NCBI RefSeq assembly: GCF_019443425.1
Contig: NZ_CP080382.1
Coordinates: 2,790,001 to 2,854,000 of the forward strand
Direction: 5' to 3'
Source of the DNA: Arthrobacter sp. PAMC25284
GTDB lineage: Bacteria; Actinomycetota; Actinomycetes; Actinomycetales; Micrococcaceae
DNA: 64,000 nucleotides
Numbering within the stretch: the stretch's first letter is position 1; each line of letters opens with the position of its first letter. This document shows positions 1-64,000 of this stretch, in pieces. The notes under the pieces were generated by a model. The model was not told where the DNA came from. It did not search any database and saw only the letters and a program-made list of their open reading frames with translations. The position numbers and the translations under genes are program-made.

Positions 1-783
1 GCAGGCGGCGTGCTGCTCGCCGCGGAACAGCTGGCGGTTTCGCGCGCGCAGCCGCGACGGGCCGGGCTCCGGGACGGCTTCCGCCGGATTGCCCCGCAGC
101 CCGTGCAGGCCGGGATCACCACCGGGGTCCGCGCCGGCGAAGCCCTGACCATCACCGGCCCGAACGGCGCCGGGAAATCGACCTTCGCGCTGACACTGGC
201 AGGCTTGCTCCGCCCCGTCGCCGGAACCGTGAGCGCCAGCGATGCCCTGAGCGCCGGCGTCGGAAGTGACCCCTACCAGTGGAAGGCCCAACAGCTGATT
301 GCACGGATCGGGACGGTGTTCCAGGAACCCGAGCACCAGTTCGTCACCGGCCGGGTGATCGATGAACTGATGTTCGGCCCCCGCCACCTCGGCTACGGAG
401 AGGACCGGGTGGAGGAGCTTTTGGAGCGGCTGCGGCTGACCGACCTCGTGGATGCCAACCCCTACACGCTCTCCGGCGGGGAGAAGCGGCGGCTGTCGGT
501 GGCCACCGTCCTCGCCGCCCACCCACAGGTGCTGGTCCTTGACGAGCCCACCTTCGGCCAGGACGCAAACACGTGGGCCGAGCTCGCTTCCTTCCTGTCC
601 GAGCTGCTCGATGCCGGAACCGCGATCGTCTCCGTGACCCATGACCAGGAATTTACGGCAGCCCTGGGCGGTACGGAACTCAGCCTCGGCGCTCCGGGCC
701 GCGCCGGGCGCGGCAGCCGGGAGCACGGCGGGGGCCACCATGACCTCCGGGGCCGCGAACTGCCCGGGGCGGCCCCGTCATGA
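1..783 (+). CDS. ECF transporter ATP-binding protein, second ATPase domain (5' partial)
   Basis: The frame is open from base 1, so the start lies outside the window; 260 residues are visible. They form an ABC ATPase domain. Walker A (GPNGAGKST) is at about visible residue 53, the Q-loop is in FQEPEHQF, the signature LSGGEKRRL is near residue 158, and Walker B (VLVLDEPT) is near 178. The FQEPE-H-Q sequence and the following membrane T-component gene mark this as an energy-coupling-factor (CbiO/YkoD-type) ATPase, which powers uptake of a vitamin or metal. The gene may be the second half of a double-ATPase YkoD protein, but the first half is not visible. The stop overlaps the next start by 4 bases (ATGA), so translation is probably coupled. 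The substrate cannot be told from this fragment. Confidence 0.85.
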   Translation, partial: AGGVLLAAEQLAVSRAQPRRAGLRDGFRRIAPQPVQAGITTGVRAGEALTITGPNGAGKSTFALTLAGLLRPVAGTVSASDALSAGVGSDPYQWKAQQLIARIGTVFQEPEHQFVTGRVIDELMFGPRHLGYGEDRVEELLERLRLTDLVDANPYTLSGGEKRRLSVATVLAAHPQVLVLDEPTFGQDANTWAELASFLSELLDAGTAIVSVTHDQEFTAALGGTELSLGAPGRAGRGSREHGGGHHDLRGRELPGAAPS

Positions 784-1584
784 GGGATGCCCTGGCCCTT
801 CGCGGCAACCGGTCCGTGCTGACCCGGGCCAACCCGCTGGCTAAGTTCACGGCCGTCGTCCTCATTACCTTCGTGCTGGCGTTGTCCATCGATTGGGTCT
901 CGGCCTCGGTGGCACTGGCGTTCGAACTGCTCCTGTTTCCCCTCGCCGGCCTGACCCTGGTCCTGCTGTGGCAGCGCGGATGGCCACTGATCCTGGCCGC
1001 GGCACTGGGCGGATGGAGCACCGCCATCCTGGCGCCGGACACCGGGTCCATCCTGGTCGACACCGGGATCTGGTCCATCAGTGAGGGCTCCTTGCAGCTG
1101 GGGTTGGGGTTCGCGCTGCGCGGGCTCGCAATTGCCCTCCCCGCCGTGCTGCTGATGAGCTGCACGGACCCCACCGATCTGGCTGATGCGCTCGCCCAGA
1201 AGGCAAAGCTGCCGCACCGCTTTGTGCTGGGAACCCTGGCCGCGATGCGGCTGGTGGGGCTGATGGCCGAAGAATGGCAGACCATCGGGATGGCCCGGCG
1301 GGGCCCGCGGCGTGGGCTCGCGCGGCAACCCCTACCAGCGGATCCGGGCCACCCTGGGGCAGAGTTTTGGACTGCTGGTTCAGGCGATCAGGCGCGCTTC
1401 CCGGCTCGCTGTCACTATGGAAGCCCGCGGTTTCGGCGGGGCCGAGCGGACGTGGGCACGCCCTTCGACGTTCAGCGGCCTCGACGCGTGGGTCCTGCTG
1501 GGCGGCCTGGGAATCGCCGCCGCCGCAGTTGGCGCCGCCCTCGGAGCCGGTACATGGAACATGGTCTTCCTCGCGCAGCAGTAG
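780..1584 (+). CDS. ECF transporter transmembrane T-component (frameshifted at 1300-1303)
   Basis: Membrane partner of the preceding ATPase, in the CbiQ/EcfT/YkoC family. The first frame gives hydrophobic segments and the conserved LTRANPLAK start, and runs to the coupling-helix region (EEWQTIGMARR). The frame is then lost. The rest of the family sequence (SRGNPYQRIRATL, then VTMEARGFGG and a final membrane segment) continues in another frame to a TAG at 1582-1584. Removing one G from the GGGG run at 1300-1303 joins both halves into a normal 267-residue protein with the sequence ARRARGVGSRGNPYQ. The insertion sits in a GGGGCCC context, as do seven others in this window, so a sequence error is more likely than a real mutation. 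The MEARGFG motif is one of the ATPase-contact motifs of T-components. Confidence 0.8.
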
Positions 1585-1688
1585 CGGCCGCTGGCCAGGT
1601 TATCGCATGATGTGGGTATGAGGGGGCGAATCTGCGGACCGGGCCGCACTTCCTGCCTCGGGTAACTCATCTGTGATATTTTCGTGGA

Positions 1689-3212
1689 ATGACTCAAGAG
1701 ACTGCAGAACACGTTGGCATCCTGCTCCGCGACGCCCGGGGAGAGAAAGGCTGGACCCAAGGGCAGCTCGCCGCCGAGCTCGGGACGAGCCAGAGTGCCA
1801 TCGCCCGGATGGAGCAAGGCAAACAGAACCTCAGCCTCAAGATGATCCAGCGGCTGGAAGCCATCGTCGGCCGCAGCATTGTCAAAGTGGGCCGGCCGCA
1901 GATGACCCACCTCAGGGTGGAGGGCGGCCGTACCCTGTCCGGCGCCGTCGACGTCAATAGCAGCAAAAACGCCGGCGTCGCGCTGCTGTGCGCCAGCCTC
2001 ATCAACCGCGGCACCACTACCCTGCGCCGCCTGGCCCGGATCGAAGAGGTCAACCGGATCGTCGAGGTCCTGACCAGCATCGGGGTCGAGTGCACGTGGC
2101 TCAACGTGAACGACCTCCGGATCCGCCGGCCCGCAAAACTGAACCTCGACGCCATGGATGTCGAGGCCGCCCGGCGGACCCGCAGCGTCATCATGCTGCT
2201 GGGGCCACTGCTGGATGAATCCGCGGGGTACCGGCTCCCCTACGCGGGCGGCTGCGACCTCGGCACCCGAACGGTCGAGCCACACATGCAGGCGCTGCGC
2301 CAGTTTGGTCTCAGCGTTGAGGCCACGGCCGGCTTCTACGCGGTACAGGCTCCTCCGGCGGACGGTAAGGACCGGTCCTTCGTGCTCAGCGAACGCGGCG
2401 ACACCGTCACCGAAAACGCCATCATGGCTGCCGCGCACCGCAGCGGCACCACCATCATCCGCAACGCCAGCCCCAACTACATGGTGCAGGACCTCTGTTT
2501 CTACCTGCAGATGCTCGGCGTGAAGATCGACGGCGTAGGCACCACGACGCTGCGGATCGTCGGCAACCCCGCCGCCGACGTCGACGTCGAATACTTCCCC
2601 TCAGAAGACCCGATTGAGGCGATGAGCCTGATCACAGCCGGGATCGTGACGAACTCCGAGGTCACCGTCCGCCGTGTCCCGATCGAGTTCATGGAAATCG
2701 AGCTCGCGACACTGGAACAGATGGGCCAGCAGCTCGAGGTCTCCGGCGAGTACTTTGCCCGGAACGGCCGGACCCGGCTGGTGGACGTCACCACCCGGCC
2801 CTCGGAGCTGCGCGCCCCGGAAGACAAAATCCACCCCATGCCGTTCCCCGGGCTGAACATCGACAACCTGCCGTTCTTTGCGGTCATCGCGGCCAATGCA
2901 GAGGGCCAGACCATGATCCACGACTGGGTCTACGAGAACCGTGCCATCTACCTGACAGAACTGAACAAGCTGGGCGCCCGTGTGCAGCTGCTCGACCCGC
3001 ACCGCATCTACGTCAACGGACCCACCAGGTGGCGGGCCGCCGAAGTGGGCTGCCCGCCCGCGCTCCGCCCGGCGGCCTGCCTGCTGCTGGCCATGCTCGC
3101 CGCGCGGGGGGTCTCGGAACTGCGCAATATCTATGTGATCGAGCGCGGCTATGAGGATCTGGCCGAGCGGCTCAACACCATCGGCGCGAAAATCGAGTAC
3201 TTCCAGGACTAG
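1689..3212 (+). CDS. XRE helix-turn-helix / MurA-like enolpyruvyl transferase fusion
   Basis: The protein has 507 residues. Residues about 10-62 are an XRE-type DNA-binding domain (GWTQGQLAAELGTSQSAIARME). From about residue 70 to the end it is an EPSP-synthase/MurA fold. The MurA active-site loop is kept as GGCDLGTR, with the PEP-reactive cysteine near residue 189, and the SSKNA substrate-binding motif is near residue 97. MurA transfers enolpyruvate from PEP to UDP-GlcNAc in peptidoglycan synthesis. A canonical MurA lacks the HTH domain and is about 420 residues long, so this is a second, divergent paralogue type. The HTH suggests DNA binding, perhaps autoregulation, but this is inference. 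A GATATT -10-like hexamer at 1675-1680 ends 8 bases before the ATG, so the mRNA may be leaderless. No strong Shine-Dalgarno is seen. Confidence 0.85.
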   Translation: MTQETAEHVGILLRDARGEKGWTQGQLAAELGTSQSAIARMEQGKQNLSLKMIQRLEAIVGRSIVKVGRPQMTHLRVEGGRTLSGAVDVNSSKNAGVALLCASLINRGTTTLRRLARIEEVNRIVEVLTSIGVECTWLNVNDLRIRRPAKLNLDAMDVEAARRTRSVIMLLGPLLDESAGYRLPYAGGCDLGTRTVEPHMQALRQFGLSVEATAGFYAVQAPPADGKDRSFVLSERGDTVTENAIMAAAHRSGTTIIRNASPNYMVQDLCFYLQMLGVKIDGVGTTTLRIVGNPAADVDVEYFPSEDPIEAMSLITAGIVTNSEVTVRRVPIEFMEIELATLEQMGQQLEVSGEYFARNGRTRLVDVTTRPSELRAPEDKIHPMPFPGLNIDNLPFFAVIAANAEGQTMIHDWVYENRAIYLTELNKLGARVQLLDPHRIYVNGPTRWRAAEVGCPPALRPAACLLLAMLAARGVSELRNIYVIERGYEDLAERLNTIGAKIEYFQD

Positions 3213-3226
3213 CCTTCCTCTGAAAG

Positions 3227-3293
3227 ACCAACGCGGGGGCACTGTTCGCCCATCCGGGGCCGCCGGACGGGCGAAAAGTGGCTCCGCGTTGGT
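3227..3293. repeat. Nested inverted repeat between the MurA-like gene and ybdK
   Basis: ACCAACGCGG at 3227-3236 is the exact reverse complement of CCGCGTTGGT at 3284-3293. Inside it lie TTCGCCC/GGGCGAA and TCCGG/CCGGA arms, giving a long imperfect hairpin of about 67 bases. There is no U-tract, so it is either a strong terminator-like structure for the upstream gene or a repetitive extragenic palindrome. Copies elsewhere in the genome would favour the second reading. Confidence 0.6.
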
Positions 3294-3338
3294 CCGCGCC
3301 ATCTGTTGCATACACGTCCGCACGGGCAAAATAGGATC

Positions 3339-4460
3339 ATGCGCACTTTCGGCGTTGAGGAAGAACTCCTGATTGTCGACGAGGCGACTGGTTCCCCGCT
3401 GGCTCTTGCTGCGGCCCTGATGGCACAGCTGAGCCCCGACGGCGCCGCCTGCCCGGACGAACCCGGCTTCAGCTATGAGCTCAAGCTCGAACAAATCGAA
3501 ACCCAGACGGCGCCGTGCCGGGATTACGCCGGGCTGCTCCGGGCAATCCGGCTGGACCGGGACCTCGCGGACCGCGCCGCCCGGACCCACGGGGCCCGGG
3601 TTGCCGCCCTGGCAACGTCGCCGCACGCGCCGGTGACCCATATGACGCCCAAACCGCGCTACACCGCCATGGAAAACCGCTTCGGGCTCACCGTGCGGGA
3701 CCAGCTGACCTGCGGCCTGCACGTGCACACCCTCGTGGAGTCCCCGCACGAGGGAGTGGCCGTGATGGACCGGATCCGCGACAAGCTGGCCGTCCTGGTG
3801 GCACTCAGCGCGAACTCGCCCTACTGGAACGGCACGGAGACCGGGTTCGACAGCTACCGCACACAGGTCTGGAACCGTTGGCCCGGCGCCGGACCGTCGA
3901 TGATTTTCGGAAGTCTGTCTGTCTATCGCCGGGTTGTGAACCGGCTGCTGGAGACCGGAGTGCTGTTCGACGAGGGGATGGTCTACTTTGACGCCCGTCT
4001 GTGCCGGCACCATCCCACCGTTGAGGTCAGGGTGGCGGATGTGTGTCTGCTTGCCGAAGACGCGGCGCTGATTGCCGTGCTGGTCCGCGCGCTCGTGGAA
4101 TCGGCCAGCCGGGACTGGCGCGACGGCGTTGAACCGGCCCCGGTCCCCACTGTGCTGTTGCGGATGGCTGCCTGGCAGGCCAGTAACTTCGGCGTGCGCA
4201 CGGAGTTGCTGGATTTCGGCAGCTTCAGGCCCGCACCTGCCCGCGACGTAGTGGATGCGCTGGTGGACTACCTTGCCCCGGTGCTCCAGGAACAGGGCGA
4301 ACTCGGGCTGGTGGACGCGGGCATCCGGCGGATCATGGAGCGCGGCACCGGGTCGCAACAGCAACGCCGCCTGTTCGCCGAGGCCGGGCTGCCCGGCGTC
4401 GTGGACCACGCGGTCAGGGCGACGTCGTTGTCCCCTGACGAAGTGCCATTCGCCGGATAG
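3339..4460 (+). CDS. ybdK: YbdK-family carboxylate-amine ligase (glutamate-cysteine ligase GCS2-like)
   Basis: The protein has 373 residues. It opens with the typical [11 protein letters not shown] sequence of the glutamate-cysteine ligase type 2 family and keeps the inner motifs (CGLHVH, near residue 126; VEVRVADV near residue 230). Family members form an amide bond between a carboxylate and an amine using ATP. The E. coli YbdK homologue has only weak gamma-glutamylcysteine ligase activity, so the real substrate is uncertain. The ATG at 3339 was chosen because the family motif begins three residues later and AGGA lies just upstream. A TTGCAT box at about 3306 followed by an A-rich -10-like sequence suggests a short or absent leader. 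The gene is convergent with metZ, 42 bases away. Confidence 0.85.
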
Positions 4461-4502
4461 CTCCCGGGGACGGCCCGCGGACGACGGCCGGGGCCGGGGC
4501 GG

Positions 4503-5711
4503 TTAGACCTGCTTCAGGGCCTGACCCAGGTCACGCATCAGGTCTTCGACGTCTTCCAGACCCACGGACAGCCGCACCACTCCGTCGCTCAGCCCGATTG
4601 CGGCGCGTCCCTCCGGACCCATGGCCCGGTGCGTTGTGGTGGCCGGGTGCGTAATCAGGGATTTCGAATCGCCCAGGTTGTTGGAGATGTCGATGATCCG
4701 CAGCCCGTCCAGCAACGCGAAGGCGGCTTCCTTCGCGGACCGCCCGGGCGTCGGGGCGAGCTCCAGCGTCAACACGGTCCCGCCGGCCTTCATCTGCCGC
4801 GCCGCCAGCTCGTGCTGCGGGTGGGATGCCAGCAACGGGTACTTGACCCAGCCCACCGCCGGTTGCCCTTCAAGCCAGGCGGCGAGACGCAGTGCCGAGG
4901 CCGAGGCGTGGTTCACCCGCAGCGCCATGGTCTCCAGCCCCTTGGTCAGCACCCAGGCGTTGAAAGCGGACAACGCCGGGCCGGTATGCCGCATCAGCTG
5001 CTTGACCGGGCCGTCGATGAACTCCTTCGTTCCCAGGATGGCGCCGCCCAGAACACGGCCTTGACCGTCAATGTGCTTGGTGCCGGAGTAGACAACCACG
5101 TCCGCGCCCAAATCACCGCAGCGCTGCAGCAGCGGTGTGGCGAAGACGTTGTCCACCACCACGGTGGCGCCGGCGGCATGCGCGAGGGCGCTCACCGCGG
5201 CAATGTCGACGATTTCCTGCATGGGGTTTGATGGGGACTCGAAGAACACGGCCGTCGTCGGCTCCGACAGCGCCACCCGCCACTGCTCCAGATCCGGTCC
5301 GTCCACGAAGACAGTCTCGACGCCCCAGCGAGGCAGAACCTCACTGAGGATCACGAAGCAGGAACCGAAGAGGGAGCGTGCGGCGACCACCCGGTCGCCG
5401 GCTGCCAGCAGGGCGCCGAGGGCGGTGAAGACCGCGGACATGCCGGATGCCGTCGCGAAGCATGCCTCTGTTCCCTCGATCAGCCGGAGTCGCTCCTGGA
5501 AGGTCGCCACCGACGGGTTGCCGTAGCGCGAGTAGACAAACCGCTCGTCTTCGCCGGTGAAGGCCCGTTCGGCGGCTGCGGCGGATTCGTAGACGAACCC
5601 GGAATTGAGGAACACCGGCTCAGTGGTCTCCTGGAAGCCGCTGCGGTCAAGACCGCCGCGTACGGCCTGGGTCTCCGGTCCCCACCCTGCGGCGTCGGGA
5701 TTGAAACCCAC
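4503..5711 (-). CDS. metZ: O-succinylhomoserine sulfhydrylase (MetZ)
   Basis: The protein has 402 residues and belongs to the Cys/Met metabolism PLP-dependent enzyme family. The PLP lysine is near residue 211 in SGTKHIDGQGRV. Other family signatures include YSRYGNP, the SGMSA phosphate-binding stretch and VVDNVFATP. MetZ makes homocysteine directly from an activated homoserine and sulfide. The SGTKHIDGQGR form and the overall sequence fit the MetZ subgroup better than cystathionine gamma-synthase. The start is GTG at 5709-5711, immediately after the TAA stop of the rhodanese gene, so the two are translated in tandem. It is the last gene of a three-gene operon headed by a SAM-IV-like riboswitch, which fits methionine-pathway control. 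Confidence 0.92.
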   Translation of the reverse strand: MGFNPDAAGWGPETQAVRGGLDRSGFQETTEPVFLNSGFVYESAAAAERAFTGEDERFVYSRYGNPSVATFQERLRLIEGTEACFATASGMSAVFTALGALLAAGDRVVAARSLFGSCFVILSEVLPRWGVETVFVDGPDLEQWRVALSEPTTAVFFESPSNPMQEIVDIAAVSALAHAAGATVVVDNVFATPLLQRCGDLGADVVVYSGTKHIDGQGRVLGGAILGTKEFIDGPVKQLMRHTGPALSAFNAWVLTKGLETMALRVNHASASALRLAAWLEGQPAVGWVKYPLLASHPQHELAARQMKAGGTVLTLELAPTPGRSAKEAAFALLDGLRIIDISNNLGDSKSLITHPATTTHRAMGPEGRAAIGLSDGVVRLSVGLEDVEDLMRDLGQALKQV

Positions 5712-6122
5712 TTAGTTTTCTCCGAGATTGGTGGGCAGGCCGCGGTTCTTCCAGCCGTTGACGGTCCGCTCGCCGAGGTGGTCGGGTTCGCCTTCGAAGC
5801 CTTCCAGGACGTTGTACGCGGTGAACCCGGCTTCAGTGGCGGCAATGGCGGCGGCAATGGAGCGGGCGCCGGAGCGGCACAGGAAGATGAGTTCCACCGC
5901 GTCGTCCTCCGGCGCCTGCAACTTCAACTGCTCGATAAACCGCGGGTTGGCGTAGCCGCCGGCAAGATTCCACTGGATGAACAGTGGATCGTTCTCGGTG
6001 GCCTTGGTGTCCGGTATACCAATGTGGGCCCATTCGCCTTCTGTGCGCACGTCGACCAGAACGGCGCCGGCCTCCAGCTTGGCCCAGGCTTCCGGCGGGG
6101 TGAGGTCTCCTGCGTAGCTCAC
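5712..6122 (-). CDS. Rhodanese-like sulfurtransferase in met operon
   Basis: The protein has 136 residues and is a single rhodanese domain. DVRTEGEWAHIGIP is the substrate-side motif, and the active-site loop LCRSGARS carries the catalytic cysteine near residue 82. Rhodaneses carry a persulfide on this cysteine and pass sulfur to acceptors. Placement directly before metZ suggests it delivers or handles sulfide/persulfide for homocysteine formation; this is inference from context. The start overlaps the end of the upstream DUF1737 gene by 4 bases (ATGA). No signal peptide is seen, so it should be cytoplasmic. Confidence 0.9.
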   Translation of the reverse strand: MSYAGDLTPPEAWAKLEAGAVLVDVRTEGEWAHIGIPDTKATENDPLFIQWNLAGGYANPRFIEQLKLQAPEDDAVELIFLCRSGARSIAAAIAATEAGFTAYNVLEGFEGEPDHLGERTVNGWKNRGLPTNLGEN

Positions 6123-6418
6123 GCGTGCCCCTCAAATGCTTCCTCGTAGTCGGCAGCGTCGCTGTCGAGGTCCTCGACGGCGTTCGCGACGGCTGCGTCC
6201 GCGGACGCAATCGCCGTGGGCAGGATGACGGCCTGCGCCACGATCACGGTGCTGCCGTTAAACGTGACGGCGGGGTTGCCGTGAAGCACGTACCCTTCGG
6301 CCAGGGCGGCCGAGACGCGCTCGCAGAAGGAACGGTCATCGGGGCCGGTGAACAGCCGGTAGGCCAGTTTTTCCTCGGGGGAGGCCTGCGGGGCCGCCTG
6401 GACGGATGCGTCGGGCAT
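6119..6418 (-). CDS. DUF1737-domain protein, first gene of the met operon
   Basis: Small protein of 99 residues. The central part (YRLFTGPDDRSFCERVSAAL, then YVLHGNPAVTFNG and VIVAQAVI) matches the short DUF1737 domain, whose function is unknown. The C-terminus is acidic. The start is supported by AAGGAGA located 8 bases upstream. It is the first gene behind a SAM-IV-like riboswitch and overlaps the rhodanese gene by 4 bases, so it probably works with sulfur assimilation or methionine synthesis. A regulatory or sulfur-carrier role is possible, but nothing in the sequence proves it. Confidence 0.8.
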   Translation of the reverse strand: MPDASVQAAPQASPEEKLAYRLFTGPDDRSFCERVSAALAEGYVLHGNPAVTFNGSTVIVAQAVILPTAIASADAAVANAVEDLDSDAADYEEAFEGHA

Positions 6419-6454
6419 TAGGGATCTCCTTCATTCACGCTTGCAGCTCGAGTG

Positions 6455-6550
6455 GTCGATATGCCGAGTATTCACCTGAGGCACCCCGCCGCGAAAGGGA
6501 GGGTTGCCGACCGGCCAGTCAGGGCTTGGCACCGGTTCTCATTACTCCCA
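6455..6550 (-). promoter_or_regulatory. SAM-IV-like riboswitch upstream of the metZ operon
   Basis: Read on the minus strand, the leader contains ATGAGAACC, then CCAAGCCCTG, then CGGCAACCCTCC, then GCGGCGGGGTGCC, and then CAGGTGAA. These blocks occur in the order and spacing typical of the SAM-I/SAM-IV S-adenosylmethionine riboswitch clan. GGCAACCCTCC followed by a short loop and GGGGTGCC is characteristic of the SAM-IV form found in actinobacteria. It ends about 35 bases before the first gene. SAM binding would shut off the DUF1737-rhodanese-metZ operon. A covariance-model search would settle the exact class and limits. Confidence 0.85.
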
Positions 6551-6721
6551 ACGAACGTAACACTTACGACGTCGGCCCGCACTGCCGCCGTCGTCATTTT
6601 CTGTCACGGATGCCGGGAACCGGGCCCGGCGCAACCGGGAGTTCCAAGTAGTGGCCACTCGTGTTATCCGGGACGGCGGCCACTTTACTGGAAGGACAAA
6701 GCCAGCAACATCGCCGCTCAA

Positions 6722-6761
6722 GTCTCAGAACTTGGGTCTCAGAACTTAGGTCTCATATAAC
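6722..6761 (+). promoter_or_regulatory. Tandem 14-bp direct repeats overlapping a promoter
   Basis: GTCTCAGAACTTGG (6722-6735) is followed directly by GTCTCAGAACTTAG (6736-6749) and by a partial third copy GTCTCA. A TTGGGT box at 6732-6737 and a TATAAC box at 6756-6761 are 18 bases apart, so the repeats sit within the spacer of a plausible promoter. This looks like a set of operator half-sites for the downstream ATP-grasp gene. The regulator is unknown. Confidence 0.45.
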
Positions 6762-6819
6762 TGTGAATCGCTGCCGCCGGGGGGACCGGCGTCAGCGGCC
6801 CGCAACGGAAGGGGAAGCC

Positions 6820-7785
6820 GTGCGTCCACACATCCTGGTTACCGGACTTGGCAGCGCCGCCGGGCGGAGCATCGCAACCCAGCTTTCGGCCCGGGGACTC
6901 CCGGTTCTCGGCGCCGACTCCTGCCAGGTGCCGGGTATCGCGGGTACCGAGGCGGTGGTGCTTCCGCCGGCATCGGATCCGGACTGGGTCCCGGCTCTGC
7001 GCCGGCTCGTTGATGCCAGGAACCTCAATGTGGTTATCCCGACGCGCACCGAGGAGTTGCCGCACCTGGCGGCCGCCCGTGCCGCGTTCAGCGACGGCGT
7101 CCGGCTGATCGTGTCCGATCCCGGCCCGGTGGCCCTCGCCAACGATCGCCTCCTGACCGCTTGGACGCTGCAGGCAGAGGGGATCGCGGTCCCGCGGTTC
7201 GGTGTGCCCAGCGACTTCGCGGCCGCACCGGCGTCCCTCGCAGCGATGGGCGGTTCCGTCGTCGTGAGGCCGAGGGTCCCCCGCGGCGAGAACGGCGCCG
7301 TAGTCCTGCCCGGGGCCGGGCCGGTGGACTGGGCGCAGCAGCCGGAGGGCCGGATCGTCCAGGAGTTCATCCCGGGGGCAGGATATGTCGCACTGGTCTT
7401 CGGGACCCGGACGCAGAACGCGATGGCGCCCCACGTGGTAGTCGTGGATCAGCCTGTCCGGGCCGGCCTGGGCGCCGGGACCGACACCGGTGCTGCGTCC
7501 GCTGTGGGCCGGAGGGTCGCGACCGGCGCCGCCGCGGATGTGGCCCCGCTGGCCATGGCCGCCGTCCATGCCGTCGGGCTGACGGGGCCGGTCGAGGTTG
7601 ACATCCGCCGCAGGGCCGATGGCACCCCGGTGGTCCTGGGCCTGCGGGCACGGTTTGGTGCCAGCAGCGCCGCAGCCCCCGAACTCCTCGACGCGGTCCT
7701 GGCGGCGTTCCTGCTTCCGTCCTTCAACCCGGCCTCGTTCCGGCGGCGCCCGTCAGCGTACGCAGGAGCCGTGCGCTCAGCCTGA
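6820..7785 (+). CDS. ATP-grasp / carbamoyl-phosphate-synthase-like protein
   Basis: The protein has 321 residues from a GTG start preceded by GGAAGGGGAA. The N-terminus ILVTGLGSAAGRSIATQL is a glycine-rich pre-ATP-grasp (CarB-like) nucleotide fold. Later segments (VVIPTRTEELPHL, LANDRLLTAWTLQAEGI, VVRPRVPRGENG, IVQEFIPGAGY, VEVDIRRRADG) follow the ATP-grasp order used by carboxylate-amine ligases. The lid region is weakly conserved (VVVRPR in place of the usual lysine-rich strand), so activity and substrate are unclear. A longer frame upstream to 6661 is open but has no family match. The gene is convergent with pabC. It is not part of an obvious biosynthetic operon. Confidence 0.65.
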   Translation: MRPHILVTGLGSAAGRSIATQLSARGLPVLGADSCQVPGIAGTEAVVLPPASDPDWVPALRRLVDARNLNVVIPTRTEELPHLAAARAAFSDGVRLIVSDPGPVALANDRLLTAWTLQAEGIAVPRFGVPSDFAAAPASLAAMGGSVVVRPRVPRGENGAVVLPGAGPVDWAQQPEGRIVQEFIPGAGYVALVFGTRTQNAMAPHVVVVDQPVRAGLGAGTDTGAASAVGRRVATGAAADVAPLAMAAVHAVGLTGPVEVDIRRRADGTPVVLGLRARFGASSAAAPELLDAVLAAFLLPSFNPASFRRRPSAYAGAVRSA

Positions 7786-7820
7786 GGTGGCACTTTCCGG
7801 CACGCCGGCTGGATCCCCGC

Positions 7821-8819
7821 CTATCCGATCGTCGCGTAGAGGGCGTTGAGCTCCGCCGTGAGCTGTGCCCGCCGTTCCCGGGTCCCGATTTCATGGCCGT
7901 CGATGTGGTTCACCGGGGCCAGGAGCCGGATGCTGGAGATCAGCCACACGGCATCGGCGTCGAGCAGATCCTGCGGCTCCAGCGGCCCGTACCCCAGCTC
8001 CCAGCCGGCGGCCTTCGCTGCCGTGAAGAGGGCGCCCTGGGAGGTACCGGGCAGGATGCCGCTGTCCTGTTGCGGCGTGATCAGCCGACGGACCGTCCGG
8101 ACCCCGCCGGCGCCGTCGTCCGAGGTTTCCAAATGCGCCAGCAGCACGGTCGACGTCGGCCCTTCAAGGACCCGTCCGTCCGCTGAGGTGAAGATGACGT
8201 CGTCGGCACCCTGCCGGTGCGCGTACCGCAGGGCGGCCATGTTCACGGCATAGGACAGTGTTTTGGCCCCGAGCAGCAGCCAGGGGGCGCGTTCGCCGAC
8301 CTCGCTGTCATAGCCGCGCTCCAGCAGGATCACGTCGAGTCCGGTCTCGCGCTGGCGGCGGCCGGCCGGGGACGGCCGGGATGCCTGGACCCAGCAGATG
8401 GGGCCGTCGCCGCCCTCGACGCCGCGGGTGGCAATCAGTTTGATAACTGCCTCATCGGCGGGCGTGTCTGCACTATCGCCCGCATGGCCGTCGGGATCGA
8501 GGGCGTCCGGGACGGGCGCTGGCCGGCCCCGGTACTCGCTGAGGGCCGTGCCAATCGCGCGCCGCCACACGTCTTCGACGGGGATGTCCAGTTCCAGGAG
8601 GCGGGCCGATCCTGCCAGCCGGTCCAGATGGGCCTGAAGCTTCCGGGGCTGGCCGCCGACGGCCAGCAGCGACTCGAAAACACCGTCGCCACGGGTGGCC
8701 CCCTGGTCTGTGGCCATCAGTTGCGGTTTTGACGCGTCAGCCAGGCGGCCGTCCTCGAATGCGGGATCCAGGAAGACCAGAACCGTGACAGGAGCGGAAA
8801 CGCCAGCAGCAGAAGTCAT
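7821..8819 (-). CDS. pabC: Aminodeoxychorismate lyase (PabC-like, PLP class IV)
   Basis: The protein has 332 residues in the branched-chain aminotransferase/4-amino-4-deoxychorismate lyase fold. ATRGDGVFESLL is the N-terminal signature. The PLP lysine lies in GAKTLSYAVNMAALRYA, and VLEGPTSTV is the class IV motif. PabC releases pyruvate from aminodeoxychorismate to give p-aminobenzoate for folate. The nearby pabB-type fusion (10424-12487) supplies its substrate, although a cardiolipin synthase gene lies between them. A D-amino-acid or branched-chain aminotransferase cannot be fully excluded, but the pab context favours PabC. The first 12 residues are poorly conserved, so a slightly later start is possible. 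Confidence 0.82.
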   Translation of the reverse strand: MTSAAGVSAPVTVLVFLDPAFEDGRLADASKPQLMATDQGATRGDGVFESLLAVGGQPRKLQAHLDRLAGSARLLELDIPVEDVWRRAIGTALSEYRGRPAPVPDALDPDGHAGDSADTPADEAVIKLIATRGVEGGDGPICWVQASRPSPAGRRQRETGLDVILLERGYDSEVGERAPWLLLGAKTLSYAVNMAALRYAHRQGADDVIFTSADGRVLEGPTSTVLLAHLETSDDGAGGVRTVRRLITPQQDSGILPGTSQGALFTAAKAAGWELGYGPLEPQDLLDADAVWLISSIRLLAPVNHIDGHEIGTRERRAQLTAELNALYATIG

Positions 8820-8912
8820 GGCATCAGCTTAGTGCGCGGCGTCCCGGGATAGGATTTGGTCGTTGCCCGATCCGGAACAGTTCCGCGGGCCTGTAGCTGG
8901 AGGGGTTCGCCT

Positions 8913-10388
8913 GTGTTGTGGCCGATACCGTTGGCGGGAACTCTCCCGCCCTGGCTGATCGTGGTCCTGACCCTGATCGACCTCGCCATCCGGGTGCTGG
9001 CGCTGGGAATCATCCCCGGTAACCGCCGGCCCACCACGGCGATGGCGTGGCTGCTGGTCATCTTCTTCGTTCCCTCCGTGGGCCTGACGCTGTTCCTGCT
9101 CTTCGGCAACTTCCGCCTTTCCCGCCGCCGCCGGGCGCAGCAGCAGGCCATCAACACGCGCGTCCGGGCCGGCACCTCCGAGCTGGCAAGTATGGAAAGT
9201 GACTATAGCGGCCCGGAATGGGTCGCGTCAGCGGCCGAATTGAACAAGACCCTGGGCTCGCTGCCGATGGTGGACGGCAACAGCGTCGAGCTGCTGCCGG
9301 GCTACCCGGACTCCATCAAGGCGATGGCCGCCGCGGTCCGGGAGGCCAAGACCTTCGTTAACGCCGAGTTCTACATCATGAGCGCCGATCATGTCACCGA
9401 TGATCTGCTGACCGCGCTGGAGGAGGCGGCGGAGCGGGGCGTCGAGGTGCGGCTCCTCTTCGATCACCTGGGCACGCTGCGGATCCAGGGCTACCGGAAG
9501 TTGATCCGGCGGCTCAAGGCGAGCAAGATCCGCTGGCGGCCCATGCTGCCGCTGAGCCCGGTGCACGGGCAATGGCGGCGCCCGGACTTGCGCAACCACC
9601 GCAAGATCATGGTCATTGATGGCGAGATGGCCTTTACCGGATCGCAGAACCTCATAGAGCCGTCCTACAACAATTCCAAGCACCGCAAACTGGGCCGGGA
9701 ATGGGTGGAACTCATGGCGTGCCTGCGCGGACCGATCGTGACGACCCTCAACGTGGTTTTTGCCACCGACTGGCTCAGCGAAACTGATGAATCGCTGGAG
9801 GAGCAGTTGCGGCACCGGCCCGAACCGTCTCCCGGGCACGTCACGGCGCAGGCAGTCCCCAGCGGGCCTGGCTTCATCACCGAGAACAACCTGCGGCTGT
9901 TCAACACGCTGATTTACTCGGCGCAGCACAGGATCTCCATCTGCAGCCCGTACTTCGTCCCGGACGATTCCCTGCTCTACGCAGTGACCACCGCGGCGCA
10001 GCGCGGCGTCGACGTTGAGCTCTTCGTTTCGGAGAAAGGCGATCAGTTCCTGGTCCACCACGCGCAGCAGTCCTTCTACAAGGCCCTGCTGGAGGCCGGA
10101 GTAAGGATCTACCTGTACCGGGCCCCGTTTGTGCTCCATGCCAAGCACTTCACGATTGATGACGAGGTCGCGGTCCTGGGTTCGAGCAACATGGACATGC
10201 GGTCCTTCTCGCTGAACCTTGAAGTCTCCGTGATGCTGCTCGGTTCGGACATTGTGCAGCGGGTCCGCGCGGTGGAGGACACCTACCGCGACATCTCGAA
10301 GGAGCTGTTGCTGGAGGACTGGCTCAAACGTCCGATGCGGGCCAAGTACGTCGATAACGTTGCACGGCTGACTGCGACGCTGCAGTAG
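8913..10388 (+). CDS. cls: Cardiolipin synthase (phospholipase D family)
   Basis: The protein has 491 residues. Two N-terminal membrane segments (about residues 10-30 and 40-62) are followed by two PLD domains. The HKD motifs are HRKIMVID (near residue 231) and HAKHFTID (near residue 411), each followed by GSQN or GSSN. The enzyme joins phospholipids at the membrane, usually two phosphatidylglycerols, to form cardiolipin. The GTG at 8913 was chosen because GGAGGGG lies 7 bases upstream and the first membrane helix follows shortly. It is divergent from pabC, with a gap of 93 bases that must hold both promoters. Confidence 0.9.
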   Translation: MLWPIPLAGTLPPWLIVVLTLIDLAIRVLALGIIPGNRRPTTAMAWLLVIFFVPSVGLTLFLLFGNFRLSRRRRAQQQAINTRVRAGTSELASMESDYSGPEWVASAAELNKTLGSLPMVDGNSVELLPGYPDSIKAMAAAVREAKTFVNAEFYIMSADHVTDDLLTALEEAAERGVEVRLLFDHLGTLRIQGYRKLIRRLKASKIRWRPMLPLSPVHGQWRRPDLRNHRKIMVIDGEMAFTGSQNLIEPSYNNSKHRKLGREWVELMACLRGPIVTTLNVVFATDWLSETDESLEEQLRHRPEPSPGHVTAQAVPSGPGFITENNLRLFNTLIYSAQHRISICSPYFVPDDSLLYAVTTAAQRGVDVELFVSEKGDQFLVHHAQQSFYKALLEAGVRIYLYRAPFVLHAKHFTIDDEVAVLGSSNMDMRSFSLNLEVSVMLLGSDIVQRVRAVEDTYRDISKELLLEDWLKRPMRAKYVDNVARLTATLQ

Positions 10389-10423
10389 GCGTGCTGTCGG
10401 CCCGTGGCGGGCAGGGGCCGGTC

Positions 10424-12487
10424 TCAGCCGGCCGGGAACTCCGCGTTGAGCGTCGAGAGTACCCCGAACGCCTTGGTCCGGATTTCGTCGTATTCCTCCT
10501 GCGGTGAGGAATCCGCTGTGATGGCGCCTCCAACGCCAAGGCTGAGTTCGGCGGTCCCGTCGCCGGCCGCGCCGGGGCTGATCACGAGGGTTCTGATCGC
10601 GACGGCGAGGTCGCTCGCGCCGGTGAGCGAGAAGTAGCCGATGGCGCCGGAATAGACGCCCCGCGGTGCGGCTTCGAGCCGGTCCAGAACTGCCATGGTG
10701 CTGACTTTGGGTGCGCCCGTCATGGACCCGGCCGGGAAACAGGCGGCCACGGCTTCGGCGGGCGGCACCCCCGGTTCGAGCCGGGCGTCGATGGTGCTGA
10801 CCATCTGGTGCACGGTGGCGTAACTTTCGATCGCGCACAGCCGGCTGACCGAGACTGACCCCGGCACGGCGAAACGGCTGAGATCGTTGCGGAGCAGGTC
10901 CACGATCATGATGTTTTCCGCCCGGTCCTTGGCGGACCGCCCGAGATCATGGCGCAGCGCCTCGTCCTTGCCTAGGTCAGCGTCCCGACGGCGGGTTCCC
11001 TTGATCGGTTCGGCCCGCATCGTGCCGTCGGCCGCGATCTTGAGGAAGCGTTCAGGAGAGGTGCTGGCGACGGTGAGATCCCCGAAACGCAGGTAGCTTG
11101 CGAACGGGGCCGGGTTCCTCCGGCGCAGCGCAAGATAGGTCTGCCACGGGTCCAGCGCATCCGGTCCGCCGGGTGCCAGCGCCACCGACGCCGTCAGTGC
11201 GGTGGTCAGGCAGACTTCGTAGGTATTCCCCTCGAAGATTTCACGCTGGGACTCGGCGATCTTGGCCTTGTAGCCGGACTCGGTATCCCGCGCCCGGAAG
11301 GTCAGCCCGGCCCCGCCGGGAATAAGGAACTCCGGGGCCGCCGGTGCCGCGGCTGCCGAGTGCACGGCCGCGCGGGCTGCCTCGAGCCAGGCCTCCGCAT
11401 CGGGAGCGTCGAGCGTCAGCAGCCAGACTGTGCCTTCGACGTGGTCCAGGACCACGGCGCGGCCAGCGAAGAGCAGGCAGGCGTCCGGGGTGGGCGCCGT
11501 GACATCGCTGCCGCCGGTCTCACGCTTGAGCTCGTAGCCGAGGTAGCCGAGCCAGCCCAGGGTGAATTCGCACGGATAGTCCTCGGGACTGCGGAGGTCG
11601 CGGCGGCCCCAGGCGCTGTCCAGCCAGCGGAAGAATCCTCCCTCAGTTGTCACCGTGGAAGTGCCGACGCTCACGAAGGTTCTGCCGGAGCTGTGCCGGA
11701 CTGACTGTCCGAAGGGTCCGCCGTCATCAGCGAGGATACTGAAGCGGCTGCGTTCCGCCGCCGCAGGGGCGAGCCCTTCCGGGGGCAGCGAGGAGTCGAG
11801 CCACACCGCATTGGGGGAGCGCCCGTACAGCGTCTTGAAGACTCTGGCGGTGTCCGGTGCCGCGGTCAGCCGTTCGGACCGGAGCCGGAGTCCGCGCCGG
11901 GTGGCCAGGTCGGGCAGGAGGATGGGGGCCAGTGCGGGCAGGTACTGCAGTGATTGCAGGACGTCGGACGGGGACGCGCCGTCGGCGAGGTTGACCACCT
12001 GCACGTCGGCGTGAGCCGGGACGTCGTCGGCCTCCAGCCATTCTGCTTCCTGGCCGGCCCATTGCTCCCAAAACGGCGCGTATGTGTCGCCGTCGCGGGC
12101 CAGCGCCCGCCGGCGGCGGTCGGCGTCGGGCGAATCCGCCCAGATCACGGCATCCAGAAACGGCCGTGCCGACGCGGAGCCGGCGCCGACGCCTTCCACG
12201 ATCACTATTTCAGAAGGCGGGGTGGTGCGGGTTTCGCCGTCGTAATGCTTGTCCCAGTCCCAGCTGACCCACTCCGCCGTTTCGCCGCGGTGCAGCGGAG
12301 TGAGGACGGTGGAGACGTAGCGTTCGACGCCGGCCGACAGCCCGTTCCAGCCGGGATAGATGTCCTCCAGATGGAAGAGTGAGACCTTGTGGTGCTCGCG
12401 GAGGCGTGCGGCCAGTTCAATGGCCAGAGTGGTTTTCCCGGAGCCTGACCTCCCGTCGATGGCGATGATGACGGGTGCTGGGTTCAT
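10424..12487 (-). CDS. pabB: P-loop kinase-like domain fused to PabB-type aminodeoxychorismate synthase component I
   Basis: The protein has 687 residues and is a fusion. Residues about 1-185 are a uridine-kinase-like P-loop NTPase (IAIDGRSGSGKTTLA, then HLEDIYPGW, then VIVEGVGAG). Residues about 200-687 are a chorismate-binding enzyme with PIKGTRRRDAD, ENIMIVDLLRNDL, GSMTGAPK and GVGGAITADSSPQEE. Those motifs are typical of PabB/TrpE, which aminate chorismate with ammonia from a glutaminase partner. The P-loop half keeps Walker A but its substrate is unknown. The ATG at 12485-12487 overlaps the TGA of the upstream phosphatase gene (ATGA), indicating coupled translation. An open frame upstream of this ATG runs antiparallel to no other gene but overlaps the phosphatase frame, so it was not used. 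Confidence 0.88.
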   Translation of the reverse strand: MNPAPVIIAIDGRSGSGKTTLAIELAARLREHHKVSLFHLEDIYPGWNGLSAGVERYVSTVLTPLHRGETAEWVSWDWDKHYDGETRTTPPSEIVIVEGVGAGSASARPFLDAVIWADSPDADRRRRALARDGDTYAPFWEQWAGQEAEWLEADDVPAHADVQVVNLADGASPSDVLQSLQYLPALAPILLPDLATRRGLRLRSERLTAAPDTARVFKTLYGRSPNAVWLDSSLPPEGLAPAAAERSRFSILADDGGPFGQSVRHSSGRTFVSVGTSTVTTEGGFFRWLDSAWGRRDLRSPEDYPCEFTLGWLGYLGYELKRETGGSDVTAPTPDACLLFAGRAVVLDHVEGTVWLLTLDAPDAEAWLEAARAAVHSAAAAPAAPEFLIPGGAGLTFRARDTESGYKAKIAESQREIFEGNTYEVCLTTALTASVALAPGGPDALDPWQTYLALRRRNPAPFASYLRFGDLTVASTSPERFLKIAADGTMRAEPIKGTRRRDADLGKDEALRHDLGRSAKDRAENIMIVDLLRNDLSRFAVPGSVSVSRLCAIESYATVHQMVSTIDARLEPGVPPAEAVAACFPAGSMTGAPKVSTMAVLDRLEAAPRGVYSGAIGYFSLTGASDLAVAIRTLVISPGAAGDGTAELSLGVGGAITADSSPQEEYDEIRTKAFGVLSTLNAEFPAG

Positions 12488-13041
12488 GAAGTAGAGCGTA
12501 CCTGCTGCCCTGCGTTGTCCTGCTGCTGGTCCGGTCGTTCCAGCTCCGCCCGGACGTGCGCCACGATTCCCGGGACCGAGGCGCGGATGAGGTCCCACGT
12601 GTTGTCAAAGTCCGTGTGGCCGCCGAACCACGGGTCCTCGATGCCCTGGTCCAGCGGGTCCTTGCCGGCGACGGCGGGATCAAAGCTTCGCAGCATGCGG
12701 ATCCTGGCCATGGATTGCGGGTCTGGCGCCGCCTGCCGGAGCCAGCCATAGTGGTCCACGTCGAGGGCCAGAATCAGCTCACGGCCGGCGAACCATTCAG
12801 GACGCCATTCGCGGGCGACGTGGGACCGGGAGGCGATGCCGTGGGTCAGGAGCTTGCGCGCGGCCCGCGGATCAATCGGACGGCCGGCTTCATAGGATGT
12901 TGTGCCGGCTGAATCCACGACAGCTCCGGTGAGACGTTCGGCGGCCAAAGCCTCCGCCAGCATCAGCTCGGCCATCGGCGACCGGCAGATATTTCCGGTG
13001 CAGACGGTGATGATCCGAAACTGTCTCGACGTTGAACTCAT
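12484..13041 (-). CDS. Low-molecular-weight protein tyrosine phosphatase
   Basis: The protein has 185 residues. The N-terminal loop VCTGNICRSPMAE is the C-x5-R-S phosphate loop of LMW-PTP/arsenate-reductase-fold enzymes, with the nucleophilic cysteine near residue 14. The general acid is probably one of the aspartates in DPWFGG near the C-terminal third, as in the family DP motif. It removes phosphate from tyrosine residues, and in actinobacteria members often act on kinases of surface-polysaccharide systems. An alternative start 12 bases upstream is possible. Neither start has a strong ribosome-binding site. It overlaps the kinase-PabB fusion by 4 bases. Confidence 0.9.
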   Translation of the reverse strand: MSSTSRQFRIITVCTGNICRSPMAELMLAEALAAERLTGAVVDSAGTTSYEAGRPIDPRAARKLLTHGIASRSHVAREWRPEWFAGRELILALDVDHYGWLRQAAPDPQSMARIRMLRSFDPAVAGKDPLDQGIEDPWFGGHTDFDNTWDLIRASVPGIVAHVRAELERPDQQQDNAGQQVRSTS

Positions 13042-13209
13042 GTGCTTAAGCATGAATCATGCCGGTCCTCGTGGCCAGCGCCCCCGGAAAAGGGTATCCG
13101 TGATCCACGCCCCCGGTATGGCTGCCTTCGCCTGCAACAGTGGCTGTGATAGCTCCCACGTCCTGTCAGCACTCGCCGGGGACGGGCGGCGGGCCGGGGC
13201 GCCCGTCCG

Positions 13210-13833
13210 TCAGTGAATCAGCGCCAGCAGGACACCGACGCCGACGAACAGCACCCCAAACGTCCGGTTCAGGATCAGTTGCCCGCGGGCGTCGTGGGTG
13301 AAGCGCCGGAAGGACTTGGCCGCCGCGGCAAAGAAGAACCACATCACCAGGATGTCGATCGCGATCACTGTGACGGCGAGGATCATGTACTGCCCCAGCA
13401 GCGGCTGCTCGGGACGAATGAACTGGGGCGTGAAGGCCAGGAAAAAGACGATCGCCTTCGGATTGAGCAGGTTGACCCACAGGCCGCGGCGGAACATGGA
13501 GAACGCCGGTTCGTTGCGCAGCGTGGCGGCCGTCTCCTGGTCCAGGTCCGGTTTCTGCAGGAACTGCCGGATGCCCAGATAGACCAGGTATGCGGCCCCG
13601 GCATAACGGATGACGTTGAAGGCCACAGGAGAGCTCGCGACGAGGACACCGACACCCAGCGCGACGACCACGATGTGTACCACCAGCGCGGCCTGCTGGC
13701 CAAGGATGCCCCAGATGGAACGGCGGAATCCCGAGTTCAACGAATTGCTCATGGTGTTGATGGCGCCTGCGCCGGGAGTGAAGCTGATCAGGGCGCCGGC
13801 GCCGGCCAGGGCCAGCCAAAGGGAGGGTTGCAC
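13210..13833 (-). CDS. LysE/RhtB-family amino acid exporter
   Basis: The protein has 207 residues with about six membrane helices. The N-terminal segment ALISFTPGAGAINTMSNSLNSG is the family signature (P-G-x-x-x-x-x-x-S). The WVNLLNPKAIVFFLAFTPQF segment is the second conserved loop. These permeases export amino acids such as lysine, homoserine or threonine. The exact substrate cannot be assigned. No regulator gene of the LysG type lies next to it. The 376-base region between its start and the adjacent phosphatase and methyltransferase genes shows no further coding signal. Confidence 0.85.
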   Translation of the reverse strand: MQPSLWLALAGAGALISFTPGAGAINTMSNSLNSGFRRSIWGILGQQAALVVHIVVVALGVGVLVASSPVAFNVIRYAGAAYLVYLGIRQFLQKPDLDQETAATLRNEPAFSMFRRGLWVNLLNPKAIVFFLAFTPQFIRPEQPLLGQYMILAVTVIAIDILVMWFFFAAAAKSFRRFTHDARGQLILNRTFGVLFVGVGVLLALIH

Positions 13834-14029
13834 CAGATGAGTCTACTGTCCGGGCCGTGGTTGGTTGGCTGGGAGTCAGTTGCCGCGGGGCGGCGGCGAC
13901 GCCGCACACACGGTGCCGCGCACACGGTGCCGGTCTGCATGGTCAAGCCGCACATTCCGTTTGCCCCAAGTGGCCGTTTTCGGGTGCCGGTTCCGGCCAT
14001 CTCCGTCAAATCCCGAGCGGCGGCGGATT

Positions 14030-14845
14030 TTAGCCCCGGGCGAGCACTTCGCCGTTGGGGATGAGGAACCAGCCGTCGTCCGTGGATCCCCACCGGTGCC
14101 AGCCCGCCGAAATCCGGGCCAGGTCCGCCGCGTTGGCGAATCCGTATTCAAGCGCCTGATCCGCGAAAGCAGAGTGCAGTACCCGCTCACCCCACACCCG
14201 CGCCTGCCAGCGGCGCTGCTGGCCCGTGGCGTAGAGCCAGTTACTGCTTGATGGTGCGACATCCGTGAAGCCGGCGGCCTGCGCCCAGGACACCAGGCGC
14301 CGGCCGGCGTCGGGCTCGGCCCCGTTACGGCGCGCGATCCGCTGGTAAAGCTCCATCCATTCGTCCAGTTCCGGGAGGGCCGGGTACCAGCTCATTCCAT
14401 GAAAGTCGGCGTCGCGCACGGCCACGACCCCGCCTGCCCTCGCCACCCGGCGCATCTGGCGCAAAGCGGCCACCGGGTCGGTCAAATGCTGCAGGACCTG
14501 GTGTGCGTGGACGACGTCGAACGAGTCATCCTCGAAGTCGAGACTGTAGATGTTGCCGGCCGCGAACCCGACGTTTTGCATGCCACGCTCGACCGCGAGG
14601 GCGGCTGCCTGGGCGACCACCTCGGGGGATCGGTCCAGCCCGGTAACCCGGCCCGGGGCGACGAGTCCGGCGAAATCGCACGTGATACTGCCCGGACCGC
14701 AGCCGACGTCGAGCACGGTGGCCCCCGGGGTGAGGTAGGGGACAACGAACGCGGCGGAGTTCTCCGCCGTCCGGGAGGCGTGGGCCCGGACCACCGACTC
14801 GTGATGGCCATGGCTGTAGACGTCGTCAGGCTGCTCCTCGCTCAT
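14030..14845 (-). CDS. Class I SAM-dependent methyltransferase
   Basis: The protein has 271 residues. The SAM-binding motif VLDVGCGPGSITCDFA is near residue 44, followed by GLDRSPEVVAQA and by the post-motif region FDVVHAHQVLQHL typical of UbiE/Methyltransf_11 proteins. It moves a methyl group from SAM to an unknown small molecule. It stands alone, upstream of marR on the same strand with a 56-base gap, so the two may or may not be co-transcribed. The substrate is unknown. Confidence 0.85.
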   Translation of the reverse strand: MSEEQPDDVYSHGHHESVVRAHASRTAENSAAFVVPYLTPGATVLDVGCGPGSITCDFAGLVAPGRVTGLDRSPEVVAQAAALAVERGMQNVGFAAGNIYSLDFEDDSFDVVHAHQVLQHLTDPVAALRQMRRVARAGGVVAVRDADFHGMSWYPALPELDEWMELYQRIARRNGAEPDAGRRLVSWAQAAGFTDVAPSSSNWLYATGQQRRWQARVWGERVLHSAFADQALEYGFANAADLARISAGWHRWGSTDDGWFLIPNGEVLARG

Positions 14846-14901
14846 AGGGGAACGTTACTCCTTCGCGCCGGCAAAATGCCGTGTCCTGCCGCGGACTTTA
14901 T

Positions 14902-15432
14902 TCAGGCGGTGCCCGGCGCCGATTCGCCGCGCGGGTACTCATCGGGTCCTCTTCCGGCGGCTTCCTGCCCGGCCGCCAGGGTCGCGTCGATCATGGACGT
15001 CATGAACCGGGTGACGATCTCCAGTTCCCCGGGTGAGTACGCGCCCATCGCGGCGCCCATATGGCGGGCAAGCGGGAGGAACATGGCTCCGCCGTCCTGG
15101 TAGGCCTTGGCTGTCATCCGCAGCTGGACCTGGCGCCGGTCCGGCCCCTGGCGTTCGCGGAGCACATGGCCTGAGGCGTGCAGCCTGTCGATCAGCGCGG
15201 TCGTGGCAGGGGAGCTGAGGTTGAGTTCTTTCCGGAGCACGCCTGGCGTGACTATTTCGCCCCGGGCGGTATGGCGCATGATGACGGCGAGGGCATTCAT
15301 GTCAGTCCGGTGCATATCATTCCGGCCGCCGGCGGCGTCCACGTAGCGGTTCGCTTCCAGGGTGAACTCCTGCAGGATCCGGACCAGTGGCGGCGGCCCT
15401 CCGGTCTCCGGTTGTCCCGGTGTCTCTGACAT
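14902..15432 (-). CDS. MarR-family transcriptional regulator
   Basis: The protein has 176 residues and is a winged-helix regulator. The recognition-helix region is LNLSSPATTALIDRLHASGHV near residue 70, followed by the wing RERQGPDRRQVQLRMT, both characteristic of MarR. The start is supported by AAAGGAGG 9 bases upstream. It is divergent from an MMPL transporter, and a perfect palindrome lies between them at 15579-15597. The usual arrangement is repression of the transporter and of marR itself, relieved by a small ligand, and that is the likely job here. Confidence 0.88.
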   Translation of the reverse strand: MSETPGQPETGGPPPLVRILQEFTLEANRYVDAAGGRNDMHRTDMNALAVIMRHTARGEIVTPGVLRKELNLSSPATTALIDRLHASGHVLRERQGPDRRQVQLRMTAKAYQDGGAMFLPLARHMGAAMGAYSPGELEIVTRFMTSMIDATLAAGQEAAGRGPDEYPRGESAPGTA

Positions 15433-15578
15433 GGCGAGCCTCCTTTCGACGGTAATTGTTGCTGCGGCTCCAAAAGTGCGCCCTTGCGGATTTTACTTCA
15501 GCCGGCTGGAACTGACGTGCGCGCCATCGTCTCCCGATATATGCCTGAAGTCTTATTCGCCAGATTCCCTCAGGGGTT

Positions 15579-15597
15579 TATCTCCATATTGGAGATA
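15579..15597. promoter_or_regulatory. Palindromic operator between marR and the MMPL transporter
   Basis: TATCTCCA (15579-15586) and TGGAGATA (15590-15597) are perfect 8-base inverted arms separated by TAT. The size and position in the divergent intergenic region fit a MarR dimer site. A second small dyad, TAGT-CT-ACTA, follows at 15596-15605. The region is AT-rich compared with its surroundings, as expected for a promoter. Binding by the neighbouring MarR protein is inferred. Confidence 0.65.
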
Positions 15598-15648
15598 GTC
15601 TACTATGAAGATGATTTTACTCTTCCGATGACGATCCAAGAAGGACCC

Positions 15649-17857
15649 ATGACTACGAAACCTCCTACCGCGACGCGGGTCCCGTTCTGGTTGCGCTGGC
15701 TGGTGCCGGTGCTGCTGGTTGTGACATGGCTGGCTATCGCCGGCATCGGTGGCCCCACCTTCGGACGTCTGAGCGAAGTCTCCACTAACGACCAGGCCTC
15801 CTTCCTGCCGGCAAGCGCCGAAGCCACGGCAGCCCAGGAGTGGCAGGCCAAGTTCCGAGAGTCCACGGAAATCCCCGCCGTCATTGTGATCGAGAACGGT
15901 GACGCCTTCACGCCGGCGCAGTTCGGGCAGGCGGCCGCGATCAAGGGCAAGCTGGAGTCCCTGGAGGGCGTCAGCACCGTCATCGGCCCCCATTCCTTCG
16001 GAGGATTCGAAGGCCGTTCAGTTCGTGGTGCCGATCGAATCCTCGGAGGCAGTGCGGGACATTGTCAAAGAACTCCGGGATGAAGTGAAGGCCTCCGCCC
16101 CGGACGGGATGCAGACCTTCGTCACCGGTCCCGCCGGGCTGACCGCAGACCTCGCCAGCGCCTTTGGCGGGATCGACGGCATCCTGTTGCTCGTGGCGCT
16201 CAGCGCCGTCTTCGTGATTCTCCTGATCGTCTACAAGTCGCTGCTGCTGCCCGTCACCGTCCTGCTGACCTCAGTCTTTGCGCTTACCGCTGCCATTCTT
16301 CTGGTGTTTGGCATGGCCAAAATGGGATGGATCCAGCTCAACGGCCAAAGCCAGGGCATCCTGTCGATTCTGGTGATCGGCGCCGCCACGGATTACGCCC
16401 TGCTCTACGTGGCCAGATTCCGTGAGGCGCTCACGCATACGACCAACCGCACCTCAGCCGTCCTGACGGCGTGGAAGGCTTCCTTCGAGCCAATCCTCGC
16501 CTCCGGCGCCACCGTGATCATTGCGCTGCTGTGCCTGTTGTTCTCCGATCTCAACTCCAATAAGGCACTCGGTCCCGTCGCTGCCGCCGGCATCCTGTGC
16601 GCACTCTTCGCCGCCCTGACCCTGCTGCCGGCCCTGATGGCACTCTTTGGCCGAGCGGCATTCTGGCCGTTCCGGCCGAAAGTCCTTCCGGAAACCGAAC
16701 GGGAACCGCGGCTCTCCACGGGCCTGGAGGGGCAGCGGGGCATCTGGCGTGCCACAGGGTCGCTGGTCTCCCGCCGGCCTCGGACGGTCTGGGTGGCCTC
16801 GGTGCTCCTGCTGCTCGTGGCGTCCACCGGCATCCTGCAGCTCAAGGCCAACGGCGTGCCACAGACCGACGTCATCCTTACGGCCTCCAACGCCGTCGAC
16901 GGCCAGGATGCCCTGGCCCGGCACTTCGACGCCGGATCCGGCAGCCCTGCCGTCATCGTCGCGGATGAAGCCAAAGCGGCCGCGGTGCTGGAGAAGGTCA
17001 AGGCGACCGGCGGCGTCGGGGATGCCTACCTGCTGGCGGCCGGCAGCGTTCCCATCACCGGCGCGCCGGGCGCTCCCGCCGCACCGGCGGTCCGCGACGG
17101 CAAGGTGCTGATCAACGCGACGCTGAGCTCCGCGGCCGACTCTTCCGCAGCCGAGGACACCGTCGTAGCACTCCGCGGCGCGGTGAAAACGGTCGACGCC
17201 GGGGCGCTGGTCGGCGGCGTGACCGCCACCGCACTGGATACCAACACCTCAGCCCAGCGGGACCTCGTCACGATCATTCCCATTGTCCTGGCGGTTATCC
17301 TGGTCATCCTGATGCTGCTGCTGCGGTCCGTGCTGGCCCCGGTGCTGCTGATGGCCTCGGTCGTGCTGTCCTATGGCGCAGCCATGGGCGTCGTCGCCGT
17401 CGTCTTCAACAACTTCCTCGGTTTTCCCGGGGCTGATGCAACCGTGCCCCTCTTCGGATTTGTGTTCCTGGTGGCGCTCGGCGTGGACTACAACATCTTC
17501 CTGATGAGCCGCGTCCGCGAGGAATCCCTCAAACACGGCACCCGGCCCGGCATTCTTCGCGGTCTCGGTGTCACCGGCGGGGTTATCACCTCCGCAGGCG
17601 TGGTCCTGGCGGCGACCTTCGCGGCCCTCGGCATCATTCCGATCATGTTCCTCGTCCAGTTGGCCTTCATCGTCGCCTTCGGCGTGCTGCTGGATACCGT
17701 GCTGGTCCGCTCGCTGTTGGTCCCGGCCCTTTCCTACGACATCGGGGAGCGCATCTGGTGGCCGAGTCAGCTCGGAAAGCACTCGAAGGGCGCGCACGCA
17801 CCCGGACGGGAGCCCGCCGCGACCGACTCCGAAACGGAGAACGCCGGCGTCGGGTAA
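15649..17857 (+). CDS. MMPL/RND-family transporter (frameshifted at 15987-15991)
   Basis: The restored protein is 735 residues. It has an N-terminal helix (LRWLVPVLLVVTWLAIAG), an extracytoplasmic domain, and two blocks of membrane helices (about residues 180-340 and 530-700) with the family motif around GAATDYALLYVARFRE and its repeat GVDYNIFLMSRVREE. This matches the MMPL/ActII-3-like drug or lipid exporters. The ATG at 15649 has AAGGA close upstream. The frame breaks after VSTVIGP. Deleting one C from the CCCCC run at 15987-15991 continues it as PSEDSKAVQFVVP. The gene is divergent from marR, so it is probably the regulator's target, an efflux pump for a toxic or signalling compound. Confidence 0.85.
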
Positions 17858-17976
17858 GCGCTGGGCCCGAAGTGCGCCCGGCGTCGCCCGGGGCCCTATT
17901 CCTATCCGGTGGTGCTCGATAGACTGCCCCTGCGTCCGCCCGGGCGCACCCAGTGCTTTCAGGAGGGGGTCCGTTC

Positions 17977-18339
17977 ATGACGGAAAACAGTAGGTCTGAG
18001 AACAGCGAGGCCGGCGCGGCGGAAGGGATGCGGCGCGAGGGTGCTCCGCTTCCGGTGGAAGAAACCGCGAATGCCGAGGGCCAGTACGTCGAGGGCGACT
18101 ACGGCGACGCCGGCGTGGAAGGAGAGAACCTGCCCACGGAGGTCGAGGGCGAATATCCGGCCGGGGACTACGGCGACGCCGGCGCTTCCACGCCCACCAC
18201 TGTGGCTGCCGAGGAAGGCGAGTATGCGGCTGGAAACTACGGCAGTGCAGGCGCCGTCGGCGAGGCGGCCGCCGATGCCGAGGAAGGCGAATACCCCGAA
18301 GGCAACTACGGCGCAGCCGGCAAGTCCGGTAAGCAGTAG
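17977..18339 (+). CDS. Small acidic protein with four Y-G repeats
   Basis: The protein has 120 residues, with no known family recognised. AGGAGGGGG lies 7 bases before the ATG, so it is well supported as expressed. The body holds four copies of a 13-residue unit, EG-E/Q-Y-x-x-G-D/N-Y-G-x-A-G, beginning near residues 34, 55, 79 and 104, separated by alanine/threonine/valine linkers. The protein is strongly acidic and lacks a signal peptide or membrane segment. The pattern looks disordered and may bind a partner, metal or surface. Its position just upstream of the heat-shock operon may be incidental. Confidence 0.8.
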   Translation: MTENSRSENSEAGAAEGMRREGAPLPVEETANAEGQYVEGDYGDAGVEGENLPTEVEGEYPAGDYGDAGASTPTTVAAEEGEYAAGNYGSAGAVGEAAADAEEGEYPEGNYGAAGKSGKQ

Positions 18340-18599
18340 ACCGCAGCAGTCCGGGAGGAGGAGGTCGGCTTATGCCGGTCTCCTCTTACGTTTAAGGAAA
18401 TCCGGGGCGGCCACGGCAATCGCGGCGCCACCTCCCAGCCACATCCCGCGGATCGATTTTCGGATGGCCGCCGGTAGCAGGGACGAACTACGCCCGGGCC
18501 GCCCGCCGGGTTCGCGCAGGGCGAAACAGGGGCTCCGCGGGCGGGGATGGACCGGAAATCCGCGGGCTGACTGCCGTCCCTCGGCCCGCCGGGAGCAAA

Positions 18600-18620
18600 G
18601 TTGAGTGAAGTTGACTCAAC
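18600..18620. promoter_or_regulatory. HAIR operator 1 (HspR site)
   Basis: GTTGAGT and ACTCAAC are perfect 7-base inverted arms with a 7-base spacer. This is one base per arm away from the HAIR consensus CTTGAGT-N7-ACTCAAG that HspR recognises. It lies just upstream of the -35 box of the dnaK promoter. The hspR gene is the last gene of this operon, giving a feedback loop. Confidence 0.85.
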
Positions 18621-18625
18621 CTTGA

Positions 18626-20611
<1,986 letters not shown>

Positions 20612-20613
20612 TC

Positions 20614-21258
20614 ATGGCCCGCCACGGTCAGAACGAAGAGCCCGGTTCCGATGCGAACCGCGACGGTGAACCGCAGAAGCCGGTCATCCGGGACAACCGC
20701 AAGGTTGACCCGGAGACCGGTGAGGCCCGGCACCCCGAGCCCGAACAGCATGCCGAGTCCGGGGACGCGCTGTCCCAGGCCGAGGACATCCTGAACAGTG
20801 TTGAGGTGCCGGCCGAGGAATCCGTGGCGCAGGGAGTGGACGCTGCCGAGGCGGAGGAGCTGAAGAATGATCTTCGCCGCCTGCAGGCCGAGTACGTCAA
20901 CTACCGCAAGCGCGTCGAGCGCGACCGTGCAGTGGCGGGGGAGATGGCCGTCATCGGCGTCCTGAACTCGCTGCTGCCGGTGCTCGACGATGTCGACGCG
21001 GCGCGCCAGCACGGCGATCTGGCCGACGGCCCATTCGCCGCGATCGCGGCCAAGCTCGAGACCGCGCTCAAGACGTACGGACTGGTCCGCATCGATGAGA
21101 CCGGTGTGGAGTTCGATCCCACGATCCACGAAGCGCTCATCCAGCAGCCCGGCACGGACGTCGAGATCGACACCGTCAGCCAGGTCCTGCGGTCGGGCTA
21201 CAAATCCGGGGACCGCGTGCTCCGGGCCGCCCAGGTGATTGTGGCAGTACCGGCGTAA
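20614..21258 (+). CDS. grpE: Nucleotide exchange factor GrpE
   Basis: The protein has 214 residues. An acidic, disordered N-terminus (about 1-75) is followed by a long coiled coil (LKNDLRRLQAEYVNYRKRVERDR) and the compact C-terminal head, with EFDPTIHEALIQQPG and ending VIVAVPA. GrpE releases ADP from DnaK to restart its cycle. It begins 2 bases after dnaK, so it is translated in tandem with it. A 268-base region packed with inverted repeats separates it from dnaJ, which is unusually long for this operon. Confidence 0.95.
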   Translation: MARHGQNEEPGSDANRDGEPQKPVIRDNRKVDPETGEARHPEPEQHAESGDALSQAEDILNSVEVPAEESVAQGVDAAEAEELKNDLRRLQAEYVNYRKRVERDRAVAGEMAVIGVLNSLLPVLDDVDAARQHGDLADGPFAAIAAKLETALKTYGLVRIDETGVEFDPTIHEALIQQPGTDVEIDTVSQVLRSGYKSGDRVLRAAQVIVAVPA

Positions 21259-21277
21259 CCTCGCCACCGGCGCTACG

Positions 21278-21335
21278 CCGGATATGGGGCGGTGCCCGCT
21301 TCGCGGTGCCCTCCACACCGCCGCCCCATATCCGG
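21278..21335. repeat. 15-bp inverted repeat between grpE and dnaJ (palindrome 1)
   Basis: CCGGATATGGGGCGG (21278-21292) is the exact reverse complement of CCGCCCCATATCCGG (21321-21335), with a 28-base loop. It starts 20 bases after the grpE stop. It could act as a terminator, a processing site or an extragenic palindrome. There is no U-tract. Confidence 0.75.
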
Positions 21336-21386
21336 CCTCCGCGCCAGCGTGCTGCTCGCCTAAAGTGAGTGGACAAACAGCGCGAA

Positions 21387-21489
21387 GCAGATGATGGGCC
21401 CCGGGAGTGGCATCGGGCCTGCCGGAGCGTGGTGGCGTGGTCCGTCAGGACCACGCCACCACGCGAAGGGGCGGGGGCCCATCATCTGC
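21387..21489. repeat. Nested 16-bp and 17-bp inverted repeats between grpE and dnaJ (palindrome 2)
   Basis: The outer arms GCAGATGATGGGCCCC (21387-21402) and GGGGCCCATCATCTGC (21474-21489) are perfect complements. Within them a second perfect 17-base stem (21427-21443 and 21448-21464) closes on a GTCA tetraloop. The whole 103-base element could fold as a very stable cruciform, ending 37 bases before the dnaJ TTG start. It resembles a miniature element or REP-type unit inserted in the operon, but no target duplication can be proved from one copy. Confidence 0.75.
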
Positions 21490-21526
21490 GAAGCGCACTC
21501 TGCACGACTTTTGAAAGGAAACGCCA

Positions 21527-22510
21527 TTGGCTAGCCAGGATTGGGTGGGCAAGGACTTTTACAAGATCCTTGGTGTCGCCAAGGACGCTTCCGACGCCGA
21601 TATTAAGAAGGCCTACCGTAAGCTCGCGCGGCAGCACCACCCGGATACAAATTCCGGGAATGCTGAGTCGGAGAAAAAGTTCAAAGACATCTCCGAGGCG
21701 TATTCTGTGCTCTCGGATCCGGATGAGCGCCAGCAGTACGACGCCATCCGTGCCATGGGCGGCGGCGCCCGCTTCGCCCCGGGCGGTGCCGGCGGCGGCG
21801 CCGGGGCAGCGGGCTTCGAGGATCTCTTCGGCGGGCTGTTCACCGGCGGCGGTGGCGGAGGACGCCAACCCGGCGGCTACGGGGCGCCTGGCGGTATTCC
21901 GCCGGAGTTCGCCGACCTGTTCGGCGGCGGGTACGGCGGCGGCCAGCCCTTCCAGCGCGGGCCGCAAAAGGGCGCGGACCGGACAGCGTCCACCACGATT
22001 TCCTTCGCTGGCTCCATCCGCGGAACCACGATCGGGCTGCGGGAACCGGACGGCGAGGTCATCGACGTCCGGATCCCGGCCGGAATCAAGGACGGCCAGA
22101 AGGTCCGGGTCCGCGGCAAGGGCCAGTACGGCCCCGCAGGCAACGGGGACCTCATGGTCGCCGTCTCCGTCAAACCGCACCCGTTCTACGTCCGCGACGG
22201 CGAGAACCTCCGGATTCATGTGCCCGTCTCTTTTGCCGAGGCGGCACTGGGCGGAGATATTGAGGTTCCGACCATTGACGGCGACAAAGTCAAGGTCCGG
22301 GTCCCGGCCGGCACACCGTCCGGACGGACGCTGCGCGTCAAGGACCGGGGCGTCAAGCACGCCTCAAGTACGGGCGACCTGCTGGTTACTATCGACGTCG
22401 CCGTCCCCCGACGGCTGAGCAAGGAAGCAGAGGAAGCCGTGAAGGCCTTCGCCGCGGCCACTGCCGGGGAAGATATCCGCGCCGATCTTGCAGCCAAGGC
22501 CCGGCTTTAG
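21527..22510 (+). CDS. dnaJ: DnaJ-family co-chaperone without zinc finger
   Basis: The protein has 327 residues. The J-domain is residues about 5-70, with the HPD motif in RQHHPDTN. Then comes a glycine/phenylalanine-rich linker (about 80-155) and the C-terminal substrate-binding domains. No CxxCxGxG zinc repeats are present, so this is the CbpA-like (type B) form, not classical DnaJ. It stimulates DnaK ATPase and delivers clients. The start is TTG at 21527 with AAAGGAAA 5 bases upstream; [12 protein letters not shown] is a typical opening. It is followed 13 bases later by hspR. Confidence 0.93.
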
Positions 22511-22523
22511 GGAAGGCCCTGTT

Positions 22524-22946
22524 ATGGCCTTCGATGTTGACCAGCCGATCTTCGTCATCTCCGTTGCTGCGGACCTGGCGGACATGCACCCACAGACTCT
22601 GCGTCAGTACGACCGGCTGGGCCTCGTCTCGCCCAGCCGTGCCCCGGGCAAGTCCCGACGGTACTCGCAGCGGGATGTGATGATGCTGCGCGAGGTCCAG
22701 CGGCTCTCCCAGGAGGGCGTCTCGCTCGAGGGCATCAAGCGGATTCTGCAGCTGGAAAACCAGGTGGCCGCCCTGCAACGGCGGGTCGGTGAACTGACCG
22801 AGGAGCTGACCCGGCGCCGTGAACCGCTGGATGCGCGGATTTTCGCCGCCGGAACGGCCGGCGACGTGGTTAGTCTGGCCCGCGGCAAACGCCCCCGTGC
22901 CCGGACTCAGGCCGTTGTGGTGTGGCGGCCGCGGAACCCGGAGTGA
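22524..22946 (+). CDS. hspR: Heat-shock repressor HspR (MerR family)
   Basis: The protein has 140 residues. A MerR-type winged helix (SVAADLADMHPQTLRQYDRLGLV, then SRRYSQRDVMMLREVQ) is followed by a coiled coil (LENQVAALQRRVGEL). HspR binds HAIR repeats and represses the dnaK operon, with DnaK as co-repressor in studied actinobacteria. The two HAIR operators upstream of dnaK are its expected targets. The ATG lies 13 bases after the dnaJ stop. Confidence 0.93.
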   Translation: MAFDVDQPIFVISVAADLADMHPQTLRQYDRLGLVSPSRAPGKSRRYSQRDVMMLREVQRLSQEGVSLEGIKRILQLENQVAALQRRVGELTEELTRRREPLDARIFAAGTAGDVVSLARGKRPRARTQAVVVWRPRNPE

Positions 22947-23101
22947 ATCGGCGCCGGGGAACAGGCCCGCGAAGCCGCCCGGAGATTGCAGACGGCCGGT
23001 CCGGGGCCGGTCCAGCGCGCGGCCCCGGCCGGCGTCGATCAGACACCACGGGGCCATTGGCAGGTGTCCATCCAGACCTCAAAGCACATGGACTTTCGTG
23101 A

Positions 23102-23121
23102 TGTGGAATACTGTTTCCACA
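23102..23121. promoter_or_regulatory. Inverted repeat upstream of gdhA, operator-like
   Basis: TGTGGAA (23102-23108) and TTCCACA (23115-23121) are perfect inverted arms around TACTGT, 36 bases before the gdhA start. The TGGAA-N-TTCCA pattern resembles sites bound by IclR-type regulators. No regulator gene of that kind is adjacent, so the protein that binds it is unknown. Confidence 0.5.
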
Positions 23122-23135
23122 AGAATGAACGCTGA

Positions 23136-24494
<1,359 letters not shown>

Positions 24495-24512
24495 CCCTTC
24501 CCGGCGGCGTGG

Positions 24513-28001
<3,489 letters not shown>

Positions 28002-28078
28002 GCGTGCGCTACTTTCGGCAGGTGGTCATCTGATCCATCTTAGCCAGCCTGCCGGGCTCCTCGGACGACGAACGCCGG

Positions 28079-28672
28079 CTAGACGTTCCCTTCCAGTGCA
28101 GCGGAGAGGAAGTTCAGCAGTCCGGCGTCCACTTCGTCCGTGGAAGTGATCCGGATCCTGCGGTCAAAGGAATCGCCGGCGCGGACCTTGACTGCCTCGA
28201 GCCGGCCGCCGGCGGGGACATTGATGCGCAGGGCCACGTCCACGGTGGTGTTGTTGGCGCGGGTCACTTGGGCGAACTTACGCTTCGGGCTGTGCAGCGA
28301 GACGTAGCCCTTGCGCATTTGGATCGCCACGCCCTCAGTTGCCGCGGCCCAGGCGAGGATCGCGTCGGTGATCGGCCGCAGCTGCGGGTGTTTCGCGTAC
28401 TGCCCGTCGTAGAGCTCGTCGGCGTCGCGCAGCATGAATTCCGGGTAGCCGAACATCTCCCAGGACACGGCGTATTGTGCGTAGCCGGTGATGCCGTGCT
28501 CATTCCGCATCCAGTCCCTGAGCTCGGCGTTATTTCTTAGCCCGGCTGCGCGGCCTTTTTCCGCCCACCACCGAAAGTCGTGGCCGGACTTGCGGAGCAG
28601 CAGCGCCTGGTTGCTGTCCACCATGGTCTGCCAGGTCTTCGCGGCAGTTTTCAGATCGATCTCCGGATTCAT
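28079..28672 (-). CDS. DUF5655-like protein
   Basis: The protein has 197 residues. The N-terminal half (about 1-90) resembles the DUF4287-like helical domain, with EHGITGYAQYAVSWEMFGYPEF. The C-terminal half (MRKGYVSLHSPKRKFAQV, then VDVALRIN) resembles the DUF5655 domain, a predicted nucleic-acid or transport-related fold of unknown function. No signal or membrane segment is seen. The gene is monocistronic, downstream of the SNF2 gene on the same strand. The family assignment is from memory and should be treated as moderate. Confidence 0.6.
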   Translation of the reverse strand: MNPEIDLKTAAKTWQTMVDSNQALLLRKSGHDFRWWAEKGRAAGLRNNAELRDWMRNEHGITGYAQYAVSWEMFGYPEFMLRDADELYDGQYAKHPQLRPITDAILAWAAATEGVAIQMRKGYVSLHSPKRKFAQVTRANNTTVDVALRINVPAGGRLEAVKVRAGDSFDRRIRITSTDEVDAGLLNFLSAALEGNV

Positions 28673-28719
28673 GAACTGATACTAGCGCCGGCCCTGCCCG
28701 GGGGCAGGGCCGGGCCGCG

Positions 28720-29274
28720 TCAGGATCCGGCCGGTGCGGTAATCATGTCGCCGGAGGGTGCCGCGAGGTACCAGACGCTGTTCACGCCCTGGCCGAGGAT
28801 GTCTCCGGCGGCCTTGTCCTTGGCGAAGTAGTACAGCGGCATCCCGTTCAGGGTCAGCTGCTTCTTGCCGTCGGGGGTGTCAATGGTCCCGACGACGCCG
28901 GTGACTCCGTCCAGTTCGGGCGAATCCGAATCGGTGATGACCGGAGGCCACGCCGCCAGGCACCCGTCGGTGCAGGCGCTGGTTCCGGAGTCCTTCGTGT
29001 CCTTGGTGAAGTAATAGACGCTCATGCCGTTGTCATCCACCACGATTTGCCCGGCCGCGGAGTCAGCCACCATCAGCTTGGTGACCGCCGACATCGCCGC
29101 CGGAGCCGACGTTGCGGCCGTGCTGCCCGTGGTTTCCGCCGCTGACGGCGACGCGGCCGCGGGAGTGGTGGCAGGCGCCGTCGTTGCCGCCGGTGTGGTG
29201 CTGCCGCCGGCGCAGCCGGACAGCAGTGCGGCGAGGGCGACCGCGGACAGGCCAATGCTGAGGTTTTTCATCAT
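28720..29274 (-). CDS. Secreted lipoprotein with two COG4315-type repeats
   Basis: The protein has 184 residues. The signal peptide ends in a lipobox, LLSGC, with the lipidated cysteine near residue 21, followed by a low-complexity Ala/Thr/Pro linker. Two related units follow, one with MSVYYFTKDTKDSGTSACTDGC and one with MPLYYFAKDKAAGD, matching the family of predicted lipoproteins with conserved Y-Y/L-F motifs and paired cysteines. The role is unknown, perhaps in redox or envelope stress. It is divergent from an ECF sigma gene and carries a promoter of the same type, so it is a likely target of that sigma factor. The start could be the first or second ATG. Confidence 0.85.
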   Translation of the reverse strand: MMKNLSIGLSAVALAALLSGCAGGSTTPAATTAPATTPAAASPSAAETTGSTAATSAPAAMSAVTKLMVADSAAGQIVVDDNGMSVYYFTKDTKDSGTSACTDGCLAAWPPVITDSDSPELDGVTGVVGTIDTPDGKKQLTLNGMPLYYFAKDKAAGDILGQGVNSVWYLAAPSGDMITAPAGS

Positions 29275-29326
29275 TTGTTGCTCCTTGACTCAGGCCAGTC
29301 CGACTCGGAGGCTGGCGTTAAGCGGT

Positions 29327-29354
29327 ACGACGTGCAGGCGGGAAGATTGGTTCA
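29327..29354 (-). promoter_or_regulatory. ECF-type promoter for the lipoprotein gene
   Basis: On the minus strand, TGAACC is followed after exactly 16 bases by CGTCGT. The -35/-10 pair and the first four spacer bases (AATC) match the promoter facing the opposite way at 29366-29393. The shared architecture points to recognition by the same ECF sigma factor. Confidence 0.7.
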
Positions 29355-29365
29355 AACCGAAACCG

Positions 29366-29393
29366 TGAACCAATCCAGGCCTCGGCGCGTCAT
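29366..29393 (+). promoter_or_regulatory. ECF-type promoter for the sigma factor gene
   Basis: TGAACC at 29366-29371 is followed after 16 bases by CGTCAT at 29388-29393. This is the usual AAC-motif -35 plus CGTC -10 of autoregulated ECF sigma factors. The predicted start lies about 40 bases before the sigma gene. Confidence 0.7.
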
Positions 29394-29438
29394 AGGGGTC
29401 AGAAGGATGAAACCAGGACGAAAACCGGAGGGTGGAGC

Positions 29439-29936
29439 ATGCCGCTGGACGAAGACGTAGTGGCGTCGATTTATCGTGACCACGGAACTGCCCTCAAGCG
29501 TTTTATCGTGAGCGCCACGCGGGATCCGCAGGCCGCGGAAGACATCGTGCAGGAAACCGTAATGCGCGTCTGGCAGCAGGCGCCAGAGATTACCGGCAGC
29601 CTGCGCAGTTACTTGTTCAGGACGGCCCGCAACATCATGATCGACAATTACCGCAAGGCCCAGCGCAGACCGCAGGAGGCGGCGGAACGCGACGTCGCCG
29701 ACCCGGTGAATACCGGACGCGTCGATGAGCTGCTGAACAAGGTTCTGATGGAGGAAGCGCTGCTTCGGCTGAGCGTCGAACACCGGAAGGTCCTTGTGGC
29801 CCTTCACTACCAGCGATACACCGTCCAGGAGGCATCCGTACAGTTGAATATCCCGAGCGGCACCGTGAAGTCCCGTGCGTTCTACGCCGTCAGGGCGCTC
29901 CGGACCATCCTCGACGAGATGGGGGTGCAGCGATGA
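29439..29936 (+). CDS. ECF-family RNA polymerase sigma factor
   Basis: The protein has 165 residues and comprises sigma region 2 (FIVSATRDPQAAEDIVQETVMRVWQ) and region 4 (LLRLSVEHRKVLVALHYQ followed by the helix-turn-helix VQEASVQLNIPSGTVKSR). It directs RNA polymerase to stress or envelope promoters. The adjacent anti-sigma gene overlaps it by 4 bases (ATGA), the classic sigma/anti-sigma pairing. The promoter upstream matches its expected -35/-10 type, indicating autoregulation. By its RskA-like partner it may belong with the SigK-type ECF groups, which is inference. Confidence 0.93.
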   Translation: MPLDEDVVASIYRDHGTALKRFIVSATRDPQAAEDIVQETVMRVWQQAPEITGSLRSYLFRTARNIMIDNYRKAQRRPQEAAERDVADPVNTGRVDELLNKVLMEEALLRLSVEHRKVLVALHYQRYTVQEASVQLNIPSGTVKSRAFYAVRALRTILDEMGVQR

Positions 29937-30611
29937 ACGAAACCAACCCCCACCAAATGCTTGGTGTCTACCTGCTTGGTGGTCTGGAGCCCGACGACGC
30001 CGCAACGTTTGAGCGCCATCTCGCAGTCTGTGCCGACTGCCGTCGCGAACTGGACGATCTGGCCGTCCTCCCCGCGCTCCTCGACGCGGTGCCTGCGGCC
30101 GATGCCGTGGCCCTCACCGTCGCCGTGCCCGGTCGCGGACCAGGGTCCGCCGCAGTGCCGGTTGAAGTACCGCGGCGGCTGCTCGACGAACTTGCCGTCC
30201 GCCGCCGTCACGCAAGGCACCGGTGGGTGGCCGCCCTGGGCGGCGCGGCCGCCGCTGCCCTGGCACTCGGTGTCCTGGCGGGGCCCGTTGCTGATCCAGC
30301 CGGCCAAACCCGACGCCAGTTACTCCGTTCAGTCCGGCGGGGGGCTGCAACTCAGAGTCGGGCTGGTCCACAAGACCTGGGGAACCGAGCTGGCCGTTGA
30401 GGGTGCGAGCCTCCCGGTCGAGGGAACGATGTCCCTGTGGGTAAAGGACCGCGACGGCGGTGAAGACCGCGCCTGCGCGTGGACCGCCACCCCCAGCGGC
30501 AAAGTCAGGATCACCGGAGCAACGCCCGTGCAGTTGGCCAGCATCGCCAGCATCGAGATGCGCAACAGCGAGCAGCAAACCTTGGCCTTGATCTCGGTGC
30601 CGCAGGGGTAG
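29933..30611 (+). CDS. rskA: Membrane anti-sigma factor, RskA-like (frameshifted at 30280-30283)
   Basis: The restored protein is 225 residues. The cytoplasmic N-terminal zinc motif HLAVCADC (H-x3-C-x2-C, near residue 26) binds the sigma factor. One membrane helix follows (about 98-120), then an extracytoplasmic domain with VEGTMSLWVKDRD typical of the RskA C-terminal domain. The frame breaks inside the membrane helix. Removing one G from the GGGG run at 30280-30283 continues it as GPLLIQPAKPDASY. If the shift were real, the protein would be a truncated anti-sigma with a poor membrane anchor, leaving the sigma factor deregulated. The GGGGCCC context suggests a sequence error instead. Confidence 0.85.
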
Positions 30612-30673
30612 CGGGCGGGAGGTTCCGGGCAACCAGCAAGTTGCGGGCTTGACCGCCGGGGCACGGTTACGGT

Positions 30674-31555
30674 CTACATCTTGGCGAGCTTGGACCGGAC
30701 TGCCATGAAGATGCCGTAGCAGATCAGGCCGGCGCCCACGGCTGCCAGCATGTAGGGGCCGAACGGCTGCTCGCGCAGGGCCTTCAGCCCGCCGTCGAGT
30801 CCGGTGGACTCTTCCGGGCGTGCCTGCACCGTGGCCATGATGATCAGAAGTCCCGCCAAAAACAGGGCGACGCCCTTGGCGGTATAGCCAACCACACCAG
30901 TCGCCGTGACTGCGGTGCGGGCATGGCCGTGGGACGGCATCCTGAGGTATTTCAGGAAGGACCGCCGGAAACCCCGGATAGCGTAGATGACCCCGGCGAC
31001 GGCGACTCCGATGCCGATAACAAGAAGCACGACGAAGCCGCCCGGAGCACTCATGACTTGAACTGTCATGTCACTGGTGGACCGGCTGTTGTCAGAACGT
31101 GTACCGAGGGCAAAAGAACCCAGCGTGACGGACAAACCTGCGTACACCAGTGCCTGCAGGGCTGCCCTGACCTTCTTGGTGATCTTCTTGTCGCGTGGCA
31201 GGTGCTCAAAATCGAAGACCGCGTCGCTGGTCTGCCATACCGCCAGCGCCACACACGCGGCGAAAGAACCCCAGAGCAGCAGCGGGCCGGCCGGCTGGCT
31301 GGCGAGCTGCTGGACAGCGCCGCTGACGTCCGCCTGGCCTTCCCCGCCCACGGCGAGCCGGACGGCGATCAGGCCGATGAAGAAGTGCAGAATGCCCGAA
31401 ACGGCAAACCCGGCCCGCGCCACGACTTCAAGCGCCCGGGAGTTGGTGACGTCCTCGGCGACGTCCGCAGCTTGGTTCAGTTTCTTTTTGATGATCGTTC
31501 CCTTGCGCAGTCCGGCCCCGGGCCTGGGGCGGCCCGGGGAGATCCCCTCAGTCAT
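30674..31555 (-). CDS. DUF1206 membrane protein
   Basis: The protein has 293 residues. It carries three repeats of a two-helix unit, beginning near VVARAGFAVSGILHF, VRAALQALVYAGLSV and TATGVVGYTAKGVALF, with the R/K-x-G-Y/F signature of DUF1206. Six membrane helices are predicted. The function is unknown. It is convergent with the anti-sigma gene and ends 62 bases from it. A possible earlier or later start exists among the polar first 25 residues. Confidence 0.85.
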   Translation of the reverse strand: MTEGISPGRPRPGAGLRKGTIIKKKLNQAADVAEDVTNSRALEVVARAGFAVSGILHFFIGLIAVRLAVGGEGQADVSGAVQQLASQPAGPLLLWGSFAACVALAVWQTSDAVFDFEHLPRDKKITKKVRAALQALVYAGLSVTLGSFALGTRSDNSRSTSDMTVQVMSAPGGFVVLLVIGIGVAVAGVIYAIRGFRRSFLKYLRMPSHGHARTAVTATGVVGYTAKGVALFLAGLLIIMATVQARPEESTGLDGGLKALREQPFGPYMLAAVGAGLICYGIFMAVRSKLAKM

Positions 31556-31645
31556 CCAGACATCGTGCCATGTGAAACCCCGGGGGGAACAGTGGCCGAG
31601 GGCGATCGGCGTGGGGGCAGCCGGACCCCCGGCCGCCCGGTGCCG

Positions 31646-32569
31646 CTAGAGACGCCTGTAGCAGAGGTCGAAGATGTGCCGGCCGGCCTCGTGGGCCTTG
31701 TTTTCGAAGCTGGTCAGGATACGCCCGTCGAACCGGGGCGCCCAACCGCCGGTAGCGTCGAGGCCCTCGTTGGGCCCCGTGTGCCCGGTGCTTACGGGGG
31801 CCCGGCCTTCCTTGACCGGCGCACCACCGACCAGGGATTCGACGCCGGATTCCCAGACCCGGGTGAGGGGGCTCTCGTCGCCGCTGCGCTCGCCGTCGTG
31901 CAGGTTCTCAAAGTCGGCCGAGCCGGCCAGCACGTCGCGGACGTGGACGGCGTAGTTGGACCAGTCCGTTGCGATCCGCCAGATGCCGCCGGGCGTGAGT
32001 GCGCGTGCGGCGAGTTCCGCGAAGGCCGGCTGGATGAGACGGCGCTTATGATGACGGGACTTATGCCACGGGTCCGGGAAGAAGATCCACAGTTCGGCGA
32101 CGGACCCGGCGGGAAGCATGGTGGCCAGGACCTCCGGGGCGTTCGCCTCCACGACACGGACGTTGCTGAGCCCGCGGCTGTTGATCTTGATCAGCGTATT
32201 GGCCAGGCCTGGGGTGTAGACCTCCACCGCCAGGAAATCCTTGTCCGGGTTCTGCTCCGCAGCGTGGCAGACGGCATCGCCGAGGCCGGAGCCGATTTCC
32301 ACGATCAGCGGGGCCTTCCGGCCGAATTCGGCTTCGGCGTCGAACTCAAAGTCGGGGTGCACGGACGTATTGGCGATGTGGCGCGGCACCTCGACCGCCC
32401 ACCGGTCCGAGTGCTCCTCCCACGCGGCCTGGCGCCGTCCCTGCAGCCGGGTTCCGCGGCGCACGAAGCTGACAGGCCGGCCGCCGTAGGTGCCGAAAGA
32501 GGCCTGGCTGCCCGGCGTCACCGGGCGTGCCGGCTGCGGATTCTGCGGGGATTCTGGGGATTCACTCAT
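31646..32569 (-). CDS. trmB: tRNA (guanine-N7)-methyltransferase TrmB
   Basis: The protein has 307 residues. The SAM site is LIVEIGSGLGDAVCHAA, followed by FLAVEVYTPGLANTLIKI and the family signature IFFPDPWHKSRHHKRRLIQ. It methylates G46 in the variable loop of tRNAs. It is longer than the E. coli enzyme because of an N-terminal extension and an insert of about 40 residues (about 225-280, low complexity). The ATG at 32569 has GGAAAGG directly upstream. An alternative start 21 bases earlier at 32590 (MSSILERM) is possible. It is divergent from the MFS gene. Confidence 0.93.
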   Translation of the reverse strand: MSESPESPQNPQPARPVTPGSQASFGTYGGRPVSFVRRGTRLQGRRQAAWEEHSDRWAVEVPRHIANTSVHPDFEFDAEAEFGRKAPLIVEIGSGLGDAVCHAAEQNPDKDFLAVEVYTPGLANTLIKINSRGLSNVRVVEANAPEVLATMLPAGSVAELWIFFPDPWHKSRHHKRRLIQPAFAELAARALTPGGIWRIATDWSNYAVHVRDVLAGSADFENLHDGERSGDESPLTRVWESGVESLVGGAPVKEGRAPVSTGHTGPNEGLDATGGWAPRFDGRILTSFENKAHEAGRHIFDLCYRRL

Positions 32570-32716
32570 CCTTTCCAGAATAGAGGACATCCGGGCGGCC
32601 CCGGGTGCCGGCGGACGGAGCCGGCACCCGGGAGGAGTGGGCCGGCCGCTGGCGCCCCGGCCCGTGACACAGCCGCTTGACACGGGCCACCGCCGGTGGC
32701 CTGCCACAATGGGCTC

Positions 32717-33889
32717 GTGAGTGCACCGCAGAGCATCCCGGACCCCGCTGCCCGGGAGTCCGTCGTCCGGAATCCCGCCGCCAGCAGCCGGAGCGGCAGC
32801 CCCGGCGTCGACGCTGTCCGCGGCACGCTGGTGGACGCAGAGATCGAAGATATCCCCGCCGCGGGTCCCACCCGGGTGGGGAGCCGCCGGGCGCTTGTTT
32901 ACCTTGGCGTCTGCCTCGTCCTGATCGGGCTCAACCTGCGCACGGTTTTTTCAAGTTTCGCCGCAGTGTTGCCTGAAGTGACGGCCGACGCCGGGCTGCC
33001 GGGCTGGGCGCTCGTGGTCCTGACCACGGTGCCGGTGACGCTGCTCGGACTGTTTGCCCCGCTCGCGCCGTTCCTTGCCCGGCGGTTCGGTGCCGAACGG
33101 GTGTTGCTCGGGGCCATGGCCATGCTGACGGCCGGGCTGCTGTTGCGTCCCGTGGAGGTCCCCGGCGCGGGGCATCTTCCTGCGCTGCTCGCTGGCACCG
33201 CGGCCTGCGGAGCCGCGATCTCGCTCTGCAACGTACTGCTGCCGGGACTGGTGAAGCGCGACTTCCCCCACCGGCTGGGTCTTATGGGCGGTCTGTACAC
33301 AACGGCGATCGTCGCATCCGCGGCCCTGGGTGCAGGCCTGACCTACCCGCTGTTCAGGGTAAGCGGGGAGTGGGCGGCGGCGCTGTGGTTTTGGGCGCTT
33401 CCGGCGGGCGTCGTTTTCTTGCTGTTCCTGCCAGTGGCTGTCCGGCAGCGGCATGGCCGGCAGGGACACGCACACGGAGGCGTGACGGTGTGGCGTTCCG
33501 CTGTGGCATGGAACGTGACTGCTTTTATGGCCTTCCAGGCGATGATGTCGTTCAGCGTTTTTGCCTGGCTGTCGCCGATCCTGCGCGAACGCGGCATGGA
33601 CGGCAACGCGGCCGGGCTGGTCGTCTCGACGTCGATCCTGGTGCAGATGCTCGGCTCCTTGTTCGCGCCGGCCCTGGCCACCCGGTTCGGCGATCAGCGC
33701 ATCATCAACACGGTCGTGGCGCTCCTGACCGGAGGGGGTTTCGCCCTGAGCGTTTTCGGACCGCTGGAGCTGATCTGGCTCTGGACCGGGGTGCTGGGCC
33801 TTGGCCAGGGCAGCCTGACCGCGGTGGCGTTGACCATGATCATGGTCCGTACCCGGGACGCATCCTGCACCGCGGCTACCGGCTGGTGA
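32717..33889 (+). CDS. MFS transporter, CynX/NimT type, C-terminally truncated
   Basis: The protein has 390 residues. About ten membrane helices can be counted, with the family opening GVCLVLIGLNLRTVFSSFAAVLP. Members export or import small molecules such as cyanate, nitroimidazoles or amino-acid analogues. After the helix that ends TMIMVRTRDA the sequence runs into the start of another MFS gene and stops 8 codons later, so helices 11 and 12 are missing. The GTG at 32717 gives the usual short start MSAPQS, and an earlier GTG at 32696 is also open. CACAAT ends 6 bases before the GTG and could be the -10 box of a leaderless promoter. The protein may be nonfunctional. Confidence 0.75.
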   Translation: MSAPQSIPDPAARESVVRNPAASSRSGSPGVDAVRGTLVDAEIEDIPAAGPTRVGSRRALVYLGVCLVLIGLNLRTVFSSFAAVLPEVTADAGLPGWALVVLTTVPVTLLGLFAPLAPFLARRFGAERVLLGAMAMLTAGLLLRPVEVPGAGHLPALLAGTAACGAAISLCNVLLPGLVKRDFPHRLGLMGGLYTTAIVASAALGAGLTYPLFRVSGEWAAALWFWALPAGVVFLLFLPVAVRQRHGRQGHAHGGVTVWRSAVAWNVTAFMAFQAMMSFSVFAWLSPILRERGMDGNAAGLVVSTSILVQMLGSLFAPALATRFGDQRIINTVVALLTGGGFALSVFGPLELIWLWTGVLGLGQGSLTAVALTMIMVRTRDASCTAATGW

Positions 33890-35352
33890 CCCTGGGTTCG
33901 TGCGCCCTGGTCTTCATGGCCGCGTTTGAGTCGCTTGCGGTGACGACGATCATGCCGCTGGTCAGCCGCGAGCTGGACGGGGCCGGCCTCTACGCCCTAG
34001 CCTTTGCCGGACCGTTTGCCACCGGTGTTATGGGGATGGTCGCCGCGGGCAACTGGTCCGACCGCCGGGGTCCTGCCGCACCGCTCATGACGTCCGTGGC
34101 GGTGTTCGCGCTGGGCCTGCTGATCGCGGGAACAGCTGGGAACATGTCCGTTCTGGTTGCCGGCCGCCTGGTGCAGGGACTCGGCGGCGGGGCTCTGACG
34201 GTCGCGTTATACGTCGTGGTGGCCCGGGTCTATCCGGCGCTGCTCCACCCGAAGATCTTCGCCGCCTTTGCGGCCGCCTGGGTCATTCCGTCTCTGGTCG
34301 GTCCGCTGGCTGCCGGCATCGTTGCGCAGTGGATCGGCTGGCAGTGGGTCTTTCTGGGCGTGGTGGGTCTCGTGGTCCCGGCGCTGCTGATGGTTGTCCC
34401 GGCACTGCGTGGCCTTAACGGTGGGCCCGGGAGCACCCCGCCGGAGCAAGCTGCGGAACCGGGCGCTGAGTCAGCCGCGGAGCCTGGTGCGGATCCGGAA
34501 CGGCGACCCGAAGCGGAGCCTGGTGCGGATCCGGACGCAGGCGAGGGGCACGGCCGTACAGGCAGAGCCGTCACTGCGGCGGACCCTCGACCATTGACTG
34601 CCTGGCGCCCGGCCTGGGACTACCGCCGGTTGGGGTGGGCGACGCTCGCGGCGCTCGCCGTGCTCGGCCTGAATCTGTCCGCGGAGATTCCGGCGGTCGG
34701 CACTGCACTGTCGGTAGCCGCCGTCGTTGTCGCGCTCGTGGCCGTCCGCCCACTGGTGCCGGCCGGAACCCTGCGTGCCCGCCCCGGGTTGCCGAGTGTG
34801 ATCCTCATCCGCGGCCTTGCGGCGGCGGCCTTTTTTGGGGCTGAGGTGTATGTGCCGTATCTGCTCGTTGAACGCTATGCGTTCTCGGCCACTCTGGCGG
34901 GGCTTGCGTTGACCGGCGGGTCCCTCGCCTGGGCTGCCGCCTCCGCGATTCAAGGCAGGCTTGGTCCGCGGCTGGGGCACCGGCGGGCCATCCGAATCGG
35001 CGCGGCGCTCGTTTTAGGTGCCATTATCGTTGTCCTGACGGCCACCATCTTCGTGTGGCCGGCAGTCGTCGCGATCGCCGGCTGGGTCTTCGCCGGCGGT
35101 GGGATGGGTCTGCTGTATCCACGGCTGAGCGTCCTGACCCTGGCGTTGTCGACGCGGGCCACCGAAGGGTTCAACAGTTCAGCGATGTCGATCGCCGACT
35201 CTCTCGGCGCGGCGCTGGTGTTGGCGGTTTCCGGTGTCGTCTTTGCCGCGCTGGCGGCCAACGGGGCCGCGTTTTCCGGGGTCTTCGCCCTCGCCGCGGT
35301 TATCGCCGCTGCGGCGGTAGTGGTGGCTCCCAGGATTACCCCGGCGAAGTAG
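33886..35352 (+). CDS. MFS transporter, DHA2-like, possibly 5' truncated
   Basis: From the GTG at 33886 the protein has 488 residues, with 12 to 14 membrane helices. The first helix begins at once (GSCALVFMAAFESLAVTTIMP), followed by the MFS motif in GNWSDRRG. A long polar linker (about residues 180-235) is unusual and rich in Glu, Ala, Pro and Gly. The in-frame codons just upstream (ILHRGYRL) look like the natural N-terminus of such a protein, so its original start has probably been lost in a deletion that joined it to the preceding MFS gene. The GTG overlaps the TGA of that gene (GTGA). An ATG at 33916 would cut the first helix. Confidence 0.7.
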   Translation: MTLGSCALVFMAAFESLAVTTIMPLVSRELDGAGLYALAFAGPFATGVMGMVAAGNWSDRRGPAAPLMTSVAVFALGLLIAGTAGNMSVLVAGRLVQGLGGGALTVALYVVVARVYPALLHPKIFAAFAAAWVIPSLVGPLAAGIVAQWIGWQWVFLGVVGLVVPALLMVVPALRGLNGGPGSTPPEQAAEPGAESAAEPGADPERRPEAEPGADPDAGEGHGRTGRAVTAADPRPLTAWRPAWDYRRLGWATLAALAVLGLNLSAEIPAVGTALSVAAVVVALVAVRPLVPAGTLRARPGLPSVILIRGLAAAAFFGAEVYVPYLLVERYAFSATLAGLALTGGSLAWAAASAIQGRLGPRLGHRRAIRIGAALVLGAIIVVLTATIFVWPAVVAIAGWVFAGGGMGLLYPRLSVLTLALSTRATEGFNSSAMSIADSLGAALVLAVSGVVFAALAANGAAFSGVFALAAVIAAAAVVVAPRITPAK

Positions 35353-35364
35353 GGCGCGGGAAGT

Positions 35365-35544
35365 TCAGTCCATCTCCATGTCCGTGTCAATTGCCGGGTC
35401 GCCGGCTGCCGGCACCGCAACCATGACCTGCTCCGGGCCGCCCCCAAGCCTCAGCCCATACGTCCCAGCCGGTCGTCCGTCTCCGGGCCGGCCAGGTCCG
35501 ATGTGGTGGATAACGGTATAGCGTCCCGGATCATCGCTTCGCAT
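35365..35544 (-). CDS. Small hypothetical protein, 59 residues
   Basis: AGGAAAGGA lies 6 bases before the ATG at 35544, which gives good translation support. The protein begins MRSDDPGRYTVIHH, is rich in glycine and proline, and ends with an acidic EMD tail. No family is recognised. It ends 12 bases from the stop of the convergent MFS gene. It is either a real small gene or a remnant beside the IS110 insertion. Confidence 0.5.
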   Translation of the reverse strand: MRSDDPGRYTVIHHIGPGRPGDGRPAGTYGLRLGGGPEQVMVAVPAAGDPAIDTDMEMD

Positions 35545-35747
35545 ACAGGGTCCTTTCCTGGGCCGCTTCCACAGGTGCTTCGGAGCGGAATGCGGACCGG
35601 ATGGGCCGGAACCTGAACGGACCAGGGGAAAGGTTGACAACCCAATGCCGGTCGCACGGCGTTCCGCGTCCGGGCGCCGTCATATAAGACCATCACCTGC
35701 CCTGGTGGCGTTTGGGCGCGGTTTAGATACCCCACGGTGCTAAGCCG

Positions 35748-36983
35748 TCAAGCGGCGCGGAGTTCGACGTTTTGGGTAGTGGTGTGCCAGGCGGTGTCCT
35801 CGTTGTAGGTGGTGTGGTGGCGGAGGCAGCCGTGGAGGATCCCGACGAGCCGGTTGGCCAGGGCCCGGAGGGTCTGGTGGTGGGTGGCGCCGCGTGAGCG
35901 GCGGGCGTCATAGTAGGCGCGTGCGCCGGGCGAGACGCTGAGTGCGGTGAAGGCCTGCAGGTCCAGGGCATCGGCCAGGCGCCGGTTTCGGGCATGCCGG
36001 GCCAGCACGCTGCGCTTGGTGCCGGAGGCCCGGGTGACCGGGCTGGTCCCTGCGTAGTTCCTCCGTGATCTGGCGTCGGCGTAGCGGTCCGCCGCGTCCC
36101 CGAATTCGCCCAGCACCCGGGCGCCGAGCACCGGCCCCAGACCCGGCTGGCTGAGGTAGATCTCAGCGTCCGGGTGCCGGCCAAAAGATTCCTCCACCTG
36201 CCCCTGCAGGACGCCGATCTGGGCGTTCAGTTCGCGGATGACGGCAACCAGGGCCGCCGTGGTGGCCGTGTAGGCGGCCTCGATCCCCGGGCGGGCGGGC
36301 AACTGGGGCGCGTGCAGTGCCTCGACGATCTCGCCGGCTCGGGCGGCCAGGTAGCGTTGCCGTCCGGCGTGCCGCAACAGCGCCTGGACCCTGGCCGGGG
36401 TGAGGCGGGCCCCGGCCTTGGGGCCAGGCGCGGCGCCGAGCACGGCCATCGCGTCCCGTCCGTGCAGGTCCTGCCCGAACGCGGACAGCGCGGCCGGGTA
36501 GTACTCGCGCAGGTTCGAACGCAGCACGTTCGCCTGCCGCTGCCTGGCCCAGATCAGCGACTGGTGAGCCCTCGCCAGGACCTTGACCTCCTCCGCGACG
36601 TCGCTGTCGGCGGCGATCGCCCGGTGCAACTCCCGGTCAACAGCCACGATCCGGGCCAGCACCAGCGCATCACCCTTATCCGATTTCGCCCCGGCCGCCC
36701 CGGTGCGCTGCCGGTAGCGGGCCGACTGCGCCGGATTGATCGCGTAAACCGTGTAGCCGGACGCCAGCAGTCCCTGGACCCAGGGCCCGCGGTCGGTCTC
36801 AATCCCGATCAGCACTTCGGCCGGTGCCGCGTTCTCGGGCAGGTACCCTCCGAGCAGGTCATGGAGGGCCTCGAGCCCGGATACGCCCTCAGTGAGCCTG
36901 CGGCGCGTCAGTACCCGGCCCCCCTCATCCATGACCGCGATGTCGTGGTGGTCCTCCGCCCAGTCGTCGCCGATGAACAGCAT
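35748..36983 (-). CDS. IS110-family transposase
   Basis: The protein has 411 residues from the ATG at 36983, where the typical opening FIGDDWAEDHHDIAVMD supplies the first catalytic aspartate of the DEDD domain. GIETDRGP gives the glutamate, and KSDKGDALVLARI gives two more aspartates. The C-terminal Transposase_20 domain follows (SQPGLGPVLGARVLGEFGD), with the conserved YAGTSPVTRASGTKR containing the serine used by IS110 enzymes. These recombinases work with an element-encoded bridge RNA. An open frame continues 30 codons upstream but without conservation. The gene appears intact. Confidence 0.93.
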   Translation of the reverse strand: MLFIGDDWAEDHHDIAVMDEGGRVLTRRRLTEGVSGLEALHDLLGGYLPENAAPAEVLIGIETDRGPWVQGLLASGYTVYAINPAQSARYRQRTGAAGAKSDKGDALVLARIVAVDRELHRAIAADSDVAEEVKVLARAHQSLIWARQRQANVLRSNLREYYPAALSAFGQDLHGRDAMAVLGAAPGPKAGARLTPARVQALLRHAGRQRYLAARAGEIVEALHAPQLPARPGIEAAYTATTAALVAVIRELNAQIGVLQGQVEESFGRHPDAEIYLSQPGLGPVLGARVLGEFGDAADRYADARSRRNYAGTSPVTRASGTKRSVLARHARNRRLADALDLQAFTALSVSPGARAYYDARRSRGATHHQTLRALANRLVGILHGCLRHHTTYNEDTAWHTTTQNVELRAA

Positions 36984-37287
36984 TGTCCCGATCCCTTCCG
37001 TTGTGGGCTTATCCCGGGCACGACGGGGAGGAAGGAACTGGCTGCGGTCTAATGGATCAGTGCTCCACGGCACGACACCCCACCAGCGCTACAGGCCCAC
37101 CTCACCAACCGGCAGGGGCACGATCTAGACCTAGGCCTCGACACGGGGCCAGGGGCGTCAAGTGCTCACCCACCAGCGGCTCGGATACCCAGCATGCCCC
37201 CGAAAGGACCTACGGGTACACCCCCATTAGGGGGCGTAGGCTTTTAGCGCAACACCACGGCAACGATCAGGAACTGGGGGTCCACCA
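36984..37287 (-). mobile_element. IS110 non-coding end, candidate bridge-RNA region
   Basis: This 304-base region has no gene and lies upstream of the transposase start (read on the minus strand). In IS110-group elements the 5' non-coding end carries the promoter and encodes a structured bridge RNA that pairs with target and donor DNA. An inverted repeat CCTACG...CGTAGG with an inner CCCCC-ATTA-GGGGG hairpin lies at 37209-37240. It could be part of this end or an operator for the GH53 gene. The exact element boundary cannot be seen because IS110 elements lack clear terminal inverted repeats. Confidence 0.4.
37209..37240. promoter_or_regulatory. CCCCC-ATTA-GGGGG hairpin or operator upstream of GH53 gene
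   Basis: CCCCC (37221-37225) and GGGGG (37230-37234) flank ATTA, enclosed by CCTACG and CGTAGG arms. It lies 48 bases before the GH53 ATG. It may be a regulator site for the glycan locus or part of the IS110 end. The sequence alone cannot decide. Confidence 0.4.
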
Positions 37288-38475
37288 TTGCATGGACTAC
37301 GTCAAAAAATCGCTGCCGGTATTGGGCGACGGCAAGCACTGACCGTGATTCGCGCAGCAGTGCTCGCCGGAGCTACGGGGGCAGCATGGGTATCGAAGGA
37401 CCAGCCCGGCACAACCAGCCGGTCAGCGGCGCCCGTCAGCGGATTTCGTTTCCGGGGCGCTGACATCTCCTTCACTTTGCAGGAGGAGGCCATCGGCACG
37501 GCCGTCCGGGACGCCGCCGGCGTACGCCCGATCGAACGGCTGCTCGCCCGACGCGGTGCCAACACCGTCCGACTGCGCGTGTGGGTCGACCCGCTTCCCG
37601 GAACCAGCGGGCTCGCCGAGACGCTCGTAATGGCGCGAAGGGCGCACGATGCCGGCCTCGGCATCATCCTGAGCCTGCACTACTCGGACACCTGGGCCGA
37701 TGGGAAATCGCAACCGATCCCGAAAGCATGGCGGGGGCTTGATGACGCCGCCCTGCTCAGGACCGTAGAAAATTACACCCGCAAGGTCGTAGGTGCCCTG
37801 GTCAAGCAGGGCACCCCGGCCCACGTTGTCCAGATCGGCAACGAGATCAGCAGGGGGATGCTCTGGCCCGCCGGGCAGGTGTATCGGTCCGATGGCGAGC
37901 ACTGGTCGTTGTTCGCGAAGCTGCTGAAGGCCGGCGTCAAAGGTGCCAAGACCGCCAGTCCTGACCATCCGCCCTTGATCATGATCCATACTGAAACTGG
38001 TGGCGACAAGGATGCCAGCAAGTACTTCTTCGACCGCCTTGTTGCTCGGCGGGTCCCATTCGACATCATCGGACTCACGTACTACCCGTTCTGGAACGGT
38101 CCGCTGACCAACCTCGAAACCACGCTCCATCAGCTTGTCGCCCGCTATGGCCGGGACGTGATGGTGGCGGAGACCGCCTATCCGTGGACCCTCGCCCAAG
38201 CCGGCGAACAACAGAACGTAGTCCGACGCGCCGAGGATCTGCCGGAGGCTGGTCTGTATCCGCCCACTCCTGCAGGCCAGGCCGCGTACTTCGAGAGATT
38301 GCGCCGGGTGCTCCAGCAAGTGCCGGGCGGTCGGTGCGCCGGATTTTTGGTGTGGGAACCCGGGTGGACCCCCGGTGTTCGCGCAACCCCGGAGATGGGC
38401 AACGCGCACGCCAACCTTGGCCTCTTTGACTGGACCGGTCAGGGGCACCCCGCGCTGAAGGTGTTCCGGGCATAG
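37288..38475 (+). CDS. GH53 endo-beta-1,4-galactanase-like protein (copy 1)
   Basis: The protein has 395 residues. An N-terminal region with RRQALTVIRAAVLAGATGAAW looks like a signal sequence or anchor. The catalytic domain opens FRFRGADISFTLQEEA and keeps both GH53 glutamates: the acid/base E186 in QIGNEISRG and the nucleophile E295 in AETAYPW. Family enzymes cut beta-1,4-galactan outside the cell. It faces a second GH53 gene tail-to-tail, 26 bases apart, next to a glycan synthase operon. It may process the polymer made there, but degradation of plant galactan is the alternative. A GGGGGT stretch upstream is the only ribosome-site candidate. Confidence 0.85.
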   Translation: MHGLRQKIAAGIGRRQALTVIRAAVLAGATGAAWVSKDQPGTTSRSAAPVSGFRFRGADISFTLQEEAIGTAVRDAAGVRPIERLLARRGANTVRLRVWVDPLPGTSGLAETLVMARRAHDAGLGIILSLHYSDTWADGKSQPIPKAWRGLDDAALLRTVENYTRKVVGALVKQGTPAHVVQIGNEISRGMLWPAGQVYRSDGEHWSLFAKLLKAGVKGAKTASPDHPPLIMIHTETGGDKDASKYFFDRLVARRVPFDIIGLTYYPFWNGPLTNLETTLHQLVARYGRDVMVAETAYPWTLAQAGEQQNVVRRAEDLPEAGLYPPTPAGQAAYFERLRRVLQQVPGGRCAGFLVWEPGWTPGVRATPEMGNAHANLGLFDWTGQGHPALKVFRA

Positions 38476-38501
38476 CCAAAACGGTGGCGGACCAGGGCGG
38501 T

Positions 38502-39696
38502 TCAGTCGGTAGCCCTGCCCGTAGGCCTGAAGGCCTCCAGCGCGGGTAGCCCTTGTCCGCGCCAGTCGAACAGCGTCAGGTTGCTGTGGGTATTTCCGGC
38601 ATGTTCGCTGGCGCGGACGCCGGGCAGCCAGCCTGGCTCCCAAATGAAGTACCCGGCACCGCGCTCGTCCGGCACTTCACGGAGCACTTGATTGAGCGCG
38701 GCGAAGAATTTCGCTTGGCCCTCAGGTGTGGGTGGGTACGTCGCCGCCTCGGGCAGTGCTGAGGCACTCGAGACAACGCTGGAGGCTTCTTTACCGCTCG
38801 CCAGCGTCCACGGATACGCCGTCTCGGCGATGATGACGTCTTTGTCATACCTGTAGGCGAGGGCACGCACATTGCGCTCCAGATCGGCCAAAGGCCCATT
38901 CCAGAACGGGTAATAGGTCAGGCCGATGACATCGAAATTGACGTCGTGTCGCCGGAGCTGATCGTAAAAGTACACCGAGGCATCGTGGTCGCCCCCCGTG
39001 TCGCTGTGGATCATGATGCGGGGCGGCTGTGTCGGATTTCCGGCGAGGGCACCCCTGGCGCCGGCCTTGAGGAGTTCGCTGAAGCCGGCCCAGTCCTCTC
39101 CGCCCACGGCATGGATCTGACCGTAGGGCCAGAGAATCCCGAGGGTGACCTCGTTTCCGATCTGGACAATAGCCGGCGGTGTCCCCTGCCGGCTAAATGC
39201 GGACACTGTTTCGCGGGTGTAGGTCTCAACCGTCAAGACCAGGGCCTCATGGCTCAGCCCCCGCCAGATTGCGGGAGTACGCTGGGTGCTCCTGTCCGCC
39301 CAGGAATCAGAATAATGAAGATTGAGGAGTAGCTTCTGCCCGGCCGCGGCGGCCCCTGCGTGCCAGCGTGAGCGCAGACTCCAGATCGCTGGTGCCGGGC
39401 AGCGGGTTCACCCACAACCGGACGCGGACAAAATTCGCCCCGTGGTTCGCCAAAATCTTTTCCACCGGCGCCACCTTGCCGGAGTCACTAACGTGTTGGT
39501 TGTTGGCTTCCTCCTGCAATGTGAACGAGATATCGGCGCCGCGAATTCGCAGGATCGGCGAAGCCTCGGGGGGGCTCACTGACACGCTGGCCAGCACCAG
39601 CGCCAGCGTCCCAAGGACGACCACAAACAGGAGAAGCGGCCGGTTCATCCCCAGGGGATCGTGGGATGAACCGTGGTCCTGCTCTCCGCCGTCCAT
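38502..39696 (-). CDS. GH53 endo-beta-1,4-galactanase-like protein (copy 2, frameshifted at 39353-39356)
   Basis: The restored protein is 397 residues. A short polar N-terminus is followed by one hydrophobic segment (PLLLFVVVLGTLALVLASV, near residue 20), so it is secreted or anchored. The catalytic domain matches copy 1: RIRGADISFTLQEEA, QIGNEVTLG with the acid/base Glu, and AETAYPW with the nucleophile. The frame breaks after LTLARR. Removing one base from the CCCC run at 39353-39356 restores AAAAGQKLLLNLHYSDSW. The ATG at 39696 has CCAGGAG 8 bases upstream and follows the synthase stop at 39722 by 25 bases, so it is the last gene of the uxs-ugd-galE-GT2 operon. That position strongly suggests a role in making or trimming the polymer. 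Confidence 0.85.
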
Positions 39697-39721
39697 TATC
39701 GGGCTCCTGGCCATCCATCGG

Positions 39722-41498
39722 TCATGCGCTGGTTATGGCCTGCCAAATTGGACCCGATGCCGCGACTGACGTGGCGAGAAACAGCACCAGGAACACACCG
39801 GCGATTGTCAAGGGTGCCCTCCGTTCCTTCACGGCGTGGCCCCAAGCCAGGCCTGAGTCTCGGAGGGACCGGAAGTCCTGCGTCACGACGACGGCGATCA
39901 ACATCCCGAAGAACAGTGCTCCCTGGAGTGCAAAAAACATCATCCCCTGGTTCGGACTACTTCCGACTCGAAGCAGGAACGACCAGCAAGCGGCAAGCGA
40001 GACAAGCACGAGGAGGAAATAGGGCGCCAGCTGCGCCAGACCGAACTTCGGAACCCCGGTACCGGACATTCCTTTGACCGTGATCATGTACGGTTTTTTT
40101 ACTCTGAGGATTACCTGGATAAATGCGCTGAGAACCGTAACCCACCGCGAGATGTGCAGCACGACACCCCGCCAGGTCAGGCCGGGACCCTTGGGAAGTT
40201 GCCACTGTCGGCTCCAAAGCCACACCCCTGTCGCGGTGAATGCGGCCGGGAGGCTGTGTGCGAAGAAGTCGACGAAACCCGCCCGTGAGATGGGACTGTC
40301 TGCCGCGAGCGAGATCAGCGGAGCGACGAACAACAGGAGCGTCGTCAGCGACCATGCCGCGTACCAGGTCTGGACGAACAGGAACTGCAGGGCTTGCCGG
40401 GGCGAATACTTCCGGATCAGCCGGGGGGTGAAACTAAAGAGGACCTGGATCATTGAATATGCCCACGCAAACTGTTGAGCGCAGTAGGTGCTGAACGTCT
40501 CGGGACCGTCGCCGGTGGCAATGACCTCCGGAAGGAACACGCCTTCGTAGCCCTCGGCGGCAAGGACCACAGTATCGAGGTGGTCCTCGGCGCGCGTCGG
40601 CTGAAATCCGCCGATGCCCCGGATCGCCGCCATGTCGTAGGTGCAGTGGCTGCCGATGATGAACGGAGTCCGGCAGAATCCGAAGAATCCGGTTTGAAGG
40701 GGGCCCTGAAGCACCAGTTCCTGTTCCAGGGACCCTCTCGCTGTCCAGTGCTCGTGGTTGCCGTAGACGCTGGGCGCCTGCACCCAGGCAACCCGCCGGT
40801 TCCGGAAGTACCCCAGAACGCGGTCCAAGTAGTCAGGCACCGGAATATGATCGATGTCCAACTGCGTGAAATGTGTGTACTGGTCGCCGTATCTGTCGAG
40901 CCAGGCGTTCACATTGCCGGCTTTAGTCTTGGTCTGGAAGGGCGGCACAGTCCGGTTCCAGGCCGCGACACCGCTGGGGCCCCCACACTTGATCGTCGTG
41001 ACGGCAGAAGTAGGAGATCCCGAGTTCGCGGGCCATCTGCTCGATGGCGGGCGAGGGTTCCTTGTCGACGAGGATCCAGCTGTCGTGCGGGTAGCGGATG
41101 TTACTCATGGCCTCCAGTTGCCGCCGGACGATGCTGAGAGACTCGGAACCCGGAACGGTCAGGGTAATAACGGCAACCTTGCCAACTGTGCCCGGCGGGA
41201 CATCGTGAATGCTGACCGGAACAGGCTTTCGCATGTAGCCGAGGTAGAAGAGGTAAATGGACGGAAGTACCGTCAACCCGTAGAAGAGGGAAACGGATAC
41301 CAGGGTATAGAGGACGGGACTTCCTATGTGCCGGGGCTGGAGCCACCAGAGCCAGAAGAACCCGCTCACAAAGACCCAGAGGATAACCAAAGCGACGTAT
41401 TGAAACTGCTGTGCGCGGGTGAATACCCGGGTCGTTTCAGTGGATGTCAGGAAATCCTGCGCGGGGCTGCCCCGGCGGCCGATCAGATCGCTGGTCAT
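39722..41498 (-). CDS. Cellulose-synthase-like membrane glycosyltransferase, GT2 (frameshifted at 40980-40984)
   Basis: The restored protein is 591 residues. Two N-terminal membrane helices (about 35-85) precede a GT2 domain with VDKEPS, the DxD motif in TQLDIDH, EDHLDT in place of TED, and QQFAWAYSM in place of the canonical QxxRW. At least five membrane helices follow, consistent with a synthase that polymerises and extrudes a polysaccharide. No PilZ c-di-GMP domain is present. The frame breaks after DDQVWGP. One base too many in CCCCC at 40980-40984 explains it, and the repaired stretch reads SGVAAWNRTVPPFQ. The start overlaps the galE stop by 4 bases. UDP-galactose is a plausible donor from context. 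Confidence 0.85.
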
Positions 41499-42541
41499 CG
41501 CGAGCCTCCTCTCATGTCGACAAGGCCTTTATAGCCAAGCGGATTTTTTTGCTGGAAGCGCCAGGCGTCCTCGCACATCGTCGTCAGGTCCCGGCGGGCG
41601 GACCATCCGAGTTCGGCCCGGGCCCGATCCGGTGAGGCCACAAGTTCGGACACATCACCAGGCCTCCGCCCGACCAACCGGTAGGCGAGATCTTGCCCGC
41701 TCACTGCAGCGAATGCCCGAACAAGCTCCAACACAGACGTGCCGATGCCCGTGCCGAGGTTGTAGCGGCGGAATCCCGGCACCGGGCCGGATTCGAGAGC
41801 GAGCCGGTGTCCTTCGACGACATCCATGACGTGGATGTAGTCGCGGACCGCCGTTCCGTCCGGCGTGGGGTAGTCGGAGCCGAAAATCTTGAGTTCTTCG
41901 AGCCGGCCGGCTGCCAGTTGGGACAGATACGGCAGGACGTTGCCCGGAACCCCCTTGGGATCCTCGCCGAGTTCCCCGCTTTCATGGGCCCCCGCGGGGT
42001 TGAAATAGCGCAGCGCCGTGACCGACCAGTCAGAATGGCGGGCGCACAGATCCGTGAGGATCTGCTCGGCCATCCATTTGCTCCGGGCATACGGGTTGGT
42101 CGGGCGCGCCGGCGAATCCTCTGTGATGGGGAGCGCTGTGGCGTTGCCATAGATGGAGCAGGAAGAGGAGAAGACCAGATGCCGTACGCCTGCGGTGCCC
42201 ATGGCATTTAGCAGGCTGAGTAACCCGGTGAGATTGTTGCTGTAGTACTCGACTGGCCGGTCCATGGAGTCCCCGACCGCTTTGTATGCGGCGAAATGGA
42301 TGACGACGTCGATGCTATGGCGATTGAATACGTCGTCCAGCAGTGTCTGGTCGGAGATGTCGAACCGGTAGAACGTGACGTCGTGGCCACTTATTCGCCG
42401 GACGCTTTCAATGGCGGCGGATGAGCTGTTGACCAGGTTGTCCACCACAACGACGTCATAGCCGTTCAGCAGCAGGTCCAGGCTGCAGTGGCTTCCGATA
42501 AAGCCCGCGCCGCCCGTAACTAGGGCAGTTTGTTGTCTCAT
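41495..42541 (-). CDS. galE: UDP-glucose 4-epimerase
   Basis: The protein has 348 residues and is an extended SDR. The NAD motif is TGGAGFIGSH at residue 9, and the catalytic Ser-x-x-Tyr-x3-Lys is seen as SSSCSIYG and YARSK. Substrate-pocket motifs include RYFNPAGAH and VRDYIHVMDV. It interconverts UDP-glucose and UDP-galactose, feeding the adjacent synthase, which it overlaps by 4 bases. It is the third gene of the uxs-ugd-galE-GT2-GH53 operon. This coupling is strong evidence that galactose is a building block of the polymer. Confidence 0.95.
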   Translation of the reverse strand: MRQQTALVTGGAGFIGSHCSLDLLLNGYDVVVVDNLVNSSSAAIESVRRISGHDVTFYRFDISDQTLLDDVFNRHSIDVVIHFAAYKAVGDSMDRPVEYYSNNLTGLLSLLNAMGTAGVRHLVFSSSCSIYGNATALPITEDSPARPTNPYARSKWMAEQILTDLCARHSDWSVTALRYFNPAGAHESGELGEDPKGVPGNVLPYLSQLAAGRLEELKIFGSDYPTPDGTAVRDYIHVMDVVEGHRLALESGPVPGFRRYNLGTGIGTSVLELVRAFAAVSGQDLAYRLVGRRPGDVSELVASPDRARAELGWSARRDLTTMCEDAWRFQQKNPLGYKGLVDMRGGSR

Positions 42542-42569
42542 AATGTTCGATTCCCCCTGGTTTCAGCGT

Positions 42570-43890
42570 CTAGCGGGCGGGCCGGCCCATGGCGCGGACG
42601 GTCCAGCCGGCGGCGCGCCAACGGTCGATGTCCAGTGTGTTCCGGGCATCGAGGATGTTCGGCGCGGATACAAGATCGGAAACCAGCGCGAGATCAAGTT
42701 GCCGGTATTCCTGCCATTCCGTGAGGTGGACGGTGAGCTGGGCACCCTCGAAAGCCTTGTCTACCTCGGTGGTGTAATTCAGGCCGGGATACGCTGCCCG
42801 GGCATTTTCAATGGCTTCAGGATCGTGGACTCGCACATCGGCACCCAGGTTTTGGAGCGCGTGGGCGACGTTGAGAGCCGGGGAGTCTCGAACGTCGTCG
42901 CTATTTGGCTTGAAGGCTGCTCCGAGCACGGCGATTCTTTTGTTCTCCACGGACCCGCCCAGCATCGTCGTGGCGAGGTTGACGGCGCTCTGCCGGCGAT
43001 TGACGTTGATGGAGTCCACGTTGCGGAGGAACGCGAGTGACTCTTCAACGCCAAGTTCCTCGGCTCGGGCGAGGAACGCCCGAATGTCCTTGGGGAGGCA
43101 CCCGCCGCCAAAACCAAGGCCAGGGGAAAGAAAGCGGTTCCCGATGCGGGCATCGTGGCCGAGCGCCGCAGCCAGCGGGATGATATCCGCCCCAACTGCT
43201 TCACAGATTTCCGAAATGGCGTTGATGAATGAGATCTTGGTGGCGAGGAAGGCGTTGGCTGAGACCTTAACCAGCTCGGCGGTGGCGACGTCCGTCGAGA
43301 CATATGGCGTTCCGGCATCGAGGATGCGTGCGTAGACCTCTCGAAGAGTGGCGTCGGCGGCCGCGGACCCCACGCCGACCACCAGCCGATCCGGATGCAG
43401 GGTGTCATTGACGGCGAAGCCTTCGCGGAGGAACTCGGGGTTCCATGCGACTTCCACCTGGGTTGCATCGGGAGCCAAATCGGCCACCATAGCCGACAAC
43501 CTGGCCGCTGTCCCCACGGGAACCGTCGATTTTCCGACGATCAGGCACGGCCGGTTGAGGTTGGGTGCCAGGCCCCCGCACGACGGCGTCGACGTAAGTC
43601 ATGTCGGCGGCGGTCGAACCCGGACGTTGCGGGGTGCCCACGCAGATGAAGTGAACATCGCCGAATTCCGCCGCTTCCTGCAATGAAGTGGAAAACCTCA
43701 GCCGGCCGGACGCTATGTTGTCGCGAAGAAGGTCCGGGAACCCCGGCTCGAAGAACGGAGCGTGGCCGTTGGCCAACCGTTCAATTTTGGTCGCGTCGAC
43801 ATCGACTCCCAGGACATCATGCCCCAATTCGGCCATACCCGCGGCGTGTACCGCTCCGAGATAGCCCGTTCCAATGACGGTTATACGCAT
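42570..43890 (-). CDS. ugd: UDP-glucose 6-dehydrogenase (frameshifted at 43573-43577)
   Basis: The restored protein is 439 residues, the usual length. The N-terminal NAD domain opens RITVIGTGYLGAVHAAGMAE. The middle has VAWNPEFLREGFAV and the catalytic cysteine in GFGGGCLPKD. The C-terminal domain has LGAAFKPNSDDVRDSPAL. It oxidises UDP-glucose to UDP-glucuronate. The frame breaks after YVDAVV. One base too many in the CCCCC run at 43573-43577 explains it, and repair gives RGLAPNLNRPCLIVGKSTVP. AGGAGG lies 6 bases before the ATG. It provides the substrate for the upstream UDP-xylose synthase. Confidence 0.9.
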
Positions 43891-43954
43891 GCTTGCCTCC
43901 TAAGTGACGGCAGCCCGAAAGTGCCCGGGTCGCCTGGAATAACGGAGTGACCGG

Positions 43955-44986
43955 TCAGGCCAGCCTGGCCATGGCGGGAGTGCCGTGCCGGGACGTGTGC
44001 GGGCGGACGCCCTCAAACTGTGCGCCGGCGATACTGACGGCTGCTGCAGAAACTTCTCCACGGTGCGAACGGAAATAGTTGACCGTGTGGTGGAGGCCTT
44101 CCTCTGTGGAGATTCGAGGACGCCAGCCGAGGAGATTCTCGGCCAGAGTGATGTCTGGGCGCCGTCGGGTCGGGTCGTCCATCGGAAGCGGGTGGAATTC
44201 GATTGTGGAGCGGGAATCGGTCAACGTCAGAACCAGCTCAGCCAATTCATGCATCGTTCGCTCCACCGGGTTGCCCAGATTGATCGGTCCGGTTTCGTTG
44301 CTGTCGATCATGGCAACGATTCCCCGCACCAGGTCATCGACATAGCAGAAACTCCGCGTCTGCACGCCGCTTCCGTAGATGGTCAGAGGATCACCGTTCA
44401 GCGCCTGCGAAATGAAGGTGGAGACCACCCGGCCGTCTTCAGCCCGCATTCGAGGTCCGAAGGTATTGAATATCCGGACGATGCCAACGTTTACTCCCAA
44501 ACTGCGGGCGTAGGCCATGGAAATGGCCTCTGCAAAGCGTTTGGCTTCGTCGTAGACGCTGCGCGGGCCTATTGAGCTGACGTTTCCCCAGTAACTCTCG
44601 ACCTGTGGATGGACCGTCGGGTCGCCGTAGATTTCGCTGGTGGAGGCCAGTACGAAGCGGGCGCCCTTTTCCGCGGCGAGTTTCAAAGCATTCTCAGTGC
44701 CGCGGCTGCCGACGGCGAGCGTCTCTAATGGCATCCGGTGGTAGTCAGGCGGCGACGCAGGGCTGGCCAAATGTGCGACCACGTCGACGGGTCCTCGGAC
44801 GCGCAGCGCGGCGCTGACGTTGGCCCGCATGAACGTGAAGTTTGGGTGCTTTGCGAACGGCGCAATATTGTTGATGCGCCCTGTGGACAGGTCGTCCGCG
44901 CAGATCACTGAATCCCCGCGGTCTAACAAGGTTTCGCAAAGATGGGAGCCCAGGAAGCCGGCTCCACCCGTAATTAATGCACGCAT
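43955..44986 (-). CDS. uxs: UDP-glucuronate decarboxylase (UDP-xylose synthase)
   Basis: The protein has 343 residues. The NAD motif is GGAGFLGSHL, and the catalytic region is STSEIYGDP with Tyr-x3-Lys in YDEAKRFAE. The family-specific RIFNTFGPRM and TRSFCYVDDLVRGI are present. It converts UDP-glucuronate to UDP-xylose, a soluble-type UXS. The ATG at 44986 has GAGGGGA upstream; the longer frame before it is not conserved. It is the first gene of the operon with ugd, galE, the GT2 synthase and GH53. The C-terminal tail of about 30 residues is unusually alanine-rich and outside the family core. Confidence 0.92.
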   Translation of the reverse strand: MRALITGGAGFLGSHLCETLLDRGDSVICADDLSTGRINNIAPFAKHPNFTFMRANVSAALRVRGPVDVVAHLASPASPPDYHRMPLETLAVGSRGTENALKLAAEKGARFVLASTSEIYGDPTVHPQVESYWGNVSSIGPRSVYDEAKRFAEAISMAYARSLGVNVGIVRIFNTFGPRMRAEDGRVVSTFISQALNGDPLTIYGSGVQTRSFCYVDDLVRGIVAMIDSNETGPINLGNPVERTMHELAELVLTLTDSRSTIEFHPLPMDDPTRRRPDITLAENLLGWRPRISTEEGLHHTVNYFRSHRGEVSAAAVSIAGAQFEGVRPHTSRHGTPAMARLA

Positions 44987-45318
44987 AGTTCCCCTCAGAA
45001 TGCCGACTGTGAATATCGTCATGAATCTCATGTGCAATCCGCCCGCGGGCAATTGCAGAATGTCGGAAGATAGCTGGACCGAAACGTGGAAAGGAATCGG
45101 TTGGTCCTGCGTCATGCCCCAACGAACGCGACCGTTTGTCTACGGCAAACCTAGATTCGCCCCTGAAGTTGCGCACGGGTAGCGAACACCTGTCTTATTC
45201 GCAGGCGGCGCGGGCAATACCGGGCGCGGCTACTTGGGAGTCCGCCCGCGCAGTGGCCAACACAGGCCGGTCCGAGGTCGGGGGGCCAACGCGCGATAGA
45301 TGCGGCTGTGTGTGCCTG
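44987..45318 (-). promoter_or_regulatory. Leader and promoter region of the uxs operon
   Basis: This 332-base non-coding stretch lies between uxs and the convergent methyltransferase gene. It is less GC-rich than its surroundings. On the minus strand a TTGCAC box (45032-45037) is followed after 16 bases by TATTCA (45010-45015), a weak promoter candidate that would give a very short leader. No riboswitch or strong operator was recognised. Confidence 0.35.
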
Positions 45319-46008
45319 TTAGCGCGCGGCCGGCCGCGCGGCCCGAAGCACAGCGTCAGTCAGGAGGGCCGCTTCGCCGGCGGGGCCGGTCGCGCTGCGC
45401 TGCCGGCCCGCGGCGACGTCAATCCGCCAGTCGGGTGCCTTGATTCCGAGTTCGCTGATCAGGTCTTCGGCGGTGAAGTACATCTCCGGATCCGCGTGGG
45501 CTCCCCATGGCGGCAGCCCAACAGGGTGGTGGCCAACGATTAGCAGAGTGCCGCCCGTACGCACGGCAGCGGCGGCGAGCCGGAGGGTCTGCTGCCAGGG
45601 CGTCAGGGTCGAGTGCAGGAACTGTGCGGTGACGAGGTCGAATTGCCGGTCCTGCACCCAACTGGCCAGGTCCTGCTGTATCCATTCGACGTCTTCTGAA
45701 ATACCGGCGGCCTCCGCATGGGCGGCGGCCCGGCCGAGGGCGACGGCGGACACATCCAGGCCCGTTACGGCCCAGCCGCGGCCCGCCAGCCAGATGGCGT
45801 CCGCCCCTTCCCCGCACCCCAGGTCCAACGCCGCCCCCGGGGCCCGGTCTGAGGCCTCGGCGGTCAGTTGCGGGTTGGGCTGTCCGCTCCAAATTTTCGG
45901 CCTGCTCAGGTACTTCTCATCCCACAGCCCGGCCGCGGTGACGTCGTCCCCCCGGTGACCGCCGGTGTCGTCGCTGCCCCGGTGCGAATCGTGCTGGTGC
46001 TCTGTCAT
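45319..46008 (-). CDS. SAM-dependent methyltransferase (TehB/thiopurine-type)
   Basis: The protein has 229 residues. The family opening WDEKYLSRPKIWSGQPN precedes the SAM motif ALDLGCGEGADAIWLA near residue 62. WAVTGLDVSAVALGRA, and later TLLIVGHHP, complete the class I fold. This pattern is typical of tellurite-resistance TehB and thiopurine methyltransferase-like proteins. The substrate is not known. The N-terminal His/Asp-rich tail (HQHDSHRGSDDTGGHRGDD) could bind metal. It is convergent with the uxs leader and divergent from the small DUF gene. Confidence 0.85.
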   Translation of the reverse strand: MTEHQHDSHRGSDDTGGHRGDDVTAAGLWDEKYLSRPKIWSGQPNPQLTAEASDRAPGAALDLGCGEGADAIWLAGRGWAVTGLDVSAVALGRAAAHAEAAGISEDVEWIQQDLASWVQDRQFDLVTAQFLHSTLTPWQQTLRLAAAAVRTGGTLLIVGHHPVGLPPWGAHADPEMYFTAEDLISELGIKAPDWRIDVAAGRQRSATGPAGEAALLTDAVLRAARPAAR

Positions 46009-46158
46009 TGCTGCCTCCAGGCTTTCAGCACATCATTGCAGTCTCCGGTCGGGGCCGCTACGCCGCAGACATGTAGAAATCACCGGACGGAAATACTGCC
46101 GAAACGTCCGTGCTGAATGCTTGGGACAAGCCGCTGGTGCGAAGGAAAGGTACTGATC

Positions 46159-46497
46159 ATGGATGCAGGCGAAGCGCAGCGGGTCACCGTCTCTTCGGAA
46201 CTCTCGGTGGGGGAAGAGATTGAAGCCTGGCATCGCGGGCGGCTCTTCCATCGTGGCACCGTCTCCCGGACTGTTCCGTCAACGGATCTGTTCTGGATCA
46301 CGGAGGCAACAACCGGCATGCGTCGGCTGATCGATCTCGAAGCGCTGGTTATCCTGCGCGTGCCGGCGGGCGGCGGGCCGCACACCGGTGCGGCCAGCGC
46401 GAAGGCCGGGACGGCGAAGGCTGCGACGGCCGGGGCTACGGGCCGGCCGGCCTCGCGTGCTCCGCTGTTTCAGGAGCCGGGCTTCGCGGCCCATTGA
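46159..46497 (+). CDS. Small hypothetical protein
   Basis: The protein has 112 residues, with no family recognised. GAAGGAAAGG lies 8 bases before the ATG. Residues about 5-75 look folded (VGEEIEAWHRGRLFHRGTV, then TDLFWITEATTGMRRLIDLEAL), suggesting a small beta-rich domain. The C-terminal 40 residues are alanine/glycine-rich and probably disordered. An earlier start at 46117 is open but has no ribosome site. It lies divergent from the methyltransferase gene. Confidence 0.7.
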   Translation: MDAGEAQRVTVSSELSVGEEIEAWHRGRLFHRGTVSRTVPSTDLFWITEATTGMRRLIDLEALVILRVPAGGGPHTGAASAKAGTAKAATAGATGRPASRAPLFQEPGFAAH

Positions 46498-46834
46498 GTT
46501 CCTGGCCGGCATGGGTCGCGGCGCATCGGCGTCCTGATGATAGGCTGGGTGAACTTGATGTGCAGTGATGCCCACTATGGTCGTAACCGACCGGTACCGG
46601 TTCAGCCGGCGCCCCTGCTGGATTCCTTCGGGAGTCTGTCTGCGGGAAGTGGGTTTTTTCATGTGAGAGGCACATCCTGCGTCGATGAACGCGTTCTATT
46701 TGGTCCCGGCCGCCGCTGCCGAAAGGTTTGTGGCAGCCCGGTTGACCACCTGACTTTTCTTCGGCGAACCCCTGGGCCAACCGGCACCGGGGCCGATATC
46801 CGCATGGATACCGCCTGAAAGACATTTGAAACAT
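46498..46834 (+). promoter_or_regulatory. Long leader of the DEAD-box helicase gene
   Basis: This 337-base region has no gene. A GATAGGCT-like -10 box at about 46540 could start a leader of nearly 290 bases. It holds a GATTCC-TTCG-GGAGTC hairpin with a stable TTCG loop and, 20 bases later, a run of six T. Long structured leaders are common for cold-shock RNA helicases, which would fit, but no known element was recognised. Confidence 0.4.
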
Positions 46835-48713
46835 ATGACTACATTTGCTGCCCTCGGCACGCCCAAGGCACTCGCCGACACACTGACCGCCCAGGGAATC
46901 GAAACTCCGTTCCCCATCCAGGTCAAGACCCTCCCCGACACGCTGGCGGGACGCGACGTCCTTGGCCGCGGCCGCACCGGTTCCGGTAAGACCATTGCCT
47001 TCGCCATCCCGCTCGTCGCCCGTCTTGCCGAGCGCGAAGCCAAGCACTTCCGCAAGCCCGGCCGTCCGATGGGCCTGGTCCTCGCGCCGACCCGCGAACT
47101 GGCCACCCAGATCAACGCGACCATCGAGCCGATGGCCAAGGCCATGGGCCTGAACACCACCGTGATCTACGGCGGCATCTCCCAGGCGCGTCAGGAAAAG
47201 GCCCTGCGCGCCGGCGTCGACATCGTCATCGCCTGCCCGGGCCGCCTGGAGGACCTGATCCGCCAGCGCATCCTGACCCTAGAGGGCGTCGAGATCACAG
47301 TCCTGGACGAGGCCGACCACATGGCCGACCTTGGCTTCCTCCCCGTGGTCAAGAAGCTCATGGACATGACCCCCAGCCAGGGCCAGCGACTGCTGTTCTC
47401 CGCCACCCTGGACAATGGCGTGGACAAGATCGTCCAGCGTTACCTGTCCAACCCGCTGACCCACGCTGTGGATGAATCACAGGCAGCAGTCACCACCATG
47501 GAGCACCACGTACTCGTCGTCAACGACCAGACCGTGAAGAAGCAGCTGATCGTCGAACTTGCCTCGGGCGCCGGCCGCCGGGTGCTTTTCCTGCGCACCA
47601 AGCACCACGCCCGCAAGCTGGCCAAGACCCTGACGGACGCCGGCATCCCCGCCGTCGACCTTCACGGCAACCTCTCGCAGAACGCTCGTGACCGCAACCT
47701 GGCCGAGTTCTCCTCCGGCGAGGTCCGCGTTCTGGTCGCCACCGACGTCGCCGCCCGCGGCGTCCACGTTGACGACGTCGAACTGGTCATCCATGTGGAT
47801 CCGCCCACTGAGCACAAGGCCTACCTGCACCGCTCGGGGCCGCACCGCCCGCGCCGGTTCCGACGGCACCGTGGTCACGCTGACCCTGCCGGAGCAGCAG
47901 TCCGACGTCAAGAAGCTCATGAAGGCTGCCGGCGTCGAGGTCAACTTCGAACGCGTCACCGCCAACTCGCCGCTGGTTGCCGAACTGGTCGGCGAAATGG
48001 CCGACAAGATCGATCCGCGCACCCGCGCCGCGCTGCTGGCCGCCAAGTCCAACCAGGGTGGCGGCAGCTCCACCGGCGCCAACGCCGAGCGTAAGCGCGC
48101 CCGTCGCACCACCCAGGCTGCACCCACCGCGGGTGGCCGTGGCGGCCGTGGCGGACGCGGCCGCGTCGGAGCTGAGGCTCCCCGCACCGATCTTCCCCGC
48201 GCCGAACGCCGCGCCGTGGCCTATGAAGGCCAGGCTGCTGCGCGCAACGCCGCAGAGCGTGTCTCCGAGAGGAACGAGGACCGGATGGATGCCGAGCGCG
48301 CCGAACGCCGCAGCGTCCGCGCCCGCTCAACCGCGTATGGCACCCACCGGAACGATGTTCCGGCTGCGGGTGGCCGCGCTTCGGCTGGCCGCGGTTCCGA
48401 CGGCCGAGCAGCTGAGGGACGCAGCGATGCACGGGGCGCCTCGGCTCCCCGGAGCGGTGGCCAGCGTTCCGGCGCTCCCCGCACGGGCGCGTCGACTGGG
48501 GGCCAGCGCGGCGGGCGTCCGGCCACAGGCCAGCGCGCCGCGGCCGGTGCCAAGTCCGGCGGCAACTCGGCGGTCTGGTCCTCCAACACTGGAGGCACGT
48601 CCGGCGGATCCTACGCAGGCGGCGGCAACGGCCGCTCCGGCGAAGGCCGTCCGGCCCGCAGCGGCCCCCGCCGCGCGTCCGCTCCGGCGTCGAACGAACG
48701 CCGCAGCCGCTAA
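46835..48713 (+). CDS. DEAD-box RNA helicase (frameshifted at 47836-47839)
   Basis: The restored protein is 625 residues. The helicase core has the Q-motif (TPFPIQVKTLPDTLAG), Walker A GRTGSGKT, VLDEADHMADLG, FSATLD and, in the second half, VATDVAARGVHVDD. The last core motif HRSGRTARAG appears only after removing one G from GGGG at 47836-47839. A long C-terminal tail (about 400-625) is basic and rich in Arg, Gly, Ala and Ser, as expected for RNA binding. It unwinds RNA, probably in ribosome assembly or cold adaptation. The ATG at 46835 has a weak GAAAGA upstream, and TTG at 46826 is an alternative. Confidence 0.9.
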
Positions 48714-48844
48714 TCCAGCGGATTCCGCTCCGGATTAAGTTTCCCGCCAGGGAACCGGACGGGCGCTACGCAAATGTGCGCGCCCGTCCCGTTCCGTAGC
48801 GCCCGCCGGAGAAAGCAGCGTCAGTGGCTGCCCGCGGCGAGAAC

Positions 48845-49495
48845 CTACCAGCCCCGGGTCCGCCACTCCGCCAGGTGCGGCCGCTCGGCCCCGAGGGTCG
48901 TCGGATTGCCGTGCCCCGGGTGCACCACGGTGTCATCCGGGTAGGCATCGAACAGCCGCTCGCTGACATCTGTGATCAATTGATCGAAGCGCGCGGGATC
49001 TTGCCCGGTGTTGCCCACGCCGCCGGGGAACAGCGAGTCACCGGAAAAGATGTGGGCGGGCCCGTCCGGGTCCTGGTAAACGAAGGCGACCGATCCGGGG
49101 GTGTGGCCGCGCAGGTGGACCGCCGTTACGGCGAAGCCGTCGAACTTCCCGACGTCGCCGTGGCTGAGCAGCATATCGACGGGTACCGGAAGCTCCGGCG
49201 CATCATCGGTTCCCGCCGCCGTGCGGGTGCCGGTCGATGCCACCAGGGCGGGGAGTGCACGGACGTGGTCCCAGTGCTGGTGCGTGGTCGCGATCAGCGC
49301 CAGCTTCGGCGCCGCGGGGGTGTCTGCGGCGGATTCCTCGAGCATCCCTTCGATGGCGGGGAGGTCATCGGCGGCGTCGATCAGAAGTTGCGCGCCCGAC
49401 GCCCTGGCGGTCAGCAGATACACGTTGTTGTCCATCTCGCTGACCGAAATGCGGCGGATAGTGATATCACGCAAGGCGTGGATAAGTGAGTCCAT
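48845..49495 (-). CDS. Metallo-beta-lactamase-fold hydrolase
   Basis: The protein has 216 residues. The metal site THQHWDH is near residue 71, with later ligands in GHTPGS, FSGDSLF and HPGHG. This matches glyoxalase-II-like hydrolases with two zinc sites, likely acting on a thioester or similar substrate in the cytoplasm. Position two of the canonical H-x-H-x-D-H is kept. A start two codons earlier (49501) is equally possible. It runs the same way as the aldo/keto reductase gene, whose stop lies 21 bases upstream, so the two may be co-transcribed. Confidence 0.88.
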   Translation of the reverse strand: MDSLIHALRDITIRRISVSEMDNNVYLLTARASGAQLLIDAADDLPAIEGMLEESAADTPAAPKLALIATTHQHWDHVRALPALVASTGTRTAAGTDDAPELPVPVDMLLSHGDVGKFDGFAVTAVHLRGHTPGSVAFVYQDPDGPAHIFSGDSLFPGGVGNTGQDPARFDQLITDVSERLFDAYPDDTVVHPGHGNPTTLGAERPHLAEWRTRGW

Positions 49496-49516
49496 GGGCA
49501 CCAGTCTACGGAGTGT

Positions 49517-50530
49517 TCACTCACGCCCCTCGGACACCCAGCGGGGATCCGCCGAGCGGGACCCGACGACGGTGTCCGCGGCGGCGTCGAGCCTTTCCAA
49601 TTGGGACGCCGTGATCGTCAGCGCGAGGGCGCCGAGGTTTTCGTCAATCCGGTGCGCCTTGCGGGTGCCCGGGATAGGAACGACGGGCAGCCCCAACTGC
49701 CGGCCCTTCGCCAGCAGCCAGCCGAGTGCCACCTGGGCCGCGGTGGCAGGCTGTCCAGAGACGGAAAGCTCAGTCGCGACGGAGCGCACGGCATCGACGA
49801 CGCCGGCGTTGGCCATCGCGGCGTTCTGGCCGAAGCGGGGAATATTGCGGCGGAAATCATTGCTGCCCAACAGCGAGGCATCTACGGTTCCGGTAAGGAA
49901 CCCACGGCCCAGCGGCGAATAGGGGACAAAGCCGACCCCGAGCCCAGCCGCCGCGGGGACCACGTTGCGCTCCACGTCGCGGCTCCAGATGGACCATTCG
50001 CTCTGGACAGCTGCGATCGGGTGGACGCCGCAGGCTGCGTGCAGTTCCTCGGCCGTCACCTCTGACAGGCCCAGGTGCTGCACCTTGCCTTGGCGCACAA
50101 GCTCCGCCATGACCTCCACGGTTTCCACAATCGGAACGCGGAGGTCACGGCGGTGCAGGTAGTACAGGTCAATGGTGTCCGTGCCGAGGCGGCGCAGGCT
50201 GCGGTCCACGGCCTGAACCACGTAGCCGGCATCGCCCCGGATGTCACGGTAGCCTTCCGCGGGCGTGCCCACCAGGCCGAACTTGGTCGCCAACTGCACC
50301 TCACCCCGCCGCTCTTTCAGCAGCCTGGCAATCAGCTCCTCGTTACTGCCCCCGCCGTAGATGTCCGCCGTATCAATGAAGCTGATGCCGGCATCCACCG
50401 CGTGGTGCAGCGTCCGGAGCGCCTCGGCCGGGTCCACGTCACCGTAGACCGGGGTCAGTGCCATGCCGCCGAAGCCGAGGGGACTGACCCTCAGGCCGTC
50501 ACCGAGCCGGACCGATGTTGTTGGGCTCAT
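49517..50530 (-). CDS. Aldo/keto reductase
   Basis: The protein has 337 residues and a full TIM-barrel. FIDTADIYGGGSNEELI is the N-terminal signature with catalytic Asp and Tyr, ATKFGLVG carries the catalytic lysine, and the NADPH loop is near VPIPGTRKAHRIDENLGA. It reduces aldehydes or ketones, or acts on aromatic substrates, using NADPH. Members of this subgroup resemble YajO/pyridoxal-reductase-like proteins. The substrate is unknown. It is followed 21 bases later by the metallo-hydrolase gene. Confidence 0.92.
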   Translation of the reverse strand: MSPTTSVRLGDGLRVSPLGFGGMALTPVYGDVDPAEALRTLHHAVDAGISFIDTADIYGGGSNEELIARLLKERRGEVQLATKFGLVGTPAEGYRDIRGDAGYVVQAVDRSLRRLGTDTIDLYYLHRRDLRVPIVETVEVMAELVRQGKVQHLGLSEVTAEELHAACGVHPIAAVQSEWSIWSRDVERNVVPAAAGLGVGFVPYSPLGRGFLTGTVDASLLGSNDFRRNIPRFGQNAAMANAGVVDAVRSVATELSVSGQPATAAQVALGWLLAKGRQLGLPVVPIPGTRKAHRIDENLGALALTITASQLERLDAAADTVVGSRSADPRWVSEGRE

Positions 50531-50654
50531 AGCGGACTCTCCGTCGTCTGGTGTCTTGCGTTTCCCAGACTGTACCGCCGCCGGGTTTCCCCGGCATCGA
50601 TCGCGGGCAGCCCGCGGGGCCCGGCGGTTCAGTGCGACGTAACGGTGACCGTCC

Positions 50655-51032
50655 TCAAACGTGGGGGGTTTTGGGGGCCGGGAGCACTTTCAGCCCGACT
50701 GCGCAGCCCACAATCCCCGCGATGAAGAGTAGTTTGAGCGGGCTCGCGGATTCGACGCCCGTCGCCATCGCCCATCCGACCGTCAGGGCTGCGCCGATCC
50801 CCACCCAGATGGCATACGCGGTGCCGAGCGGGATTGTTTTCACGGCAAGGCCCAGCCCCACCATGCTGAGGATGGCGGCCATTGCGAACACGAGTGTCGG
50901 GAGCGGGCGGCTGAAGCCCTCGGACAGGCCCAGGGCTGTGGCCCAGACTGCCTCGAGGACGGCGGAACCGAGCAGCAACAACCAGGCGGTTGCTGCTGCC
51001 ATGGCCACGGTCGGCTTTGAGACCATAGTCAT
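50655..51032 (-). CDS. Small multidrug resistance (SMR) protein, second of a pair
   Basis: The protein has 125 residues and four membrane helices. The conserved membrane glutamate is in GSAVLEAVWATAL, near residue 27. The remaining helices include GTAYAIWVGIGAALTVGWAM. The start overlaps the stop of the upstream SMR gene by 4 bases (ATGA), so the two are translated together and probably form a heterodimer, as EbrAB or YkkCD do. These proteins exchange protons for cationic compounds or guanidinium. Confidence 0.9.
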   Translation of the reverse strand: MTMVSKPTVAMAAATAWLLLLGSAVLEAVWATALGLSEGFSRPLPTLVFAMAAILSMVGLGLAVKTIPLGTAYAIWVGIGAALTVGWAMATGVESASPLKLLFIAGIVGCAVGLKVLPAPKTPHV

Positions 51033-51352
51033 GCGACCACCTTCAGCCCTGCCACGCAGGCGGCGATTCCGCCGAGGAGGAGAATCCGCGCCAGGGTCGC
51101 GCGTTCAACCCGGGTGACCATGGCGTAGGCGGAGGTCAGGACGACGCCGACGCCGACCCAGACGGCATACGCGGTACCCGTGGGAATGGACTGCATGGCT
51201 GTCGCGAGGCCTCCCATGCTGGCGAGCACGGAGGCGAGGAAAACACCGGCCGCGATAAGGCGGCGTCGGCCCGTGGTCTGCGCTGTGCGGTGCAGGGCTG
51301 CTGCCCACACAGCTTCCAGCGCGCCGGAAAGGATGAGGATGACCCATGGCAT
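51029..51352 (-). CDS. Small multidrug resistance (SMR) protein, first of a pair
   Basis: The protein has 107 residues from the ATG at 51352, where the first helix MPWVILILSGALEAVWAAAL begins and carries the key glutamate. An open frame upstream is an artefact of frame overlap. The helix 2-4 features (GTAYAVWVGVGVVLTSAYAM) match Gdx/SugE- and YkkC-type SMR proteins. It is the promoter-proximal gene of the pair and lies downstream of a tandem 10-base repeat. No guanidine riboswitch was recognised in the leader. Confidence 0.9.
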   Translation of the reverse strand: MPWVILILSGALEAVWAAALHRTAQTTGRRRLIAAGVFLASVLASMGGLATAMQSIPTGTAYAVWVGVGVVLTSAYAMVTRVERATLARILLLGGIAACVAGLKVVA

Positions 51353-51432
51353 GACTGCTCCTTGGCCAGTCTTGTCGCGTGCCGGGTACTGAACCGTCGT
51401 CCGGAGGCCTCCAAATGGGGCCTTGTCGCCTA

Positions 51433-51452
51433 CTGTATCAACCTGTATCAAC
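51433..51452. promoter_or_regulatory. Tandem 10-bp repeat upstream of the SMR pair
   Basis: CTGTATCAAC occurs twice in direct succession (51433-51442 and 51443-51452), 80 bases before the first SMR gene. On the minus strand the units read GTTGATACAG. The tract could be an operator or the -35 region of the SMR promoter (TTGATA). The regulator is unknown. Confidence 0.45.
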
Positions 51453-51479
51453 CGGCGGCGCGCCTGGCCAGTCACCGGA

Positions 51480-52091
51480 TCAGGCCAACGGGCCGGCAAT
51501 ACGGTCGATGGATACCACGGCCAGAAAGCCACGGCCCAGAACATCCGGCGTCGCGCTGTCCGAGCCGACAACGGCGTCATAGCGGCCCAGCTCAGTGCGG
51601 GTTTCCTGGGCGGGAGAGCCGGCTCCGGGCGCTGCTTCTTCCGTGCCGGCTGTTGCCTGACCCTGCAGCAGGATGCCGAGTTGTCCCTCGAACACCGGAT
51701 GGGCGCGCTTCTTCGACAGCTCGATGATGGACGTGTACCCCTTGAAGGCGCCGGTCCGGGTGATGACGTTGAGGTCGCGGATGTCACCGGTGGGCAGCTT
51801 CCCGGTCGAATCCGCGTCGCCGGAGAACCTGAAGGGCCGGTATTTCTCCAGCGGGTGCTCGGCGCCGTCGACGCTGAGCAGGAGCAGTTCCCCCTCGATA
51901 ACGGTCAGCACCCGGTCCATGCCCGGAAACACGGAGAAGCCACCGGCCTTGGAGACATCGGCAATGCTGATCCGCCAGTCCCAGCCGCCGTCCGGCCCGC
52001 CGTCTGCGGGATGGCGGCGCAGCTCCCGGGTCACCCCGCCGCCATTGCGCCACGGCTGGGCTTTCAACTCGGCATACCGGATAATTTCCAT
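51480..52091 (-). CDS. HutD-family cupin protein
   Basis: The protein has 203 residues. It opens EIIRYAELKAQPWRNGGGVTREL, then DWRISIADVSKAGGFSVFPGMDR, the HutD/Ves-family pattern. HutD is linked to histidine utilisation or acts as a governor of it, but no hut genes are nearby. The cupin fold is typical of small-molecule binding. Downstream on the same strand is the SMR pair, but the two genes are separated by a promoter-like region, so they may not share a transcript. Confidence 0.85.
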   Translation of the reverse strand: MEIIRYAELKAQPWRNGGGVTRELRRHPADGGPDGGWDWRISIADVSKAGGFSVFPGMDRVLTVIEGELLLLSVDGAEHPLEKYRPFRFSGDADSTGKLPTGDIRDLNVITRTGAFKGYTSIIELSKKRAHPVFEGQLGILLQGQATAGTEEAAPGAGSPAQETRTELGRYDAVVGSDSATPDVLGRGFLAVVSIDRIAGPLA

Positions 52092-52257
52092 GGCCCCAGC
52101 CTAGCCGCCTGAAGCGGGCCGGGCGTCGGCTCCATCCGGCCCGTCCACCGGCCCACAGCCGGCGTGCGGCACATGACGCCACCGAGTTCCCCGGCACGTC
52201 TGGGTTGCGTTGGTTTTGCTAACGTCAGAGGACTAAACGCTGCAAGAAGGAGCCGGA

Positions 52258-52860
52258 ATGTTCGTTAAAGTGTGCGGCCTCAGTACACCCGAGTCGGTCC
52301 GGGCGGCGGTTGAATCCGGTGCCGACGCCATCGGTTTCGTCCTGACCCGCAGCCCCCGTGAAGTATCGCCCGACCAGGTCCGGGATCTTCTTACGGGCAT
52401 CCCGGCCGGCGTCGCGGCGGTGGGAGTCTTCCGGGACGAGGCTGCGGCGGCTGCCGTCGACATCGCACGGGCGGCGGGCCTCGGCTGGGTCCAGCTCCAT
52501 GGGGACCGGACGCCGGGGGACATCCGGGCTGTGCAGGACGCCGGCATGAAAGTCATCCGCGCCATCACCATGTCCGCCGGATCCGAGGAATTCGGGAACC
52601 TGGGAGAGGACCTGTTGCTGATCGACGCCGCCGTTCCCGGCTCCGGGGAGGCCTGGGACTACGCGTCGGTGCAGGCCAAGGGCCTTGAGAGCAGGCACTG
52701 GCTTCTGGCCGGGGGACTGGACCCGGACAACGTCGCCCGGGCCGCCGGGGAGGCCGGCGCGTGGGGAGTGGATGTCTCGTCCGGCGTCGAATCATCCCGC
52801 GGGGTCAAGGACCTCGCACGGATCCGCTCCTTTGTGAGCGCGGCCAGGTTGTCCGGCTAG
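52258..52860 (+). CDS. trpF: Phosphoribosylanthranilate isomerase
   Basis: The protein has 200 residues. The opening FVKVCGLSTPESVRAAVE holds the catalytic cysteine, GADAIGFVLT follows, and the catalytic aspartate lies in VDVSSGVESSRGVKD. GLDPDNVARA is the phosphate-binding part. TrpF carries out the Amadori rearrangement in tryptophan synthesis. AAGGAG lies 7 bases before the ATG. Other trp genes are not in the window, so it is isolated here, as in several actinobacteria. A strong terminator follows. Confidence 0.92.
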   Translation: MFVKVCGLSTPESVRAAVESGADAIGFVLTRSPREVSPDQVRDLLTGIPAGVAAVGVFRDEAAAAAVDIARAAGLGWVQLHGDRTPGDIRAVQDAGMKVIRAITMSAGSEEFGNLGEDLLLIDAAVPGSGEAWDYASVQAKGLESRHWLLAGGLDPDNVARAAGEAGAWGVDVSSGVESSRGVKDLARIRSFVSAARLSG

Positions 52861-52904
52861 CGGTCGCGCCGGGCAGCCGCGGCCGCCAAACCGGAGCATT
52901 GATG

Positions 52905-52942
52905 AAGGAGGCGGCGACAGGTTTTCCTGTCGCCGCCTCCTT
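52905..52942 (+). terminator. Terminator hairpin after trpF
   Basis: AAGGAGGCGGCGACAGG (52905-52921) and its exact reverse complement (52926-52942) enclose a TTTT loop, giving a 17-base perfect stem. It starts 45 bases after the trpF stop. There is no long U-tract after it, but the stem is strong enough to act as a terminator for trpF and for the convergent gene beyond. Confidence 0.85.
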
Positions 52943-53039
52943 GTAAGCCCGGGCCGCCCTCGGTCGGCTCAGGCTTTGTCACCGTAGCCGTAGCACCGTC
53001 GGGACGCTCCTCCCGCCCCGTGCCCGCTACGTCCTGCGG

Positions 53040-53783
53040 TTAGCTCGTTAGACGTTTGATAACGACGTCGTCGATGTACTGGTCACCTTTCTGGCGGTTG
53101 TGTTCGGCTCCGAGCTGGACCTTGGTGATATTCGTTCCGGCCATCTTGACGGAGTAGCTGGAATATTTTTGGGCGCCGTCGAACCAGACCTGGATGACCG
53201 ATGAATTACCGCGGGTCGAAACACGCATGGAGACGTGATGCCAGGCGTTGAGTGAAATATTTCCCGAGACAAGCTTGGTATAGACGAAACCTCCGGTCGG
53301 CGCGGTGACCCGCAACCAGAGTTGTCCGTTGCTGTTGTACCGGTATACGTCCGCGATCCGGGTGGAGCCGGAGAAAAAACGGAAGTAGGGGACGTCGTTA
53401 CCGGCGACACCGGCCACTGCGATGTTAAACCAGCCGTCGGCGTAGGCGGTCTTGGTAGTCGAAGGGAGGGCCGGCGACGACAGGTTCGCGAGCGATCCGG
53501 TATCGTCCGTGACATGGAGTTTTGCCGAACAGGATGTGCTCTTGGACGAGGCGCTGGAAATCGTCGCGGTCCCGGTCCCCGACACCTTGGGCGTGAAGGG
53601 ACTCAGGCTGTTTGATTCAAAGTTGGTGGCTACGGCCACCGTGCCGGGGAAGGAATTCTTGGGGGCTGCCGTTCCCGTTTTACAGGTAGCTGCCGAACCC
53701 GCCTGAGCGGAACCAAAAACCAGGGTGCCGGCCACGAGCAGGCCGAGCGTCCCCGCAGTGCTGAGTGCTTTGAGTTTGCGCAT
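53040..53783 (-). CDS. Secreted concanavalin-A-like (LamG-type) protein
   Basis: The protein has 247 residues. The ATG at 53783 has GGAGA upstream and begins a clear Sec signal peptide (LSTAGTLGLLVAGTLVFGSAQA). The mature part is beta-rich with Thr/Ser/Asn, and motifs such as LNAWHHVSMRVSTRG, IQVWFDGAQKYSS and DDVVIKRL match the jelly-roll lectin/glucanase superfamily. No catalytic Glu pair was recognised, so binding rather than hydrolysis is likely. It lies downstream of the surface-glycan operon on the same strand and may bind its product or act in the cell wall. Confidence 0.75.
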   Translation of the reverse strand: MRKLKALSTAGTLGLLVAGTLVFGSAQAGSAATCKTGTAAPKNSFPGTVAVATNFESNSLSPFTPKVSGTGTATISSASSKSTSCSAKLHVTDDTGSLANLSSPALPSTTKTAYADGWFNIAVAGVAGNDVPYFRFFSGSTRIADVYRYNSNGQLWLRVTAPTGGFVYTKLVSGNISLNAWHHVSMRVSTRGNSSVIQVWFDGAQKYSSYSVKMAGTNITKVQLGAEHNRQKGDQYIDDVVIKRLTS

Positions 53784-54014
53784 TGATGTGTTCTCCGTGA
53801 TTGTTGCGACATCCTGATGTGATCCTGCCCGGCGATGACCATTCTGGCGGTTCCGCCTGCGCCAGGTGGACGACCGGTGGGATGCCGGTTCGCGTAAACC
53901 CGTCGCGGTCGAGATCACGATTGCCTGGCGGTGTGGCTTTGCCTGGCTGAAACGGACACAACACTTCGCGGTCTGCGAGTGCCGTGGCGGTGGCGGTCCC
54001 CACCGGAAGGACGA

Positions 54015-54404
54015 CTATTTTGCGCGTACCAATGCGCGTTTGGGCCACTGGCCGGATCTTTTGAGCTCGAACGCGAGCAGGCCGAGCGTGGCGATGGACA
54101 GCAGGGTCACCGCGACCGGCGGGGCCCAGAGCCCCGTATAGATCATCGCCGTCGCGACGAGCGTTGACATTGCAAGGCTGAACGCGATGGCGATGGCGAT
54201 GCTGAGCGGCAGTGCCCCGGTGGCCTGCATGGAACGCGGCGGGTCCAGGCGGAGCAGGAGGACGAGTGCCGTTCCCGGGCCGGCCAGCATCAGGAGCCCG
54301 ATCACTGCCAGGCGGAGGCCGCCGGGGCCGACGAATGACAGTGGTACGGCGGCGACGGCGACAGCGGCCGTCGCATAGGTCACGTAGCTGCGTTCATTTG
54401 CCAT
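54015..54404 (-). CDS. Small four-helix membrane protein, end of glycan operon
   Basis: The protein has 129 residues, with about four hydrophobic segments (about 5-25, 28-48, 65-85 and 92-110) separated by short loops, and a basic C-terminus (KRSGQWPKRALVRAK). No family is recognised. The start overlaps the end of the large membrane-protein gene by 11 bases, so it belongs to the operon running from 61413 to here. A small accessory membrane subunit of the glycan assembly system is a reasonable guess only. Confidence 0.75.
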   Translation of the reverse strand: MANERSYVTYATAAVAVAAVPLSFVGPGGLRLAVIGLLMLAGPGTALVLLLRLDPPRSMQATGALPLSIAIAIAFSLAMSTLVATAMIYTGLWAPPVAVTLLSIATLGLLAFELKRSGQWPKRALVRAK

Positions 54405-56289
54405 TACCTGCTCCTTCGATTCTGAATATCACGCCGCCGGCGTTCTCATAGATTTTTGTCCAACCACGGCTGCTTCCGCACTCCGCCATAAAACGATTCA
54501 GGTCCCCGACCGCCACGGATCCTCGAAGCTCGGCGGCCTCGAGCTGGCTTTCGGTGACGATCAAATAAGCGCCCGACTTTGCGGCAATTTGATTCGCGGC
54601 ATCACACGTGAGCGACGCGGGGGTGTCGCTGGGCTCCGCCAGCACGAGCGACCGGTAGTCATAGTCGGCGTAGTTCTGGAATTTCCACGGAGTGTTTCGC
54701 ACCGCCTCGATAAGAACCGAACCCGTAGGCGCCGTCGCGTACAGCTCGTTGACCACCTCTATCTCGTCGGCGTTGAAGCTTTCCATGCCGTCGTTGCCGT
54801 ACCGCGAGACGATGGTGGCCGTCGCGAGGACGGAGCCCATCAGCAGCAAGCCCAGGGCCCGCCGGATCTCCAGTCCCATGGACCTGTCCGAGACCAGCGG
54901 CAGCACGGCAAGGCAGGCCGCAAACGGCAGGCTGAAGAGGTACAGGCGGAGTAGCAGTTCACCGCCGTAGGGCTGGGCCGGGATCAGGAGCAGCGGGGCA
55001 AGCGCTCCGGCGGCAGCGGCGAGCCAGGGAGCCTTCCGGCGATGACCCGCGAATGCTCCCAGTGCGGCGAGACCCCAGACCAGGGCCACCTCGGCCATCC
55101 GCGTGTAGACGACGAAGAGGTGGGCATCGCTGCCGGCGACCCGGGAATTCAAAACCCCGAAAGTGTGTGCGCCGATGTCACCGAACGAACCGAAGAGCTG
55201 CCCAATATGCCCTTGGAGGTATGTTGACGCCGGGAACAACAGCCACGCCACCGGCAGCAGCAACGCGAGCAACGGAAGGGTGCGTGAGCGCAGCCGGCCC
55301 GTCAGCAGCATGGCGGCCATGATCGGGATGAGGGCGAACGGCGTTAACTGGTGGGATGCGGTCATGGCGAGGAGGATTACCGCACAGATCACCGTCAGGA
55401 TATTGGTGTCCCGCGGTGAGAGCTCGATAAGCCCTCGTCGGGGAACGGCTACGTCCAAATTGCCAACAATGTTGGCTACCTTGACGGTGAAGCGGTTGCT
55501 CCCCGTTGGCCATGCCCAGCCGCTGAACGCACTGAGCAGACAGGCGAGCAGAGCGACCATGAGCAGAAACCCATATGCCTGCGGTGACAGGTAGTCCTGC
55601 CCGATCCAGCTGCTGAGATAAAAGAACCACACGGCCGCCCAGGCTTGCCGGGAATTGGCCGTCAGCCGCTGGGCCAGTGCCAGGAGCGGCGCGAGCAGGA
55701 GCAGATTGAATCCGAGGGGCGCCCAGGTGGCAATTCCGGAGAGATTGTCGACCCCGGAAGCGCCGGAGAGCATCCCCAAGCTGCTGAAAAAGCCGGGCCA
55801 ATTGAAGTATGCGTCTACCCCCGGATCGAGTTGGCCCGACCTGGCCATGGCATCGGCAATACCCAGATGCCGGAAGCTTGCCTCCAGGCGGGGCAGCCCG
55901 TGGATGATCGGGTCGGCGCCATGGACGATGACCACAGTCACGAGGACCTGCCACGTCAGCAGTGCCGGGATAAAACGGCGGAGAGTAAGGGTACCTACAA
56001 ACCCGACAAGACTGAGTGCAAGTGCTACGAAGTACACCGGGGGCAGAATTCGGATCAGCCCGGCACCGTCCACCTGCAGCGGATTAACCAGCGTCATGCC
56101 CCAGACGCCCAGGCACAGCGCCGCAGCACCCATGCCCGCGAGTGCATTAATGTGCCAGGCGGGAGTGAGACCCAGGTTGCGGTCCGTCGGGGGCTTGGCC
56201 CCGCTGTGCCGTGCGTGTCCCGGCGCCGCATGGACGCCGTGCACAGGAATGGTTGGTGTTGTATCGCGAGTCATTGTTTCTCGATTCAC
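54394..56289 (-). CDS. Large polytopic membrane protein, possible glycan polymerase or GT-C
   Basis: The protein has 631 residues. After about 45 polar residues there are at least ten membrane helices, with a long loop holding HGLPRLEASFRHLGIAD and VDAYFNWPGFFSS after the third or fourth, where polymerases and GT-C enzymes usually carry catalytic loops. The C-terminal 130 residues are extracytoplasmic-like. No catalytic motif is proved. Its start overlaps the GT2-flippase stop by 4 bases (ATGA), and the operon context with two transferases and a flippase suggests a Wzy-type or arabinofuranosyl/mannosyl-transferase-like role. Confidence 0.7.
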   Translation of the reverse strand: MNRETMTRDTTPTIPVHGVHAAPGHARHSGAKPPTDRNLGLTPAWHINALAGMGAAALCLGVWGMTLVNPLQVDGAGLIRILPPVYFVALALSLVGFVGTLTLRRFIPALLTWQVLVTVVIVHGADPIIHGLPRLEASFRHLGIADAMARSGQLDPGVDAYFNWPGFFSSLGMLSGASGVDNLSGIATWAPLGFNLLLLAPLLALAQRLTANSRQAWAAVWFFYLSSWIGQDYLSPQAYGFLLMVALLACLLSAFSGWAWPTGSNRFTVKVANIVGNLDVAVPRRGLIELSPRDTNILTVICAVILLAMTASHQLTPFALIPIMAAMLLTGRLRSRTLPLLALLLPVAWLLFPASTYLQGHIGQLFGSFGDIGAHTFGVLNSRVAGSDAHLFVVYTRMAEVALVWGLAALGAFAGHRRKAPWLAAAAGALAPLLLIPAQPYGGELLLRLYLFSLPFAACLAVLPLVSDRSMGLEIRRALGLLLMGSVLATATIVSRYGNDGMESFNADEIEVVNELYATAPTGSVLIEAVRNTPWKFQNYADYDYRSLVLAEPSDTPASLTCDAANQIAAKSGAYLIVTESQLEAAELRGSVAVGDLNRFMAECGSSRGWTKIYENAGGVIFRIEGAGNGK

Positions 56290-58379
56290 GTCGGCCGTGG
56301 CCGGGCTGCCGCAGGTGAGTCACCGGTGGCGGCGGCTGGGCTGGTCCGGGTCAGTACAAAGAGGCGCCAGGTGGCTATTGCGGCGGCGACAGCTTGGGCA
56401 GCCGCCCAAAGTACGGACACCCCGGTGAGTCCGAACTGCTGTGCTACGGTCGCCGCCGGGGCGATGACGATAACGGCAGCCAGCATGGCGACGACCGTGG
56501 ATTCGATGAGACGGCCCCGGGCGCGACACAGCCCGAAATAGACTTGGGTGAAACAACTAAGGAGCAGCGCGGGGACCAGCACCGGCAGGAGCACCGCCGC
56601 GGAGGCGTATTCGGTCCCGAGAAAACGCAGCAGGAGCGGACCTGCCAGCAGAAGAATCCCCCCGGCGATCAGGGTCAGCAGGAGACTGACGCGCAGGGCC
56701 GAGGCAACCAGGCCCGGCCTGAGCCGTGTTCCGGCCATCGCCGTTTGAAGCGTGAATCCGGCCGACTGCGGCACAAAGAAGACGGCCGAGGCCATCATCC
56801 AGACGATGTACCAGGCTGCTGTCGACGTTGCGCCCAACGTGGCGGCCACAATCAGCGGAAGAAGGTAGCCCGGCGCCCGGTCGGCCAGCATAAGAACGTG
56901 GTTCGGAAGGCCCGGCCGCAGCAGCTTCAGGGGTTTTCCCCTTCGCAGACCCTGCCGCCAATCCGGGGCCACGCCAGCCCGCCGGAGCTGACGCATCCCC
57001 GTCAGCACGCTGGCCAAGGCACCGACGGCGACTGCGCCGACGATCACCGACAAGTCGTGGAATCCCGCGGCCAGCGCGGCGGCCAGGAACGCCAGTTGCA
57101 CCAGACTCTGGGCGATGCTCCGCACCAGGGTGCGGTCGGCGCGCTCCTGGGCGACGCCGACATGGTCCAGCTGATAGGCGCTGGCGGCCAGCAGCGCCGT
57201 CGCGAAGAACAGCAGGGTCACGAGCGGGTCGTCCCAGGCCTGCCCGACGCCCGACCCGGTCGAGAACGTGACGACGGCAAGTATTCCTGCCGCAAAGAGG
57301 GTGAAGGCTGCCACCATGAACAGGCTGGTAGCGATCAGCCGCCTGCCGCTGTCTTCTTCTGCGGGAAGCAGCGTCAGCGTGGCGGTCCCAATTCCCATCA
57401 TTCCCAGCTGAACGGTCAGCAGGGCAGCCGACACCACCGCCGACCCAAGTCCGATCTGCTCCGGAGGCATGACCAGCGCCGCGAGCGCCCAGAACAGGAA
57501 ACCGGTCACCATGGGGGCCACCCGCGCGGCGGTCAGCCAGGCCGCGTTGCCGCCGAGGGAGAGCGGGCGGTTTCCGGGCCGTACGATCTCGCCGAGCATG
57601 GAACGGTAGTTGTAGACGAGGAACCCGGCCCAGTAGGGCAGGAAACGCGGGGCCCGGACGAGGGACATGCCTGCGCCGCGGACTGAGGCGAGCAAGGGGA
57701 GCGCGACCAGCCAGCCCGCGCGGGCCGGGTGCTTGCGGATGGTCCGGGCCATGCCGGCACCGTCCTGGACCCATTGGTCTTTGGCGTCATCGAAGGTGTC
57801 GCCGAATCGGTGCCGCACCAGCGTGGAGTCCGAGACGCCTATCCGGTATCCGGCTTCCTCCAGCCGGATCCTGAGCTCGATATCTTCGCCGGACCGGAAG
57901 TTGTCATCAAAGCCCACCGAGAGCAGGACATCGCGGCGCATGAGCGTCGCACAGACCCCGAACCAGGTGCGGACTCGGCTGTGGTTGTGATGCCAGGCGA
58001 GGGCCTCACCCCAGTATCCCGGTCCATCTGATTCGCTGGCCAGGCCAAACTGCAGTCCGTCGTAGCCGCCCGTCTCGAATTCCTCCAGGAGTCGTTCCAG
58101 GCTTCCGGGCGGGAGCACGACGTCGGCGTCGATCAGGGCGATCACGTCGCTTTGCGCGGTCCGGGCTCCCAGCATCCGGGCGGCCGGGAGCCCGTTGCCC
58201 TCGTCGGAGATGACGACGGCACCCAACGACCTGGCGATCTTGACGGTGTCGTCGGTTGAGCAGCCATCGATCACAATCATCTCGTGCGGGTGCTGGCTGC
58301 CGATTGATTCCAGACATTCGCCCAACCAGGCAGCGGCATTGCGCGCTGGAACGACAACCGACACCTTCAAGTCACGCAC
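56286..58379 (-). CDS. Fusion of GT2 glycosyltransferase and polysaccharide flippase
   Basis: The protein has 697 residues with two parts. Residues 1 to about 280 are a GT-A, family 2 transferase (SVVVPARNAAAWLGECLESI, then ALIDADVVLPPGSLE with the DxD-type site, and GEDIELRIRLEEAGYRIG). Residues about 290-690 hold about 12 hydrophobic segments of the MATE/Wzx type, including LMLADRAPGYLLPLIVAATLG. A flippase moves a lipid-linked oligosaccharide across the membrane, so the fusion would couple assembly with export. It lies 11 bases after the kinase-like gene and overlaps the next by 4 bases. Such fusions are uncommon. Confidence 0.85.
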   Translation of the reverse strand: MRDLKVSVVVPARNAAAWLGECLESIGSQHPHEMIVIDGCSTDDTVKIARSLGAVVISDEGNGLPAARMLGARTAQSDVIALIDADVVLPPGSLERLLEEFETGGYDGLQFGLASESDGPGYWGEALAWHHNHSRVRTWFGVCATLMRRDVLLSVGFDDNFRSGEDIELRIRLEEAGYRIGVSDSTLVRHRFGDTFDDAKDQWVQDGAGMARTIRKHPARAGWLVALPLLASVRGAGMSLVRAPRFLPYWAGFLVYNYRSMLGEIVRPGNRPLSLGGNAAWLTAARVAPMVTGFLFWALAALVMPPEQIGLGSAVVSAALLTVQLGMMGIGTATLTLLPAEEDSGRRLIATSLFMVAAFTLFAAGILAVVTFSTGSGVGQAWDDPLVTLLFFATALLAASAYQLDHVGVAQERADRTLVRSIAQSLVQLAFLAAALAAGFHDLSVIVGAVAVGALASVLTGMRQLRRAGVAPDWRQGLRRGKPLKLLRPGLPNHVLMLADRAPGYLLPLIVAATLGATSTAAWYIVWMMASAVFFVPQSAGFTLQTAMAGTRLRPGLVASALRVSLLLTLIAGGILLLAGPLLLRFLGTEYASAAVLLPVLVPALLLSCFTQVYFGLCRARGRLIESTVVAMLAAVIVIAPAATVAQQFGLTGVSVLWAAAQAVAAAIATWRLFVLTRTSPAAATGDSPAAARPRPT

Positions 58380-58390
58380 GCTGCTTCACC

Positions 58391-59491
58391 TCACCCGTCG
58401 AGCTTGGAGCGGACCAGGTTGGCGACGAAGTCGGAGGCCTGGTCGGCAGTCCAGGTGGCGGGCAGCCGCAGCAACCAGCACGGTACGTCTTCCAGGGCCC
58501 GCCGGACTACGGCGGCTTTCTCCCCAAAGTGCTGTTCCAGCGGGACGAGGCTGGTGGCCCCGAGCGCTTCGACCAGCCGCCGTGACACCATCGGGAGCTC
58601 GGAATGGAAGTTGCCGACGATCCGTGAGGTCATCCACTCGAGGCTTCGTCCCTCAAGCCGGGCCTCCGTCCCGTCATAGCGCTCCAGGAACATGGCGAGC
58701 TGGACCGGCGCCGCAGATGAAATCCGGCTCTGTCCGAAGACCTGCGCCGGATGCACCATCCGGTGTTCCGGCGACCAGCGCCGGGTGAACGCAGCGGTTT
58801 TCGGGTACCGGACGATGACGGGATGGACGGCGGTGGCGAGCTGGGCGACCGGGGTTGTGAGCCAGCCCGGTGCCAGGGGTTTGCGCGTCCCCCGAAACAG
58901 GTCCGGGTAGATGGCCCGGTGATGCGGTTTGATGAACATTGGTTTCGCGTAGCCCATCAGCATGCCGCCCGCGCCCATAAAGGCCCAGTCGTCAGCCATG
59001 AACCGCACATCAGGCATGGCAACCAGCTTCGCCACAGTGCTGGTCTTACCGACCCCGCCCCAGGCCGGCAGAAGGACGCCGGAACCGCGGAAGTCGACGA
59101 CGGCGGCGTGGATCATTGCTGTCTCCTCGCCGACGCAGAGGCGGTCCAGCAGGGGAATCACCGAGGTCAACAGTTCGCCTGTGCCCTCAATCCGGTAGCC
59201 CTCCGCCGTCTCAAGGATCTGCACCCGGTCCGCCGGGATATACAGCGAGTCTCCCGTGAACCGGTAGGCGTCCTCCGCACGTGATTGAGCGGAGACAGGG
59301 GAGACGGTCCCGCCGATCGTTATTCGCTTGGCGGCGCGGGAAGCTCCCAGAAAGGGGGCCAGCATGTCACGAAGTTGCGACTCGCCCGGAGTGTCGGGTT
59401 CGACGTCAATGCCAACGATGCCATGGACGTCGAAACTGGCACCGATTGAAGCGCCGGTCGGCTGTTTCACGTCACGTTCAGACTGGCTCAT
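58391..59491 (-). CDS. HPr kinase-like P-loop protein in glycan operon
   Basis: The protein has 366 residues. The N-terminal half has no recognised family. The P-loop WGGVGKTSTVAKL is near residue 144, and the following MADDWAF stretch holds a conserved aspartate pair, as in HprK-type kinases. Such HprK-related proteins occur near surface-glycan or PTM genes, and their substrates are unknown. Here it sits between two glycosyltransferase genes, so it may phosphorylate a sugar, a lipid carrier or a protein in this pathway; this is inference. It lacks the HPr partner gene of a phosphotransferase system. Confidence 0.7.
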   Translation of the reverse strand: MSQSERDVKQPTGASIGASFDVHGIVGIDVEPDTPGESQLRDMLAPFLGASRAAKRITIGGTVSPVSAQSRAEDAYRFTGDSLYIPADRVQILETAEGYRIEGTGELLTSVIPLLDRLCVGEETAMIHAAVVDFRGSGVLLPAWGGVGKTSTVAKLVAMPDVRFMADDWAFMGAGGMLMGYAKPMFIKPHHRAIYPDLFRGTRKPLAPGWLTTPVAQLATAVHPVIVRYPKTAAFTRRWSPEHRMVHPAQVFGQSRISSAAPVQLAMFLERYDGTEARLEGRSLEWMTSRIVGNFHSELPMVSRRLVEALGATSLVPLEQHFGEKAAVVRRALEDVPCWLLRLPATWTADQASDFVANLVRSKLDG

Positions 59492-59549
59492 TGCCGATCC
59501 TTCCTAGGGTTGGGGGCCGCCGCCGGGTCAATGGAATCGCCGGTTGGTT

Positions 59550-60548
59550 TCACTGGACGTCTCGCCATGCCTCGGTCTCTGGTACCTCACGGGGCGTGAG
59601 CGGCGCGGTGGCCGGAGGCATCCGGCGTCCGCGCACGTAGCCGGCCGCGGTGGCGGCCAGGACTGCGACGATAACGGCCGCCCGGCTGAATCCCTCCGGC
59701 TTCCGTTCCTGGACTCCGGCCCGGATCCCGGCAAACACCGCCCGGGGGAGGACCTGCCGCACGTAGCGCCGTTCGGGGCCAAGAGCCCGCTTGTGTCCGA
59801 CAATTCTGCTCACCTGTGCCTTGGAAATACCTTCGGACCATGAGCGCGAGAGCATGTAGCGCAGGGTCCCCCGTTGTTCCGGGACGTGGTGGCGCACCAG
59901 GGCGGCAGGTTCGTAGACGATGCGGGTGCCCGGGGCTCCAAGTACCGCGCGGATGCACAGCTCCGTCTCTTCACAGCCGAGGGGCAGGGCGTCCTGGCGG
60001 CCCAACGCAGTGTTGAAGCCGCCCACCCGTTCGAGGACGTTGGCGCGGAAGGACATGTTCGCGCCGATGACGTTGCGCACTTCGGTGGCGACTTTGGGCA
60101 TGCCGCGATAAGTGCAGCCGACGATCCAGTCCAGTTCGCCGGCAAAGTGGCCCGGGCGTACGGACTCCCACAGCGGTTCGACGCGGCCGCCGACTGCCAA
60201 AACGTCGTTGTCGTCGTACAGCCTCACAAGTCGTTCGAGCCAATCCGGCGCCGCCTCTGCGTCGTCGTCGAGGAACGCCACGATCTCTGCGTTGGCCACG
60301 CGGACGCCGGTATTGCGCGCACCGGAGAGCCCTTTAGGGCCGGAGTTCTCTACGATTACCGCGTCGGAGACGGTAAAAATGAGGCGCTTGTACAGCTCGA
60401 CGTTGTAGTCCACGACGATGATGGTCTGCTTGGGCGTGAGCGTTTGCGCACGCACCGACTCGAGGGCGCCCATCAGGACGTCCCACCGATCCTCGGAGTA
60501 CGAGCAGATCACCACTGATGCTGCGGGCTCCGGTTCCGGATCCGACAT
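59550..60548 (-). CDS. GT2-family glycosyltransferase
   Basis: The protein has 332 residues. The GT-A domain has SVVICSYSEDRWDVLMGALE, the donor-site sequence GLSGARNTGVRVANA, and the DDD motif in VAFLDDDAEAAP, with acceptor-site residues GANMSFRANVLERVGGF and LGCEETELCIRA. A single hydrophobic segment near residue 297 (AAVIVAVLAATAAGYV) may anchor it to the membrane. It starts one base after the TAG of the upstream GT2 gene. It probably adds one sugar to the lipid-linked repeat unit. Confidence 0.88.
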   Translation of the reverse strand: MSDPEPEPAASVVICSYSEDRWDVLMGALESVRAQTLTPKQTIIVVDYNVELYKRLIFTVSDAVIVENSGPKGLSGARNTGVRVANAEIVAFLDDDAEAAPDWLERLVRLYDDNDVLAVGGRVEPLWESVRPGHFAGELDWIVGCTYRGMPKVATEVRNVIGANMSFRANVLERVGGFNTALGRQDALPLGCEETELCIRAVLGAPGTRIVYEPAALVRHHVPEQRGTLRYMLSRSWSEGISKAQVSRIVGHKRALGPERRYVRQVLPRAVFAGIRAGVQERKPEGFSRAAVIVAVLAATAAGYVRGRRMPPATAPLTPREVPETEAWRDVQ

Positions 60549-60549
60549 G

Positions 60550-61413
60550 CTAATCACCCACCCGCACGCCCAGGACGCTCCTGGGATCGGTCGGTACATG
60601 GGGGAAGCTCTCGTTGGGATACCTGTATTTCACGCGTCGGAGCGCTTCCGCACGTCCGCCGGCGGTCGGTGCCTCCCAGCTCACCCGCTCCCGGGCGAGG
60701 GTCCGAAGCACCCGCCACCCGTCGCGGAAGGTGTGCAGGTTCGATTGTCCGGAGATTCGGCACAGTTCGTGGCTGGGTACCTCCGCGATTCGAAGCCCCG
60801 CCCGCGCGGCCCGGACGATCAGCTCTGTTTCGATTTCAAAGCCGTCGGACTTCAACTCAAGAATGTCCACACATTCCCGCCGCAATGCGATGTATCCGTA
60901 GCACAGGTCGGAGTAGTTGCTGTGGAGCACGGCGTTGGCCAGGCCGGTCAGCGCTCTGTTGCCGTTGCTGCGCAGCCAGGTCAGATCGTCCGAGCCGCCG
61001 CCGGTCACGTAGCGGGAGCCCTTGACGAAGTCATAGTCGTGCTGGAGTGGCGTGACCAGCCAGCCGATCTCCTGCGGGTCCATGCTCCCGTCGCCATCGA
61101 GCATAACGATGATGTCGCCGGTTGCCGCCGCGAAGCCGGCGCGGATGGCGTTGCCCTTGCCGGGGCGGGTCTCGGCCACCACTACGACGTCGAGACGGAG
61201 CGCGCGTGCGACGTCCACGGTGGCGTCCAGGGACCGGCCGTCGACAATCACCACTTCATCCACGTAGGACGGCATGCGACGGAGTACCCAGGGCAGGTTC
61301 ATGGCTTCATTCAGCGTTGGGATAACCACGCTGACTGTCGGATTGGCAGCTGGGGGCGCGACCTGGGGGCGCGCATTGGGTTTGAGATTCGGTATGGACA
61401 CTGGCCTCACCAC
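60550..61413 (-). CDS. GT2-family glycosyltransferase, DPM/WcaA-like, first gene of glycan operon
   Basis: The protein has 287 residues. Motifs include TVSVVIPTLNEAMNLPWVL, VVDGRSLDATVDVA, GKGNAIRAGFAAATGDIIV and MLDGDGSMDPQEIGWL, the pattern of dolichol-phosphate-mannose-synthase-like transferases that load a sugar onto a polyprenyl phosphate. It lacks C-terminal membrane helices. It opens a six-gene leftward operon to 54015. It is divergent from the GH16 gene with a 267-base region between, which must hold both promoters. Confidence 0.88.
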   Translation of the reverse strand: MVRPVSIPNLKPNARPQVAPPAANPTVSVVIPTLNEAMNLPWVLRRMPSYVDEVVIVDGRSLDATVDVARALRLDVVVVAETRPGKGNAIRAGFAAATGDIIVMLDGDGSMDPQEIGWLVTPLQHDYDFVKGSRYVTGGGSDDLTWLRSNGNRALTGLANAVLHSNYSDLCYGYIALRRECVDILELKSDGFEIETELIVRAARAGLRIAEVPSHELCRISGQSNLHTFRDGWRVLRTLARERVSWEAPTAGGRAEALRRVKYRYPNESFPHVPTDPRSVLGVRVGD

Positions 61414-61680
61414 TCGATGACGTAGTCTTCTCGCCCCCGACTGCAGCGGCTCCCTGACCCCTCAAGTCCGGGAGTAGACCCGTTGCTGCCACTTCAGTCA
61501 TAGGCAACTTAGTGAATTACCCCAGGGCCATATTTTCTGCCTGTCACCTTGCGTAAACCTTGGATTACTTGAATCCTCAATCGCGGGTTGGTGCTCTTGG
61601 AGGTCCTGTGGATGAGCCACCGTCTCCCGTGGCGGCAAAAACAGTTGATCGGCCCGAAGCGTCCGTGCGAGACTGACCGC

Positions 61681-62641
61681 ATGCAGACCCCAAAACCCGG
61701 GAAGACTGCCCGATTCCGAGTCCGGTTCCTCCCCCCAACCCGTCACATGCTCGCGTCGGTACTCGTTCTGGCGCTCGCCGGCTGCGGGACGGCTCCCGCT
61801 GCCAGCGAGGGTGGGCGGCCGCCGTTCACCTCCGCTTCCGCAGCGCCCGGCCCGGCGCCCGTCGCGTCCCCCGACCCGAGCCCGGTGCGGACCACCGCTG
61901 TGACCGCAAGCGGGGACCTGCCCGGCTGGAAACACGTCTTTGAGGAGGATTTTTCGGCGGGCGATGTCCCGGTGGGCGCTTTTCCCGGACCGCTTTACCA
62001 GGAAAAGTGGAGCGCCGGCTATAAGGACGGCACTCCGGACACGGCGGCACAGATCGGCGCCACCAGTTCGGGTTACTACCCCTCGAAGGTACTGAGCGTC
62101 CGCGACGGGGCCTTGGACTGGTTCCTGCATTCGGAAAACGGCGTGTTTATGGGGGCCGCCCCGACACCCAAGATCCCGAACTCGAGCAGTAATCCGCCGC
62201 GAGACAACAGTTTGCTCTACGGGCGGTATTCCGTGCGCTTCCGGGCTGATTCGCTGGCAGGATTCAAGACAGCCTGGCTTCTGTGGCCGGACAGCGGCGT
62301 GTGGCCGCGGGACGGCGAAATCGATTTCCCCGAAGGCGACTTGGCGAAGATCATTTACGGTGCGGCGCATTACGAGAAGGACGGCGCCGATGCCTTCGAA
62401 AAGTTTGATTCAGACCAGGCTTTTACTTCCTGGCATGTGGCCACGATGGAGTGGGGCCCCGGACCGGGTTGAGTTCTACCTGGACGGAAAGTCCCTCGGC
62501 GCCAGCAGGGCGGCTCCGCCGACGGTGCCGATGCACTTCATTTTGCAGACCGAGTCGTGCCTGCCCGTGCCGAACTGCCCGCTTCCTGAAACCCAGGGTC
62601 ACGTTTCTCTGGACTGGATCAGCATCTGGGTTCCGGCTTGA
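61681..62641 (+). CDS. GH16-family lipoprotein (frameshifted at 62453-62460)
   Basis: The restored protein is 319 residues. The signal peptide ends in a lipobox, LAGC, with Cys near residue 36, followed by a Pro/Ala/Ser-rich linker. The GH16 domain keeps the catalytic motif E-I-D-F-P-E, with E213, D215 and E218. Upstream are YGRYSVRFRAD and WLLWPDSG, typical of the family. It cuts or transglycosylates beta-1,3/1,4-glucans or galactans outside the cell. The frame breaks at MEWGP. One base too many in the GGGGCCCC tract explains it, and repair gives DRVEFYLDGKSLG. It may trim the product of the neighbouring glycan operon. Confidence 0.85.
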
Positions 62642-62687
62642 GCGGCCGCAGCCGGCCTGCCTGGGCCGCCGGACTTACTTGCCGGAT

Positions 62688-63761
62688 TTACTTTCGCTGA
62701 AGCATAAAGGAATCGGTGAAGTTGTAGCCCTCGGCCGGAACGAACCGCGCGGCCAGTTCGCTTGGTGTTGCGGTTACATCCAGGGTCCCGAACGCGGGGT
62801 TCTGGTTTTTACCCGCCGTTGCAGCAAAGTAGTCGACTTCCGGATCGTCGTTGTGGATGTTGTAGAAACCCACGCCGCCGACGCCGACCGTGACGAAAAC
62901 CGTCCCTGCCCCCTGCTCCAAGGTGTCGTCGACGTCAGCCAGGCATCCCTGTGAGAAGGCAGCAGGTTCAAGCCGGGGGCACTGTGCCCCGACGCCCAGC
63001 TGATATGTGCGTTGATAGACGTGGTCATGTCCGGACAGCACCAGATCCACTTTTTTATCGATGAGCATGTTCGTGAACTCGCGGCCGGCCAGGCAGTCAT
63101 AATTGCCGATACTCAGGCACGGCACATGCATACCCACGACGGTCCACGGAATCCTCAGCGCTTTTGCCTCGTCGATGGCGGACTCGGTCCAGCGCCATCG
63201 ATCGCTGCCCGGAGAGTAATCCAGCGGCCCGTCCGGGAACTTGATGCCCGGGGAGACCATGATGAAGCGCACTACGGGGTTCTCCTCGGGGACGTCCACG
63301 CGCCACTGTTTGCCGTAGTCGCCTTCGAGGCCGGGCAGCTTGTTGGGCAGGCAACGGGCGAACTTTTCAATTTGTCCGTCCCGGCCGTCGCTCTCGTGGT
63401 TGCCGGTGAGGAGCTGGTAAGGCAGTTCTGTGCCCAGTTTCCCCGTGACCATGTCACAGAATTCCTGCTCCTTACCGGCCTTGTAGCTCAGGTCCCCCAG
63501 TGCCAGGTTCAGCTGGGGTTTGAGGCCGGCGATGACGTCCAGCACCTTCCGGGCGCCGTTCCCGAGGCTGATGTCGCCCTGGGCTGTGAAGTGGACGGAG
63601 GCATCGGGGACCGGTGTGGATGTGGCCGACGGCGTCGAGGGCGTCGGTGATGGCTCCGGACCCGGCTGGCAGGCGGTCAGCACCAGGCCCAGGCACGCCA
63701 CGATGGTCCCGAATCCCAGCCCCAGTCCCGGCCTGCGGCGCATTCGCTTGGCTCCGGCCAT
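62688..63761 (-). CDS. Calcineurin-like metallophosphoesterase lipoprotein
   Basis: The protein has 357 residues from the ATG at 63761, which has GAGGTGAGGAA upstream. The signal peptide ends in a lipobox LTAC near residue 28, followed by a Pro/Ser/Thr linker. The phosphoesterase domain has the metal-site motifs: GDLSYKAG, GNHESDG and GMHVPCL, and the GHDHVYQRTY box. It acts outside the cell on phosphate esters, possibly of the wall or teichoic acids, or of nucleotides. It is separated from the following yccF gene by a divergent intergenic region with a large hairpin. Confidence 0.88.
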   Translation of the reverse strand: MAGAKRMRRRPGLGLGFGTIVACLGLVLTACQPGPEPSPTPSTPSATSTPVPDASVHFTAQGDISLGNGARKVLDVIAGLKPQLNLALGDLSYKAGKEQEFCDMVTGKLGTELPYQLLTGNHESDGRDGQIEKFARCLPNKLPGLEGDYGKQWRVDVPEENPVVRFIMVSPGIKFPDGPLDYSPGSDRWRWTESAIDEAKALRIPWTVVGMHVPCLSIGNYDCLAGREFTNMLIDKKVDLVLSGHDHVYQRTYQLGVGAQCPRLEPAAFSQGCLADVDDTLEQGAGTVFVTVGVGGVGFYNIHNDDPEVDYFAATAGKNQNPAFGTLDVTATPSELAARFVPAEGYNFTDSFMLQRK

Positions 63762-63820
63762 GTCTTCCTCACCTCGGTAGGTCGTGCAGATGAAATCTCT
63801 CACCGGCCCGCGTTTACTCG

Positions 63821-63871
63821 CCAGACTAATCCGGGGCTCTGGCGAAGGCCAGAGCCCCGGGGCTAGTCTGG
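63821..63871. repeat. Large inverted repeat between phosphoesterase and yccF genes
   Basis: CCGGGGCTCTGGC (63831-63843) and GCCAGAGCCCCGG (63848-63860) form a perfect 13-base stem with a GAAG loop. CCAGACTA and TAGTCTGG extend it outside with short unpaired joints. It lies between two genes facing away from each other, so it is not a usual terminator. It may be a REP-type element, or it may regulate both promoters. Confidence 0.75.
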
Positions 63872-63963
63872 CCTGATCCGCGGGGTGTCCCGGGCCGGAC
63901 GCGCCGTGCGCGGGGAACTTCCCCGCTGGGCCGGACCGTCGCGGAAAAGAGGAGAATGAGGCC

Positions 63964-64000
63964 ATGAAGACACTCCTGAATATCATCTGGCTCCTGTTTG
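63964..64000 (+). CDS. yccF: YccF-domain membrane protein (3' partial)
   Basis: The frame opens with ATG at 63964 and reads MKTLLNIIWLLF before the window ends. This matches the conserved start of YccF-domain inner-membrane proteins (DUF307). GAGGAGAATGAGG lies upstream, giving good ribosome-site support. The call rests on only 12 residues and so stays moderate. Confidence 0.65.
   Translation, partial: MKTLLNIIWLLF

Follow-up and report, generated by a model that had tools for sequence, protein, structure and literature searches.

A candidate APS-type exopolysaccharide operon with GH53 hydrolases, and exchange of its synthase, in Arthrobacter and related actinobacteria

Hyaluronan synthase operons include hasB (ugd) and resemble the locus described here in that a lone GT2 synthase is accompanied by the Ugd that feeds it. 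Among studied systems, the nearest is the operon for arabinose-containing polysaccharide (APS) of the root-nodule bacterium Sinorhizobium meliloti. The excerpted account of that operon, the studied one most closely related to the cassette as a whole, gives the order uxs1-uxe-apsS-apsH1-apsE-apsH2 and names an arabinose-containing polysaccharide as the product (PMC7902896). UDP-xylose 4-epimerase activity is described for SmUXE in the excerpt of a second paper (PMC3220709). We identified the published APS order, as uxs, galE/uxe, GT2, DUF995, GH26 and DUF995, in locus L221 (on pSymB) and in L141. Among the literature matches listed, none links GH53 to a synthase-dependent exopolysaccharide or describes an actinobacterial APS cassette, and the term uxs1-uxe occurs in PMC7902896 only.

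We analysed 64,000 nucleotides of contig NZ_CP080382.1 of Arthrobacter sp. PAMC25284 (the window). A sequence-only reading had described an operon of uxs, ugd, galE, a BcsA-like GT2 and GH53 at 37288-44986, with a second GH53 gene placed tail-to-tail. All of these genes were found, the first five co-oriented on the minus strand:

37288..38475, plus strand: second GH53 hydrolase, convergent and unbroken (PF07745, 290.3 bits)
38502..39714, minus strand: GH53 hydrolase, terminal gene of the operon (open reading frame pieces 39307-39714 and 38502-39236)
39722..41498, minus strand: GT2, BcsA-like membrane synthase of the QQFAW subfamily (pieces 40923-41498 and 39722-40948)
41495..42541, minus strand: galE-type UDP-sugar 4-epimerase (TIGR01179)
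42570..43890, minus strand: ugd, UDP-glucose 6-dehydrogenase (pieces 43405-43890 and 42570-43517)
43955..44986, minus strand: uxs, UDP-glucuronate decarboxylase (UDP-xylose synthase; PDB match human UXS1, 2b69)

The best PDB match of uxs is human UDP-glucuronate decarboxylase UXS1 (2b69, E 7e-102; the best match not named as UXS has E 3e-37), and the gene is 84% identical to the copy in G889, a genome of the same genus. The C-terminal piece of ugd scores above the TIGR03026 cut-off in a profile search, and galE reaches 404.6 bits against TIGR01179 (cut-off 262.3). The two pieces of the operon GH53 score 193 and 44 bits against PF07745, and the second GH53 matches PDB galactanases with E values from 1e-55 to 7e-33. 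The ATGA coupling of galE and GT2 that had been read from the sequence is a 4-base overlap, and the stop codons of the two GH53 genes are 26 bases apart. No glycosyltransferase other than GT2 was identified in the operon. A tRNA-Arg call at 33723-33811 was dropped as a possible island boundary because it falls within an open MFS reading frame.

In this assembly a frameshift splits each of ugd, GT2 and the operon GH53 (three of the six genes). The same genes are unbroken over their matched lengths in G889 (locus L142), where ugd is one open frame. The cassette may serve relatives and be broken in this strain, a possibility that is compatible with the other explanations and that we consider somewhat unlikely. 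The three frameshifts and an IS110 element near the locus fit such decay. However, the pieces measured are strongly constrained relative to G889 (dN 0.09-0.27 and dS 1.5-4.6 by piece, with dS saturated and the N-terminal GH53 piece excluded), and further genes of the assembly are split too, namely an S8 peptidase (1523089-1523935) and a DEAD-box helicase (46826-48713). Thus, indel errors and recent loss are both possible.

Ugd, Uxs and a GalE-type 4-epimerase are consecutive steps of one linear route to UDP-L-arabinose. The locus probably represents a Gram-positive, actinobacterial version of an APS-type operon for a synthase-dependent exopolysaccharide, for production of an arabinose polymer that is trimmed by GH53. 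Ugd would convert UDP-glucose to UDP-glucuronate, Uxs would decarboxylate this to UDP-xylose, and the epimerase, for which we propose a Uxe-like role, would convert UDP-xylose to UDP-L-arabinopyranose. The inverting, membrane-embedded GT2 would polymerise arabinose and extrude the chain via its own channel, so that export would proceed without outer-membrane parts. Inversion of UDP-beta-L-Arap would create alpha-L-Arap links, and we infer that the product may be a 4-linked alpha-L-arabinopyranan, trimmed by the exported GH53. Such a polymer is beta-1,4-D-galactan minus C6, and this mimicry would account for recruitment of the trimming enzyme from the endo-beta-1,4-galactanase family GH53. The epimerase of the operon shares 49% identity with a GalE of its own genome but 43% with S. 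meliloti Uxe, which counts against an arabinose product. It may perhaps also handle UDP-Glc/UDP-Gal; two more GalE above the cut-off are encoded elsewhere in the genome.

As in the APS operon, UXS, a GalE-family 4-epimerase adjoining the synthase, a BcsA-like GT2 with no PilZ match and a glycoside hydrolase are encoded together, and orthologous cassettes of the window's sister species have an ApsS-type (QEFQW) synthase. Unlike in APS, the window GT2 belongs to the sister QQFAW clade, the operon includes ugd, GH53 is present where APS has GH26, and there is a second GH53 and a Gram-positive host. A search for ApsE GH26 recovered its positive controls but nothing in the window, and ApsH1/ApsH2 (DUF995) had no match in the window or in 17 related loci; their absence here is a point against the APS-type interpretation. 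DUF995 likewise had no match in the ApsS-like Sulfitobacter and Loktanella loci (L222, L223). The locus differs from BcsA cellulose synthase with its endoglucanase in having QQFAW instead of QxxRW, different sugar-nucleotide genes and a GT2 below the CelA cut-off (76.4 bits for the 408 aa C-terminal piece vs 699.1, a value set for the full protein). PilZ gave no family match in the window GT2 pieces, the relatives scanned or S. meliloti ApsS, and no BcsB-like gene was identified among those of the operon, both as the sequence-only reading had reported.

The GT-A domain and transmembrane helices of the BcsA-like processive fold are present in GT2, and the structural model supports a predicted role as a processive membrane synthase of this type. 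The QQFAW motif, already pointed out in place of QxxRW, aligns with QRGRW of R. sphaeroides BcsA (alignment via relative P0003). The change from R to A recurs in 118 of the 120 homologues listed, as counted by a pattern that missed the other 2, and these comparisons support it as a fixed feature that sets apart a distinct synthase subfamily. QQFAW and QEFQW synthases form sister clades that are separate from QxxRW synthases (SH-aLRT 98, 100 and 96), in a tree that omitted eight loci duplicating genomes already included and one short row (L025).

The synthase has been swapped inside an otherwise constant cassette, as the same cassette bears an ApsS-type synthase in sister species. Between G841 and the window, identity is 80% for uxs, 82% for ugd, 77% for galE and 69% for GH53, but 26% for GT2, and the G841 synthase is ApsS-like, with QEFQW. 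In a tree of uxs-ugd-galE, the window and G889 are nested among the family's operons with QEFQW synthases (98/97). This tree requires five changes of synthase type, three of which are forced by supported branches.

Genomes were searched, as had been suggested, for GH53 beside a bcsA-like GT2. In the class sample (394 genomes), GH53 lies at most 3 kb away, on the same contig, in 11 of 11 genomes with a QQFAW-subfamily GT2, which are non-independent (10 are from one family, f25, and the other is the window's own genome); GH53 is present in 59 of the 394, and the linkage thus exceeds chance expectation. Synthase-linked GH53 occurs in at least 14 of these 59, a count that leaves out weak second places (G541, G537, G517, G411) and weak matches (G570, G396). 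At E <= 1e-30, 8 of the 206 genomes sampled from the genus had a GT2 match, and uxs, galE, GT2 and GH53 occur together in 7 of them, with ugd also in 6 of the 7. The eighth, G106, has a QQQRW GT2 and no GH53 anywhere in its genome. The neighbourhood is preserved, with varying gene orders, in Micrococcaceae, Frankiaceae and Pseudonocardia.

Several features of this distribution count against the APS-type interpretation. In Frankia and Parafrankia, GT2 and GH53 are linked but uxs, ugd and galE are not adjacent, and most GH26-type loci also lack adjoining sugar-nucleotide genes (of the three only ugd was seen, only in L015 and L022). GH53 adjoins the synthase in 4 of the 7 class-sample genomes typed as QEFQW and not in the other 3 (G601, G708, G635), where carriers below the 1e-60 limit were counted only if reached via the GH53 search (G545). 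UXS was identified in 17 of 17 class-sample genomes typed as having either synthase. It is also present in 177 of the 394 and widespread in f25, the source of most carriers, and thus this co-occurrence is weak and confounded by lineage.

Across phyla, GH53 and ApsE-type GH26 substitute for each other beside this synthase. Among 32 QQ[FY]AW loci, GH53 was identified in 12 and an ApsE-type GH26 domain in 16 (10 fused, 6 adjacent), with both in none; four have neither in the DNA covered. The operon GH53 groups with its counterparts in the operons of G889 and of the QEFQW type, and the two synthase types are interleaved among the linked GH53s. All 29 synthase-linked rows lie on one side of a branch with one other row, which is without a synthase in the DNA covered; the SH-aLRT of only 90 and this inclusion count against the APS-type interpretation. 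The tree omitted the same eight loci as the GT2 tree, and one identical pair remains (L034 and L204). In the second GH53, visual inspection points to an N-terminal export signal that contains RR, and a matching convergent gene is present in G889. Residues E186 (NEI) and E295 (AET) of this second GH53, its catalytic pair, are conserved in synthase-linked and unlinked GH53s. Comparison with GH42-linked and unlinked sets revealed no convincing pentose-specificity residues in linked GH53s: positions peculiar to the linked set are mostly common to GH42-linked GH53s too, so no residue change indicates pentose.

A broader proposal, which we make tentatively and with slightly more doubt than confidence, is that the QQFAW and QEFQW synthases are sister subfamilies of L-arabinopyranan synthases in Actinomycetota, Chloroflexota, Patescibacteria and Alphaproteobacteria. 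They would form the 4-linked alpha-L polymer as a pentose counterpart of the beta-1,4-galactan of plants, would have been paired independently with GH26 (also by fusion) or GH53, and would have been exchanged repeatedly in a constant sugar-nucleotide cassette. If arabinose is indeed the sugar, the range of APS, a little-studied polymer of rhizobia, would grow to include Gram-positive actinobacteria of soils and symbioses, Frankia among them, and a synthase subfamily would be defined in which another residue consistently takes the place of the QxxRW arginine. A "galactanase" label beside these synthases would then signify biosynthesis of an arabinose polymer, not attack on plant cell walls.

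The sequence-only reading proposed a beta-galactan exopolysaccharide with a cognate hydrolase; the synthase and hydrolase stand, and galactan is probably not the sugar. A beta-1,4-galactan synthase would receive UDP-Gal from GalE, its product would be trimmed by GH53, and Ugd and Uxs would supply glucuronate or xylose side groups. This agrees with the name endo-beta-1,4-galactanase borne by solved-structure GH53 relatives, with the epimerase's greater nearness to GalE and with retention of family-wide residues in linked GH53s. However, the operon offers no second glycosyltransferase for UDP-GlcA or UDP-Xyl, which leaves the suggested decoration unsupported, uxs is present in 7 of 7 genus-sample operons, and the alternating ApsS-type synthase is related to that of the arabinose polysaccharide operon. 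A main role of GalE in supplying UDP-galactose is likewise unsupported, given the route to UDP-L-arabinose and the kinship with APS. Galactan leaves Uxs and Ugd without use, and so we regard it as an unlikely rival. Still less probable is a heteropolymer of arabinose with galactose, xylose or glucuronate, formed via a bifunctional epimerase and the UDP-xylose and UDP-glucuronate intermediates. S. meliloti Uxe does interconvert UDP-Xyl/UDP-Ara as well as UDP-Glc/UDP-Gal, but only one synthase domain was found in the model and relatives scanned, and the operon adds no transferase.

Degradation of plant galactan, with biosynthetic genes adjacent by chance, is rejected as highly improbable, in line with the earlier preference for synthesis: most class-sample GH53 genes with surroundings examined have no adjoining synthase, and the enzyme family and conserved glutamates are those of GH53/GH42 galactan-use loci, but the neighbourhood is preserved across families, synthase-linked GH53s cluster in the tree, and no GH42 homologue was found within the window. 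In the utilisation-type loci L090 and L096, unlike in the window, GH53 adjoins a GH42 beta-galactosidase.

The locus is very likely a synthase-dependent exopolysaccharide cassette with its own cognate hydrolase. The window covers bases 2790001-2854000 of a 3.88 Mb genome in one contig, and the sequence-only reading had claimed an ordered operon, an ATGA overlap of galE and GT2 and a tail-to-tail GH53, all of which were found there:

minus strand: uxs, ugd, galE, GT2 and GH53 in that order, with intergenic gaps of 64, 28, -4 (ATGA) and 7 bases
plus strand: second GH53, tail to tail with the operon GH53, 26 bases between them

The operon genes were identified by domain searches and structure-sequence searches, and the closest named relatives of the GT2 are from Arthrobacter species. 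The block has a G+C content of 62.3%, versus 66.7% for the remaining window. At the edge of this low-GC block is an IS110-family transposase (35748-37073, minus strand; NF033542, 170.8 bits, cut-off 140), separated from the second GH53 by about 215 bases.

The operon is a conserved system. The window GT2 subfamily (best match >580 bits) occurs in 11 of 394 class genomes, 10 of them from a single family, with GH53 no more than 3 kb away in 11/11. Within the genus (206 genomes), 7 of the 8 genomes with a GT2 match have the operon. GH53 itself was identified in 59 of the 394 class genomes, and a synthase of the window's or sister subfamily adjoins it in at least 14 of these; in the window's family (395 genomes) GH53 is present in 18, with the operon in 3.

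The same gene order is found with a second synthase. Six genomes (G236, G136, G807, G841, G882 and G853, the last without ugd nearby) have a GT2 only 26-29% identical to that of the window, with the motif QEFQW or QEYQW, whereas the window has QQFAW. Identities to the window in these QEFQW-type operons, G136 excluded, are 69-80% for uxs, 66-80% for galE, 81-84% for ugd where present and, over the longer of the two GH53 pieces, 58-69% for GH53. Judged by sequence comparison, the cassette genes other than GT2 are orthologous. In a uxs+ugd+galE tree, the window and G889, a same-genus genome with the QQFAW arrangement, are nested within QEFQW operons of the family (98/97). The whole tree requires five changes of synthase type, three forced by supported branches, and synthase type shows no clustering on it beyond that of shuffles (261/500 as low). 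In a rapidly built GT2 tree, where only five rows represent the QxxRW synthases and one of these has a very long branch, QQFAW and QEFQW each form one clade, and together they stand apart from QxxRW synthases. In the GH53 tree, all synthase-linked rows share the same side of a branch with SH-aLRT 90, and both synthase types are mixed among them. A GH53 near a contig end in G056 (L101, 7240-8184) groups with these, and no synthase was identified in the locus DNA examined.

The QEFQW synthases are related in sequence to the GT2 of the S. meliloti APS locus (536.6 bits between the G136 synthase and that of L141). On pSmeSM11b the order is UDP-glucuronate decarboxylase, GalE, GT2, DUF995, GH26, DUF995, and pSymB has the same order, its first gene annotated as an SDR family oxidoreductase. 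The polymer was reportedly found in a 2019 study to be mainly arabinose, with Uxe bifunctional. APS is an arabinose-containing polysaccharide; its activation runs via CuxR and c-di-GMP, and it promotes aggregation, attachment and the formation of biofilms (PMC9495663). UDP-xylose 4-epimerase activity has been demonstrated for S. meliloti UXE (PMC3220709). On a Loktanella salsilacus plasmid, an ApsS-type operon is followed by two annotated glycosyl hydrolases with a small gene between them (L223, 7811-10334).

The hydrolase partner varies. A genome scan seeded with two subfamily peptide patterns (IGGFQPTR and AEDHLDTV), and thus sampling the QQFAW/QQYAW subfamily only, gave 32 loci with a window-type synthase (QQYAW in four). 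GH53 is present in 12, all actinobacterial. A domain related to the GH26 ApsE is present in 16, fused to the synthase in 10 and directly after it in 6; the match in L030 is weak (E 9.5e-8), and the Pfam GH26 model recognised 5/6 scanned fused domains, missing that of L027. These GH26-type loci are from Chloroflexota, Patescibacteria and kin, Solirubrobacterales, one other Actinomycetota and one unclassified bacterium. No scan locus (0/32) has both hydrolases, and neither was identified in the DNA examined for four (L012, L017, L025, L028). GH53 is less constant in QEFQW operons, adjoining the synthase in 4 of 7 typed class-sample genomes. In two genomes of family f26 with QEFQW and no adjoining GH53, the uxs-GT2-galE-ugd set has another protein beside it:

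L152, 4264-6036: right-handed beta-helix protein (PF13229)
L153, 4270-6021: right-handed beta-helix protein (PF13229)

The polymer sugar is probably mainly arabinose, and a 1,4 linkage is a tentative reading. UXS is present in 17/17 typed synthase carriers, a count confounded by lineage, and many related loci have no sugar-nucleotide genes beside the synthase. Comparison of epimerase sequences did not discriminate substrate, nor did comparison of GH53 residues discriminate sugar size.

Three genes of the operon, ugd, GT2 and GH53, are each interrupted by a frameshift in this assembly. G889 has the same gene order, GT2 subfamily and convergent second GH53 with open frames. Because the pieces measured (a set that excludes the N-terminal GH53 piece) are under strong constraint and split genes also occur elsewhere in the assembly, both assembly indels and recent loss are possible. 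A putative DEAD-box helicase, recognised by eye, occupies two overlapping plus-strand frames (46826-48094 and 47688-48713), which, like the three operon genes, suggests assembly indel errors or recent decay. Two putative MFS transporter frames, also recognised by eye (32696-33889 and 33370-35352, plus strand), overlap in different frames and have the appearance of two genes joined; the ARAGORN tRNA-Arg at 33723-33811, inside them, is probably a false call.
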